Positions 1 through 64,000 of a stretch of 64,000 nucleotides of DNA are shown in pieces; position 1 is the stretch's first letter, and each line of letters begins with the position of its first letter. The stretch lies in assembly GCA_035772405.1 (NCBI GenBank), contig JAYKKM010000381.1:618001-682000 (forward strand), in the 5' to 3' direction. The notes beneath the pieces are model-generated. The model saw only the letters and a program-made list of their open reading frames with translations. It did no database searches and was not told the DNA's origin. Both the position numbers and the translations under genes were made by a program. The DNA is from Chrysogorgia sp. JL179-B06. Taxonomy: Eukaryota > Cnidaria > Anthozoa > Scleralcyonacea > Chrysogorgiidae.

Positions 1-302
1 TCTTCGGTCGATTAAGGCAATCTCCATATGCAATGGAATCCGAATCTCACCATTCGAATTACAGTCGCCATCATCAGGACAAATCACACCATAGCATTTA
101 TCTTGCATCATAAAAGCTAAAGAGCAATCCCTACTCTCACAACAATGTTCATTACATTTCCTCATGCTCACAATATTCTTGCTTAGTCGGCGAAAGTTGG
201 AGATGCCTTGCCCCCCGTGGATAAAAACATGATGGGGAATAACTCTTCTTTTCCGACAAAATCCGTGAGATCGGGAACGGTGAGAGAAATCAGAAGAGAA
301 GT
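1..302 (-). CDS. MANSC-like cysteine-domain protein, downstream exon (partial)
   Basis: This exon is open from a splice acceptor (polypyrimidine run, then TAG at 303-305) to the left edge of the window. It joins the exon at 1757-2076 in matching phase: one base from the upstream exon plus two here make GAC. It encodes a cysteine motif of the form C-x3-CC-x4-C-x-LA-x6-C-Y-G-V-x-C (KCNEHCCESRDCSLAF, then KCYGVICPDDGDC). The same motif occurs in the upstream exon, so this is a tandem-domain extracellular protein. The cysteine pattern resembles the MANSC (seven-cysteine) domain of LRP11, HAI-1 and KIAA0319-like proteins, which is a family inference. The 5' and 3' ends of the gene are not seen, so the protein itself is unidentified. 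Confidence 0.6.
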
Positions 303-393
303 CTAGAAGGAAAAATTAATGAAAATACAAGTATCGAATATACAGCATGCTTGAGCCGATATAGTTGAGAGCTTGTATAGACCTCTTTTACAA

Positions 394-592
394 TGAATAT
401 ATACGTTTTAAGATCAAACCGGGACCAGTTGCGAGAAATGCAACTTAAAGGCCTTCCGGCTGGAATTGAACCCGCGACCCTGCGATGCTAGTGCAGTGCT
501 CTGACCACTGAGCTACGCAGGCCGTTGCCGAGAGCCTAATGTATATATTCCAACACGGTGAAGGAGTGTTGGAATATATACATATATATATA
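394..592 (-). mobile_element. tRNA-derived SINE-like repeat (Ala-like head)
   Basis: On the minus strand, 523-450 reads like a tRNA: an A box in GTAGCTCAGTGG, an AGC anticodon loop, and a B box GGTTCAATTCC. The acceptor and T stems no longer pair well, so it is not a functional tRNA. Flanking sequence (AAGATCAAACCGGGACCAG) recurs at 21960-22050 and 48795-48830, which makes this a dispersed element. Confidence 0.6.
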
Positions 593-843
593 TACAACTT
601 CAAAAACTCATTAATATTCATTAACCAAATTGTCCAATCACATTTCCGTATTTAGTCACGCGCAAGGCTTTTATACCTGATAAAATCCATGAATACTAAT
701 CAGCATGAAAATTATATAAAGTCTCTACGAACTTTATATAAAATTCCTGCTAATTTGCATTTCATACATCAACCCAATTTACCTCTAATAGAAAATAAAA
801 ACCAGAACACTCCCTAGTGATTACAATCAATTGTTTTTGAAGC

Positions 844-944
844 TATTTAAAACACTCGAACTCGCGTTTTATCATATCTAAAATGCTCGCGCTGCGCGCT
901 CGCATTTTAAATATGATAAAACGCGAGTTCGAGTGTTTTAAATA
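844..944. repeat. Near-perfect 101-bp hairpin
   Basis: Arms of about 45 bases (TATTTAAAACACTCGAACTC and onward) fold back on each other around a GC-rich centre, CTCGCGCTGCGCGCTCG. The centre resembles that of other hairpin elements in the window. Confidence 0.8.
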
Positions 945-1217
945 CTACATATAATTTTGCATAATATTTGAGTAGAAATGAGTGCAACGAAGCATTTTAT
1001 TCACTCTAGATGATAGAAGTTTATAGACGTGTATAGATCGTACATTAAACAACAACAATATTTTATTGTATATGAAAAAGTGTGGTCATGGTCATGCACC
1101 AAGACCAACCTTAAATATGTGCTAAATTTACTCTATAAAATGTCTTCAATAAATAACCCGCTGGCGGAGGTATGCAGTCTCTGAGCTAGTGCCTCCTTCT
1201 AGTTGTATATCTATAGG

Positions 1218-1378
1218 TAATCGTATGATAGCGAGTGCAATGAAGGATTTATACCACAAGTGATATTTGAAAATTGTGCGAAAATTGCACGAGCCGTTAG
1301 GCGAGTGCAATTTGGCACAATTTTTAAATATCACGAGTAGTGTAAATCCTTAATTGCACGAGCAAAATCATATGATTA
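1218..1378. repeat. Palindromic MITE-like element
   Basis: TAATCGTATGATAGCGAGTG at the left pairs imperfectly with the right end (GCACGAGCAAAATCATATGA). The arms meet at GCACGAGCCGTTAGGCGAGT. There is no coding content. Confidence 0.7.
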
Positions 1379-1381
1379 CTC

Positions 1382-1731
1382 ATTTATTATATGCATGACA
1401 AAATTACGACACGTACGCTTCATCTACTTCGAAGTCTTTAAAAACGTCTTGTTTCATTAGTTGACAACAAACCTTTTCACTCTTGGTGTTCTTTGTACTC
1501 ATTTCAAAATGTTTACATGGAATTTTTAATTCGTAGTATACCACAAGTCGTTGGAAAAGTGAAAACTTTCCATTGCAGAATAGGCCACCATTTTGAATTT
1601 TATTGTCAAACTTCCCAGTGTCTTCTCTCTTTTCATTTATTGCACTCGAGTGCAATAAATGATTTTATTGCACTCCTCTCAGCCAATCAGAATCCAGTAA
1701 TTTTGTCATGTATATAATAAATTATTATATC
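1382..1731. mobile_element. MITE with about 25-bp inverted ends
   Basis: ATTTATTATATGCATGACAA at the left is inverted at the right end (TTGTCATGTATATAATAAAT). The inside contains TTGCACTCGAGTGCAA and a CCAATCAG box. The short open frames inside are not convincing genes. Confidence 0.6.
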
Positions 1732-1756
1732 ATCTTTATACTACATGACCCCTTAC

Positions 1757-2076
1757 CTTCGGTTTCTGACACACTCCGTTTCGAAATATCATGGTTCCTG
1801 TTTCTCAACGCGTTCATAATGCCACGACAAAGATCATGATGCGAACAACTGACCCCGTAACACCAACCTCGTTTGAGTAAAGCCAAGTCGCAATTCCTTT
1901 TATTACAGCATATGTTGATGCACGACTTAATATTCCGTGCATGACCCAACCTCAAGACCTTGAACGATCGACGGAGTTGATCCCTTAGAGTGGTTCGCGT
2001 ACAGGACGCTTGGTCTGCGATGACAAATTCGTCATGTGCAAGAACTACGAAGAGATGTACATTATTGTTAGAATTT
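1757..2076 (-). CDS. MANSC-like cysteine-domain protein, upstream exon
   Basis: This is a 320-base exon with a good acceptor (CACCACAG before 2076) and donor (GAAG then GTAAGG after 1757). It is open in one frame throughout, with no start or stop, so it is an internal exon. The protein includes SCINICCNKRNCDLALLKRG followed by WCYGVSC, a cysteine-pair motif matching the one at 1-302. The upstream part (HLFVVLAHDEFVIAD) has no family I recognise. Phase agreement with the next exon and the repeated domain are the main evidence that both are real. Further exons to the right of 2076 were not identified. Confidence 0.6.
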
Positions 2077-2344
2077 CTGTGGTGAATATGAAACGAAAAT
2101 TAAGTTTTAGTTATTTAAAGTGCCAATGAATCGAAAATTATGTTTGTCTTATTTCAAAGAACTCTTAAAATAATGGAGAACATCAATTTACAGCTCTTCC
2201 ATATTTCACTTGGTTCTCGAGATATTTAGACTTATGTAAGCCGGGAATATTTCGCGGCGGCCATCTTGAAGGCGTTATTTAATAATAATAATATTAATTC
2301 AGGATACCCACGTCACCAAAGTGTTTTTCAGTGGGGTCCTGTAA
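2077..2344. other. Intergenic or intronic, repeat-related
   Basis: No coding signal was seen. The stretch 2100-2240 resembles the arms of the MITE family found at 5523-6001 and 8800-8990 (AAGAACTCTTAAAATAATGG and a later CTCGAGATATTTAGA). Confidence 0.4.
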
Positions 2345-2762
2345 TACTTCACAAGATTACACTACATTACATTACATTACATTACATTACATTACATTAC
2401 ATTGCATCGCATCGCATCGCATCGCATCACATCGCATCGCATCGCATCACATCACATCACATCACATCACATCACATCACATTACATTACATTACTTTAT
2501 ATTTCGCAATTAATACCTTGCATACATGTAATATAATAAAACACAATACAATACAATACAATACAACACAATACAATACAATACAATACAATACAATACT
2601 ATACAATACAATACAATACAATACAATACAGTACAATATAATACAATATAATACAATACAATGCAATGCAATGCAATATAATACAATACAATACAATACA
2701 ATACAATGCAACGCAACGCAACACAACACAACACAACACAACACAACACAACACAATACAAT
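2345..2762. repeat. Pentanucleotide microsatellite (ATTAC/ATCAC, then ACAAT/ACAAC)
   Basis: Two adjacent 5-bp repeat tracts are separated by about 50 unique bases (2495-2545). The first drifts through CATTA, CATCG and CATCA, the second through CAATA, CAATG and CAACA. Every frame is open because the period has no stop, so long ORFs here are artefacts. Confidence 0.95.
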
Positions 2763-2934
2763 TGGTTTCATCCCAAAAGAACGGAAGACTAGACACAAAG
2801 CGGACGCGCAACATTATTGTTTTACTGTAGGCGACAGAGACTATCTGTCTCTGATCTTTTAAGATGCTAAAATGAATCAGCTGTCGAAGGTTTTCCCGTA
2901 ATTTAAAATACGTAAGTAAGCTGATCAGAAAAGG

Positions 2935-3010
2935 TTTCTGAGTCCGCCCGGACAGAGATCGCACCTGTAACCTTCCAGTCGGCGGTGAGACGTTCTAACC
3001 ATTAGATATA
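2935..3010 (-). mobile_element. tRNA-derived SINE fragment (second family)
   Basis: This shares a core (ACCTGTAACCTTC, then GGTGAGA, TCTAACCA, TAG) with 57885-57965. Read on the minus strand, it has tRNA-like A and B box positions. It is short and degraded. Confidence 0.45.
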
Positions 3011-3189
3011 ATATACGTATGAAATAAGAGAAATAAGAGAACTCCAATCGAAAAATACTTATAACTAAGTAAGAGTACTTACGTATAAATAATACGTACG
3101 TATTCATTACTTACGATAAGTATACGGAATACGTAAGTATTTCTCGACACATTGAAGTTCTCTTATTTCTCCTTTTCATATACACCGAA

Positions 3190-3360
3190 CTCATTAAGAT
3201 GGAGGTAATTAATATTCTATTATGTGAATATAAATTAGCCTTTTGAGCCTCGACCTTGCATGCAATTCATTCGAATTATAAACATGCAAGGATCATAAAC
3301 ATGCAAGCTCGAAAGGCTATGCACATAAAAGAATATTATTTGGCGCCATCTTATGAATGC
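3190..3360. mobile_element. Short palindromic MITE
   Basis: CATTAAGATGG at the left is inverted as CCATCTTATGAATG at the right. The inner arms carry AATTAGCCTTTTGAGC against GCTCGAAAGGCT. It is related in design to the element at 11871-12057. Confidence 0.65.
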
Positions 3361-3654
3361 GATGTATTATATGCAGTTCTTTTGAGAACTTAGCAGCTTT
3401 CATATATTTATTGTTATTATTGCTCGAAATTTATATATATTATCGAAATGTATATATATATATATATAGCGACGACATCGTTTTTATAGCGACGATATAG
3501 CGACGGCCGACGATATCGTTTTTATTTCCCGCAGTTTATCGCGCCCTGATAAAGGCACTATAGTATGTGATAAAAAGGTTCTCACACTCGCGACTCGGTG
3601 ATATCAGTTTTATCCCTCTCGAGTCTCGGTACGATATGATAATCCCTCATGATA

Positions 3655-4980
<1,326 letters not shown>

Positions 4981-5526
4981 TTAAAGTGGCACTACGATGA
5001 AAATTCACCCCCGTCTTTTAGATTTTCTTTAGCATAGAATAGTATTTCAGGGTCGACAGAGATCATCGATGTAAAAAAAAACTAAAAAAATGGTATTTTG
5101 AAGTAAGTATTTTGAGCTCTCAGATCACTACTAAGAACGTGTTCCAAGTGAGCCCGCAATTTGTTTGTGACGTCAGATTCTCAATGTTACGCCTGAATTT
5201 CAGTCGAGGTTACTTGTTTTCTTCGAGAAGTAGATGAAATGTCCAGCCTTTCAGACGAAGAATTTGAAAAAACGACCTTGATTTACTTGAAGAATTAGCC
5301 ACGTGGAGTCTTCGCGTTGAGAATCTGACGTCACATCGTTACGCTGGTCAGAAACATGAACGATTATAATGGCGGACATAACAACTCCAGATTCGGAGTC
5401 AGAAAAATAATACTTGCCATCGTCGAATCGCAAAACGGTTTCGACCGAGTAATATTTAGCAGCTCTGCTTTATAAATATACGTAAAAATATCGATAGGTA
5501 AAAATTTGATCGTAGTACCACTTTAA
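4981..5526. mobile_element. TTAA-ended MITE, family A
   Basis: The ends TTAAAGTGGCACTACGATGA and ATCGTAGTACCACTTTAA are inverted copies. Inner arms carry GTGACGTCAGATTCTCAA and its complement, giving two TGACGTCA sites at 5168 and 5326. The TTAA ends suggest mobilisation by a piggyBac or Kolobok-type transposase, which is an inference. Confidence 0.8.
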
Positions 5527-6001
5527 AAGACATTGGCAACAAAAATTAAGTTTGTCTAATATGAAAGAACTCGTAAAATGATAGAGTAACACCTTTTACA
5601 ACTTTCCCGTATTTTACTTCGTTTTTGAAATATTTCAGTTTGTTTGATATGTAAATGAGATGGTGTCTGACGTCAGGTGTGGGGTGGAGAATTTTCACTC
5701 ATTAAAATATTAGTTACATCTTTAAGTTTGTTCCACAAATTTACTTGAAAATGTGCGTATAATAACTCCCCATGATAATGAACGTTGTAAACTTAGCAAT
5801 CGCTGAGATATAATACATTTTTAAAATGAAAATTCTCTACCCCACACCTGACGTCAGAGACCATCTCATTTACATATCAAACAAACTGAAATATTTCAAA
5901 AACGAAGTAAAATACGGGAAAGTTGTAAAAGGTGTTACTCTATCATTTTAGGAGTTCTTTCGTATTAGACAAACTTAATTTTTGTTGCCAATGTCCTTTA
6001 A
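5523..6001. mobile_element. TTAA-ended MITE, family B (copy 1)
   Basis: This has terminal inverted repeats of nearly 190 bp (A[A/G]GACATTGGCAAC at the ends) inside TTAA. It shares its left TTAA (5523-5526) with the family A element. A second copy lies at 16163-16642. TGACGTCA occurs in each arm (5668 and 5849). Confidence 0.9.
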
Positions 6002-6480
6002 TAATAGAATTTTAAACTAAACTAAACTATTGCATATGGCAGGAATAAATGTATTTTGAAATCTATTCGTATTTATTTGAAACATATTAAATATTCTGTC
6101 ACTTCTAAGATCGTACATATAGGCTCATGTTTAGGAGGTAGTAAATGGTATAGTTTATGTAATGAATCATTAATAATATTGTTAAAAAGTTTGGAGCACA
6201 TTTCTTCACGTCTTTGAAACAGTGTGGGGAGACTAAAATGATCTAATATTTGATTATGACTCTCCAGGCGAGATCATTTTTAACGCATGTTTCTGTACAG
6301 CTTCAAGATCGTCAGACAGGAACTTCGGGAGTGAATGATGGAAAACCATGTGCGCAATACTCTAAAATAGGCCTGATAACTGTACATTGTATTTTCAAAA
6401 ATTCAATGTCTTTAGATCTTACGTTTGCACGCTTTAATCTTTAATTAATTAAACTTCTTTATACACGGTGGCCTATTCAG
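6002..6480 (-). pseudogene. LINE reverse-transcriptase C-terminal remnant
   Basis: Minus-strand frames read EYCAHGFPSFTPEVPV, then HALKMISPGESYNQILDHFS, then LPTLFQRREEMCSKLF. This is the usual C-terminal block of jockey/CR1-type reverse transcriptases (compare 58985-59411). Several frameshifts break it. Confidence 0.65.
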
Positions 6481-6599
6481 CAATAAAAACTGGTTTTCAA
6501 AGGGCCGTGTTACTATAATACAAAATAAAAAATACAAAATTACTAACTATATCCTATTATAACTATATACATGCACAATTTACGCTATTTGAGTAAGGC

Positions 6600-7045
6600 C
6601 ATTAGTCATACAGTATTTAAATTATTGCGTTTTTCATTCGCCATTTAAGAGATAAAACGGACAAATTTTGGAAATTATCAGTTATTTCACATGGTAGTTC
6701 GTTCCAAGCCTTTGCAGCTCTGTACGAGAAACTTTTTTAAGGAAATGTGTCTTTGGTTTGAGCAGAGACAATTTGATATTATTACTTCGTAAATGATAAT
6801 TATCATTTTCACATGTTGTAAATAACTCTGAAAGATAATTTGGTTACCTTCCGGTTAAAGCTTTAAAGGTCATTAGCGTTTCTCGTTTTTTTAGAGCCTC
6901 ATCAATTGACGTCCATTCGAGATTTTCTAGTATTTCAGTGGAACGAACAGCATATGTCTCCCCAGTTATCTTTAGTAATACGATAAAGTAAAAGCGCTTA
7001 TTTGCCTTCTTTATGATTTCGTTGATATGCTCATTCCATTGAAAG
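6600..7045 (-). pseudogene. Second LINE 3' remnant
   Basis: Minus-strand text reads AKAWNELPCEITDNFQNLSV followed by LSLKWRMKNAII, typical of the final part of a LINE ORF2. It is broken by stops and frameshifts. Confidence 0.5.
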
Positions 7046-7049
7046 ATTC

Positions 7050-7150
7050 ACACACAATGCAGTCACACACAATGTAGTCACACACAATGTAGTCACACAC
7101 AATGCAGTCACACACAATGCATTCACACACAATGCAGTCACACACAATGC
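7050..7150. repeat. 15-bp tandem repeat, about 7 units
   Basis: The unit is TCACACACAATGCAG with minor variants (GTAG, CATT). Confidence 0.95.
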
Positions 7151-7267
7151 AATGGAAGTAATTATAGTAAAAAGCAATATGTGCACATATTGCTTCTTAC
7201 TGTAATTCCTTTCATGTATATTTGACTCAGACTGGCATAAAAATTACAAACAGGATATTTCTCATGC

Positions 7268-8095
7268 AATAATAATAATAATAATTTATTTACTTATAGT
7301 GCGCCTGTTACATAGAAAGATGCTCACAGGCGCATTACAAAGGAAAACTAATTGCAAGATTTACAATGTTATGATAGCAGTTGTTTCAAAGCTTATGAAA
7401 ATATTTACATCAAACTGTGAATACCAATTAAGAATAATGGATACAGATAGTTACAGATAAAATACAAATATCTAATCAACTAGTACGACTTATGTACAAT
7501 TATCTGTTTATAGGGAAAAAAAACAAAAAACAGTTACAGCTTAACAGCTGTATGCCTCTTTGAAAAGGTACGTTTTAAGGAGGCGTTTAAAACTATCAAC
7601 ATTCCGCATAGCACTTGGAAGATTATTCCATAGTTTAGGTGCCGCAACAGTAAAGCCTGGTTTCGCTGTCTTTACGGTCGCGGAAGTGAAGCAGTGAAGC
7701 GTGTTTCTTTTGTCATAACAAAAGAAACGCGCTTCACTGCTTCACTTCTGCGACCGTAAAGACAGCGCAGCGACCATATGGAAACCAGGCTTAAAGGAGC
7801 TGTCTCCCAGGGTAACTTTACTTTTTACTTTCGGATGCTCTAGTAAGTGCTTATCATTGGATGATCTAAGATTATATCTGGAAGTAATCTTTAGTTCTAA
7901 GAGTTCTGAAATATATTCTGGAGCAAGTCCATTAAGTGCTTTAAACGTAAAAAGTAGGATTTTAAACTGAATTATGTAAGTAATAGGTGAACCAATGAAG
8001 ACTACATAGAAAAGGAGTAATATGGTCAAACCATGTTTTAACACAGCTGGTAAACTGGATTCAGTTTCATTCCGGATTGAACGTGAATTCAAACA
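7268..8095 (-). pseudogene. L2/CR1-type LINE 3' end, interrupted by a MITE
   Basis: The minus strand encodes YIIQFKILLFTFKALNGLAP, then SRYNLRSSNDKHLLEHPKVK, and after the interruption APKLWNNLPSAMRNVDSFKR and LLKTYLFKEAYSC with a stop. This is the characteristic C-terminus of L2/CR1 LINEs. The 3' end finishes in an ATT repeat at 7268-7285. The frame is split by the hairpin element at 7653-7792. Confidence 0.8.
7653..7792. mobile_element. Hairpin MITE nested in the LINE
   Basis: AAGCCTGGTTTCGCTGTC begins the left arm and GAAACCAGGCTT closes the right arm. Nearly the whole element folds back around CATAACAAAAG. A short TTA or TTTA duplication flanks it, and removing it restores the LINE reading. 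Confidence 0.85.
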
Positions 8096-8230
8096 GCGTT
8101 TACATAGGAATTCTATCCCACGATCGAAAATCGCGTGAAATCTGAAATTTCAAGATGGCGATCAATAACATTATACCGGGTATGTCTTTCAACGATTTCT
8201 GCGCTTGTACATTTAAACATATGCCTTAAA
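8040..8230. repeat. Dispersed repeat, inverted copy at 23990-24145
   Basis: This shares CCGGATTGAACGTGAATTCA, then GGAATTCTATCCCA, then GAAATTTCAAGATGGCGATC with the other location in reverse orientation. Confidence 0.7.
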
Positions 8231-8283
8231 CTGATAATTTGGTGAAGAATAAACATAAAGAAAAGGGGAAAAGCATTACTAGC

Positions 8284-8690
8284 AACGATAATCTTTGCTC
8301 ACAAACAGCTAAAATGTCGATCGGATAAATAAGTTCTGTGACAGCCATCAAGAAGAAAAACGAGAAGATTGGATGCTTTTCTTCACAGTTAAGAGCGTTT
8401 ATGTTCATTTCAGCAGCCGACGACGCTGTCTAGCGTGAGTAAGGAGAATGTATATTTTCATCATTTTAATAAAAGAGTATTACTATTTCTTCAGTGTTAT
8501 TTTATAAAAGAAATAGAAAACATTTTAACGTGTTTACATACATTTATAGAAACACTCGTAAAAGTTTGGGAGAACTCGAAATAGCGTGGAAACACTCGCC
8601 CTGCGGGCTGGTGTTCCCACTAATTTCTCGTTCTCCCAAACTTCCACTCGTGTTTCTATAACTGTATGTAAACACTATTTCTTAAATTGA
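8284..8690. repeat. Dispersed repeat ending in a hairpin (copy 1)
   Basis: About 400 bp is nearly identical to 22205-22600. The right third is a palindrome (AAACACTCGTAAAAGTTTGG against its complement). The centre is ACTCGCCCTGCGGGCTGGTG, which is deleted in the second copy. Confidence 0.85.
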
Positions 8691-8799
8691 AACGCTTATA
8701 TATCCTTGAGATTATGTAATGAAATCACTTGAAATGCAGGTGCATGTGCGTGCATGATGTATCCAATGACATCAAATATGCAAATCATCAAACGATTCC

Positions 8800-8990
8800 G
8801 TGTGATAATGGTAAAGATATGCAGAATTATATGCAGAATAACCAAGTATGATCATTTACATATTAAACAAATCTTAATATCTCAAGAGTGAAGTGAGATA
8901 TGAAAAAGTTGTAAATGGTTAGTCTTTATAGTTTCAAGAGTTCTTTCAAACAAAAGAGTTATTTTACAACTGAATTTTTCATTGGGGGTA
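8800..8990. repeat. MITE arm, related to 58680-58885
   Basis: The segment from GGTAAAGATATGCAGAAT to GAGTTATTTTACAACTGAAT is the reverse complement of the 58.7-kb copy. It is related to the arms of family B MITEs (GAACTC, then TTTACAACTTTTCATAT). Confidence 0.7.
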
Positions 8991-9181
8991 TGTGAAGGAA
9001 AAATAAGTTAATCTATATTATTTAATAGAGAAACAGGAAACATGCATAATCTAAAAAAACAAAAGTTTTTTGAAAATGAAAAATGTAAGTCACTGTGTAA
9101 GTAGTCCACTCATAGAGAATAAGAAGAATCATTCACTCCACCAGAAGAATAATCACACACATTAAAACTTCATAAATTTTA

Positions 9182-10813
9182 TTAAAACATAGATGGCATA
9201 ACTACAGCAGTTGCCAAGTACCTAGGTTGAATCATGGGTGGAAGTTCTTCCCATGAGTTACCTCCCAAAGTAAAGCATTCAACTGAACTAAGAATTTCAT
9301 ATTTCTCATCCTGTCCTCCCATTACTACAATGACATCTCCAGTAATAATCGCTGAACATCGGTACCTCTTATGCTTCATTGATGGTAGGACATTCTTCTC
9401 TCCAGTTTTAGAATCGTACATTAATACATCATTCAAAGCCTTATCATCCTTATCAAACCCTCCAATCACAACTACTTTATCTTGCCAGCTAACTGTGGCC
9501 ATTCCACAGACAGCTTGGGGCAATGAAGGCATTTGTTTACATTCTTTCTTATTTAAATCATACACGAGCACACTAACTAGACTATCTTTACCTAAGTAAG
9601 ATGTCTTGCCTCCCAAAATCAAAATATTGTTCGTAAAGATCTCCACCCCATGTCTTAATCTCGGTTGTGGCATTCTACATAACAGCTTCTTAGAATAAGG
9701 TGGAGTAAGAAGAACTTCAGAAATGGCGTCACAGCATTCTCCCTTAGTTCCATCATATCCACCAACATGAATCAAACTGTTCTGATAAACTACCGTCTTA
9801 TGATCTTTGCACTTGAAAGGAAGTTTGGCAGGAGATTCAGTCCATTTTGAAGGTTGTTCACCAATCTTCAAAATTTCCATTGAATCAGTATAATGACCTT
9901 GTGTGTATCCACCAGACACAAAAATTTGATTTTGGTAAACTAACGATGACGCTCCTGCACGACCGTTCCCCATTGGTGGCAGTTCAACCCACGCTCCTTT
10001 ATTCCAGCTGAATGTTTCCACGGAACTATTACTACGGCTGACCTTCTCGTAGCCCCCCGCAATAACAATATCTTGCTTTGTTGCGTTTATAGCACGAAGT
10101 GGAACTTGAATGGAATGTTCTACGTCACTCAACTTGTGTAGTACTTCACCCATTACAGCTCTGACTTCTTTCATGTCTTCTTTTATGGAAGATAGTTCAT
10201 CTAGTTGGGCCTTCATTCCTGCCAGTTGATCTTTCATTTCGCGTTGTTGATCTCTCATTTCGCGTTGTTGATCTTTCATTTCGCGTTGTTGATTTCTCAT
10301 TTCTGGCAGTTGATTGAGGCGACCATTCATTTCTTGCAGTTGATATTTCATTCCTTCTATTTCTTTCTTCATTTCACCGCAGTCATGACACTTTACTTTC
10401 CTAAAGTCACGCACCTCTGCCTCGTGATGCATTCTATCTCGTTTATTGATCATAATGCCACAGTGGACAAACCCACAATTCATAACATGAGTTTGAAGAT
10501 TTTCAAGTCGAATGAACTCATCACAACCTCGACTGAAATAATCGCAGTTGATAGTTAGTTCAGATAAATAATTTACAAGCACTCTTGGTGCTCGATGAAG
10601 TGTCTCTACAGTCAGTTCTTCCTTACATTGAGGACACGTCTGTGAATTGCCGAGATGTTGAGTAATACAGGCAGAGCAAAAGACGTGTTCGTTATTTCTG
10701 CACATCTTTGGTTCTTTAAGAACGTTAAGACATATTGAGCAGTGGAAGTCGGCATTGACGGCGTTCTCAAACCGATCATCTTCGTAGCCGTATTTCTGTG
10801 AGTGAAGCTCCAT
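9182..10813 (-). CDS. RING / TRAF-type zinc finger / coiled-coil / kelch protein
   Basis: An intact 543-residue single-exon ORF. Residues 25-63 form a C3HC4 RING (C25, C28, C38, H43, C46, C49, C60, C63), so it is probably an E3 ubiquitin ligase. Residues 90-145 carry TRAF-type zinc-finger cysteines and histidines. Residues 146-235 are a coiled coil with repeated [KR]DQQREM units. Residues 247-540 form a six-blade kelch propeller marked by GG pairs (IAGGY, VSGGY, HVGGY, ILGGK, VIGGF, VMGGQ), the likely substrate-binding part. The start is the first Met, just upstream of the RING. An AATAAA overlaps the stop codon (9178-9183), so the 3' UTR may be very short. The lack of introns suggests a retrogene or a lineage-expanded family. 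Substrate and pathway are unknown. Confidence 0.9.
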   Translation of the reverse strand: MELHSQKYGYEDDRFENAVNADFHCSICLNVLKEPKMCRNNEHVFCSACITQHLGNSQTCPQCKEELTVETLHRAPRVLVNYLSELTINCDYFSRGCDEFIRLENLQTHVMNCGFVHCGIMINKRDRMHHEAEVRDFRKVKCHDCGEMKKEIEGMKYQLQEMNGRLNQLPEMRNQQREMKDQQREMRDQQREMKDQLAGMKAQLDELSSIKEDMKEVRAVMGEVLHKLSDVEHSIQVPLRAINATKQDIVIAGGYEKVSRSNSSVETFSWNKGAWVELPPMGNGRAGASSLVYQNQIFVSGGYTQGHYTDSMEILKIGEQPSKWTESPAKLPFKCKDHKTVVYQNSLIHVGGYDGTKGECCDAISEVLLTPPYSKKLLCRMPQPRLRHGVEIFTNNILILGGKTSYLGKDSLVSVLVYDLNKKECKQMPSLPQAVCGMATVSWQDKVVVIGGFDKDDKALNDVLMYDSKTGEKNVLPSMKHKRYRCSAIITGDVIVVMGGQDEKYEILSSVECFTLGGNSWEELPPMIQPRYLATAVVMPSMF

Positions 10814-11560
10814 CAGACTTCAGAGAATTTAAAACAGGTCGACTGAACGACTCGTTGAACGAAAAGTGAAATTGGAGGTTTCATCTGGATTGACAAAACT
10901 GTTAGTTATCTTGACAGATCAGAGAGACAGACGAAGATGTTTCTTGCGCAGATTTGCTTTCGTTTTCTCAAAACAATACCTTGATTATTATAATATTGCG
11001 AAATGGAATATCTCGCATTCTCGTGATTAAAAGCCTGCCCCAAATCTCCTTATTTGGAATTGAACTGGTTCACGACCTTCCGGTTATTTGAAATGAAGCT
11101 TTTTCCAGAATCATCTCCAGTGCAACTGATCAAGATGAATTACTATATTACTAGAAATACGTGTACGCAACAACCATCGCTCGATGGATGGTAATACTAC
11201 AACGTCATGCTATCGAATCATCTTCAGTGGAACATAAAGATGAATTACTACATTATATGGCCCCTTTGAAGTTGAAATGGCACCCTGTATAAATATGTAT
11301 TTGTATTATTATTATTATTATTATTAGATGTAATTATCTTGCGTTGGCGTGCTTTATGTTTCTTATGCAAAACTCATTCGCATGGCGACATTTTGCCAAA
11401 TATTTCTGTTCTTTTCTTGAGGAGATGCTTTATGTCGGCCTTCATATATAATACATAATTTTTAGTCAAGGAGAAGGTTACATCGTTTTACTCCACTTTC
11501 ATCGAAGGGTACGCAGGTTTGCGTAACATATAGGCTGGTATGTTATGTACTTGGCCTAGG
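10814..11560. other. Upstream of the RING-kelch gene; no second gene seen
   Basis: This region presumably holds the promoter and 5' UTR of the RING-kelch gene. A short ATT tract lies at 11305-11325. The two stretches near 11110 and 11215 (AGATGAATTACTA) are a weak internal repeat. No other coding signal was seen. Confidence 0.35.
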
Positions 11561-12440
11561 TAATTCCAAATTTGTTTTCAGATTTGAAAACGGTTAATAT
11601 TTAACCCTAACCCCCCGAATGGTTGGATGGTTATGTAGATGGTGTTGTCGTTAGGTTTTCTAAAAGACTGGAATTTTCGATCGTGTATAGTTTGAATAGC
11701 AAACCAGTTTAAACTACGCTACAACAACCACACAAAATCTTTTCGCCATCCTAAATACTCAAAGGAAACCGTTCTGTCAAACTATATTTGGGAGCTAAAG
11801 AACGCGGGAAGTGAATTTCTCGTGAGTTGGTTAATCCTAAAACGTGCGAAAGCACATAAAAAAGCTGTTATATAGACCTCTTTCATAATGGCGGCCAGTT
11901 TAAATATTCTTTTATATGCATGCAAATTAGCCTTTCTGGCCTCGTTACAAAGCGACGATTCTTTGGAATTACAGACACACGAACGAGGTCAGAAAGGCTA
12001 ATTTAAATGAATATAAAAGAATATTTAATTTGGGCGCCATTATGAAAGAGGTCTATAGTTCGTCAGATCAGAAATCACCATTGCGGACCGTTTCGTGTTG
12101 TCCACAAAGGCCCAAATATTGTCCGATTCAAACGGATCACCTAAAACGACTTTTACTTACTTATAAGGAGTTGGACCTACCATTTTACGGCCGGCGTTAC
12201 ATCATATAGAATTAACGTACAGCCACGTCTTTAGGACTATGTTTTTAGTATAACCATAGCGCTACTTATATGCAAATAACCACTAACCCCAAAACAACTT
12301 AGATATGCTGACCGAGATAACGTTCAAAATAGTCTACGACGAAGCGTCCGCCAGATTACTCGGTAATTCCAAATATGTTTTCAGAATTGAAAATGGTTAA
12401 ATATTGGCTGAGATAACGAGATCTACAAATACACAGCGTG
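11560..12440. repeat. Dispersed noncoding repeat family (related to 30040-30290, 33120-33300, 47930-48010)
   Basis: Shared segments include GATTCAAACGGATCACC, AAAACGACTTT, TTATAAGGAGTTGG, and AATTCCAAATATGTTTTCAG with GAGATAACG. It is interrupted by the MITE at 11871-12057. No coding capacity is evident. Confidence 0.6.
11871..12057. mobile_element. Palindromic MITE (copy 1)
   Basis: TATAGACCTCTTTCATAATG at the left is inverted at the right (CATTATGAAAGAGGTCTATA). Inner arms have AGCCTTTCTGGCCTCGTTAC. A second full copy is at 32828-33009 and a fragment at 28855-28900. Confidence 0.9.
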
Positions 12441-13680
12441 CATGCGAGATCTGGGGACCATGGATGGGGGAAACCCCGCAGGGGGGTTAGGATGAAACTC
12501 TAGGAGGTGTTAGCCAGGGATGCCGGAACTACGAGTGCAGCGGGTGCAAGTGCACCCCTTGCCTTTTGTATCACAACTTTCTCTGGGTGCAACGGGTGCA
12601 GATTATGGGTGCAACGGGTGCATAAATGCCCTTTTCATGTCATGTTATAAATCTTACAAAAATGGAATAAAAACTTCACTCTCTCATTCATGCATGTGTT
12701 CGGTAGCTTTTGAGTGCTGACATTATAATTTAATTCCTGTTTATTAACACTAAAAGAAATCCAATCAGATAAAATCAATCATTTACAGAGGTGCTCTGTT
12801 TATTATTCGTACATTATTTCAACGTTAATTTCTCATATGTTTTCGCACAATTTTTCGTGAGGTAATAGAGGTGTTTAACAATGTTGAAAACAATGAAAGA
12901 TTTAGTTTCATGGTATGTAAAAACAATATATAGTTGTAATATGTAGGCCAACACTTGTTTGCATCCTTAGTTTGGCAGTTTGGCTACTTTTCATACATTT
13001 TTGCCACACTAAACGTTCTTCAGTAGGAGAGAAGATGGAAAAAATTTATTTAGTTTATAACATTTATTTAGTTTACTATATTGTAATTTTAATCATTTGT
13101 ATTAGTTATTATTGAGGGCTACAAGTTTATCAGCTTTTTGCTGTTATGTATTACCCTCGTGAAATAAAGTTGTTTATTATTTATTATTTATTATTAACAC
13201 TTTCTATATGTGTCTTATTTCATTTTTGAAATCAATAAAAGGGTCATTCATTTGAAATAACTGTGTCTGCAACTCTGCATTGATTGGTTTGTGTTCGATT
13301 GTTATTATGTTATAAATAGGTCAAGTGCTCTTTGATTTTTTGTTTGTGCCCTTTTGTTAAAAAAATGCCCTTTTGATAACAAATTGATAAAATTCTCACC
13401 AAATTCCAGATTTGACGACACACTCGTTAGCATTTCGGATAAACAAATTACCTTTATAAACAAACATTTATAGAACAAAACAAACCTTTATAAAACATCA
13501 ACTCAAATCACAAAATATTTTAGCATTCAACTATATTGGGGTTACAGATAATTTAGAAGATCTTAAAGTATTACACAACTTACATAAATATAATAAAAAT
13601 ATAAAAATTAATCACGTGTTTTTAAATACGTGTGGTTCAAGTGTTGATGCAGTGAAAAATTCAGTTCGAAGTAAACTCTC
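12441..13680. other. No gene recognised
   Basis: From 12515 the sequence (CAGGGATGCCGGAACTACGA, then GTGCAGCGGGTGCAAGTGCA) looks like the start of a hAT-like terminus, but no matching other end was found. The remainder is AT-rich without convincing exons. Confidence 0.3.
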
Positions 13681-13683
13681 TTA

Positions 13684-14020
13684 AGCCTTGATCAAACGAG
13701 AGCGAGAGTCGATGCGAGTTGGCAGGCGAGAATTTGCATGAGTTTTTCCTAAACTCTCATTGCTCGGTCAAACGAGCACGATAGTTGATGAGAGTTGATG
13801 AGAGTTTAAAAACCGCGCGAAGCACAGCCTTAGGGCCTATCTTTTTATTATGGGTAATGACTTCAACGTCGTTTGTTTCTGGTTTTTCCTGAGGCTGAGT
13901 TTCAGACTAAAACGCTCAGAAACATCAGCCATTTTGTTTAGCTTGCCACTGCAAAGTACAAACTGACGCTCAAAAGCAAGCGCGAGTTTCAACTCTCATC
14001 AACGTTGGACCAGGCCTTTA
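13684..14020. mobile_element. Imperfect inverted-repeat element
   Basis: The left end (AAGCCTTGATCAAACGAGAG) and right end (CAACGTTGGACCAGGCCTTT) are roughly inverted, with ACTCTCATCAAC-type segments repeated in both arms. It is noncoding. Confidence 0.45.
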
Positions 14021-14029
14021 CTTGAATAC

Positions 14030-14290
14030 TCACTTGAGATGGCGTTCACAACTCTTCCCGTATCTTACTTCGTTCTTGAGATATTATGATTTGTTTGATA
14101 TGTAAATTTATCAACCAATTTTGTTTCCACAAGTCCAAACAACACGATAGACGAGAAAAAATATTCTGCGATATTTGGACAGTTGTTTATTTGAACTCTA
14201 ATAAAAACCTGTTTCAAACCGGTTTTTCCCGCGCTTTTTTCCCGTGATCATTTTAAGAGCTCTATGGCGAATTTTGAAAGGAAAAAAGTA
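14030..14290. repeat. Dispersed repeat related to 53640-54060
   Basis: It shares CTTACTTCGTTCTTGAGATA, and AAACCGGTTTTTCCCGCGC, with the 53.9-kb region in reverse orientation. Confidence 0.6.
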
Positions 14291-14449
14291 AGATTTTTAT
14301 GCAGTTGGATGATAAATAACTTATTAGATAGTTTAGTGTACAGTATGGCTGTATATTTGACTCAATATTTGTATTTTGTCTCGCCCTACAAGCTCGCATG
14401 TACATCAAGCTGTTCTGTACACCATAGTTAGTAGAAGGGATGGTTTGGA

Positions 14450-14580
14450 AGGGTCGTGGCTGGATGGTACATGCACTCGCAGTTGAGGTGACCGTGAGGT
14501 ACTAGGTCTGAGTCGTCTTCTGGATGATCCTTTTATTAGTATTAAGGTTAGTATTAGAAAACCATTAGGCGGGGGGTTAC
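14450..14580. repeat. Half of a MITE with telomere-like core (second copy 61803-62089)
   Basis: One arm (CTCGCAGTTGAGGTGACCGT and onward to TAGTATTAAGGTTAGTATTA) and the GGCGGGGGGTTA core are present. The other arm is missing. Confidence 0.75.
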
Positions 14581-15607
14581 TGAACGTATTGTGTTTTGAG
14601 CAGTCATGAGCAGTGAGTCATCCGGCCTCCTTCATCGTCACGTGTTGTGAGTCCTTCGCCGTCACGTGTCCATAGAATTTCCTTTCTTCAACCAATAACA
14701 AACACTTTCTCCAAAACAGTAACATAATCATTGCGTAATCTTGAAAGACAATGGAGCTTCCAAACCATCCCACTCTATTAGACAGTTCAGTGTACACATA
14801 GTTAGTATAATCGTCACTTTGACGTCACACTGCATAATGACTTGCTGAAAAAGTTTGTATCTTTGGGCTATCAAATCATGACTTCGTAGGTTTAGTAAAA
14901 ACAAATTGAATGTAATATTAACCAAACCTTTGAAATTAATAACTATAACTTCAAATGTATACACAACAAGCGTGATTCTACGGCATGGTTCAATAGCGTA
15001 AATCGACAGCCTAACGTAAACAATTCCAAAGCTAAACACAACAATCAGTTTTTCTAAACAGATTCTAACTTAACAATGCTTTTATAAACACTGCGCACAC
15101 ATGTAGGCTGTGGATGACTGTTAAATAACTAAGCCTGTTAAAGGCTAGCTATCATGAAGTATATGAAAGTCAGATTCTTTAACTTTTTAATTTAAAGCTC
15201 TCTATATTTTTAATATTTTTAACTGGGAAAAAGTGGGTGGCTTAACCTCCCCCCTCAACCCCTCCCCTCTAAGTCAATACGCAGTGTGATTGCCATTTAC
15301 ATATCAAACAAATATAAATATCTCAAGATTAAAATGAGATATGAAAATGTTGTAAACGCCAATATTTAGTAAGAGAGTTTACTAGAGAGTTTATTTCTAA
15401 CTGAATTTTTCATTACATAAACACACTTAAGATATAGTTTTATTCTAAATTTTTAAATGGCTTTCTAGGAATTTGCCATGATATTACATATATATTATTA
15501 TATGGCGATAGGTTTACTTCCGGTGGAATTACGTAATCTGATTGGTTAATTTGCTGTGGCGGGAAAACTTTTTTGTTGATTTGAGCACAAATTGATCAAG
15601 AGAACTA
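14581..15607. other. No gene recognised
   Basis: The minus-strand ORF 14728-15039 (103 codons) has no recognisable domain or splice context. The stretch 15300-15420 resembles MITE arms (ATATCTCAAGATTAAAATGA). A TGACGTCA lies at 14820. Confidence 0.3.
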
Positions 15608-16043
15608 GGTTGCCACAAAATCGAGTTTCTCTTCCAATTTACCTATTAATTAAGTACTATCTTATAAAAAAGTGAAAATTCAAAGTTCACTTTTAGCGAA
15701 TATCTGCACCCATATCATTAGAAAGTTCGCAAAAAAACTATATGAAGGACATTCAAGCGGGTTGTACGATTTTCCAAGCTCGTTTTGAGTTACAAAAGGC
15801 TTAACCCACTTAAAAAAAGCATTTTGTAGCATTTTGCGGCATTTTCCACATTTTTGAGCGTTAATAACTCAAAATAGGCTTAGAAAATCGTCCTACCCGC
15901 TTGAATGTCCTTCATATAGTTTTTTGAGAACTTTCTAATGATATCGGTGATATTCGCTAAAAGTGAACTTGAGATTTTCACTTTTTATATAAGATAGTAC
16001 TTTAATAGATAAATTGGCAGAAATACTCGATTTTGTGGCAACC
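15608..16043. mobile_element. MITE with about 170-bp inverted arms
   Basis: GGTTGCCACAAAATCGAG at the left is inverted as CTCGATTTTGTGGCAACC at the right. Long inner arms share GGACATTCAAGCGGG and AAAAGTGAACTT. There is no coding content. Confidence 0.9.
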
Positions 16044-16162
16044 AGGAAAAAATCTGCGTTGCCTCTATATCAGAATATCATCAGCACTAGTAATTCTCTA
16101 TCTATACTTGCAAAATTTCATGCTTGTATCACAAAACGCACAATTGAGGCAAAATTTCGTGC

Positions 16163-16642
16163 TTAAAGGACATTGGCAACAAAAATTAAGTTTGTCTAAT
16201 ATGAAAGAACTCGTAAAATGATAGAGTAACACCTTTTACAACTTTTCCGTATTTTACTTCGTTTGTGAAATATTTCAGTTTGTTTGATATGTAAATGAGA
16301 TGCTGTCTGACGTCAGGTGTGGGGTGGAGAATTTTCACTCATTAAAATATTAGTTACATCTTCAAGTTTGTTCCACAAATTTACTTGGAAATGTGCGTAT
16401 AACAACTCCCCATGATAATGAACGTTGTAAACTTAGCAATCACTGAGATATAATACATTTTTTAATGTGTGAAAATTCTCTACCCCACACCTGACGTCAG
16501 AGACCATCTCATTTACAATCAAACAAACTGAGATATTTCAAAAACGAAGTAAAATACGGAAAAGTTGTAAAAGGTGTTACTCTATCATTTTACGAGTTCT
16601 TTCATATTTGACAAACTTATTTTTGTTGCCAATGTCCTATAA
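16163..16642. mobile_element. TTAA-ended MITE, family B (copy 2)
   Basis: Nearly identical along its length to 5523-6001. The left end is intact (TTAAAGGACATTGGCAAC); the right TTAA has decayed to TATAA. TGACGTCA occurs at 16308 and 16492. Confidence 0.9.
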
Positions 16643-17832
16643 CCGCCGGGCTATAAAAGCACGATGAATGTTTCATTCGCAACTAATACCAACAGGTACA
16701 AACACGAAGGGATTAAGAGGTTAAGGTAAAGTAATGAAAACAGCGCTAAAAGCAAACAAGAAAATAAACCCAAAGCCATATAATAAATACATTATTAGCC
16801 TCATTTGCTCGGTCTGTACTGTAAAGTATTTGCCTTCGGTTTTATCACACAAACCTCGCTCCTTGGTCGCTCTGTCTGTACGAAAACCTCAGGCAAGTAC
16901 TTTACCGTACAGAACTCACACTCGATTAATAAGTCTACATATTAACACTCATTTATTGTTTATAACTTCTAACTAACTGCTAAATTATAATACAATGTTA
17001 AGATTACTGTTTTGAATTAAGTTTAAAGACCTAACGTCTTTTTCGTATGAGCGACGTATATCTGGCTAAGAGCCTCCGTTCTCGGTATTTTTTGCGTCCT
17101 CTATACATGGCAAACAAAAAACTATCCAGGGCTTATATACATAAACACTATAAAAGTTTCTATAACGAGGAAAACTATGGGTTTATACTGGATGACAGTG
17201 ACAGGTAATGACTATCTATGGTTTCTTTTATATAGTTTTGCTATTACTGAATATCTTTAGGTGTGCGGCGAATTATATGTGGTGCATATATGTTTTCAAT
17301 GAATCATTTCTCATGGACTAATGAGTTCTTCATTTCGTCGATTTATCTGCTTCATGGGGGAAGCAAGCGTCGTGTAGAATTATTCTCGTGTGAAAGTGAG
17401 TAAAGAAGAATTAAATACTGTAAACTGTTGATGTACTTCCGAAATATTCTAAATAATATTCTAAATATTCTGAAATAATTTCCTTAACCAGGCCTCATTC
17501 AAATAATTTCAGCCAATATTAATGTTAGGTTTGGTATTGGGGTTAGTATTACCGTATTAGGGTTAGTTTAGGTTTAGTACTATAGTTGGTATATTAGGGT
17601 TATTTTTACCAACCATTTACAAACCAGAACTTTCTTGTAATTAGCGATATTAAAATCGTTGTCTGGATGGTGGTCAATATCCCTAATACTAAGTTCAATA
17701 CTAATCCTAATACTAAACCTTATACTAACCATATAATACTAATCCTAATACTAACTTTAATACTATTACCTTTATACCAAGCCAAACATTAATCTTAATA
17801 TTGAATAAGGCCTTATGCACATTATTTCGGCA
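16643..17832. other. No gene recognised
   Basis: The region contains a diffuse run of TTAGTATTAGGG-like repeats (17510-17800), partly mirrored as CTAATACTAA on the same strand. No exon could be supported. Confidence 0.35.
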
Positions 17833-17860
17833 CAGAGGCGTAGGAACGGATTTAAATTTG

Positions 17861-17894
<34 letters not shown>

Positions 17895-18380
17895 GGGGGG
17901 GGGGGGGGGGGGAGGGGGGCACTGAAGTCGACAAGCGAGTGATCAGTGACCGCATTTTAAGGGTCAATTTTGAAATCTAGAAGCTCGGAAAGACAATTTG
18001 CAGCAATTTCAGCAAACATTTTCATCTAATTCTACAGCGAGCATAGTTCAAATGAATCCAAGAGTTGCCTGCTGTCTCTTACCAGGTGACGCCATTTTTT
18101 GCGCCTAGTACTGACAGAAGGGTCTGGGAACCAATCTAACACTCGCGTGGCAAAGGTTTGGGAGTTGGTTAACACTTGGGCTACACCGGTTTGTAAAATC
18201 TCGTGTAGATGAAGCCCGTAGGTACATTACCTTAAGTAGCTTCTCTCCTAGCCTCTATAGTCATACTAATACAATTGGGAAAAAAAACATTAAATTTAGC
18301 AACGTTTGTCCTGATTTTTGGGGGTGCTCAGCCCCCCATTTAACATTTTGCCCCCCAGCCCCCCGGTTCCTACGCCTATG
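17833..18380. mobile_element. Non-autonomous hAT-like element with 8-bp target duplication
   Basis: Both flanks read TTTCGGCA (17825-17832 and 18381-18388). The ends are inverted: CAGAGGCGTAGGAAC at the left, GTTCCTACGCCTATG at the right. An 8-bp target duplication with CA.AGGCG termini is characteristic of the hAT superfamily. A poly-G tract of about 50 bases (17863-17915) lies near the left end, with G/C-rich runs near the right end. There is no transposase. It lies 64 bp past the nuclear receptor stop codon, possibly in its 3' UTR. Confidence 0.85.
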
Positions 18381-18451
18381 TTTCGGCAGTGCACCAACCT
18401 TTCACAGTATCCAATTTGTATGTCTACACTAGCACGACACGTTTCCATTAC

Positions 18452-18693
18452 TCAAGAAGAATTAAATATATCTTTTATCAACTTATCCAAAGTAGGAACT
18501 TGAGAACTCGATTGAAAGAACGTTTGCTCAATGAGCGATGCCTCGATCTTGTTAAGTTGTGGTATTAACAACAGCAATTTACCAAAGCGAACATACTGAT
18601 CGGGATACTGTTGGCGAATATGTTCCCCCAGCATGCATTGAGCTTGGTCTTGCAGTTGCTCGACGTGCCATGGATCGTGCAATCCTTTTAACT
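18452..18693 (-). CDS. NR2E-type nuclear receptor, exon 4 (end of ligand-binding domain)
   Basis: The acceptor is TTTTTTAG and the exon ends at TGA (18452-18454). It encodes LKGLHDPWHVEQLQDQAQ, then YVRFGKLLLLIPQL, then IEQTFFQ, and finishes with an AF-2-like helix, LDKLIKDIFNSS. This order matches helices 7-12 of tailless/TLX and PNR receptors. The codon split across the intron (G plus AG) makes Glu, giving FRPELKGL, as the family expects. The intact AF-2 region implies that a functional receptor was selected until recently. Confidence 0.9.
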
Positions 18694-18849
18694 CTAAAAA
18701 AGGAAGAGGATTATAGATGGTTTTCGTTGATGTCACGACCTTTTTCCACTTTAGTCGTTTTAGGAACATTATACAATAGTCTCAATGCTCTTACAGCAAT
18801 ACTTAAAATGCCTATCGGGGGGACTGGGTATTTTTACATATTTGTGATC

Positions 18850-19005
18850 TTTGGAATCTCTTGAGAAGAATTGTAAAATATCTTGTCGTTCGAAAATGTC
18901 ATCTTCAGCCTTTTTCTACTACTAAAGTTGATTTACTATACACAGGAAATGACGTCAAAGCAGTGACATACAAAGACATTGCACAGTACGTAATTCAGCA
19001 GTGAA
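18850..19005 (+). pseudogene. Coding-like dispersed repeat (copy 1)
   Basis: The plus strand reads WNLLRRIVKYLVVRKCHLQP, then TKVDLLYTGNDVKAVTYKDI and AQYVIQQ with a stop. The same peptide with substitutions is at 32690-32830. I do not recognise the family. It may be the tail of a transposon ORF or a processed pseudogene. Confidence 0.45.
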
Positions 19006-20103
19006 ATACAAAGTTTGTGAATTTTGTCTAAACAGGTGTGTTTAAAGTGCGACTGCGATGAAAATACGTGAAAACGTGAAAAGAGTTGTAACTACCATGT
19101 TAACTACTTATTATGTAACAAAATATGACTATATAAAATTTGTAGTATGATAAATCGTGCTCTCAAAATGACTCCATTTTGACTATCGAGTCACCTTAAA
19201 ATTACAGTGAAATACTAAGAAAATTTGGCTCTTGAAATAAAACTATACTATTTAAATGTTCTAAATTCGAAAACATTTTGGAAATTGAATGAAGTAATGT
19301 GGAGAAATTTTCATGAGACAAGAGACGAAAATGTCCTTCGCCATTATTAAGTTGTCGCTTGATCGGCCCGCAAATTCTAACCAGCGGTTTGCTTCCGTGA
19401 CGTCATCCAATCAACCTTGTTCTTGTTGCATGTTGCATGCTAGCTGAATTTGCTTCGCTTTCTTGACCTTTGTACACTGCAAGACTTATAAATGTCATCA
19501 AGTGACAATGATAATATCTATAATATCTAAAACCGTATCTAGAAGTCCCCCTGGTGATTGGATGACGTCACAACTCGTACTCGACCCATTACTTTCCGAG
19601 TACTAACTGGCGACGAGCGCTCAATGGCAAACGTAGAAATAATTGCAAAAATATAGTACTAATTCGATTTCGAAAAAATCTTTTGAGTATCTATGTAAGT
19701 ACCCGGTCCATATCTTTAATTGCTTAGCAGTCACACCCTTTTCCGCGAACACAACATTTTTAAAGGCACGAAACTGTAGGACGCGCCAATAGTGATTTCT
19801 CCAAACAGGTAAGTGCTAAGGGTCTGAAATTTTATATGTGGTACATGCAATATCAGAGCTGTGCAATGACGAATTGTTTTACAGATATGTCAATGTCTTC
19901 ATATATTTTAGCCTTTCCCAAAAATGACGGAGAAAAATGTCCAATTACATCTCTTCCAAAGGCCTTAGATATTTTTGGAGTAGTCTAACAACAAATTGCA
20001 CAGATAATACCTGTATGAACTCACAGTGAAAATTTCATGCATATAGGTCAAATATTTTTAATAATATCACAAAAATAGCATCTCGTGGCCTTCAAAAAAC
20101 ACT

Positions 20104-20436
20104 TTAAGGTGGCTTGATAGTCTAAATCATGAGAAATTGCATTTTTTCGCATAAAAATGTTTGTAATGCAGATCTGAGCTTCATTGTGGTTCATTGCATA
20201 GCTCTAGTGGTGGTCTTGTTTACTGAAAAGATTTATACACTCAAAGTTTACCTGCGTGGAGAAATCGTGTTTCCAATAAATCCAGAAAACTAATTTGCAT
20301 AAAATCTGCCGCTTATCATAAACACAATTTCTCTAGATATACAAATGCTACAAGTGTGAAATGGTAGAGCTATACAATGAACCCAAAATAAAGAAAAATA
20401 TAGTTTCTCATGATTTAGACTATCGAGCCACCTTAA
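20104..20436. mobile_element. TTAA-ended MITE, family C, beside a splice donor
   Basis: TTAAGGTGGCTTGATAGTCT is inverted as AGACTATCGAGCCACCTTAA. It is 333 bp and noncoding, and ends 18 bases inside the intron from the exon 3 donor. A fragment of the same end lies at 19180-19200. Confidence 0.9.
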
Positions 20437-20454
20437 CAGAAGGGTATAGCTTAC

Positions 20455-20964
20455 CTGGTCTGAAGAGCGCAATGGCTTTTGAACACGATAGCTCCGTGGA
20501 ATCCGGCATTGCAACACGGAGCTTAGTAATGATGTTTTGCAAGTCGTGAATTTCCATCAGGTATTTACTGTTTCCAGAGGCACTAGTCTGGCAACCGATA
20601 GATGTCAGCCAGGCGTCTATATCGACCGGAAGATTCCACTGAAGCAGGCTAAGTATGAAAACATCGCTCCAGCCTTGCTGCAGAATGATGCTTTGGTCTT
20701 GGAAGGGCAGGTCCTTGAACGTTGGGATGTGTTTTACCCATTGGATGGTCACGTAGAGTATTCTCATGGATGACTCGTGAATCACTTCTTTCATTGAGAT
20801 ATGAGGGAGATGATGGGGGCTGGTGGACGAGTCCGTTTGACCGTCGGACGAATTCGGAGACTGTTGCTCCTTCTTGGTGGTCACCAGTCCTGGGGTGGGC
20901 ACTGGTATGGTTCTATCGATCTCGTCTTGTTTGCGTTTGCATCGTTTGTTGAACATATCAAAGA
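20455..20964 (-). CDS. NR2E-type nuclear receptor, exon 3 (hinge and first half of ligand-binding domain)
   Basis: The acceptor is CCTCTAG before 20964 and the donor is GACCAG then GTAAGC at 20455. The hinge is basic (NKRCKRKQDEIDR), then Ser/Thr/Pro-rich (about residues 95-130). The ligand-binding domain begins at HESSMRILYVTIQWVKHIPT and contains the signature LPFQDQSIILQQGWSDVFIL, followed by SLLQWNLPVD. This is the helix 3-5 region of NR2E receptors. The exon starts in phase with the DNA-binding exon (G plus TC makes Val). The hinge is short for the family, so a small extra exon in the 3.7-kb intron cannot be excluded. Confidence 0.88.
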
Positions 20965-21157
20965 CTAGAGGTATTTCCTTTGGTTGCTGTGTGAGTCGCG
21001 GTGTTCTCTCGTGTTGTACGGCTATTTGAAAAGAAGGAAAATGATCTTACTGGTCGTATTGAAGATTCCTCTGCTGATAGTAATGAGTCACCCCAACCCC
21101 GACAGTCAGCGTACCAAAGACGGCGTCCAGCTCGTTTTGACGACCATACATTATTGA

Positions 21158-21490
21158 CTGTTATAAAATAACATGTATGCTACGTAGGCCCTGATTGGTC
21201 AATACCCGTGTTTGGATCAGGCCATCCAAACACGGAAATTTCCCGCCAAAATGTTACTCAAGTTTGTGTTGCTTGTTCGTTCGTATTATTTTCTAAACGA
21301 AATACCTAATGGTTTTCCGTGTTTGGATGGCCTGATCCAAACACTTGGGATGTTGCTCGACTTTCGAAAAGCTAAAAAACACTCGCCTAGCGGCTCGTGT
21401 TTCTTTACGCTTTTCTTGAGAAACATCCCGCGTGTTTGGATCAGGCCATCCAAACACGGAAACCATTAGGTATTTCTCTATTGAAACTAT
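21158..21490. mobile_element. Palindromic element with GTGTTTGGAT arms (copy 1)
   Basis: Three copies of CGTGTTTGGAT..ATCCAAACACG (21207, 21319 and 21428) frame a centre reading ACACTCGCCTAGCGGCTCGT. The left end has GTTATAAAATAACATG and a GATTGGTC box. Close relatives are at 51537-51985 and 52918-53002. Confidence 0.8.
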
Positions 21491-22204
21491 GTGCAATGTT
21501 TTTGGGTGTCACGTCATTTCCTGAGAATAGTATATCAAGGTTGAAATTTTCGCACGACAAGATATATTACAATTCTTCTCAAGAGATCCTAAAGAATCAA
21601 AGATCATAAATATGTAAAATTCCCAAACCCGGATTGCAGGCACTTTAAGTACTTGGTGTAAGCCCATGTGTAAACACTTCAATGCGGTTAACAATAATAT
21701 TTAATTAACCGTAAGTATAATGGTTATTAAGATATAAACATTAAAAGTAGACAAGGGCATTTTCCTCCGCCCCCCGCTCTGTATGGGGTTAAAGACAAGA
21801 AAGTGCTATTTATATATTAAGTGCAGAGGTTCACCGCAGGTAGGCAGGAGGGATATCAACTATGAAACAAACAGTTGAGTAACCAATAAACACTCCATGT
21901 ATAGATTAATGTAAAATATATATATATATATATATTCTAAGGAAATTTCGAGTGTTCAAATATATTCATTTTAAGACCAAACCATGACCAGTTGTGAAAA
22001 TTCAACATATGAGCTACGGAGGCCGTTGCCGAGAAGCCAAGGGGGATATGTGTTTTAGACCCGATGCCCAACGGATCTTATTTTGAAAATATATTTATAA
22101 AATAACATTTTGAAAACTTGCGCACTGATTAGCTAAAAGCCATGTTTATATAACTGTATGTAAACATGGATTTTTTCCCGCCATTTTTATAAAATGGACT
22201 GCAA

Positions 22205-22600
22205 GACGAACCTTTGCTCACAAACAGCTAAAATGTCGATAAATATGTTCTGTGACAGCCAACAAGAAGAAAAACGAGAAGATTGGATGCTTTTCTTCAC
22301 AGTTAAGAGCGTTTATGTTCATTTGAGCAGCCGACGACGCTGTCTAGCGTGAGTAAGGAGAATGTATATTTTCATCATTTTAATAAAAGTCTTATTACTT
22401 ATTTCCTCAGTGTTATTTTATAAAAGAAATAGAAAACATCTTTCCGTGTTTACATACAGTTATAGAAACACTCGTAAAAGTTTGGGAGAACTCGAAATAG
22501 CGTGGAAACACTCGCCCCCACTAATTTCTCGTCCTCCCAAACTTCCACTCGTGTTTCTATAACTGTATGTAAACACGGAAAATGTTTTCTATTTCTTAAA
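22205..22600. repeat. Dispersed repeat ending in a hairpin (copy 2)
   Basis: Nearly identical to 8284-8690, but the hairpin centre is shortened (CACTCGCCCCCACTAATTTC). Confidence 0.85.
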
Positions 22601-23041
22601 TATATATCACTGTAGAAGACATAACGTTAAATACAGTGCACGATGTCATAGATATTCAAGATAAAGCGAATGTATTTGTAATAAAATGTGATTGTTGTTA
22701 CTCGTGTTTCATATTTATTTTCTTATGCAGAAATGCTCGCGAATGAACCTGTGACCTATCATGGGGTATAGTTAGCAAACGGCGTAATTCGTAACATGCA
22801 ATTCGTAATATATGCCGTAATGGAAATAGTGTGATAGCGTATGAAAAAGGGTTAGTATTAAGTATATTATTAGGGTTAGTATTAAGGTTAGTATTATGGT
22901 TAGTATTAGGGTTAGTATTAAGTTTATTTAGATAATCTCTATTTATACCCTATAACGAACTAATGTATTTGGTTTGGCTCAAAAAAAAAGTTGGCCTCTG
23001 AATTAATTAAGAACGACTAAGGCGAGAATTACTACTTGAAT

Positions 23042-23086
23042 AAACCAAATTCCCAGTATATCGACGATATACTGGGAATTTGGTTT
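23042..23086. repeat. Perfect 22-bp-arm hairpin
   Basis: AAACCAAATTCCCAGTATAT plus CG, one central A, then the exact reverse complement. No other copy was seen. Confidence 0.95.
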
Positions 23087-23427
23087 TCTCTAACTTTTTT
23101 CTTCTTGAGTTGGGTAAAACATTTTCTTTACCATAGAAGGTTGGGACGGTTAAATTTCTGATCTTAATTTGCTTGGGTAAAAATGTTTTCCGGCAGTAGC
23201 ACCCAATTTATTTCTCTTCAGCACCCAATTTATTTCTCTTCGGCCCCCACCTTGACCGTATAAATAATGACCGTATAAAAAATACGACCCAGAAGACTGA
23301 AACGAACAACACATGCGTGCTTTTAACATTTATAGACGACAATTTTCAGCTAGAGATAGGAATTGCGCCGACGTAACATTGTTCAATATAAATAGCTCTT
23401 TGTCGAAACGTTATAAATAAAGGTGAA

Positions 23428-23895
23428 TTAAGGGCCTGTTTATATGATCCCGGTATACCGGGATGTCCCGGTTGCCCGAGACGTTTTCATCCCGTGTTTA
23501 TATTATCTCGGTACACCGGGATGTCCCGGCTGACCGGGATGCGTGAAAATGTTGATAATAACTTCTCAATGAAACAAAAACTAATTTTATTCGTATAAAA
23601 AGCATCCCAACGAATGTGTTTTTTCATTTTGCCACTTTTTGGATATTTTACCACTTTTTTGGATATTTTACCTGGTCAGACGACGTTTTTAATTTCAATT
23701 CACTTCATCCCGGTGTTCCGGGATGTTGTGTTTATATGGAAAAAATCTGTTGCTTCAACCGGGATCCCGGTCAGGCGGGATGTCCCGGTCTCCATATAAA
23801 CGCAACTGCGAAAATAACAGTAAATTATATACAAGCCGAGATCCCGGTATACCGAGACGTCCCGGTGTACCGGGATCATATAAACAGGCCCTAAA
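23428..23895. mobile_element. TTAA-ended MITE, family D, rich in CCCGG
   Basis: TTAAGGGCCTGTTTATATGA is inverted at the right (CATATAAACAGGCCCTAAA). Both arms contain many CCCGG/CCGGG units (ATCCCGGTATACCGGGAT and variants), themselves palindromic. Confidence 0.9.
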
Positions 23896-24620
23896 TGCTT
23901 GTTTACTTGTGACCGCATCGATTATCATTGCTAGTAATGCTTTTCCCCTTTTCTTTATGTTTATTCTTCGCCAATTTATCAGTTTAAGGCAAGAAATCGT
24001 TGAAAGAAACATACCCGCTATAATGTTATTGATCGCCATCTTGAAATTTCAGATTTCGCGCGATTTTCGATCTTGGGATAGAATTCCTATGTAAACGCGG
24101 TTTGAATTCACGTTCAATCCGGAAGGAAACTGAATCCGGACTCTTGTAAATAGCTCCTGAGAAGACCACAGTAACCGTGACGCCTAGATCCGCCACGGCA
24201 TTGATTGCATGGTTTTTGTTCGAGAATAATCTGAGTGGTTTAATAATTAATCAGTGTTTTTGTCAAACAAATTTGATTTAATCAGTCAACATGCCTTAAA
24301 TCTATCACAGACAAACGCTTGCGAAGAACACAGGCAATTCGGAGAAACGATACCGTGCAAAAAAGAGCTTTAAGAATCGAAAACGAAGAATGCTGGAGGG
24401 GGGAAAGTTAGAAGAGTAACTTAGCGTGATATCGCCCACGTTCTGGTACCTGTCGCCGGGAGAGACTGTTCTTGTTGATGCACAGGGTTCCACCCTTTTT
24501 GTTTCCAATCAATATTCCTCAACAACGCCATGAGTTTAACTCGGATTTTAAAACCTTATTGGTTTCTCAGTAATATATCGTTCTCTAGTAAATTTATTCT
24601 TTGTTTATATAAACACTTAC

Positions 24621-24858
24621 CATCTTTGTTCATCCCAGCTTCTAGACACCTTCTTAGCCTACAGGACTGGCACTGGTTTCGTCTCGCTACGTCGATAGGG
24701 ACAAGCCCCTTGCTCTCGACACTGGTACGTTAACTTCCTTCGTACGCTTCGCTTGAAGAAGCCGCGACAACCGTCACACGATTGTACACCATAGTGCTTG
24801 CCAGATGATCGATCACCACACACTTTGCATCCAGTGTTACCTCTTGATATCTTAACGT
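24621..24858 (-). CDS. NR2E-type nuclear receptor, exon 2 (DNA-binding domain, with a +1 frameshift)
   Basis: The acceptor is TTACTTCAACAG and the donor GATG then GTAAGTG. Zinc finger 1 reads [20 protein letters not shown] then [12 protein letters not shown]. Zinc finger 2 starts at [10 protein letters not shown]. After the Cys-Pro codons (CCC at 24705-24707) the reading shifts by one base: removing one C restores [20 protein letters not shown] and GMNKD, giving the C-x5-C-x9-C-x2-C spacing typical of NR2E. All other exon phases fit, and the total coding length becomes exactly 339 codons once that base is removed. The P-box is CDGCRG. Either this is an assembly or sequencing indel, or a null allele or recent pseudogene. 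Confidence 0.88.
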
Positions 24859-24924
24859 CTGTTGAAGTAAAAAATGCATCTAAGTATATATATAGCATTA
24901 CAAATTAAAACTCTATAAAAAGGT

Positions 24925-24995
24925 TGGTATACTGCCGAAATAGTGTTTACATAACGTCTAGAGCGATGGCCCTTCGTCAGAGAATGAAGTATTAA
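24925..24995 (-). repeat. Penelope-like terminal fragment (hammerhead-like)
   Basis: Minus-strand text includes CTCTGACGAAGGGCCATCGC, and CACTATTTCGGCAGTATACC. The same motif is at 36945-37015 and 41330-41370. CTGACGA followed by a small stem and a GAAAC-like box (here TAGAC) suggests a decayed ribozyme of Penelope-type elements. Confidence 0.4.
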
Positions 24996-25336
24996 GAAAA
25001 GTATCACTTTGTTGGACCTTAATTCCGCCGTAGTTTCCGTTCTCTAGTTCTTCTTTCGTGTGTGCTGCAACTCGATAGACCCATACGCCCATCTATGTTT
25101 GGCATCATTGTGGATGCGCTACGAGATCCAGTGTTATTTCTATATCATACAAGTGTTTGTATTAAGGGTTTCAGAGGGAGTAAATAAAATTTGGATTTCA
25201 TTGAAGCGCCCATGATGTGGAATCTTGTTGAAAAGCTAAAATAAAAGTCGTTTTATTTGGAGCTATCCTAATTTTCTCAAACTCCCCAATGTCTAAGCTA
25301 AAATACCTATAAACGAACACTCGCAGATATTCGCTG

Positions 25337-25452
25337 GCGCAACATCTGATTATCTAAGTACATTGCTGTACAGCATACTAGGCCATGTACAACTCGCAAC
25401 ATCCAATTATCTAAGTACATTGCTGTATTGCTGTACAGTACACTAGGCCATG
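25337..25452. repeat. 58-bp tandem duplication
   Basis: CGCAACATC, then ATTATCTAAGTACATTGCTG and ACTAGGCCATGTAC, occurs twice in direct orientation. It lies in intron 1 of the nuclear receptor. Confidence 0.85.
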
Positions 25453-25772
25453 TACTTCTTATTCCTTGCTCTCATTAATCATCGCGTTACCGCCCATCAA
25501 CAGGACGCGCTGTCGTTTAATCAACAACGAACAATTACTACACGATTCGATCTGATTACTTTAAAAATCAACCGAAGTTTTCATGAATTTCATATTACGA
25601 TACGTAACACCCAATGGGAAATTAAGGAGAGTTTTAATAAACTGATTCCGCCCGTTTTGCCGCATTCCAAACACCCAAATGCTCTTCAACGATGATCATT
25701 AAATCAAACCAAAAAAAGTCAAGTTGCAAACGATGAGACTACAAATTATAATTTAACACCCGTGCCACTTAC

Positions 25773-25800
25773 CGGTGTCGTAGATTTTCTCCATCTCCAT
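25773..25800 (-). CDS. NR2E-type nuclear receptor, exon 1 (start)
   Basis: ATG at 25798-25800 opens MEMEKIYDT and ends with GACACCG before the donor GTAAGTG. One base carries over to make Asp with exon 2. An in-frame TAA lies upstream with no other Met between, so this is the first possible start; a second Met is two codons on. The inferred protein is 338 residues once the exon 2 shift is corrected, slightly shorter than vertebrate TLX or PNR. The family acts as DNA-binding transcription factors, often repressors in neural and sensory development. That is family knowledge, not evidence from this sequence. Confidence 0.75.
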
Positions 25801-26200
25801 TTCGTTTTGTCGTTCGTTTACGTACTTCACTGTCGTAAAATTCCCGACTTCGCTGCAACGCCAGCTTCTGGTCCCGTTGCCAAAAACAATTGTTATATAC
25901 ACAGGTAGAATACACACTTAAAATCCCGTGATTTCTGAACATATTCAGTCTGTGAACAGGTGTTTACCTGTCGACCAATTATTCGCGGTTAATTAGTGAC
26001 AACAAAACCGCTAAGGATCAGGGATTGGTCAGAGGGTGTTGTCAACAATTGCAGGGGACGTTCATCTGGTTGAGTATATTACTGGTGGCAGGGAAATATT
26101 GCCGTTGATGATGCTCAAGTGTTTATAACGACAGACGCAAAATTAAAATGAGTAACAGTGGGCATCGTGTAAACACTTTAACAGGTAACTATATACACTA
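25801..26200. promoter_or_regulatory. Region upstream of the nuclear receptor start
   Basis: No gene was seen. It should include the 5' UTR and proximal promoter of the receptor. No clear TATA box at a sensible distance was recognised. Confidence 0.3.
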
Positions 26201-27060
26201 CAATACAATACAATAATAATACAATAAATTTTTATTTAAACACGATAAAAGTTAAAGCTTGTCGCTTGTGGGGTCGCGTGTGTTTATGATAAAGTACATT
26301 ATACTATAATCTATATAATTACTGTCTAAAATGCTGTGATAACAATAATGATATTTACATTTCAAAATGGTATTACAGATTGGTATTACAGATCGTTAAT
26401 AAATTTAAAATAATATAAAGATTAATGAAAGTTAATAAAAATTATAACATATTTTGGTACTGATTGTACTGATTCAGCGCCATAGTTAATACAATTTAAG
26501 ATTTTTGTTCTTTTAATCATTTTTCCAAAGGTTCTGGTATTTGTTACTGTCTCGTCCAGATCTGTTGAGAACATGTTACAAATAATAGAGCCCCTATGGG
26601 AAGATTGAGTTCTTCATATAATAAGTATTGAAGCGTGGGACAGATACTTTCTTATCATTGCGGAAATTATTATACCTATTATCACATTTGGTTATTATAT
26701 GGGACATACTTATCTGTCTTATCAGTGTAATATTATTTATTATCTTATAAGCTAATTGAGCCAACCTGATCTTGTACGTATGATGGAGTGGATCCCATTT
26801 AGTATGTTGGAGGACATCAGTGGAAGGCATATCACGTGATAGGCCAAATATAATCCTAGCAGATCTACAGTGCAGAGACTCCAAAGATTGGAAATCATCC
26901 TTATTGACTCACCCACCCCAAATTGCCATTGCATATGTTACAGAGGGTAAAATAATCTTAAAATACAGGTCTAGAAGCATTTGTCTGGGGTAGAAATTTG
27001 CTACATTTTATCAGGTTTAATTCGTTAGCAAAACCTTTTCTAACTTCCTGTACGTGTCTA
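26200..27060 (-). pseudogene. CR1/jockey-like LINE C-terminal remnant
   Basis: The minus strand encodes TYAMAIWGG, then SLHCRSARIIFGLSRDMPST and HTYKIRLAQLAYKIINN, the usual last third of a LINE reverse transcriptase ORF. The 3' end (toward 26200) is an ATT/ACAAT-rich tail. Stops interrupt the upstream part. Confidence 0.65.
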
Positions 27061-27074
27061 GTCCATGTAATATT

Positions 27075-27169
27075 CAGTAGCGGCGCCACGGGGAGGACTG
27101 GGGGGACACGTCCCCCCCAGTTCTCTCCAAGATCGATTTTCCAATTCGTCCAAATTCGAGGAGAAACGT

Positions 27170-27208
<39 letters not shown>

Positions 27209-27753
27209 AGGTTTTTGACTGAGATTTGAAATCTGGCTCATGGGAACTACTGCCATAAGGGCAGGCAACCTACCTAAATAAACTTTTGAATATAAGAATG
27301 AAGACAAGTAATAAAACACCTGAGTGAATAGACTTCGTTTTATCAATTTTTGAATTAAGCGGTATATATCATTAGTGTATCGCAGGCGCTGATTACAACA
27401 TCCGATGAAACCCGAGCCTGATCGTTTTAAATTTCCGGAACGCGCTCGGGTTTCTTTCGACTTTTTTTCAAATTACCTGCCGTGGGACAGATTATAGAAT
27501 GGCACTGTTAAATATTTCATATCTCTCTTAATTTTCTGACAGTATCTAGTAATTGTCCATGAAATATCCATACAAAGACCTGAAATGTGTAGTTTTTAGT
27601 GTTTTTTATGACGTTTTATAATTTTCAAAATTCTGTAAAATCTCCCCCAAAATGCAGGAAATGGAATTTCAGAGACTCTAGATTACAAAAATTTTCCAGG
27701 GGGAGTGCTCGCGCCTTCGGCGTTCGCATTGTCGCACCCTGGCGCCGCCACTG
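27075..27753. mobile_element. hAT-like element with poly-G tract
   Basis: The ends CAGTAGCGGCGCCACGGGG and CCCTGGCGCCGCCACTG are inverted. The 8 flanking bases (GTAATATT and TCAATAGT) agree at five positions, as an old target duplication might. A run of about 35 G lies at 27172-27207, in the same relative place as in the element at 17833-18380. The inside has AAACCCGAGCCTG against GCGCTCGGGTTT. No transposase was seen. Confidence 0.6.
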
Positions 27754-28904
27754 TCAATAGTGAGTACGTCACCCACTTTATCTTATCTGACCCAAGTGTT
27801 AATGCATTCAGGGAACCAATAAAATTTCCTCGATGCATTATCATTGCTTCGCACTTCTTCGGGTGCGGAGTTTTAGGAATTTAACCTGCACCAGTCCATC
27901 AGTTCGTCAAGCGCGTTGTGAAGTTGTCTCAGTCTTAGCTCTCGTGATTTCTGAATCATAAACTTGGTAGAAATATCCAACTCAAGAGACTCCAATCAAA
28001 GTGTTGTTAGGAATTGGTGTCATGGGACATCCTCCAGTAGAATTTCTCGTTAAGAAATTTAAAAACATTACGAGAAGGCGTCAGGGATTATTTTAAGGAA
28101 TTTTTATCACTGCACAAAGAGCTGAAAAAGGCATAAAATCTAACTTCAGTAGCACGTTAAGCAGCGATGGAGCACTGAGTAGCTCGGGACGGTAGCTAGT
28201 CAGTAATCAACCAGTCATACTCATGTCATAGTATACATAAGCGGCCCTGCTGTTCCCAATTTTTAAAGAGTTAATCCCTTTCGCACAGCATATACATTCG
28301 CATTTTCAAAATAACAATGGTCAAACGGGCACAGACCCATCGACCTGAGAGAAGCCTCAAGCATGTTGTGTGGGGTTAGCTGGTTGGTACCGTCGGGTAG
28401 TCTGGCTAAATAGTAACACTAGCGTTTTGTTTATTATGGCGGTAGGGCCTAGTAGCTATACTCATGTATCTTGAAAGTTGAAATGCCAGAAATGGTCAGA
28501 AACTAGTTTTAGTTAGCTTCTGGTCTGTAATGGCATAAGGCTGTTAGTTTACGGTACGCTTAACGTTATCAGAAGATAGTGGACCAGGGTCCTTTAACTT
28601 ATCGTCGCATTTGTAAATTTGCTAATTTAAATTTTGATATGAAATAGTATGTTGGAATGTAGTATGTACTGTGCCTTATAATCCTTTCATGAATAACACC
28701 CATTCTTAAATATGAAAGAAACATTTATCACTGCACAAAATTGCGTTTATCACTGCACAAATCTCATTTATTTGTACTGCACAAATTGGTTATCATTGCA
28801 CGTTAAAATAATCCTTGTAAGGCGTTATTTATCCAATGTGTATTATTTGTATGCACCTCTTTCATAATGGCTGCTATTTTAAATATTCTTTTATAAAGTG
28901 TTCG
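27754..28904. other. No gene recognised
   Basis: A short array of TATCACTGCACAAA-like units lies at 28725-28805. A MITE fragment (ACCTCTTTCATAATGGCTGC) lies at 28855-28900. No exon could be supported. Confidence 0.35.
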
Positions 28905-29915
28905 CCAGTAACGAAGTAAATTTACTTCGTTACTTTACTTAAGTAAAAAATCAGTATTTACTTGTGACGAAGTATATTTTTCAACAAATACTTTTTACTT
29001 GTAACGAAGTAAAATTTTTGTTAAATAATTACTTTTTTACTTCGTTACTTTTTGTTTTATCGGCAAAGTAAAAAAAATTCTGAACGCGGAGTCGCGAAAT
29101 ACTCGGTTCACTCTATCCATCCGCTGGAGATCAAGAGTGGAGAAATCGCGAGAAGTTGGTTTTGCATGTGCATGTGATTGACAACTGTTGAGTTGGCGCC
29201 GCCAAACAGCGCTCAGATTAAAGTACAATACCAGATTATCAATTGTGATTTGTCATGGTTAGTAGTTCGAGAATATAAGTATTTTTCTGGAATATTTTTT
29301 TGCCATACTTTTACTTTTACTTAAGTAAGATTTTCAGGCCATACTTTTACTTTTACTTAAGTAAGACTTTTACTTTTACTTAAGTAAAATTTTCAGGCCA
29401 TACTTTTACTTTTACTTAAGTAAGATTTTCCGGCAATACTTTTACTTTAGTAAGATTTTCAGGCCATACTTTTACTTTTACTTAAGTAAGATTTTCAGGC
29501 CATACTTTTACTTAAGTAAAATTTTCAGGCCATACTTTTACTTTTACTTAAGTAAGATTTTCAGGCCATACTTTTACTTTTACTTAAGTAAGATTTTCAG
29601 GCCATACTTTTACTTTTACTTAAGTAAAATTTTCAGGCCATACTTTTACTTTTACTTAAGTAAGATTTTCAGGCCATACTTTTACTTTTACTTAAGTAAG
29701 ATTTTCAGGCCACACTTTTACTTTTAATTAAATAAAATTTTCCGGCCACACTTTTACTTTTACTTAAGTAAGATTTTCAGGCCATACTTTTACTTTTACT
29801 TAAGTAAGATTTTCAGGCCACACTTTTACTTTTAATTAAATAAAATTTTCCGGCCATACTTTTACTTTTACTTAAGTAAGATTTTCAGGCCATACTTTTA
29901 CTTTTACTTTTTTTT
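28905..29915. repeat. Tol2-like hAT subterminal repeat expanded into a minisatellite
   Basis: From 29300 about 17 units of roughly 36 bp read AGGCCATACTTTTACTTTTA then CTTAAGTAAGATTTTC. The left part (AACGAAGTAAATTTACTTCG, then TTACTTAAGTAAA) resembles the subterminal ends of Tol2-type hAT transposons. No clean terminal repeats or 8-bp duplication could be assigned. Confidence 0.65.
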
Positions 29916-30309
29916 AGTCTAAATACATAACATACGTGTCTATTATATTACGAGAACGTACCCTTCGTAAAAACAGTTTATACAATCAGCCAGCCGCTTC
30001 GTCGTATATTATTTTGAACGTTTATCTATTCTCGACCAATATTTAACCGTTTTCAATTGTGAAAACATATTTGGAATTAGCGAATCTAAATACATAACAC
30101 ACGTACTTATTATATTACGCCAACGTGTATACCCTTCGTAAAAACCTCTTTATATAGTTCGTCAGATCACCATTCGCCAATGGCCGCCCTTCGCGTTGCA
30201 AAAATATTGCCCGATTCAAACGGATCACCCAAAACGACTTTCTACCTCCTTATAAGGAGTTGGTCCTCCATGCTCAGCTTAAATATATAAATATACTAGG
30301 TTACCTGCA

Positions 30310-30572
30310 AGGTACTGAATGCTGCCTTTTGTTTCCAGCGCACTGGATCTTCTAGCATGGCTGCGTTTTTTCCCAAGCACGTGAAATATTACACTTAGAT
30401 AATCTTTCTCAATTTGTCCAAAAACGTCAACAATGTAATGAGTTCCGGTAGTTTTATTGCTACATTGCTTTCCGGGAGATTTAATACAAATGATATAATT
30501 TTCAAAACAGATGCGACTTGACTGAAAACTCACTGGGAAACTGAATGTTTCAAAAGTCATCGTCGTTGCCAT
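30310..30572 (-). CDS. Candidate first exon of an unidentified gene
   Basis: ATG at 30570-30572 opens a frame with protein-like composition (SRICFENYIICIKSPGKQCS, then THYIVDVFGQIEKDYLSVIF) and ends at a plausible donor, CTTGCAG then GTAACC. I do not recognise a domain and found no partner exon in phase downstream. It could also be a transposon fragment, since dispersed repeats lie on its left. Confidence 0.3.
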
Positions 30573-31327
30573 ACACTTCCGTGAGACTTGACGGGAATAT
30601 GTTCGAAATTAACTTTGAATGCATGAGATATTTAGAAAGCTCGTGCTTGGATTTTGTTAAGGTATACGACGCTCACTGTGTAACCGTGATGTTCTTTCTA
30701 GCCATAACAATAAAAGCCGGTAAAAGCGAATGCAAAAAGTGTTTGATCGGTAACCGGTAACTGACTTTCTGTTTGCGCACAAATAAATAGTATACACAAG
30801 TTTTAAAGGGGCATTGTCTCGGAAAGCGCACACGCAAAAACTGTTGATGAGATTTGTCAAGTCAGACAATACTTCATCCATAACCCGCACGAGGCTGTTT
30901 TTCTACTGGTTCTACTGAAATTCTAATTGACATACGATGAGGATGGAACAGAAATTTATGGATGACTCGTCTTAACAAATTATTCAAAACAACACAAAAA
31001 TCTCGCACGATAACTCGGATAATATTTCACAACGAACGCTTTCACGTATGAATTGAGGCGATTTATATATGTATGTGATGTATTTAAAAGATGAAACTCA
31101 CAAAATGCACGAGTATTGAGCAAACGTCCATGTAAAGGAAAAGCATGAAAAGAAACTACACGTTTTCAGCGCATTGTATTGTGCTTGGTTGTTCCGCGCA
31201 CTGCATGTTGGGTCTATCTCAGTCCGACCACAATGCAATGCGCTAAAGCAATATTTGAAAAAAGCCCAACTACATTATTTAGGTCTGCTGCCTTGCTCGC
31301 TCGCTTCAGGCTCGCTCGCTGCGGCAG
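30573..31327. other. No gene recognised
   Basis: AT-rich sequence without recognised coding or repeat families. At 31290-31325 there is a GC-rich CTCGCTCGCTTCAGGCTCGC segment resembling hairpin-element centres. Confidence 0.3.
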
Positions 31328-31886
31328 CAATAAATATATAAATATATAAATATATAAATATATAAATATATAAATATATAAATATATAAATATATAAATA
31401 TATAAATATATAAATATATAAATATATAAATATATAAATATATAAATATATAAATATATAAATATATAAATATATAAATATATAAATATATAAATATATA
31501 AATATATAAATATATAAATATATAAATATATAAATATATAAATATATAAATATATAAATATATAAATATATAAATATATAATATATAAATATATAAATAT
31601 ATAAATATATAAATATATAAATATATAAATATATAAATATATAATAATATAAATATATAAATATATAAATATATAAATATATAAATATATAAATATATAA
31701 ATATATAAATATATAAATATATAAATATATAAATATATAAATATATAAATATATAAATATATAAATATATAAATATATAAATATATAAATATATAAAATA
31801 TAAATATATAAATATATAAATATATAAATATATAAATATATAAATATATAAATATATAAATATATAAATATATATATATATATATA
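31328..31886. repeat. 8-bp microsatellite (AAATATAT)n
   Basis: About 70 copies, with four small slips (31580, 31643, 31795, 31870). Period-8 DNA reads through all frames, so the long Ile/Tyr/Phe/Leu ORFs are artefacts. Confidence 0.97.
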
Positions 31887-32660
31887 CAAACCTTTTGTGA
31901 GAAATGGATCCCTGCCGCGGCAAGATTATCACCCTCGCTTGTGAGGGGATGATCAACCCTTTAGAAAGCGAAATTTCAGAGAACTGATATTTTCTTTCGT
32001 AAAAATTGCACTTGTTTAACTGAAACTCATTCAACATACCATCTTGTTCTGCACACACCTCGTGACCTGCAGTTAGGAAAAGATAGAAATTCATTTAAAA
32101 ATTTTTTTTAGCTTTATAAACATTACATATTTTAGGAGTTTGAACTATTTTAAGAACATTATGTTCTTGTTACTATTTATTGTTTGCAAGGGAGGGTTCA
32201 GATTTTATCTAGAGGGGTATGGTGATATGGAGGGGAGGGTATGATTTTTCAACAGTAGGTTGAGGGGGGGGGGGGTTGCTTTCGAAAATTACCGGAAAAT
32301 AAGACAAGGTGCAAGGGGGAGGGGGTCATCAAAACGTTTGTTGACAAAAAATGTTTTTATAATACACAAGACTGGATCGAGCAACCGATCGGGCATGCGG
32401 TATTTATAACCAGCAGCCTTGGTCCGTTTCAATGTAAGTACTTCATCTTGCATGGATATAGCGAACCCATACCACTAAACAAGATTAAGGTTAGAAAACT
32501 CATTAGGCGGGGGGTTAGGGTCTAAGTTGTTTTGGGGTTAGCGGTTATTTTAAGTGACAAAATTCCCCTTAATCTCTTGTTTAGTGGTATGCGTTCGCTA
32601 TATCCTGCAAGATGAAGTTACATACCCGTTTCAAATATAACCATTCTCAATTCAATTAAA
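31887..32660. other. No gene supported; possible small exon
   Basis: On the minus strand a good acceptor (CTAACTGCAG, ending at 32072) precedes GHEVCAEQDGMLNEFQLNKC, but no convincing donor or partner exon was found. The stretch 32460-32600 is an inverted repeat (ACCACTAAACAAGATTAAGG against its near complement) around a GGGGGGTTAGGG-like core. Confidence 0.3.
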
Positions 32661-32689
32661 GTGGCTATCCGGGGTTTGGAGATTCCACA

Positions 32690-32830
32690 TATTTGTAATC
32701 TTTGGAATCTCTTGAGAAGAATTGTAAAATATGTTGTCGTGCAAAAATTTCATCTTCATGCCTTTTCCCATGCTAAAGTTGATTTACTATTCACAGGAAA
32801 TGACGTCAAAGCAAGGACACGCAGACATAA
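32690..32830 (+). pseudogene. Coding-like dispersed repeat (copy 2)
   Basis: It reads NLWNLLRRIVKYVVVQKFHL, then HAKVDLLFTGNDVKA, homologous to 18850-19005. It is truncated on the right by the MITE at 32828. Confidence 0.45.
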
Positions 32831-33009
32831 ACCTCTTTCATAATGGCGGCCAGTCTAAATATTTGTTCATATGCATGTAAATTAGAGCCTTTCTGGCCTC
32901 GTTACAAAGCAAAGATTCTTAGAAATTATAGACACACGAACGAGGTCAAAAGGCTTTAAATGAATATAAAAGAATATTTAGTTTGGGTGCCATTATGAAA
33001 GAGGTCTAT
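32828..33009. mobile_element. Palindromic MITE (copy 2)
   Basis: AACCTCTTTCATAATGGCGG at the left and GCCATTATGAAAGAGGTCTA at the right. Same family as 11871-12057. Confidence 0.9.
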
Positions 33010-35000
33010 TGCACATTGATTCAACAGTGAAATACAAAGAACGTTTGGGAATTGAGCGAATTCGCTCAATATTTGAGTTTTAATTTTGAGTAATAATTAC
33101 ATAAGTACATTACATAAATACATTACATAAGTACAATTTTTATACGAAGGGTGTACACGTTCTCGTAATACAATAGACACATATATGTTATGTATTTAGA
33201 TTCGGTAATTCCAAAACTGTTTTCAGAATTGAAATCGCCAAATATTGGCCGAGATATAACGTTCAAAATCTACGTACGACGAACCGGTCTTTTGGGATTT
33301 GTTATCGACAGACGCGGTATGGGCACTGGGGACCATGGATTGAGAAAAGAAACTATAGGGGTGGGGTGGGGTGGGGGTAGTGCTAGAAAAGGCAAGCGAG
33401 GGAATTGTTGCGGATTCGTATTTCTAGTTTACATGGGAAATCGGCGCGTAGTCAGGTCGGCCTGAAGTGTTCAGGTCTAGCAACCGACCCGAGTTTAGGC
33501 TAACCTGTGTACAGCCGGGAACCTCGTGGATTATAGCCGGGTGTATGCAGGGCGTACACAGGCTAAGGCAAAATAATATTTTGGGCTCGCATTTTGAGTT
33601 TGCCTAAGTAACCAGGCCTTATCCAAAATGGCAGCCAATATTGGGGTTAGGGTCAGACAACTCGTTAGGCGGTGGGTTAGAGTTAGAAAACTCGTTAGGT
33701 GGGGGGTTAGGGTTAGGATCTTTGTTGTTTTGGGGTTAGTGGTTATTTACATGGTTAAGTGACAAAATTCTGACGATTATATAGCTCCCATTTTAGCTAA
33801 TACTGGCGGCCATTTTGAATAAGGCCTGGTTACACAGGAAATTTCGAAAAACGAGCACAAAATATTATTCTGCCAGGCTGGTTTAGGTCGGCGTGACCTG
33901 AATCTCAGGCAGGACCCAGGTCAGTCGGACCTGAACTCAGGCGAGCCTCGTGTAAGCACCACCTTACATGGCGTGATTGAGAAGATAATAGGAGATAGCT
34001 AATTAAAAAACACAATTAATATTTACATTGTCTATTATGTCTAATGTTATAATGGGTGTTAAGAGGTCGTAGGCCATGTGCCTCTTTGTGTAAGACCGTG
34101 AGAAAATGTCTATCAATTGTCTTTAAACCAATTTCTTTAATACACGATTCGAAAAGGGATTCCGCGTGCTTTCGTATAACCGCGAACTCGTTTTGCCATT
34201 TATACGATAATAAGGACCTAATGTGAGTGTTTTCGGAAGAAATAATTGGTGTAAATCCATTGTTGCTAGCTTACTGCATTTATCACCGTAGTTATCCCAA
34301 AATATCCCTCAATTCATCTGCACCTGTTAAGCCCCAAGCGTGATGCTTCTTCGCCGATCCTCGGGAGTTTTATTGATATTAGAGACCTTAAGATCTACGA
34401 CGGCAACCTAGGACCATAGATTTAGGAGCTTAGGACGGGCACGTCGTTCAAACAAAAGAATCTTTATGCGAAACAAAAAGAATGTATCATGTTTATTCCC
34501 AAGAGTAGTCTCAACGCCGTTCTCGTTCTGTTTACAACGCCATTGAGAACATGTTCACGTCTTTAGGACGACGGTAACTCACGGAGAGATGACAGCTGTT
34601 CCTTAAGACTACCTTAAACACAGACACTACAATCGTTTTAGAAATATTGAAGCGTTTTGTAGATCATAAAACAAACTGGAGTGTCAAATACGCGCTAGTC
34701 AATCGACCGTGGTTTCGTGCAAATGCTAAAATTTATATTGCTTTCACTGCCGTCGCCGTCCTAGGTTGCCGTCGTAGATGGCTTAAGTTTGGTTCGAGGG
34801 TGGGGCGTTTTGACCTGTTCGTCCAAAGTAATTCCAAGCCTTTGTGACATTGAGAGATGGATGCCTCGTGGTAGAAGCTGTCATCGTCTTTAAAATACCA
34901 GTTAAGAACTTGGTTCTCCCCATTCATTTCAATTAATACAATGAAAGTAAATTCTAACAAAATGCTAATCTGTGTTTTTTAACATTTTACAGCTCATAGA

Positions 35001-35268
35001 CATGTGTGGTTACCACACATCGTCGCATCTCTATGAGCTGGGAGACACAGGTTCAAAGCCTGGGTCGGACCACCACTCAGGGTCTTAAAAATAATCGAGG
35101 AGAAAGTGCTGCCTGTGCAATAATATCAGCAAATGGTAAGACTTTCGGGTCTTCTCGGATAACGACCTTAAATCGTAGGCCCTCGGAACCCCTATCAATT
35201 GGGCTTCTCACCTATTTGGGTATTCCGTTCACCAAACAGTGATAAATCAAATAAACTAAACTAAACTA
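35001..35268 (+). mobile_element. tRNA-derived SINE, copy 1
   Basis: The head TGTGGTTACCACACAT and a B box region GGTTCAAAGCC are followed by the family body (GTGCTGCCTGTGCAATAATA, then TCTTCTCGGATAACGACCTT) and an (AAACT)n tail. Confidence 0.8.
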
Positions 35269-36289
35269 TCTTTAGCCTGCGTATTTCAGCAAAATGCCAC
35301 TTGTGAAGCTCGCCGATCGCACTGGAATGAAGAAGTATACTCTGAGGTTGTCGAATCCGGTTGTAAAAATTATCGATGCTTAATTTACAATCATCCATTG
35401 ACAAGGTTTTCTGTAGTCGTAATTAATTTTATTGTCGAATAAAGTGATATTTGATGGTGTGTGTTTATCCCACATGCTGGGATATTTGATTAAATTTTAT
35501 TAATATTTCTTGCCAAACAGTATGGGGCAGTTTGGCCAAAACTTCTCATGAAAAGTCAAATGTGCCACACATATGCCTGACCTCCCCTTATGAGTGGGGC
35601 TTAACCTTGATAGGTGCAGAAATGCTTAACGAATCTGAACATTTTTATTTCGGATAGGAATCCGAAAAGTTTCCTGTCGTGTAAACGTAGTTTTCGTCTT
35701 TATAAAGCGATATAAAAGTGCTGTGAAGCGAAGATAGTGTAGAAATAACAATTGCCATGCATTACTTAACGATGGAGAAAAATTCTTTATTGCCTCCATA
35801 TTTGAAGATACAAAGTTATTTAAAAATAGAAAAATAAATAATTACATATTTTTGTTATTTTTGAAATAAATATAGCTAACTGTTTTAATTGTCTCAGAGA
35901 TATACTCTGGAACACCAAAATAAAATTATTTTAACAGATCTCTTCTGTGTTCTTGCAGTGTCCCCACGTCTCCAAAGAGAGTATATAAAAGGCTGTCATC
36001 ATTCAACATATTGAGCTTGGCTGAAATTTCTATAGGCATGAGACAATCTCTCAACCAATACTAAATCGTTCTCGTATTACAACTGTTTCTTGACAATAAA
36101 GCATAGCGTGCTTGACAAAAATTTTAAAATGCCGGCCACAAGAATTACAAAACATCTTTGTCGTTTCCATTGAACCGCATGCACACCAGCAACAAGGAAT
36201 GATCCACAAAGGATGTTAACAATTGTACACACACGTTCCTTCATTGAAATATTTTCTTGTGCTAGTTTTAACCACATACTATAGGTGCC

Positions 36290-36870
36290 AAGAGTGAATG
36301 AGTGGGTGAGTGAGGGAGGGAGGGAGTGAAGGAGTGAGGTAGGGAGTGAAGGAGTGAGGTAGGGAGTGAAAGAGTGAGTGAGTGGATGAGTGAGGCAGGG
36401 AGTGAGTGAGTGAGCGAGTGAGTGCGTGAGGGAGATGGTTAGGGAGATAGTTAGGGAGTGTGTGGGTGAGTAAGGGAGGGAGGGAAAGTGAGTGAGATAG
36501 TTAGGGAGTGAGTGAGTGAGCGAGCGAGTGAGGGAGGGGGGAAGGGAGCGAGCGAGTGAGTGAGTGAGCGAGTGAGGGAGCGAGTGAGTGCGTGAAAGTG
36601 AGTGAGTAAGTGCGTGCGTGCGTGCGTGAAAGAGTGAGTGAGGGGGGAAGGGAGCGAGCAAGCGAGTGAGCGAGCGAGTGAGGGAGTGAGTGAGGGAGTG
36701 AGGGAGTGCGTGAGTGAGTGAAAGTGAGTGAGTGAAAGTGAGTGAGTGAGTGCGTGCGTGAAAGTGAGTGAGTGAGGGAGAGAGGGAGGGAGGGAGGGAG
36801 CGAGTGAAAGTGAGTGAGGGAGTGCGTGAGTGAGGGAGGGAGTGCGTGAAATCGAGTGAGTGAGCTGGAC
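36290..36870. repeat. GAGT/GAGG minisatellite, unit 1
   Basis: Interleaved GTGAGTGAGTGAGGGAGGGA units with occasional GCGTGC and AAAGT. On the minus strand this reads as Ser/Leu/Thr/His-rich ORFs that are not genes. Confidence 0.95.
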
Positions 36871-36944
36871 GAAGGGTGAGAACAATAATTGAAGAAAAGA
36901 TAAACTCACAAATCGTGGCAAGTATACAAATAAAATAATCTAGA

Positions 36945-37080
36945 AGGTTGGTGTACTGTCGAAATAGTGTGTACGAGGTCTAACGTTTCGAGCGAAGGCC
37001 CTTCGTCACAGAGTGAAACGGACAGTCTTTTAGCTTCGTATATAGGAACCTCGCAAATCCGACCTAAAATCAACAGTGCG
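36945..37080 (-). repeat. Penelope-like terminal fragment in unit 1
   Basis: Minus-strand text has GTGACGAAGGGCCTTCGCTC directly followed by GAAACGTTAGACC. The U-G-A-C-G-A, short stem and GAAAC arrangement resembles the hammerhead of Penelope-like elements, but the first core C is a G here. Confidence 0.4.
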
Positions 37081-37453
37081 TGAAATCTAAGCTGAACTGC
37101 TGACGACGTTAAGCTGATTGTCCACCGAAAATTCCATGTAAATAAAGAATGTGTAACAACGTGGTATAATATCCCTCATTTATTCAAACACTATATTTAT
37201 TTGGTACTTGAGATCCGATATTATCTTTGATAACCTTTGACGCGCAACTCGTGCATGCAAACACGCAATTTCAATTGCAAAATGATTCATTGCCTGATTA
37301 TCCTCTTGACCTTCCTAATTGCTACATGCTTACGTAAAGTGAAACATGTGCCAATATCATTCATTAATGTTCCTTAATTATGTGTTATAGTATATATGTT
37401 TCATATTTGTATGGCGATACTGATTTCATAAAATTAACAAACTATTTTACTGT

Positions 37454-37690
37454 TTGAGACGAATTGAGTCGACTAAAGCAAGAGCTCTCAAGACTACAGC
37501 TCTTAAACCGAACTTCGGCGTTTTTAACAATATACCTGTTTTACTTCGAACATACAAACAAACAATTTTACCTATTTTAGATTACTGTTCTATTGTTTGG
37601 CATGATTGCGGTTCCATTCAAACAATCCGTGTTGAAAAAATGCAAAACCGACCAATGAGAACTATCCTAAACGAACTAAAGAGCAAGTGA
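37454..37690 (+). pseudogene. LINE reverse-transcriptase tail, unit 1
   Basis: It encodes RTYKQTILPILDYCSIVWHD, then IQTIRVEKMQNRPMRTILNE, the block before the C-terminus of non-LTR reverse transcriptases. A short open fragment only. Confidence 0.65.
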
Positions 37691-39546
37691 CGTCTTTTTA
37701 GATTTTTAACAATTTTTTAAACCATAAATAAATTAGATTGTCCAGAACATGCAGTTGACTGACATTTTCAAATTGCGGAGCTCCATTCGTTTACTAAATA
37801 ACTGTTTTCAGAATTGAAATCGCCAAATATTGGCCGAGATATAACGTTCAAAATCTACGTACGACGAACCGGTCTTTTGGGATTTGTTATCGACAGACGA
37901 GTCCATGGATTGGGAAAAGAAACTCTAGGGGTGGGGTGGGGTGGGGGTAGAAAAGGCGAGCGACTGAGCGAGGGAATTGTCGCGGATTCGTATTTCTAGT
38001 TTACATGGGAAATCGGCGCGTAGTCAGGTCGGCCTGAAGTGTTGAGGTCTAGCAACCGACCCGAGTTTAGGCTAACCTGTGCACAGCCGGGAACCTCGTG
38101 GATTATAGCCGGGTGTATGCAGGCCGTACACAGGCTAAGGCAAAATAATATTTTGGGCTCGCATTTTGAGTTTGCCTAAGTAACCAGGCCTTATCCAAAA
38201 TGGCAGCCAATATTGGGGTTAGGGTCAGACAACTCGTTAGGCGGTGGGTTAGAGTTAGAAAACTCGTTAGGTGGGGGGTTAGGGTTAGGATCTTTGTTGT
38301 TTTGGGGTTAGTGGTTATTTACATGGTTAAGTGACAAAATTCTGACGATTATATAGCTCCCATTTTAGCTAATACTGGCGGCCATTTTGAATAAGGCCTG
38401 GTTACACAGGAAATTTCGAAAAACGAGCACAAAATATTATTCTGCCAGGCTGGTTTAGGCCGGCGTGACCTGAATCTCAGGCAGGACCCAGGTCAGTCGG
38501 ACCTGACCTCAGGCGAGCCTCGTGTAAACACCACCTTACATGGCGTGGTTGAGAAGATAATAGGAGATAGCTAATTAAAAAACACAATTAATATTTACAT
38601 TGTCTATTGTGTCTAATTTATAATGGGTGTTAAGAGGTCGTAGGCCATGTGCCTCTTTGTGTAAGACCGTGAGAAAATTTCTATCAATTGTCTTCAAACC
38701 AATTTCTTTAATACCCGCGTGCTTTCGTATAACCGCGAACTCGTTTTGCCATTTATACGATAATAATGACCTAATATGAATGTTTTCGGAAGAAATAATT
38801 GGTGTAAATCCATTGTCGCCAGCTTACTGCATTTATCACCGTAGTAACGTTATCCCCAAATATCCCTCAATTCATCTGCACCTGTTAAGCCCCAAGCGTG
38901 ATGCTTCTCCCCGATCCTCGGGAGTTTGATTGATATTAGAGACCTTAAGTTCTACGACGGCAACCTAGGACCATAGATTTAGGAGCTTAGGACGGGCACG
39001 TCGTTCAAACAAAAGAATATTTATGCGAAACAAAAAGAATGTATCATGTTTATTCCCAAGAGTAATTTCAACGCCGTTCTCGTTCTGTTTACAACGCCAC
39101 TGAGAGCATTTTCACGTCTTTAGGACGACGGTAACTCGCGGAGAGATGACAGCTGTTCCTTAAGACTACCTTAAACACAGACACTACAATCGTTTTAGAA
39201 ATATTGAAGCGTTTTGTAGATCATAAAACAAACTGGAGTGTCAAATACGCTAGTCAATCGACCGTGGTTTCGTGCAAATGCTAAAATTTATATTGCTTTC
39301 ACTGCCGTCGCCGTCCTAGGTTGCCGTCGTAGATGGCTTAAGTTTGGTTCGAGGGTGGGGCGTTTTGACCTGTTCGTCCAAAGTAATTCCAAACCTTTGT
39401 GACATTGAGAGATGGATGCCTCGTGGTAGAAGCTGTTATCGTCTTTAAAATACCAGTTATAAACTTGGTTCTCCCCATTCATTTCAATAAATACAATGAA
39501 AGTAAATTCTAACAAAATGCTAATCTGTGTTTTTAAACATTTTACA

Positions 39547-39811
39547 GCTCATGTGTGGTTACCACACATCGTCGCATCTCTATGAGCTGAGAGACACAGG
39601 TTCAAAGCCTGGGTCGGACTTAGGGTCTTAAAAATAATTGAGGAGAAAGTGCTGCCTTTGCAATAATATCAGGAAATGGTAAAACTTTCGGGTCTTCTCG
39701 GATAACGACCTTAAATCGTAGGCCCTCGGAACCCCTATCAATTGGGCTTATCGCCTATTTGGGTATTCCGTTCACCTAAAAGTGATAAATCTACTAAACT
39801 AAACTAAACTA
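39547..39811 (+). mobile_element. tRNA-derived SINE, copy 2
   Basis: Duplicated copy of 35001-35268, lacking the ACCACCACTC segment after GGGTCGG. Confidence 0.8.
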
Positions 39812-40839
39812 TCTTTAGTCTGCGTGTTTCAGCAAAATGCCACTTCTAAAGCTCGCCGATCGCACTAGAATGAAGAAGTATACTGTGAGGTGGTTGAATC
39901 TGGCTGTAAAAATTATCGATGCTTAATTTACAATCATGCATTGACAAGGTTTTCTGAAGTCGTAATTAATTTTATTGTCGAATAAAGTGATATTTGATGG
40001 TGTGTGTTTATCCCACATGCTGGGATATTTGATTAAATTTTATTAATATTCCTTGCCAAACAGTATGGGGCAGTTTGGCCAAAACTTCTCATGAAACGTC
40101 AAATATGCCACACATAAGCCTGACCTCCCCTGATGAGTGGGGCTTAACCTTGATAGGTGCAGAAATGCTCAACGAATCTGAACATTTTTATTTTGGATAG
40201 GAATCCGAAAAGTTTCCTGTCGTGTAAACGTAGTCTTCGTCTTTAAAGCGATATAAAAGTGCTGTGAAGCGAAGGTAGTGTGGAAATAATAATTGCCATG
40301 CATTACTTAATGATGGAGAAAAATTATTTATTGCCTCCATATTTGAAGATACAAAGTTATTTCAAAATAGAAAAATAAATAAGCACATATTACATCTTTT
40401 TGTTATTTTTGAAATAAATATAGCTAACTGTTTTAATTGTCTCAGAGATATATCTGCAACACCAAAATAAAATTGTTTTAACAGATCTCTTCTGTGTTCT
40501 TGCAGTGTCCCCACGTCTCCAAAAAGATATATAAAATGGTGTCATCATCCAACATATTGAGCTTGGCTCAAATTTCTATAGGCAGACAATCTGTCAACCA
40601 ATTCCAAAATCGTTCTCTTATTACAACTGTTTCTTGACAATAAAGCATAGCGTGCTTGACAAAATTTTTAAAATGCCGGCCACAAGAATTACAAAACATA
40701 TCTTTGTCATTTCCATTGAACCGCATGCACACCAGCAACAAGGAATGATCCACAAAGGATGTTGACAATTGTACACACACGTTCCTTCATTGAACTCTTT
40801 TCTTGTGCTAGTTTTAACCACATACTCGGTGCCAAACTA

Positions 40840-41245
40840 GGAGTGAGTGAATGGGTGTGTGAGTGAGGGAGGGAGTGAGTGAAAGTGAGCGAGTGAGGGA
40901 GCGAGTGAGGGAGTGAGGGAGGGAGAGAGGGAGGGAGAGGGAGTGAGTGCATGAAAGTGAGTGAGTGAGGGAGCGAGTGAGTGAGCGAGTGAGAGAGTGA
41001 GGGAGGGAGGGAGGGAGAGGGAGAGAGAGAGAGAAAGAGCTACCGAGCGAGTGAGTGAGTGAGTAATAATGATATAATAATGATAATAGTAATAATGATA
41101 GAGTGAGTGAGTGAGTGAGTAAGTGAGTGAGTGGGTGAGTGAGTGAGTAACAATGATATAATGATAATAGTAGAGTGAGTGAGTGAGTGAGTGAGTGAGA
41201 GAGTGAGTGAGTGAGTGAGTGAGTGAGTGAGTGAGTGAGTAAGCT
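40840..41245. repeat. GAGT minisatellite, unit 2
   Basis: Shorter equivalent of 36290-36870, broken by TAATAATGATA stretches at 41065-41100 and 41147-41172. Confidence 0.95.
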
Positions 41246-41837
41246 GGACGAAGGGTGAAAACAACAATTGTAGAAAATATAAACTCACAAATCCTGGCAA
41301 GTACATCAATAAATAAATAAATACCCTAAACGGTCTATAACGTTTCGAGTGAAGGCCCTTCGTCACAGAGTGAAACGGACAGTCTTTTAGTTTCGTCAGG
41401 AACCTCACAAATGCAGCCTAATAATCAACCGAGCGTGAAATCTAAGCTGAAGACGTTGAGCTGATTGTCCACCGAAAATGCCATGTAAATAAAGAATGTG
41501 TAAACAACGTGGTATAATATCCCTCATTTATTCAAACACTATATTTATTTGGTACTTGAGATCCGATATAATCTTTGATAACCTTTGACGCGCAACTCGT
41601 GCATGCCAACACGCTATTTCAATTGCAAAATGATTCATTGCCTGATTATCCTCTTGACCTTGCTAATTGCTACATGCTTGCGTAAAGTGAAACATGTGCC
41701 AATATCATTCATTAATGTTCCTTAATTATGTGTTATAGTATATGTTTCATATTTGTATGGCGATACTGATTTCATAAAATTAACAAACTATTTTACTGTT
41801 TGAGACGAATTGAGTCGACTAAAGCAAGAGCTCTCAA

Positions 41838-42000
41838 GACTTCGAATATACAAACAAACAATTTTACCTATTTTAGATTACTGTTCTATTGTTTGGCATG
41901 ATTGCGGTTCCATTCAAACAATCCGTGTTGAAAAAATGCAAAACCGACCAATGAGAACTATCCTAAACGAACGACAGAGCAAGTGCAAACAGGAAATGAG
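41838..42000 (+). pseudogene. LINE reverse-transcriptase tail, unit 2
   Basis: It encodes YKQTILPILDYCSIVWHDCG and onward as in unit 1, with an internal deletion before it. Confidence 0.65.
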
Positions 42001-42070
42001 CTGAAACGGTTATCCTGCAGTAGATGACGTTTTTTTAGATTTTTAACAATTTTTAGAATAAAAATTAGAT

Positions 42071-44190
42071 TAAATTATTATTATTATTATTATTATTAAA
42101 TCAACAAAATAAACGGTCATCCGACGTCTAGTAAAACACATTGAATTCGTATAGACTCTATAGAGAGTTAAATTCTTCTTGAAAACTATGGTAAACTAAC
42201 TCACCACTAGAATTGCTACCGCCAAACTGACAGCAATTTCAAAATTGCAGTGATTGTCGGTCAGCTTAAACTTATTGTTCTTGTCCTCTATGGTATATTT
42301 CCATACTGTATGCTGCAATTATCAACTTCTGCTTCCGTTGAAGATTTGCGTAATTGCGAGTCACTCACCGATTTATCTTGTACACCATTGCGACAGAGAT
42401 CGGCGACACAAATTAGACATTTCGCTTAGAACGTTATTGCCATTATAATCATAGGGACACAATGATATATGCCTGAATGAAATGCGACGTTTGGAATAGG
42501 GTGTATAAGAGCACTTATTAACACTATACCGCTATCTTCGCTATAGGTATCTCTAAATTATACTCGCAGCTGCCGAATCAAAACATCTGGGCACTCGTTT
42601 GTTACAGAAGAGGACCCTGCTAATATCTTGCAAGACACTGTTTCAACACGCGTTTGAAGCGTCCCTGCTAGCATCAAAAACCACAGGGTGCATTCTCACG
42701 AAACAATGATATCTGATTGCTCATTTGCTTGCTAGAGCATGCGACGGGGCTGCGTTCACAGATACAATAATCGCCAAATTGGAAAGTTTTATAGTAAGCT
42801 GTATTAAGTAAGCGTTTATCGTAGTTTTGCCAGTTTTGTCGAAATTCGAGTTTTTACATGGCAAATATTTGTATGTTCTGTTATACGACGCACCGGCCTG
42901 CACCAGTGACTTGAAGCACACAAACGCATGTGTATCTGTGGATCCCAAGATATGTAAATGATGTTGAAGTAACTGGCGTTGAAATTTGCCGATAGCCAAT
43001 GGCAAGCCAAGAATAACTTCACCATTCAAGGAAGCTTTTATTCGCCAACCTTAAACATCTATAGATTAAATAGCAACAAAGAAAGTGAAATAAAAACAGA
43101 GAACGTGGTAACACACAAGTGCTCGCACTGATCATTCGCAACAGATTCCGTGGTCTCTCCTTTTTTTGAACTAGTGCGTGTGCCATACATACTTTGGACA
43201 ATAAACGTCTGATTCAGTAAGTATACAATAATATATATTAGCTACATTTTAATATTTATACTATATAGAACTATATAAAACTAACATTTAAAGGAAAACC
43301 TTCACCGCATAGCGACAATGAAAATGAAAATCTTTTGGCACTGCTTGAAATGTTTTGAAATGTTTTGGCATACTGTGATTACTCGATGTATTTCCTCATC
43401 TTGGTATACATCCTGTATCCACCAACGAGAAAGGAGGCTGTATTGAGAAAATAGTGGAACACAATCCGCTAAATTACCTGCACTATGGTAACAAATCACA
43501 GTGTAAACCCATAGCTTAACTTAGTTTCGAACTCCACAAGTCTAGGTTAGTTTAGAATGAGAAAATGTTACGAACTCTGTAAGGTGGAGTTATTTTTGGA
43601 CAACGGTGCAGACAGTGTTAAACAGACCAAGGATAATAGAGTTAAATTGAACTGCGAATGCGATTTCTACGAGCTGCTAGCAGCTTCTTTACTTTTAAAG
43701 CACTTCCTGTAATTAGCAAGTCAACGTTAAACTTAACAAATCGACAATGCCGTCTTGCCAGTTCGTCGTCGCGCACATTAAGATATTCTCGCTGACATTC
43801 GTGTGTATATGTGGAACTATTTGCCCTGTAAATGTCGAATTAAATATTTGTTTTTGGATGAAAAACTCATTGAAATGCCAAATAAAGCACTGTCTTACGT
43901 AAGAACGTGCACGTCCGACGGTATCTACATCTTCTTTAATACTGAACAAGCTTCTTATGCCTGCTTAAAGCTGTGGTTACGCTCGCCAATTCGTCTCATC
44001 AATTCGTCTTAACGATTTCTGTCGCAATGACACCGTCTCGTTACACCGACCGACCATTTTGGAATTAGTGTTGGCAATCGCCGCAGCAATTTCAAATTGC
44101 CTGTCATTGCGAGGCCAAAACGTCGGATAGTAAGCTATATTTTCATCTCAATTAGCTTAAACTGATCATCGTCGTGATCCATTTTCTTGA
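42071..44190. other. No host gene recognised; dispersed noncoding repeats
   Basis: 42220-42440 shares short blocks with 43990-44170 and 44600-44730 (TCAACTTCTGCTTC, GCAATTTCAAA, GACAGAAAT). Minus-strand ORFs near 42720-43030 overlap in two frames and have no recognisable domain. 43700-44050 has transposon-like ends (AGCTGTGGTTACGCTCGCCA) but I could not define an element. Confidence 0.3.
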
Positions 44191-44531
44191 TCTAGTGGTT
44201 ACCACACATGTTTATATGAGCTGGGAGACACAGGTTCAAATCCTGCGTCGGACCACCACTCAGGGTCTTAAAATAGAGATAGATAGATAGATAGATTTAT
44301 TAAGAAAACTACATCGCAGCCAAAGCGGCTGAATTGCGTAATTTACAAGTTTTCATATAATATTATAACTTGAGGAAAAAGTGCTGCCTTTGCAATAATA
44401 CCAGCAAGAGACTTTCAGCTCTTCTCGGATAACGACCTTAAATCGTAGGCCCTCGGAACCCCTATCAATTGGGCTTCTAGCCTGTTGGGGTATTCCAGGC
44501 TATAAGCCGTGATACATCTAATAAACTAAAT
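44191..44531 (+). mobile_element. tRNA-derived SINE, copy 3, with insertion
   Basis: B box GGTTCAAATCC is intact. The body is split at 44272-44372 by a LINE-tail fragment (GATA repeats, then GCGGCTGAATTGCGTAATTT), also found at 4855-4920. Confidence 0.85.
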
Positions 44532-45371
44532 AATCGCTTGAGCTCACAGACACAGGAATTTATATTGCGAAACAAATTTTAAAAAATGTGTACACTACAC
44601 TCATCAACTTCTGCTTCGATTGCAGATTTGAGTTGCAGGTTTGTGACCACATATCACTAATACATTGCGTGTGTATGTTATACAATGCCCATTGCCCAAT
44701 TTATAATCGACGACAGAAATTGGCAAATGGTTAAGTCGTTCATATAATACACAACAATAACTATACGATAAACGATACGATAATTACATACGATCACACT
44801 TGCACTGCACTTGTTCAATACAACGTACCAAATTGATATTTTTAATGGAATGGGAGAATTTCATACTCTATGAACTATCATCACACAACGACAAATCAGT
44901 TCGATCTTCTCATATAATATGGACTCGTATCTTCTCTCCTATTGCCTGCCATATATCGTCCTTTTTCGTATATCTTTAAACATGTATAACTGCGACTTGT
45001 CGTAGAACACGGGATTCTTTTCTGAATTTGAGTATCAGTTGTTCTTCGTCCATATTTATATTGATAATAAAATGGTGATACTGTTGTATGATCATAAGGG
45101 ATGCCATGGTAGTAGGTGGATAATAATGGACGAAGCACAAATGGTAAAATTGTAAACAAAAGCGGTGATTGGTCAATAAGTTTATCATTATCGTCCAGTT
45201 GAAAAAAAATCGCTCTGGCGAGCGATTTTGAAGTCGCTATCCGGTTATCGTCGAACGACATCGTTATTGTTGAAGTGTGAGAGGCAACGTGCAATTTTAT
45301 AGGTGAACGATTTTAACGATTATCATTATCGTGTCGTTATCGTATCGTTGTCTATCTTTTGTACAAGCTGT
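44532..45371. other. No gene supported
   Basis: The minus-strand ORF 44896-45294 overlaps another frame and has no recognisable domain. Stretches such as AACGATACGATAATTAC and its near complement at 45310-45350 suggest a decayed inverted-repeat element. Confidence 0.3.
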
Positions 45372-45625
45372 TGTGGTCTAGTGGTTACCACACATGCCTA
45401 TGAGCTGGGAGACACAGGTTCATATCCTGGGTCGGACCACCACTCAGGGTCTTAAAAACAATTGAGGAGAAAGTGCTGCCTTTGCAATAATATCAGCAAA
45501 CGGTAAGACTTTCGGGTCTTCTCGGATAACGACCTTAAATCTTAGGCCCTCGGAACCCCTATCAATTGAGCTTCTAGCTTGTTGGGGGTATTCCGTTCAC
45601 CTAAGAGTGATAAATCTACTAAACT
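45372..45625 (+). mobile_element. tRNA-derived SINE, copy 4
   Basis: A box TGGTCTAGTGG fits TRGYNNARNNG exactly. The B box is GGTTCATATCC. The body and (AAACT) tail match the other copies. It is the best-preserved head. Confidence 0.88.
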
Positions 45626-45719
45626 AGTGTGACCGGGGCCTTAAAGGTCGCTATTACAACTGAGTTTCGAGATCTTATTTTAAAGATCTAGACGATACGG
45701 TTATCGATGTACGATTGTT

Positions 45720-46440
45720 AACATCATGGGATCTACCATTCGATCTAAACCCGCTGCGTACAACCTTGGAGTGATCATGGACAAGCAGCTTCAGTTGACG
45801 AATCATATATAAATACCATATGTAAATCAGCTTTCTTTGCGATCAGGAATATTGGTAGAATGCGGAAACATCTTGACAGAGAAAATTGAGAAAGCCACTA
45901 TAGTACACGCATTTGTATCGTCAAGACTAGATTCTTGTAACAGTATTCTTGTTGGGCTTCCGGATAACGAAATTACTAAACTTCAGCGCATCCAAAATGC
46001 CGCTGCTAGACTGGTAACAGGCGCGGAGAAGTATGATTGTGCTACAGCGCCTTCTATTGGCTACCTGTTAGTGCCAGGATAGATTATAAGATTCTTCTAC
46101 TTTCTACATAATCAGGCTCCAGAATATACATCACAGAACTCCTAACGCCATATAAGCCTTTAAGTCAATAAGGTCTACAAACCAATATTTACCATTAGTT
46201 CCTCAATCGAAAACAACGAATTACGCAGGGACTGATCATTTACAGTTGCTTCTGCTAAACTTTGGAACTTTTTACCACTAACTATTAGAAACTTAGATTC
46301 AGTTGCTAGTTTTAAATCTTCTCTGAAGATTGTCATGCATATCTTTTTGAAAAACATTTTTATTAATGAGAAACGTTTTGATTGTTTTAGTTTAGTTGTA
46401 TTTACTTAATCTAGAATTTTCTTTACTATACAATGTAAAG
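45720..46440 (+). pseudogene. L2-like LINE 3' remnant
   Basis: Reading across frameshifts gives FVSSRLDSCNSILVGLPDNE, then TKLQRIQNAAARLVTG, ILLLTFKALNGLAPEYI and AKLWNFLPLTIRNLDSV. This is the standard L2/CR1 C-terminal order. Several frame breaks make it inactive. Confidence 0.75.
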
Positions 46441-46457
46441 CAATGAGAATTGTGTGA

Positions 46458-46525
46458 TGCTCTATTATACATTATTATATATTATTATATATTATTATAT
46501 ATTATTATATATTATTATATATTAC
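46458..46525. repeat. ATTATAT microsatellite
   Basis: Direct repeats of TATTATATAT just upstream of the bHLH gene. Confidence 0.9.
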
Positions 46526-46691
46526 TGTTCACCTCCATCAGGGCCTTACACGCTTGTCAATAAAATGGCAATCGTATATATACGACAATCGTATCGTTCA
46601 GACAAGCCATAACGTAACCAACCATGACTTGCTCTGCGGGTATGTTTCAGTGGCCTAAATATTTACATTGTCGTGGTGTTTCGTTTAGAAA

Positions 46692-47474
46692 ATGCTCAAG
46701 CTTGGTCACACCATGCATGTCGCTGCATCAGTCGTCCAAGCCACACATCCAGTAACGTTTGTCGATGTTCCAGCTCCATCTCCTAACCGGCCGACATCCC
46801 TGCATGGCGAAGTTGCGCGTGAGAATATCGGTTGGCAAGTCGACTGCGAATTTCTACAAGATAGTTTTCAAATTAACGAGTTCCTTCCTGATGTATTCAC
46901 CGACGAAGACAATGATCTTCATCAAGAAATTACCGACAAGATTAGTGTTAAACAGTGCTGTACCGCAAATGGGATCGTTACTCCCGAGCATGGATGGGGC
47001 GTGCGCGGTGAATTAGGGTCAAAACTAATTGAACCTCAAGAAATCTCTTCCGATCGCTATGTTTCGCGAGAGCATTGTCTCACGCCAAAACTGAAGGCCA
47101 CGTGTTCTCCGGAATCGTCAAAAAAGTCGCTGCCTTCGACTGGGTACAGCAGAAAACGCGAAAAAGCGAACAGGCGAGAGAAGCAAAGAATTGTGGTGAT
47201 GAAAAACGCAATGAACGTCTTGAAGAATGCCATTCCGACGGCGCGTGAAAAAACGAAAGTTACAAAACTGGAAATTTTGAAACTGGCACAGGAGTACATC
47301 AGTTCGTTAGCGGTGCAACTGCTGGAGAATTCTGGGGAAGAGGGTTGCGAAGATGAAATGGCGTTGTGCCAACCGCTCGTTTTCGACCAAGAAGGTCTGT
47401 TTGTTTATTGCGACTACTCGCAGCGGGAATACGAAGTGACAATGGGCAACTCGTGGGATAGCTTGGCGTTGTAG
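46692..47474 (+). CDS. bHLH transcription factor, single exon
   Basis: A complete 260-codon ORF with an in-frame TAG just before the ATG and a stop at 47472-47474, so it needs no intron. Residues 153-211 are a basic helix-loop-helix domain: basic region KREKANRREKQR (with the Glu that contacts the E-box), helix 1 IVVMKNAMNVLKNAIP, a short loop, and helix 2 KVTKLEILKLAQEYISSL. The N-terminal 150 residues are acidic and Ser/Pro-rich without a recognised domain; the last 45 are acidic and aromatic. It looks like a group A (tissue-specific, E-protein partner) bHLH, but it does not fit one named family closely, so I give no symbol. It should bind E-boxes as a heterodimer in the nucleus. Confidence 0.88.
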   Translation: MLKLGHTMHVAASVVQATHPVTFVDVPAPSPNRPTSLHGEVARENIGWQVDCEFLQDSFQINEFLPDVFTDEDNDLHQEITDKISVKQCCTANGIVTPEHGWGVRGELGSKLIEPQEISSDRYVSREHCLTPKLKATCSPESSKKSLPSTGYSRKREKANRREKQRIVVMKNAMNVLKNAIPTAREKTKVTKLEILKLAQEYISSLAVQLLENSGEEGCEDEMALCQPLVFDQEGLFVYCDYSQREYEVTMGNSWDSLAL

Positions 47475-48186
47475 GTGAAAGGCAACTAGTATCTGATTGT
47501 TTCGTTGTTGAGATTGTTGATATTGAAACCCGCTGTGCATTGGCGCGGTCTGACCCGTCACACGTGGCTCGCCATCGCGAGTTTTGAAACATCCCACGGA
47601 AGAACAGGAAGCGCATCCTGTGCAGTTGAATTGTAAAACAAATTCTTATGTTTGCTAAAACAAGTACAATGTTTGCTTCTGCTTTGTCTACGAAGTCGCA
47701 TGTTGATATAAAGAATTATTAACAATAACACATTGTATAGTCCACATGCATGTATTGCCTTCGTTCGGCAGTGTAAACATAGTCTATATTTACATTGGAA
47801 ATACGTATACGCAACAACCCCTCGACCGCCTGTCTTATTTTATAATTATTTCAAAGAATATATAATATGTTTCGCAATCAGAATGGTAAATCGCAAAAGC
47901 CCGTTTCGACTTAGATTTTGAACTTTATCTCCGTCAATATTTGACCGATTTCAATTCTGAAAACAGATTTTGAATTACTGTGACTAACTACATGCATGCC
48001 CTTCGTAAAAATAAAAATAAATGTTTATGTAATTACGCCGTGGATACAGGTCCGACAAAATTTCAATAATCGTAACCCTAAAAAACCCTAATCCTAACCC
48101 TAACCAAACCCTAAATATCCCTACAAATTTTCGGGCCTCACGGCATAGAAATTTACCGGCCATGTTTGTATATATATATATATATT
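47475..48186. other. Downstream of the bHLH gene; dispersed repeat
   Basis: This includes the probable 3' UTR of the bHLH gene. 47930-48010 matches the dispersed family at 11560-12440 (GACCGATTTCAATTCTGAAA). 48075-48120 has CCTAACCCTAACC-like telomeric repeats. No other gene was seen. Confidence 0.4.
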
Positions 48187-48193
48187 ACAATAT

Positions 48194-48235
48194 CTACAGA
48201 CACGTGTTTCGCTGTTCCACAGCTCATCAGTGTAG
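48194..48235 (-). ncRNA. Type I hammerhead ribozyme, copy 1
   Basis: Minus-strand RNA: stem I CUACA pairs with UGUAG; core CUGAUGA; stem II GCUGU-GGA-ACAGC; core GAA then ACAC/GUGU (stem III, no loop) and C17. Predicted cleavage follows that C (48199), before UGUAG. All invariant core bases are present. The loop-less self-complementary stem III suggests it works as a dimer, as reported for retrozyme and Penelope hammerheads. Confidence 0.9.
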
Positions 48236-48473
48236 CTTGGTACAATCTAGATATGGGCATGAGTACTAATTATACACAAACGATTGCCAGTGACAACCGC
48301 TTGTGGGATAAACAGCGGTCATGCGCACATCCAGAGAGCGTGAAGCGGTATAGGGCCAGAGTGCTCAAACTACCACAAGGGTAGTGGGCGTTGCATTATC
48401 GCTAAAGGACACCTACACCAACTTCACAGAGTGCTCAACAACACCGAAGTGAAGGAGCGTAATAGTACAATAT

Positions 48474-48515
48474 CTACAGACACGTGTTTCGCTGTTCCAC
48501 AGCTCATCAGTGTAG
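48474..48515 (-). ncRNA. Type I hammerhead ribozyme, copy 2
   Basis: Identical to copy 1, exactly 280 bp away. Two self-cleavage sites in one transcript would release a 280-nt monomer with ends suited to circularisation. Confidence 0.9.
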
Positions 48516-48845
48516 CTTGGTACAATCTAGATATGGGCATGAGTACTAATTATACACAAACGATTGCCAGTGACAACCGCTTGTGGGATAAACAGCGGTC
48601 ATGCGCACATCCAGAGAGCGTGAAGCGGTATAGGGCCAGAGTGCTCAAACTACCACAAGGGTAGTGGGCGTTGCATTATATATAATATATATATTATATA
48701 TATATATATATATAATAGGTAATATTTGGCATTTCACTCGATTGAACTACTGTACATGTTCTAAGGATTTGTGGTGAAGGAAAATTTCGAGTGTTGGAAT
48801 ATATACATTTTAAGACCAAACCGGGACACAAACTTGTCCCACAAG

Positions 48846-49055
48846 CGGTTGTCACCAGACAACCTAGTTTGAGCACTCTGGCCCTACACCGCTTCACGCT
48901 CTCTGGATGTGCGCATGACCGCTGTTTGTCCCACAAGCCGTAGCGGTTGTCACTGGCAATCGCTTGGGTATAATTATGCCCATATCTAGATTGCACCAAG
49001 CTACACTGATGAGCTGTGGAACTGGAACGAACAGCGAAACGCGTGTCTGTAGATT

Positions 49056-49058
<3 letters not shown>
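48846..49058 (+). mobile_element. Inverted retrozyme copy
   Basis: Diverged reverse-oriented copy of the 280-bp unit (GTTTGAGCACTCTGGCCCTA, then CGCTTCACGCTCTCTGGATG). A small internal duplication of the CCCACAAGC/CGGTTGTCA segment lies at its left. Confidence 0.8.
49001..49052 (+). ncRNA. Hammerhead ribozyme with enlarged loop 2
   Basis: CUACA, CUGAUGA, stem II GCUGU/ACAGC closing a longer loop (GGAACUGGAACGA), GAAA, stem III ACGC/GUGU with one G-U pair, C17, UGUAG. The core is complete, so it may still cleave. Confidence 0.8.
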
Positions 49059-49062
<4 letters not shown>

Positions 49063-49094
<32 letters not shown>

Positions 49095-49210
49095 TAATTA
49101 AAATGCTTTTACAAGTGAAAACCTTCGTCTCCTTTACTTTTACCTTATATGTATATATATGTTATATATATATTATTACCATATATATGTATATATATAT
49201 GTATATATAT
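49063..49210. repeat. (AT)n tracts and AT-rich DNA
   Basis: TA dinucleotide runs at 49061-49090 and 49145-49210, between retrozyme copies. Confidence 0.85.
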
Positions 49211-49345
49211 ATAGTACAATCTACATGAGACACATGTTTCATCTCATCAGTGTAGCTCGGTACAATCTAGACATGGCATGAGAACTATTTGTCCCACAAG
49301 CGATTGTGGGATAATAGCAGTCATGCTATTATATCATACTAGGAC
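49211..49345 (-). mobile_element. Degraded retrozyme copy
   Basis: CUACA-CUGAUGA (49242-49253) and GAAACAUGUGUC are present, but stem II is reduced to GAU, so the ribozyme (49219-49253) is probably dead. The body is truncated after GGATAATAGCAGTCATGC. Confidence 0.7.
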
Positions 49346-49487
49346 AAAGTGCACGAAAATTACAAAATAAAAAATGGCTTGTAGTAGATTACTAACCAGA
49401 CTGTCACTTTGTTTGTGTATTTTTAGTAAGACTATTTGCACAATGTATAATAAAACAATTATTGGATTCAGCTTACGCATGATATTT

Positions 49488-49566
49488 AACAATTATCCAG
49501 ACCTCGGTCAATGTTATCCACATCAGCATTCGGCAGATAACATTGACCTTGGTCTGGATAATTCTT
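49488..49566. repeat. Long hairpin
   Basis: AATTATCCAGACCTCGGTCA ATGTTATC folds on GATAACATTGACCTTGGTCT GGATAATT with a 17-base loop and one mismatch. Confidence 0.9.
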
Positions 49567-50028
49567 GGTATCATGCTCTGTGAATTAAAGACAATACCCC
49601 ACTGTTTAGGATTTTCATGATTATCGTTTCGGGCCCCTTATTTGGCCCGGGCCCTGGGGAAGTTGGCCCGGCTACCCCTCACTCTCAGCAGAGCTGGGTG
49701 CTGCTCACTCCTGGGTGTTAAAGGGTTAATTGAATTGATCACAGTCATATTTGAAATGGTTCAAGGCTGATTGTGAGGCTGGCCTCATGACAAGTAAGAA
49801 ATGAGGAAATACAGGCCATATATTAGTGACTACTTACTACATATTAAGCAAAGCAATGTTTCTCAGAGGGAGTTTAACATAATACAAGAAAGGAAATTAC
49901 ACAAGGAATGATGATAGTATAGTCATAATATAATATAGTCACTAATAGTTTGTAATTGGTATTAATTTTATTGGCTATTCCAAAATTTATCTTCCCCTCC
50001 TGTTGAGGCAGCCTCCCCCACAGGCAAA
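49567..50028. other. No gene recognised
   Basis: 49635-49700 is GC-rich (GGGCCCCTTATTTGGCCCGG) and may be a transposon end. Otherwise featureless. Confidence 0.3.
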
Positions 50029-50166
50029 TCTGTGGCTTCTTTTTTCCAAGTCAAATAGCTTCCAAGTATAAGGGAAGGAGCTGTGCCTTGCCCCCATGCT
50101 CTCGTTAATTTCTCTGGCTCGGCCAAAATATCTTAGAAGCTATTTGACTCGGAAAAAAGAAGCCAC
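50029..50166. mobile_element. Inverted-repeat element
   Basis: TGTGGCTTCTTTTTTCCAAG, then TCAAATAGCTTC, is inverted as GAAGCTATTTGACTCGGAAA and onward. Centre GAGCTGTGCCTTGCCCCCATG. Confidence 0.8.
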
Positions 50167-51536
50167 ACTGCCCTGGAATTTCTTTTACTCCTCCCCCTGG
50201 AATTCTACGAACTTTCCAGAAACACATACTGATACAGCCTCCCCTAGAATTTTCACTCACTGTGTTTGTTTCTCAATCTGAGTACACACCTGAGTAACTT
50301 TAGTCGATTTTGACAGTTCATCTGCTTCAGAAGTGTTAAATTCCATCTTAAATTCACTTATATTCCCATAAACGAGCCATTTATTGGTGATTTATCGTAA
50401 ATATGCTCGCCAAACACTCAAACATGTGAATTTCAAACATAATTTATGCAACATTAGCTCCGCTGACCATGTAGAGTGCAGACCCAATCGCCTCACACCC
50501 ATCTATGTATTTTTATTAGTATGTCACATAGACGTGTCCAATAAAGCTGTTAAACATAACTCATAGAACGTGCTTTATATATTTTGTAAATCATTCATGT
50601 TAATTTTCGGGTGGTGGTTGTTGTTGTTGTTGAGTGTTCTTGAAGAAGCATAATGAAGATATATATCTAGTATCCCAAATTGTTTAGAATACTGAGCGAC
50701 TTTGCCCTTTTTTGCGTTCACCTGCCTTCCAAATTTTCTAGTTGCGCCCCTGATAATGTAGGGCCGGAATGCCGTTGAATACATTATACAGCAGTGAGTT
50801 TTGCTGACGTGTCGGGTACGAGGTTGCCCTACGGTAGGAAAACATACATCATAAAAATACATGAAAGGGGCAATAATACATATATACATAAAAGTTTAAG
50901 CCCGATGACAGGGGCAGTCGCGCACAAGCGACCATATGCGACAATGTCTATATCAAAAGTATTATTAAGTAAAGAAAAATATAAGTTACAAAGAAAACCT
51001 TAAAAGAAGCAGCACTATGGAAACTGTATGTAATGGTGCTAACTTGCAAATAAAGTTCCAGGGTTTAACAATCCTGACACGCGTGTAGCATCTTTTACAA
51101 GGCAGAGTGCGTTTGAGTATGTAAACTATATACATTAACAACATACTCGGGCCTTAAGACTAGTATTTGTCAGAACAAAATATTATTCTTCAGCAGTCTC
51201 CGGCAGAAAATGCGGAAAACCGCTGAAAGTTGGAGGTCTGAGAAGCCTGTGAGTTTTGCCAGATTTGCAAATGGTATATTGCGTACTACAACAGGCGATT
51301 AATTATCTGTTTATCTAATGTCTAAGTAAGTATATATTAGCAAGTATTAGAGGTCTCACAAAAAGGGCAGGGTTGCAACCCCCCCTAGTTGCACCCCTGA
51401 TTATTAAGTTAACAGGCGGAGGGCAATTGTCCCCAAAATGAATTATATATATTTCATATATATAATTAATGAGAAACGTAAATTTCAAACAAAATCATTA
51501 AAATATAGAGCCGATGCCCTTTATTTTTCGGGCAAA
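50167..51536. other. No gene recognised
   Basis: Fragments such as TTCTAGTTGCGCCCCTGATA (50735) and CTAGTTGCACCCCTGATTAT (51385) look like matching transposon ends in direct orientation. No exon could be supported. Confidence 0.3.
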
Positions 51537-53002
51537 AAAATAAACTATGTAGCCGGAAGCTACTGATTGGTCAATACCTGTGTTTGGAACAGGCCATCCA
51601 TGGAAATTTCCCGCCAAAAATTTCCTTACGTTTTGCTGCTCGTTCTCTTGTATTATTTTATAAAAGAAATACCTAATGGCTTTTCCGTGTTTGGATACTG
51701 TTATCCAAACACTTGGGAAGTTGCTCGACTTTCGAAAAGCTAAAAAACACTCGCCTAGCGGCTCGTGTTTTTTACGCTTTTCTCCAGTCTCGCAACGATA
51801 CCTAATGGATTTCCGCGTTTGGATAACGTGATCCAAACACGCGGGATGTTGCGAGACTTGAGAAAAGCGTAAAAAAACACGAGCCGATAGGCGAGTGTTT
51901 TTCGCTTTTCGAAAGTCGAGCAACATCCCAAGTGTTTGGATCACGTTATCCAAACACGGAAACCCATTAGGTATTTATTTTATAAAATAACCACAGAGAA
52001 ATATCACTAAAAGTTATTATAATTAGATCAACTTTGCAATTCTCCCCAAAACCATCAACTACCAATCAGGGGAGGTCTTTCATGTTCTTCTAAGCTTATC
52101 GGCCAATCATGGATAGCTTTCTATTGACGCTGACGACAGCAAAGAGCCGAAAATAAGCTTGATCGGTAAAAACATCAGGAAAACAGCTTGGAAAGATGAA
52201 AGAGATATATTTCCAGATGGATTTAATCACAAAAATATGCCGTTTAACTTTATGTTGGATTGCTGCAGATGTAAAGTGATGTTGTGAGTTTGCCTAGCCT
52301 TCATATTCTACAACACAGAATCTTTTTTGTGGTTTTCTCTCACTGTCGAAGTGTTGTTCGGTGATTTTTTGTTGGCTACAAGAACAAAATGAATAGTTTC
52401 TTCGTAAATATCCTACCCGACGAGAGGTAAATTAAACATTTTACACCTTTTCCATGTTCTCTTGGTGGACTATGTCCATAAAAATGTTGTCTTTTTGGGT
52501 TTTATTGAATGGTTTTCTCTCACTGTCGAAGTGTTGTTCGGTGATTTTTTGTTGACTACAGGAACAAAATAAATGGTTTCTTCGTAAATATCCTGCCCGA
52601 CGAGAACTAAAATAAACATTTTACACCATTTCCATGTTTTCTTGGTAGACTACAGGTATGTCTATAAAAGTGTTGTCTTTTTTGGGTTTTATTGAAATTT
52701 TCAATAAGGTAAACTTCGCCTTCATAAATTATACGGAAATTCTCGTTCGCTTTAGCGTTGCTTTGTCCACTTTAAATACTAATAATTTCCTATATATTTT
52801 CGGCCTATTTTTGCAAAATCTTGTGAGATTGCTATATTTTATTTATAGTTATTGTGCATACTATGTAGAATGTAAAAACGATGATGATTTGATTAATTTT
52901 GTGTGACACGACCTCAAAATTCCCGTGTTTGGATAACCTGATCCAAACACGGGTATTAGCCAATCAGAACACGCGTAGCACACTTGTTATTTTATAACAC
53001 AT
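51537..53002. mobile_element. Composite palindromic element with GTGTTTGGAT arms
   Basis: 51540-51985 contains four CGTGTTTGGAT..ATCCAAACACG units and two opposed centres (CACTCGCCTAGCGGCTCGTG and CACGAGCCGATAGGCGAGTG). The right end (52918-53002) repeats the motif with CCAATCAG and GTTATTTTATAACA. The two ends are inverted, so 51537-53002 may be one 1.47-kb element. Its inside has a 180-bp tandem duplication (52331-52500 and 52510-52680, TCTCACTGTCGAAGTGTTGT). No transposase was seen. Confidence 0.65.
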
Positions 53003-54370
53003 TGTCCCACATCAAGAAGAGAACAAATGCAATTTTCTAACTGGCTCTGCGGCCAGAAACGTCTTTTTATTCCAGTCATCTTTTACATCAATGAAAGCAA
53101 AGTTAATATTACATATGTCAGTATACAAGTTAATTATATAAATGCAATAATATATAAATGATCAATCTGTCTAGTCTCTAAAATGGGACAGTGCAAAGAT
53201 AAATGTGCAAAAATGTAAAATGGCCGTTCGTTATATAGTTATTTAACACAAAAACATTCGTAAATATCGGCTATGTGAGCAAGCGATATAGGGAAGGTTA
53301 CTCGGTCAAATTCATTAATAATTCATGAGAATTTTACTCAATCAGACAGCTCCATTCTGTCACGTGAATGCGCTGTGAAACACTAGTGTTTTTTCGTCAA
53401 ACAATAGCGTTTCATTTATGTTAATTAAACAAGAAAGACGATACGATTGCAGGTACGTTGTCTTTCATTTGAGAAGCCATTTCAAAAACTCGTTCTGCGT
53501 GTTTGATCACGATATCAAAACACGAGAAAGCGAATTTGATACCGTGATCAAACACTTGAAAAATATATCACCTCTCGCATTACGTAAATAAATCTTCCGA
53601 TACAATCTCAATGATTAGGTCCCATTTGCAAAGAAAGTAATATGATTATTTATACAGTGAAAAATTCATGCACTTCGATATAAACTCTCATTCTTTAAAC
53701 TATAGAAATTCATATGTAAATGTCCCCCAATTTTACGTTACACTGCATAAAGCCCGTCTATCTTTGGGATTATGTAACGAAATAATGAAATTGTGCATGT
53801 GTATTCATTATATGAAACGAGAGAAGTTAGTTTGAGTTTAGTTTTCGTCAAACAAATTTTCAGAGCTCTCAAGAAAAGCGCGGGAAAAACCGGTTCCAAA
53901 CAGGTTTTTCTTAGAGTCCAAATAATCTACTGAAACAAATCATATCTCAAGAACGAAGTAAAAAGAGTTGTATAAAACAAAAGTAATTATAACTTCTATA
54001 TAGTTCTTTCAAGTAAAAGAGTTTATTTCGAACTGTATATTCATTACACAACCTTTATGTCGCACGAGTGATCAGAACCTAAGTTCTCCTAATAATATCA
54101 ATAATTAAGCAAGCATAGAAGTAATGAGAATATAGGAATTAATCACCAAAGGTAAACGGATATGTTTTTAAAACAACTTCTCCCAACTGCACAGAACGTC
54201 CGTTTATCTGCTGTCAGAACTAACTGGGGCAAGCTATGTTATCACACTGTTGAGGATTGGAACTCTGTCGTTAGATGTAAGAAACCGAATATTACCATTT
54301 CTATTTTCATGTCTAATTATACTTATTTAGTTAGTTTAATGGAACACTCCACCCCAAAAACAAGTGATGC
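53003..54370. other. Repeat-rich, no gene supported
   Basis: A hairpin at 53495-53555 (TGTTTGATCACGATATCAAA). 53640-54060 matches the family at 14030-14290. The plus ORF 54162-54374 (AVRTNWGKLCYHTVEDWNSV) resembles a LINE C-terminus but is too short to assign. Confidence 0.4.
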
Positions 54371-54795
54371 TTAAATGAAAGTTCTTTGTCGCCTTAGAAT
54401 GTGTATTAGTTTTCTTCTAATCTTTTTCGTTTGAGAGAAATTTGGTTTTGTTTATCGTATTTTTGGTGAATTGAAGGCCGCCATTTTTATTCTGATTGCG
54501 GGCGAATGCGGTAACGTCATTGAATGATGAAACCCTTCACAATAGCGTGACCGAATAGCAATGTGCAGGATTTCTATTCACGCTATTGTGAAGGATTGCT
54601 TTGCATAGTATTTCTATCACTCAATAACGTCAAAAATTAATGGGAGCGACCGCATTCGCCCGCAATCAGAACAAAAATGGTGGCCTTCAATTTTCCCAAA
54701 ATACGATAAACAAAACCAAATTTCTGTCAAACTAAAACGATTAGAAGAAAACTAATAACCATTCTTGTTTAAGGCGACAAATAACTTTCATTTAA
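54371..54795. mobile_element. TTAA-ended MITE, family E
   Basis: TTAAATGAAAGTTCTTTGTC is inverted at the right (GACAAATAACTTTCATTTAA). Long arms (GCGGGCGAATGCGGT and complement) meet near CACGCTATTGTGAAGG. Confidence 0.9.
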
Positions 54796-55272
54796 AGGGA
54801 TACTCCAGCCAAAATACAAATGTAGTTCATATGAAAGATCTTACTTACTTTAGTTTATTTCCAAAGTTTCAGCATTCCTATCAATTTAGTTAAGATGATA
54901 TGGCTAGATGAAGTTGGAGAGTTTGTCCAATTTCGACACCATATTTGTTTCTCAAATACGACGTCACTGAGTACTTCTATCTCGTATTATGCCTAAGAAG
55001 CTCCTCTACTTTCCTGCATGAGGAACTAAATAGTTTATTTCGACTAATTTTCATGATCGCCATCAAAACAACTCCACTGCCGATAAAGAATCACTCAATG
55101 ACGTCATATTTTCAAAACCAATATGGCTTCGAAATTGGACAAACTCTGCAACTTCAACTAGCCATATATTCTTAACTACATTGATAGGAACGCTGACACT
55201 TTGGAAATAAACTAAAGTCAGTAAGATCTTTGATACGAACTACATTTGTATTTTGGCTGGAGCATCCTTTAA
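54792..55272. mobile_element. TTAA-ended MITE, family F
   Basis: TTAAAGGGATACTCCAGCCA is inverted at the right (TGGCTGGAGCATCCTTTAA). It shares TTAA 54792-54795 with family E. A piece like its end also lies just left of family E (54337-54365, GGAACACTCCACCCC). TGACGTCA at 55099. Confidence 0.9.
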
Positions 55273-55330
55273 GCAACACCGATTGGGGGGGTGAATTGAC
55301 AATGAATAATTATCATTATGTTTTTAGGAA

Positions 55331-55878
55331 AAAGACTGGATAGGAAACTAGCTGACGTCAGCATGAAAACCTTGCTGAAAATCTTGATATCACGAAGATG
55401 TCACGAGTATGCAGATTTTGCTGAGTTTCTGTTTGACTTCTCCATATTTTCGTATTCAGGTAGCTATATTGAGATTCCAAAAAGTTCCATCGTCTCACAA
55501 ACCTGCCTAAGCCACGACTAAGTGTTCGAGGGAAATGTTGCTCGTCTTTGTTTCAGCTGTTTTCTTTTTGTTGTGAAGAAACTGGCGTCGCATGAACTAC
55601 CGTTGTTTTAGTTGAAATTTGCGACGCATTTTTCACCGTCTAAAGTTGGAACCTTTCGCCTAAAATGAGTAATGGTAGTCGGATATTCCATCGTAAAGTG
55701 GCATTGTTATATTTTTTGGTAGTTTGACTATCATTTTTAGCTGTATTATTGCAAAAAGTTGCGATTTATGTTTGCGACATCACGATTTTCAACTAGGTTT
55801 TCACGCGATCAACTGGTGCCTTAACCAATCAGCACGCTGGAAACGTCACACGTGATCTTAGTTTCCTATCCAGTCTTT
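55331..55878. mobile_element. MITE with AAAGACTGGATAGG ends
   Basis: AAAGACTGGATAGGAAACTA is inverted as TAGTTTCCTATCCAGTCTTT. The inner arms contain GCTGACGTCAGC and GTCACACGTGATC. Noncoding. Confidence 0.8.
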
Positions 55879-56123
55879 CTACTACCATGAGGAAACCTTA
55901 GAAAATTATTGTAATGAATAGGGCTTCCCAATAAAATATTAGTTATCATTAAGAGTTATTAACAATGCTAAATCTTCCAACATATAGACACCCAACAAAT
56001 TGTTACTCTTTTTCTACAACACAAGTTTTCCGTTATTTTATATACAATATACTACAAACATTAATAAGCAACAAAAATCAAAAGGTGCAGATACTTCAAC
56101 AAGTGAGAGATTTTGTGAATTCT
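55879..56123. other. Region just downstream of the NBR1 stop
   Basis: Probable 3' UTR and flank of NBR1. On the minus strand AATAAC/AATAAT-like hexamers are present but no clear AATAAA close to the stop was confirmed. Confidence 0.3.
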
Positions 56124-56310
56124 TCAGTGGCTCGCATGTCGTCCAGCAGACCAGTCATTGTCGTTGTTGTGAAGTAATTCCGTGACAACTTTGGTGACGT
56201 CATCGTTATATTTCTTCAGCAATTCCTCGTTCAATGCGCGATCACAAAAGCCCATCTCGATGAGGTTGTCCATTGGGGCTGCTGTGGGTGGACCCTGTTG
56301 GTCTGTTCCC
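56124..56310 (-). CDS. NBR1: NBR1, last exon (C-terminal UBA domain)
   Basis: The acceptor is TTTCTTCGTCAG and the stop TGA at 56124-56126. It encodes MDNLIEMGFCDRALNEELLK, then KYNDDVTKVVTELLHNNDND and W, which is the ubiquitin-associated domain found at the C-terminus of the selective autophagy receptor NBR1. The conserved MGF loop and the NNNDW-type ending are both present. UBA binds ubiquitin on cargo destined for autophagosomes. The exon begins in phase 0, matching the donor at 57509. A TGACGTCA happens to fall inside (56195). Confidence 0.9.
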
Positions 56311-57508
56311 TGACGAAGAAACAGACAAAAATATATATATAACAACAAAGTATTAAAAGCAGCAAGTAATATTTCCAACGAGGCTATGTGAAGTGCCAAG
56401 TGTCTATGAAGTGAAAAATTCGCTAGCTTATGCTGCATAGTCTTCGAGCTATCAACTCTCAAAGTTTGGCAATGGCTAAATGTTTTTGGTGAAATCTGAA
56501 ACGCGCGGTTCATTGTCTTGTGACGTATGCAGGTGTACTTACTATGCATAAGAACAATGGATTTAAACATTAATGATCCACCTGCATACGTCATATACCA
56601 CATATATTCAATCCCAGTCTTTCCCGATTTTGTAACGTTAAACTATGCCAATGGACAAACTTTGAGAGTTGATAGCTCGAAGACTATGCAGCAGATTCAC
56701 TTGAAATTTTTAGTGAACGATCCTGCCGTGCTACTTTGTTCGTTAGATCAAAAAAAATGCTGGCGATTTTTTCACTTCATAGACACTTTGAGCAAATTGT
56801 CTTCCATGAGCGATGATCATCATGACATCATGATCCACTGATCTCAAAAATAGGACTGGATTAAGCTTTCTATTGTATCTGATGAGCTGATTTTGAAGCT
56901 TGCATATTTGCGTAATGTAAATTGACGAGAGATCATTAGAAGCTCCGAGTTTGTAAGCAAATCAAACTGTGACGCTCGCGAAATAGGTGTAGTGTCTGGC
57001 CAATACAGTTTCCTTGTTAACATTAAATGCATAAAATCTTCAACCTAATTTGACGTCTCATATTAGGCTTCTCTCACTGGATAATTAGAGCCAACGGTGG
57101 CCATTGCTAAGGGACCAAAGTCGCAGGAAATCTGTAGGTAGGCGATGAATCGTTTTATGCAGTAATTGGAAAAATGTTTTCTGGTCCTCTTTATAGTAAT
57201 ATTATTTTATTTTGTCGATGGTATGAGCACATAATCCAACACAAAACCTCATAGGATCCTCAGTTGGTCCCTTAGAAATGGCGGACTTCCGGCTTCATTT
57301 TTTGAAGAATAGTTGCTCGACATATGATGTGGCGATGGTCCTAAAATAATATAGTTAAGCAGGACAGTTCTAAAGGTGGCAAGTTCTAATGTTGTGAAAT
57401 TGGAAAATGTACCGCTGACACGTAGATGACTGATTGTTGGCGCACCTGGTTTAGGTCGATGACATGTAGTACCTTGCATTATAGACATGTTAAATTATTG
57501 CTACTTAC
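56311..57508 (-). other. NBR1 intron (last)
   Basis: 1198 bases, GTAAGT donor. It contains an inverted-repeat element (56394-56795: AAGTGTCTATGAAGTG against CACTTCATAGACACTT; inner arms CTTCGAGCTATCAACTCTCA) and another weak inverted pair (57097-57290, GGCCATTGCTAAGGGACCAA). Confidence 0.7.
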
Positions 57509-57744
57509 GGTTACTTCGGTTACTTCTGGCAACACAACATGGACTTGGTGTTTTTGTTGGTTGTAAGTCACTGTAGCCTGTCCATCTCCACCATTCATAA
57601 AAGTAGACACGGTGTTGCTCATTGAGCCAAGTGCTAGTTTCGCACTTGCCAGGGTCCCGGACACAAATGCTGTGGCAAACTGCGCAGTACTTTGTGTAGG
57701 CGATACTGAGACAGTTATCGAGGCACCCCGAGGTTGACTGGTTA
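57509..57744 (-). CDS. NBR1: NBR1, penultimate exon
   Basis: The acceptor is CTTTTCAG and the donor GTAACC then GTAAGT. It encodes the low-complexity linker before the UBA (TSQPRGASITVSVSPTQSTA, then SGTLASAKLALGSMSNTVST). In vertebrate NBR1 this position holds an amphipathic stretch (the J domain) that helps membrane binding; ATAFVSGTLASAKLALG could be its equivalent, which is an inference. It joins both neighbours in phase (G plus TA upstream, phase 0 downstream). Confidence 0.8.
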
Positions 57745-57992
57745 CTGAAAAGATAACGCAAAATGTTAATGTGACCTGGTCATGTGACCAGTGGCTGTAA
57801 CATGTTGTAGAAACGTGCAGCGAAAGCACTGGCATGGGAGACTGGGTTCTATAAGAGTGATTGTTTTTGAATCAATATGAATATGTCTGTGAGTGCCAGA
57901 CAGGAATCGAACCTGTAACCTTCTGATTGCTGGTGAGAGGCTCTAACCAGTAGCTACCGAGAGTAGCTCAATAGTTAGAGCGTCTCGCCGAT

Positions 57993-58645
57993 AGGGGTAT
58001 CTAGTACGTATTCCTTATAAGGAGGAGCAAATAGAAGGCATTGACGAGCAAATAGAGTGAATTAACGAGCAAATAGCTGACACGTTGAACCCTCGTACCA
58101 GCCTCCTAGTTAATTCGATTGCAACCGACCCCAAAACAACAAAGGTCCTAACCCTTTGGCAAACGTTTTCTTGAGAAATAAACCACCCCCAAAGCTATAG
58201 AATATATCAATGTAAAGCTAAATGATCTATTTACAACATACGTACAGCTTTATCCCGGTAGCTAACTTAGTTATCTTTAAAAGCGCGGATAATCGAACAT
58301 GCCCAAAAATATAATTTTCGCAATACGGATACCATCTTGTAAAGAAAAACACGAACTTTCGGCTGTCTTCGACGAACGTTTTCTTGAGAAATAATCAACT
58401 CCCAAAGCTACAATATATATTAAAACAAAGATAAATGATCTGTTTACAATATGCGTACAGCTTATCAATGTAGTTTTCTTAAAAAGAGCGGATAATCGAA
58501 CATATCATAACGTGTTAACAATCCCACATCCAGTGGGCTGGTACGAGTGCCATGTATTTGCTCGTCAATGCCTTCTATTTGCTCGTCAATGTCTTCTATT
58601 TGCTCGTCGGCCACTTCCTTATATGGAATACGTACTAGAGTACAT
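57993..58645. mobile_element. Inverted-repeat element with internal duplication
   Basis: CTAGTACGTATTCCTTATAA at the left against its complement near 58620-58645; both arms carry GAGCAAATAGAAG-type units and GGCTGGTACGAG. Inside, two copies of CGTTTTCTTGAGAAATAA lie about 215 bp apart (58164 and 58376). Confidence 0.7.
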
Positions 58646-58984
58646 ATGGTCTCACCGGCAATCAGGATAGATTAAAGTGCCTATGCAATGAAACATTCAG
58701 TTGTAAAATAACTCTTATTTGAAAGAACTCTTGAAACTATAAAGACTAACAACCATTTACAACTTTTTCATATCTCACTTCACTCTTGAGATATTAAGAT
58801 TTGTTTAATATGTAAATGATCATACTTATGACATCACACTGCATATTGAAAAATTCTGCATATCTTTACCAGTATCACATGGAATAGTTTCTGGACAATG
58901 ACGAAACTTGACTGGCAAGTTGGTCACCACAATTCTAATATTACTGTTAGGTTTCGTCATTGTCCAAGTAACACTAAAAGTGCT

Positions 58985-59411
58985 TAAGAAATACAGTGCA
59001 CCAGCAAAAGACCTTCTGGCGTTTTATTGCTCAATAACTCGATCAGTGTCGGAATATGGTGGCATATTGTGGCACGGAGGCCTAACATCATCAGAAAGCC
59101 AAGACATTGAAAGAATTCAGAAACGAGCACTTAGGATTATAGCTCCAGATTTAAAATACGAAGAAGCTTTAGCAACATATAAATCACCTTCTCTTAAAGA
59201 AAGACGGGAGAAGCACTGCGTAGAATTAATTAGGCGAATGCTATCTCCGTCGCATAAGCTACATCATCTCCTTCCAGAAAAAGTTCAAAACGTTTGGGAA
59301 AGAAATACAAGATATAATGGTAATAAACTTTATAATTTTAAATGTAAAACTGAATGTTTTAAAAATAGCCCATTGGTGTATGCAATTGATAAATATAATA
59401 GTAGTATTTAA
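58985..59411 (+). pseudogene. Jockey/CR1-like LINE ORF2 C-terminus
   Basis: It encodes LAFYCSITRSVSEYGGILWH, then ERIQKRALRIIAPDLKYEEA and HKLHHLLPEKVQNVWERNTR with a stop at 59409-59411. This is the final segment of a non-LTR reverse transcriptase. The start is lost in a MITE arm. Confidence 0.75.
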
Positions 59412-59462
59412 TGTTTTTAGTCGTTATGACTTATATATAGATATTTAGATATATATATATAT

Positions 59463-60277
59463 ACCGGGTGACCCAAAAAAAAGTACTCCGGTTTGATTCA
59501 TAATAACTTCTAAACGAGTGAAGCTATTAAACTGAAATAACTTTCATTAGATAGATGGAAGACTAACTTAGATTTTGAAATATGACAGTTGTATTTTACT
59601 TAAAAATTCACGGAGATATTAATGTTCAAAATAGGTAGCATATTTCTGGATGTGTCTAAAATATGCAAAAAACGCCGTATCAAATATTAATCAAGCTTTG
59701 CTCAACTGAAACACGCACTATTAGCAGTAAATAAATGACACTTGACAAATTGTTTATTATGAAACGAAGTATTATTATTTACAAAATACAAGCAAGATTT
59801 ATTCGTTCGGAATCGCGTGTCCTCTAGCACGAATGCACTGCCTAGCCCGTGACACCATTGCGTCGAAGGAGTCATGGATCATTCGTTGTTCTAGATTACG
59901 GCATGCTGCGAAGCTCTTCTAAATTCTACGGTTGCTGATCATGTGGTACATTCCAAATTTGTTCATGTTCAGAATAAACTCAGAATGAAACACAATCAAA
60001 CCATAACTCCATAAGACATAACATGCAACTCCCCAGAGACATCCAACATTAAGAATTTGATACGGCGTTTTTTGCATATTTTAGACACATCCAGAAATAT
60101 GCTACCGAGTTTGAACATTAATATCTCCGTGAATTTTTAAGTAAAATACAACTGTCATATTTCAAAATCTAACTTAGTCTTCCATCTATCTAATGAAAGT
60201 TATTTCAGTTTAATAGCTTCACTCGTTTAGAAGTTATTATGAATCAAACCGGAGTACTTTTTTTTGGGTCACCCGGT
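59463..60277 (-). mobile_element. Mariner-like element with about 230-bp inverted ends
   Basis: ACCGGGTGACCCAAAAAAAA at the left, inverted at the right, flanked by TA. The arms run to about 59700 and from about 60050. The centre keeps a transposase tail on the minus strand (RMIHDSFDAMVSRARQCIRA, then RGHAIPNE and a stop), like the C-terminus of Tc1/mariner transposases. The rest of the transposase is deleted. Confidence 0.8.
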
Positions 60278-61240
60278 ATATATATATATATATATATATA
60301 GCTTATTAACTTTATTAGAATAGTTATTTTACTCATGTTTAAATTTTATACTTATGTAAATACATGATAATTAAGTTTATCTTCTTCATGTATATTCTTA
60401 TTACTTGGGCTAAGTCTTAAAAAGGGCTTCATTAGTTTTGGGGTTCCAGAATTGTGCAAAATTGCGCAATAACTCGTACCCAGTGTCTTCCCCTTGCCTC
60501 ATTTACGAGACCTGTAAACCCGCAAACTGATGCAAAGATTCTCTCCAGGATAACTGGATGAGAGAAACACGGATGAGAGATTAAAGAAAGCACTCGCAGA
60601 ACCGTGGTCGAAACGTCAACATGACAACATATTATATAGTCGTTGCAAGGCAATGCAAGCGAATATAATTTTTAAGCGAGTTCGAACTTTCGCTTTCTTT
60701 ATTGACAATGAATCGCAGTCTGAAAAGCATTTACGAGACCTGTAAACCCGCAAACCATTGCAAAGATTCTCTCCAAGATGAGAGAAACACAGATGAGAGT
60801 TCAATCGTGAAGACGGAATGGACAGCCGAAGGACAGGGAAATATTATTATACTGTGTTGACATTTTAATATCCCGTGAAACTCCGTAATATCAATCATGA
60901 AATGTTGTGTTTTTGTCCGATTTAAATCAATTCTACATCGAAATGATCACTTGAATCTGGCGAATCGAACGCTGTAGGTTTCATCCACTTAAAATGTGAA
61001 GATCAGATGTTATATGAGAAAATGCGTAAGCGATTAAAGCGATCGAGACTCGTCTTTAAAATCAAAGGACATGGCTTCAAGATCTATTCGTCGTTTACCC
61101 GATGATGTAACGCTTTTATGTCCATTAAACCGATGTAATTTCGTAACAGATATGTTTCGTATACCTTGCCGTTGATTTTTATATGAATTTTGACACACGA
61201 AGACCTTCAATCGAACAGATATTAGAAAAATATTTTAGTA

Positions 61241-61390
61241 GCCTGCGTAGCCGGCGGTTTTTTAGGGTTGAGGTGCGTTGGGGTTTGGGGTCGAGCAAGC
61301 GGGCTGCAGACAAGGCGGAATGCGGGCGAGGGAAAAACCCCTTCACCCGCATTCCGCCTCGCCCGCATTCCCTAAAAAACCGCAGGCTAT
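61241..61390. mobile_element. Small MITE with GCCTGCG ends
   Basis: GCCTGCGTAGCCGGCGGTTT at the left; AAAAAACCGCAGGC at the right. Inner arms are GCGGAATGCGGGCGAGG and its complement. ORFs on both strands here are palindrome artefacts. Confidence 0.85.
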
Positions 61391-61802
61391 GTTTAGTGTT
61401 TTCGTCTGCGTGTCCGGCGTTCTGCATTGGGGAGGCTAGCCTGCGTGTAGACGCCTGATTTTTCTTCGTTATGGCCTGATGACAGAAATCAATGCATTAA
61501 ATATTATCCTTGGTAATATAAGACTCTAATTCCAACTGTCTAACATGCCACCAATGCATACCCATCTCTGCAGGCAATATGCGCGCCATGTCCCTAAAAT
61601 TAGTAGCCCAAGTTAACGCCTAGCGGGCGTCTTGTTGAATAAAAAAACCCAGTTTTATAACACTTTTTGAAATATAGACAATAATTGATTTCACTTAAAC
61701 AGCTAATGACGTCATCAAGTTCAAATTTCAAATGCTCGTATCTAGGCAACAGCAAGTGATAATTAAAAAAATTGAAATTTGAAAAGGTCGTGGCTAGAGG
61801 GA

Positions 61803-62089
61803 ATACTCGCAGTTGAGGTGACCGTGAGATACTAGGTCTGAGTTGTCTTCTGGACGATCTTTTTTAGTATCCGAGAGAGAGGCCGAAATGAGAGATTGTA
61901 CTGCTATCATACGATTCGGACATGCCTGTATGATGAAATACATCATGGAACTGCTAACCCCAAAACAACTTAGATCCTAACCCTAACCCCCGCCTAATGG
62001 TTTTCTAATACTAACCTTAATACTAATAAAAAGATCGTCCAGAAGACGACTCAGACCTAGTACCTCACGGTCACCTCAACTGCGAGTAT
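61803..62089. mobile_element. MITE with telomere-like core, beside an NBR1 splice donor
   Basis: ATACTCGCAGTTGAGGTGAC is inverted at the right (GTCACCTCAACTGCGAGTAT), with arms to about 61866. The centre includes CCTAACCCTAACCCCCGCC. The right end is 10 bases inside the intron from the donor at 62099. A half copy is at 14450-14580. Confidence 0.88.
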
Positions 62090-62099
62090 CAAGACGTAC

Positions 62100-62789
62100 C
62101 TGTTGAATCCGAGGAACCAACAGCACTTGACAACACCTCAGGCGGCTGTGTTCGTACAGTTTCAGGCCCATCGTTCCCTCCATGATCACTGCTCGTGACG
62201 ACAACAGCATGATGTAATGGATAAGATGTCGAACACATGACTGTTGTTCCCAAGATGGGTTGCGCAGGCGAAGTGCTGGCGGCAAAAACAGGCACTGCGC
62301 GGCCGGGTGGAGACGCGGTCAATCCGCCTGGGAGGAACGGGTTACGTTCGAAAGAGAGTGGTTGAGGCGCTACCGAGTTGCTCACGTTTGTGGTTTTGAT
62401 TTGGACTGGTGGCAGCGAAACTATATGTCTGCGAACGGCACCACGACTCGTCGTTGGAGTGTTGATGCGAGAGACAGCGTCTTTGACACCATTCTTTATC
62501 ACCGTCTCTGCAACCTGGTTTGCAATTTTCATAGGCACTGGTATGGGAAATGACGAAGTGTATTCGGACAAATCCCGTTCGCTCAACTCCTCGTCGTTTT
62601 CGGATTCTTCGGCAGCTTCGGGGAACGCCGCCGCGTTAAGTTCCTCTTCCTTCAGCGATTCCATGGAGTCCCTGAGATCCTCTGGTTCATGGTCCAACGG
62701 GATATCGGGATTAAAGCAAGCCGGAAGGGGGACCACGCAGAAGTCATCCGAGCTGGCCGTGCTGATTACCTCGATGTCAAATAGATCAT
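62100..62789 (-). CDS. NBR1: NBR1 exon with LC3-interacting region
   Basis: The acceptor is CGTTTGTTTAG and the donor CAACAG then GTACGT. Near its start it encodes STASSDDFCVVPLPACF. Vertebrate NBR1 has its LC3-interacting region in the same sequence setting, and F-C-V-V fits the [FWY]xx[LIV] core after acidic and Ser residues, so this should bind ATG8 proteins on the autophagosome. The following 180 residues are acidic, then Pro/Ser-rich and disordered, as in NBR1. Exon phases agree with both neighbours (690 bases, phase 1 to phase 1). Confidence 0.88.
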
Positions 62790-63787
<998 letters not shown>

Positions 63788-64000
63788 CATAATCCCGTCC
63801 GTTCATCTGGCCTGGCATCTCTCCGTCGTTATTCAATATGCAAGTGTCCCATTCTAACTCGGACACCACCGACGACACGACCATTGACGGAATACTATCT
63901 ACGTCCGCTGTCTCTTCAGCATCGTCCGAGGGCTCATCACACACATCTGCTTCTTGTACTGTATAGGCATGGAAATTGGGAACAATGTCATCGTGAATCT
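63788..64000 (-). CDS. NBR1: NBR1 exon (partial, continues beyond the window)
   Basis: Open from the right edge to the donor GATTATG then GTTAGT at 63788. It encodes an acidic linker ([20 protein letters not shown], then [17 protein letters not shown]). One base carries into the next exon to make Asp-Asp (DYDDLFDIEV), so the junction is in phase. The PB1, ZZ and FW domains expected upstream in NBR1 would lie beyond 64000. Confidence 0.8.

What the first reader, a model, noticed from the sequence alone, without database searches (positions are those of the whole stretch)
48187..48681. Tandem 280-bp retrozyme-like repeat with perfect hammerhead ribozymes
Both copies carry all invariant hammerhead bases (CUGAUGA, GAAA, C17) with a fully paired 5-bp stem I, 5-bp stem II and a self-complementary 4-bp loop-less stem III. 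213 bases are identical between copies, so the duplication is young. Tandem hammerheads 280 nt apart would release a monomer that can circularise, which is the proposed retrozyme life cycle.
Basis: partly seen in the sequence, partly recalled or inferred. Interest (0 to 1): 0.88.

Follow-up and report, generated by a model that had tools for sequence, protein, structure and literature searches.

The report
Young self-cutting RNA retroelement (retrozyme)
This is a recent insertion of a small non-coding jumping element that carries its own predicted RNA-cutting ribozyme, belongs to an abundant family in this animal genome, and nearly always joins at TA-repeat DNA in the way Penelope-type retrotransposons there do, which suggests what moves it.

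Summary
Two minus-strand copies lie 280 nt apart, identical over 213 bp, each with a complete type I hammerhead whose stem III is a loopless palindrome (0 such hits in 100 shuffled windows). A third intact and a fourth broken relative lie beside them.

The source genome (781 Mb, unnamed, perhaps a cnidarian) holds 2,750 matching hammerhead sites of this and a second family. Among 39 independent loci sampled, 38 end 3' in (TA)n (baseline 0.9%), mostly exactly 14 nt past the cut; 5' ends vary. In 26 of 26 loci with two or more scorable copies all carry one allele, so each array was probably copied from one circular RNA.

Three Penelope-like (PLE) families also end in (TA)n: A 31 of 36, F1 5 of 5, F2 5 of 5; family A shows the two-site PLE tail. 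A LINE-like control does so in 0 of 14.

Verdict: a new member of the metazoan non-LTR retrozymes. New is the shared junction signature, which makes PLE-driven, (TA)n-primed copying of retrozyme circles the best-supported mechanism. Cleavage, circles and PLE use are inferred.

The parts
48182..48461 (-). full 280-nt retrozyme unit (copy A), 3'-proximal in the sense RNA
48462..48679 (-). 5'-truncated unit (copy B, 218 nt); identical to copy A from 48467
48194..48235 (-). hammerhead A; predicted cleavage between 48199 and 48198
48474..48515 (-). hammerhead B; predicted cleavage between 48479 and 48478
48199..48478 (-). 280-nt RNA that two cuts would release; predicted circle -94.9 kcal/mol, z -4.84 against 300 shuffles; antisense -71.1
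48186..48198 (-). 3' tail kept past the cleavage site (13 nt here; exactly 14 nt in 32 of 40 loci), the inferred reverse-transcription start
48169..48184 (.). (TA)n on the sense 3' side, the inferred target
48680..48714 (.). TA-repeat DNA on the sense 5' side
48865..49062 (+). copy 3: divergent relative (85%) in the opposite orientation, also ending in (TA)n
49001..49052 (+). hammerhead of copy 3 (longer loop II), C17 at 49047
49214..49306 (-). copy 4: decayed relative whose hammerhead has lost stem II (by eye); ends in TA-rich DNA

Best explanation
This is a young insertion of a metazoan non-LTR retrozyme, a non-coding 280-nt retroelement. Proposed cycle: (1) an array is transcribed by read-through [inferred]; (2) hammerheads in neighbouring units pair through the self-complementary stem III and cut as a dimer, releasing 280-nt monomers [inferred from sequence and folding]; (3) a host ligase closes the monomer into a circle [inferred; reported in the literature for other metazoan retrozymes]; (4) an endonuclease cuts a genomic (TA)n microsatellite and the TA end primes reverse transcription inside the circle at the UAU 14 nt past the re-joined cleavage site [the junction geometry is shown; the enzyme and the priming are inferred]; (5) the polymerase runs round the circle one to many times and stops at varying points, often joining to TA-rich DNA, leaving a tandem array with a fixed 3' end, a variable 5' end and one allele per array [shown as a genomic pattern]. 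The likely enzyme comes from endonuclease-bearing Penelope-like elements (PLEs) of the same genome: three PLE families, carrying hammerheads or hammerhead-like remnants, show the same 3'-end-into-(TA)n junction.
For: Intact hammerheads: 103 of 124 copies in 39 loci carry the 42-nt hammerhead without change. 3' ends: 38 of 39 independent loci run into (TA)>=10, against 0.91% of 29,320 sampled genome positions and 0.94% of window positions under the same 0-9 nt rule; 32 of 40 do so exactly 14 nt after the cut. 5' ends vary, and 32 of 39 have (TA)>=10 within 50 nt upstream, against 1.3% of sampled positions. One allele per array: 26 loci with at least two scorable copies are 11 pure C, 15 pure T, 0 mixed; 10,000 permutations never gave fewer than 7 mixed. 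All shared variants: 15 fixed and 14 polymorphic array-variant cases, against permutation means of 1.5 and 49. PLEs: family A 3' ends 31 of 36 into (TA)n at two sites (18 and 13), site 1 being 82 nt past its hammerhead cut in 6 of 6 measured copies; F1 5 of 5 and F2 5 of 5 copies reach (TA)n. RT and GIY-YIG matches occur together in an F2 frame and in L178, and in separate frames of family A L048, the RT matches under Pfam's curated cut-off. Control: a LINE-like family ends in (ATT)n with (TA)>=10 in 0 of 14. Literature: a purified PLE starts reverse transcription internally, in RNA not homologous to the cut AT-rich DNA, explaining a 30-40 bp tail (PMC11167929, main text read); Penelope is said to favour simple AT-rich targets (PMC3846280, passages).
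Against: No RNA data: cleavage, circles and PLE binding are untested. Retrozyme 1 shares no sequence with the fetched PLE loci beyond weak similarity in the hammerhead, and its start lies 14 nt past the cut, against 82 nt in PLE A, so a shared RNA signal was not found. Three PLE families and a second retrozyme all use (TA)n, so no single partner is singled out. The published PLE started in RNA not homologous to its target, whereas here a UAU at the start could pair with TA ends. The second retrozyme meets the strict (TA)n test in only 13 of 20 ends. In the published in vitro PLE system hammerhead mutations did not affect insertion, and that hammerhead cut only with protein present. The monomer hammerhead is not the minimum-energy fold (-5.7 without stem III against -9.6), and for the retrozyme 1 dimer the double hammerhead (-24.9) is near but not at the minimum (-26.7). 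F1 gave no RT match in Pfam at E 0.1; the hammerheads of F1 and F2 were judged mostly by eye and F2's lacks the CUGANGA box. Seven of 39 loci have no (TA)>=10 within 50 nt on the 5' side.
Confidence: 0.72

Rival explanations
1. Same retroelement, but the template is an uncut linear multimeric transcript of an existing array; no circle is needed and the hammerhead is a passenger or acts elsewhere.
For: The 3' end lies past the cleavage site, so that site was intact or re-joined in the template. In one purified PLE, ribozyme mutants still insert.
Against: Loci with two or more scorable copies carry one allele each (26 of 26) though both alleles are common in the sample; this needs either parents that were already pure or later homogenisation. 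The hammerhead is unchanged in 103 of 124 copies.
Confidence: 0.17
2. The retrozyme is moved by a machinery other than PLEs, for example a LINE or an unknown element that also prefers (TA)n.
For: Only three PLE families and one LINE-like family were examined. A tRNA-headed SINE-like repeat also has a tail ending at TA repeats, so other machinery may use (TA)n.
Against: All three PLE families examined use (TA)n, and PLEs are described with AT-rich targets and internal starts. The LINE-like control shows 0 of 14.
Confidence: 0.2
3. Ordinary satellite DNA spread by unequal exchange or by DNA circles between TA repeats; the hammerhead is incidental.
For: Tandem organisation; TA repeats may recombine easily; one long array (L021, 18 full units, with internal rearranged pieces) looks like later expansion.
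Against: One end is fixed relative to the ribozyme while the other varies; most sampled loci are short arrays of 1 to 3 full units on many contigs; sense folding is far better than antisense.
Confidence: 0.05
4. A relic or fragment of a PLE itself (a detached pseudo-LTR).
For: Minimal hammerhead with a short stem III and tandem arrangement, as described for PLE pseudo-LTRs.
Against: No similarity to the fetched PLE loci outside the hammerhead; no frame of 90 aa or more lies inside 48182-48679; sense frames on the circle reach only 41 aa.
Confidence: 0.04

Closest known systems
Metazoan non-LTR retrozymes (Cervera and de la Pena 2020, PMC7229834; Results parts 1-2 of 3 and Discussion read)
   Same: Non-coding, 170-400 nt, type I hammerhead in every unit, short tandem arrays, GC below 50%, high copy number, strongly self-paired monomer; PLEs present in the same genome.
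   Different: Stem III is a loopless 4-bp palindrome, nearer the minimal PLE type. Here the insertion junction is resolved: fixed 3' end, mostly 14 nt past the cut, in (TA)n. In the paper 'target' occurs twice and 'microsatellite' not at all, and no target sequence is named in those passages.
Penelope-like elements with endonuclease (Poseidon of Anolis, PMC11167929, main text read)
   Same: Hammerhead near the start site, AT-rich targets, internal start of reverse transcription with a tail, tandem or partial-tandem copies.
   Different: PLEs encode RT and GIY-YIG endonuclease; this element encodes nothing recognisable. Start is 14 nt past the cut, against 82 nt in PLE A of this genome.
Newt and axolotl hammerhead repeats (in PMC7229834)
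   Same: Weak stem III, so the ribozyme is expected to act as a dimer; tandem units of about 300 nt.
   Different: Helix III there is described as one base pair capped by a palindromic tetraloop; unit sequences were not compared here.
Plant LTR retrozymes (described in PMC7761336, passages read)
   Same: Non-autonomous retroelement with hammerheads and a circular RNA intermediate.
   Different: Plants: type III hammerhead, LTRs, primer-binding site, 4-bp target duplications, 600-1000 bp between hammerheads.

Membership tests
Metazoan non-LTR retrozyme | Type I hammerhead in each unit | tested here: met
   Three complete motifs in the window, 0 in 100 shuffles; Rfam aligns over the full model but scores below the gathering threshold
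Metazoan non-LTR retrozyme | Unit of about 170-400 nt in tandem copies | tested here: met
   280 nt; up to 18 full units in one array
Metazoan non-LTR retrozyme | Many dispersed copies | tested here: met
   134 scored matches, 40 of 1,991 candidates scored; 2,750 hammerhead sites, retrozymes 1 and 2 together
Metazoan non-LTR retrozyme | Non-coding | tested here: met
   No frame of 90 aa or more lies inside 48182-48679; longest sense frame on the circle 41 aa, antisense 106 aa
Metazoan non-LTR retrozyme | GC below 50% and stable self-paired monomer | tested here: met
   47.5% GC; z -4.84 for the circle
Metazoan non-LTR retrozyme | No LTR, primer-binding site or polypurine tract | not tested
   No dedicated scan for PBS or PPT was run
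Metazoan non-LTR retrozyme | Canonical loop 1-loop 2 tertiary contacts | tested here: inconclusive
   Loop II is only GGA; a possible stem I internal loop (CAAG/AUAUU, by eye) was not modelled. The paper reports a mussel retrozyme lacking most of these nucleotides
Metazoan non-LTR retrozyme | Target duplications longer than 4 bp when present | tested here: inconclusive
   Insertion within (TA)n hides any duplication
Metazoan non-LTR retrozyme | Self-cleavage and circular RNA in cells | not testable with these tools
   Needs RNA
Penelope-like element | Encodes RT and GIY-YIG endonuclease | tested here: not met
   No frame of 90 aa or more in the unit; no similarity to fetched PLE loci outside the hammerhead

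The most novel reading that the evidence does not exclude
Metazoan retrozyme circles are copied in trans by endonuclease-bearing Penelope-like elements: a cut TA microsatellite primes reverse transcription inside the circle next to the re-joined ribozyme site, and the enzyme rolls round the circle, so retrozymes are to PLEs what SINEs are to LINEs, with the ribozyme-bearing junction serving as the PLE tail.
Probability: 0.55. Interest if true: 0.8.

Novelty: new member of a known kind. Interest (0 to 1): 0.62.

Why it matters
[quoted passage not shown] The shared (TA)n junction, the fixed start next to the ribozyme and the one-allele arrays supply such evidence and give exact, testable coordinates. 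They would also explain why retrozymes are tandem from birth, and they point to a genome with many near-identical arrays for experiments.

Tried and rejected
Rejected: chance hammerhead (0 in 100 shuffles); satellite expansion as the main process; PLE fragment. Rfam at the gathering threshold misses the motif, so 'no Rfam hit' would have misled. A degenerate hammerhead pattern in IMG/VR gave 0. The first LINE-like control fetch (20 of 40 matches) did not reach the element's end: it caught TA runs inside the 3' UTR (11 of 20; one copy, L139, runs straight into a long TA tract). I then fetched the true end for 15 of those 20; L139 and four others were not re-fetched; 14 of 15 had the end anchor. 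L162 and L163 look like one duplicated locus. GIY-YIG loci L049-L053 and L058 have no TA run of 8 nt or more, but in L050 the domain sits in a 190-aa frame between two other long frames and I did not count this family as PLE; no RT profile was run on it.

Sampling: retrozyme 1 and PLE counts come from best-scoring candidates, not a random sample. L036 is a duplicate of L035 by its flanks; it was dropped but kept. PLE A ends are 36 of 47 matches; the other 11 do not reach the 3' end. PLE A ends were not de-duplicated (L066/L067 look like a pair), nor were retrozyme 2 ends (L141/L152, L144/L145, L149/L155 look like pairs). One search leaves out 13 loci with fewer than two copies matching the exact context. 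In one search the line 'perfect 0' came from fuzzy matching that added flanking bases; an exact count gives 103. The partner evidence is by junction, not by shared sequence. Papers asked for but not held: Cervera and de la Pena 2014, Arkhipova 2017, Lunse 2017, Craig 2021, so novelty was checked only in the held library; those four could already report TA targets.

Full report
What is there. The two copies at 48182-48461 and 48462-48679 lie 280 nt apart and agree over 213 positions. Read on the minus strand, each holds a complete type I hammerhead whose stem III is the palindrome ACAC/GUGU without a loop. A descriptor scan finds these two and a third on the plus strand (CUGA box at 49006, C17 at 49047), and none in 100 shuffled windows. 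Rfam aligns both minus-strand copies over the full model but under its gathering score. A fourth relative at 49214-49306 has lost stem II (by eye). The released 280-nt RNA folds as a circle at -94.9 kcal/mol, z -4.84 against 300 shuffles, none of them as low; the antisense circle gives -71.1, near the shuffle mean of -71.8.

The family. The window lies in a 781-Mb genome (G000) that can be searched. The unit gave 134 matches, with 40 of 1,991 candidates scored; I grouped them into 40 loci including the window. L035 and L036 are one insertion by their flanks, leaving 39. A hammerhead pattern with a fixed stem I matches 1,312 + 1,438 sites; the reversed control gives 0. Among the sites that call lists are two main families with different stem II and stem III sequences, each able to pair: retrozyme 1 (280-nt unit, this finding) and retrozyme 2, with repeats mostly 230-231 nt apart. 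The two share only 13 nt at the hammerhead in the 176-nt piece of retrozyme 2 compared. Of 124 retrozyme 1 hammerheads in the 39 loci, 103 carry the exact 42-mer.

Junctions. In sense orientation 32 of 40 arrays turn into (TA)>=10 exactly 14 nt past the predicted cut; the others lie at 11, 13, 13, 15, 21 and 22 nt, and 2 gave none in that script. Scored at the last 3'-complete unit, 38 of 39 independent loci reach (TA)>=10; the exception, L018, has a shorter TA run. Under the same 0-9 nt rule 0.91% of 29,320 positions in 20 arbitrary stretches and 0.94% of window positions pass. The 5' ends vary, cluster where the element begins AT-rich, and have (TA)>=10 within 50 nt upstream in 32 of 39, against 1.3% of sampled positions. 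A fixed 3' and ragged 5' end is the mark of target-primed reverse transcription (established knowledge). Because the 3' end lies past the cut, the template was uncut or re-joined there.

One molecule per array. 92 full units were compared. Shared variants tend to be fixed within an array: 15 fixed and 14 polymorphic cases, against permutation means of 1.5 and 49 (duplicate L036 kept there). For the commonest T/C site, with partial copies included, 26 loci have at least two scorable copies: 11 all C, 15 all T, none mixed; 10,000 permutations never gave fewer than 7 mixed. Thirteen of the 39 loci were not scorable at two copies. A circle of one unit predicts this; a linear multimer would need parents that were already pure.

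Penelope-like elements. GIY-YIG gave 150 matches, with 150 of 3,211 candidates scored. Family A (3' query from L057: 47 matches, 40 of 117 candidates scored) carries a minimal hammerhead and ends in (TA)>=10 in 31 of the 36 copies that reach the 3' end, at two sites (18 and 13 copies), the second 31-45 nt further on; the five misses are L061 (TA run too short), L066, L067, L075 and L085. Site 1 is 82 nt past the cut in 6 of 6 copies measured. This resembles the two start sites and 30-40 bp tail described for PLEs. Families F1 (a hammerhead-like motif) and F2 (a degenerate one, by eye) reach (TA)n in 5 of 5 copies each, F2 at three positions; five copies of each were fetched from those listed. 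RT and GIY-YIG matches occur together in an F2 frame and in L178, in separate frames of family A L048, and GIY-YIG alone in F1; the RT matches lie below Pfam's curated cut-off. A retrozyme 1 fragment sits in the same TA tract as a PLE A end (L090), and three retrozyme 2 units lie beyond an F2 end (L098).

Controls and limits. A LINE-like family (my label by eye; no Pfam hit) ends in (ATT)n and shows (TA)>=10 just after its end in 0 of 14, so (TA)n ends are not general in this genome. GIY-YIG loci L049-L053 and L058 lack TA runs but do not look like PLEs. Retrozyme 2 meets the strict test in 13 of 20. The samples are best-scoring candidates, not random ones. Dimer folding: retrozyme 2 and PLE A give a double-hammerhead-like fold as the minimum; for retrozyme 1 it lies 1.8 kcal/mol above the minimum.

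Host. Among 120 listed relatives (of 822) of a RING-kelch protein of the window, the only ones with an organism name are from the octocoral Paramuricea clavata, at 46-47% identity; unnamed ones reach 68%. A cnidarian is likely but not shown.

Comparison with what is known. The element meets most tested features of metazoan retrozymes, two being inconclusive (PMC7229834: outline, Results parts 1 and 2 of 3, Discussion and passages), and is not a PLE. That paper already proposes PLEs as strong candidates for mobilisation; a review says no motif points to the partner. The junction evidence here is, as far as the searches of the held library show, new, but four key papers are not held. That Penelope favours AT-rich targets is known.

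Noticed in passing
L020, L022, L026, L043, L098; genome-wide: A second retrozyme family (repeat spacing mostly 230-231 bp, stem II GGCC/GGCC, self-complementary stem III ACGGU/ACCGU) that also tends to end a few nt past the cut in (TA)n.
   Followed up: partly
window 48716-48815; L026 and other flanks; window 457-517: A tRNA-headed SINE-like repeat whose tail ends at TA repeats and which recurs about 276 bp apart beside retrozyme arrays; the window's one gathering-level Rfam hit (457-517, tRNA) may be another copy.
   Followed up: no
PLE family A: 11 of 47 matches begin at query 114-124, just upstream of the hammerhead, as if a short hammerhead-plus-tail derivative spreads or reverse transcription stops there.
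   Followed up: no
L017:917, L006:3108: A further hammerhead type with a long stem II; the stem III of L017 is the palindrome ACAGAUCUGU.
   Followed up: no
L049-L053, L058: A multi-copy element with a 190-aa GIY-YIG frame between two other long frames, without TA runs; not identified.
   Followed up: partly
window 49488-49566: A 31-bp inverted repeat (90% complementary), weakly like a miRNA precursor in Rfam (28.1 bits, gathering 70).
   Followed up: no
window 48067-48125: Telomere-like CCCTAA repeats about 60 bp from the insertion.
   Followed up: no
window 33643-33716 and 38215-38288; 8549-8598 and 22465-22514; 36292-36864 and 40841-41240: Repeated pairs of arrays with equal or similar units, suggesting larger duplicated elements.
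   Followed up: no
window 58902-59440: LINE-like open frame (label by eye); its genomic relatives (40 matches) carry an internal TA run in the 3' UTR and end in (ATT)n; used as control.
   Followed up: partly
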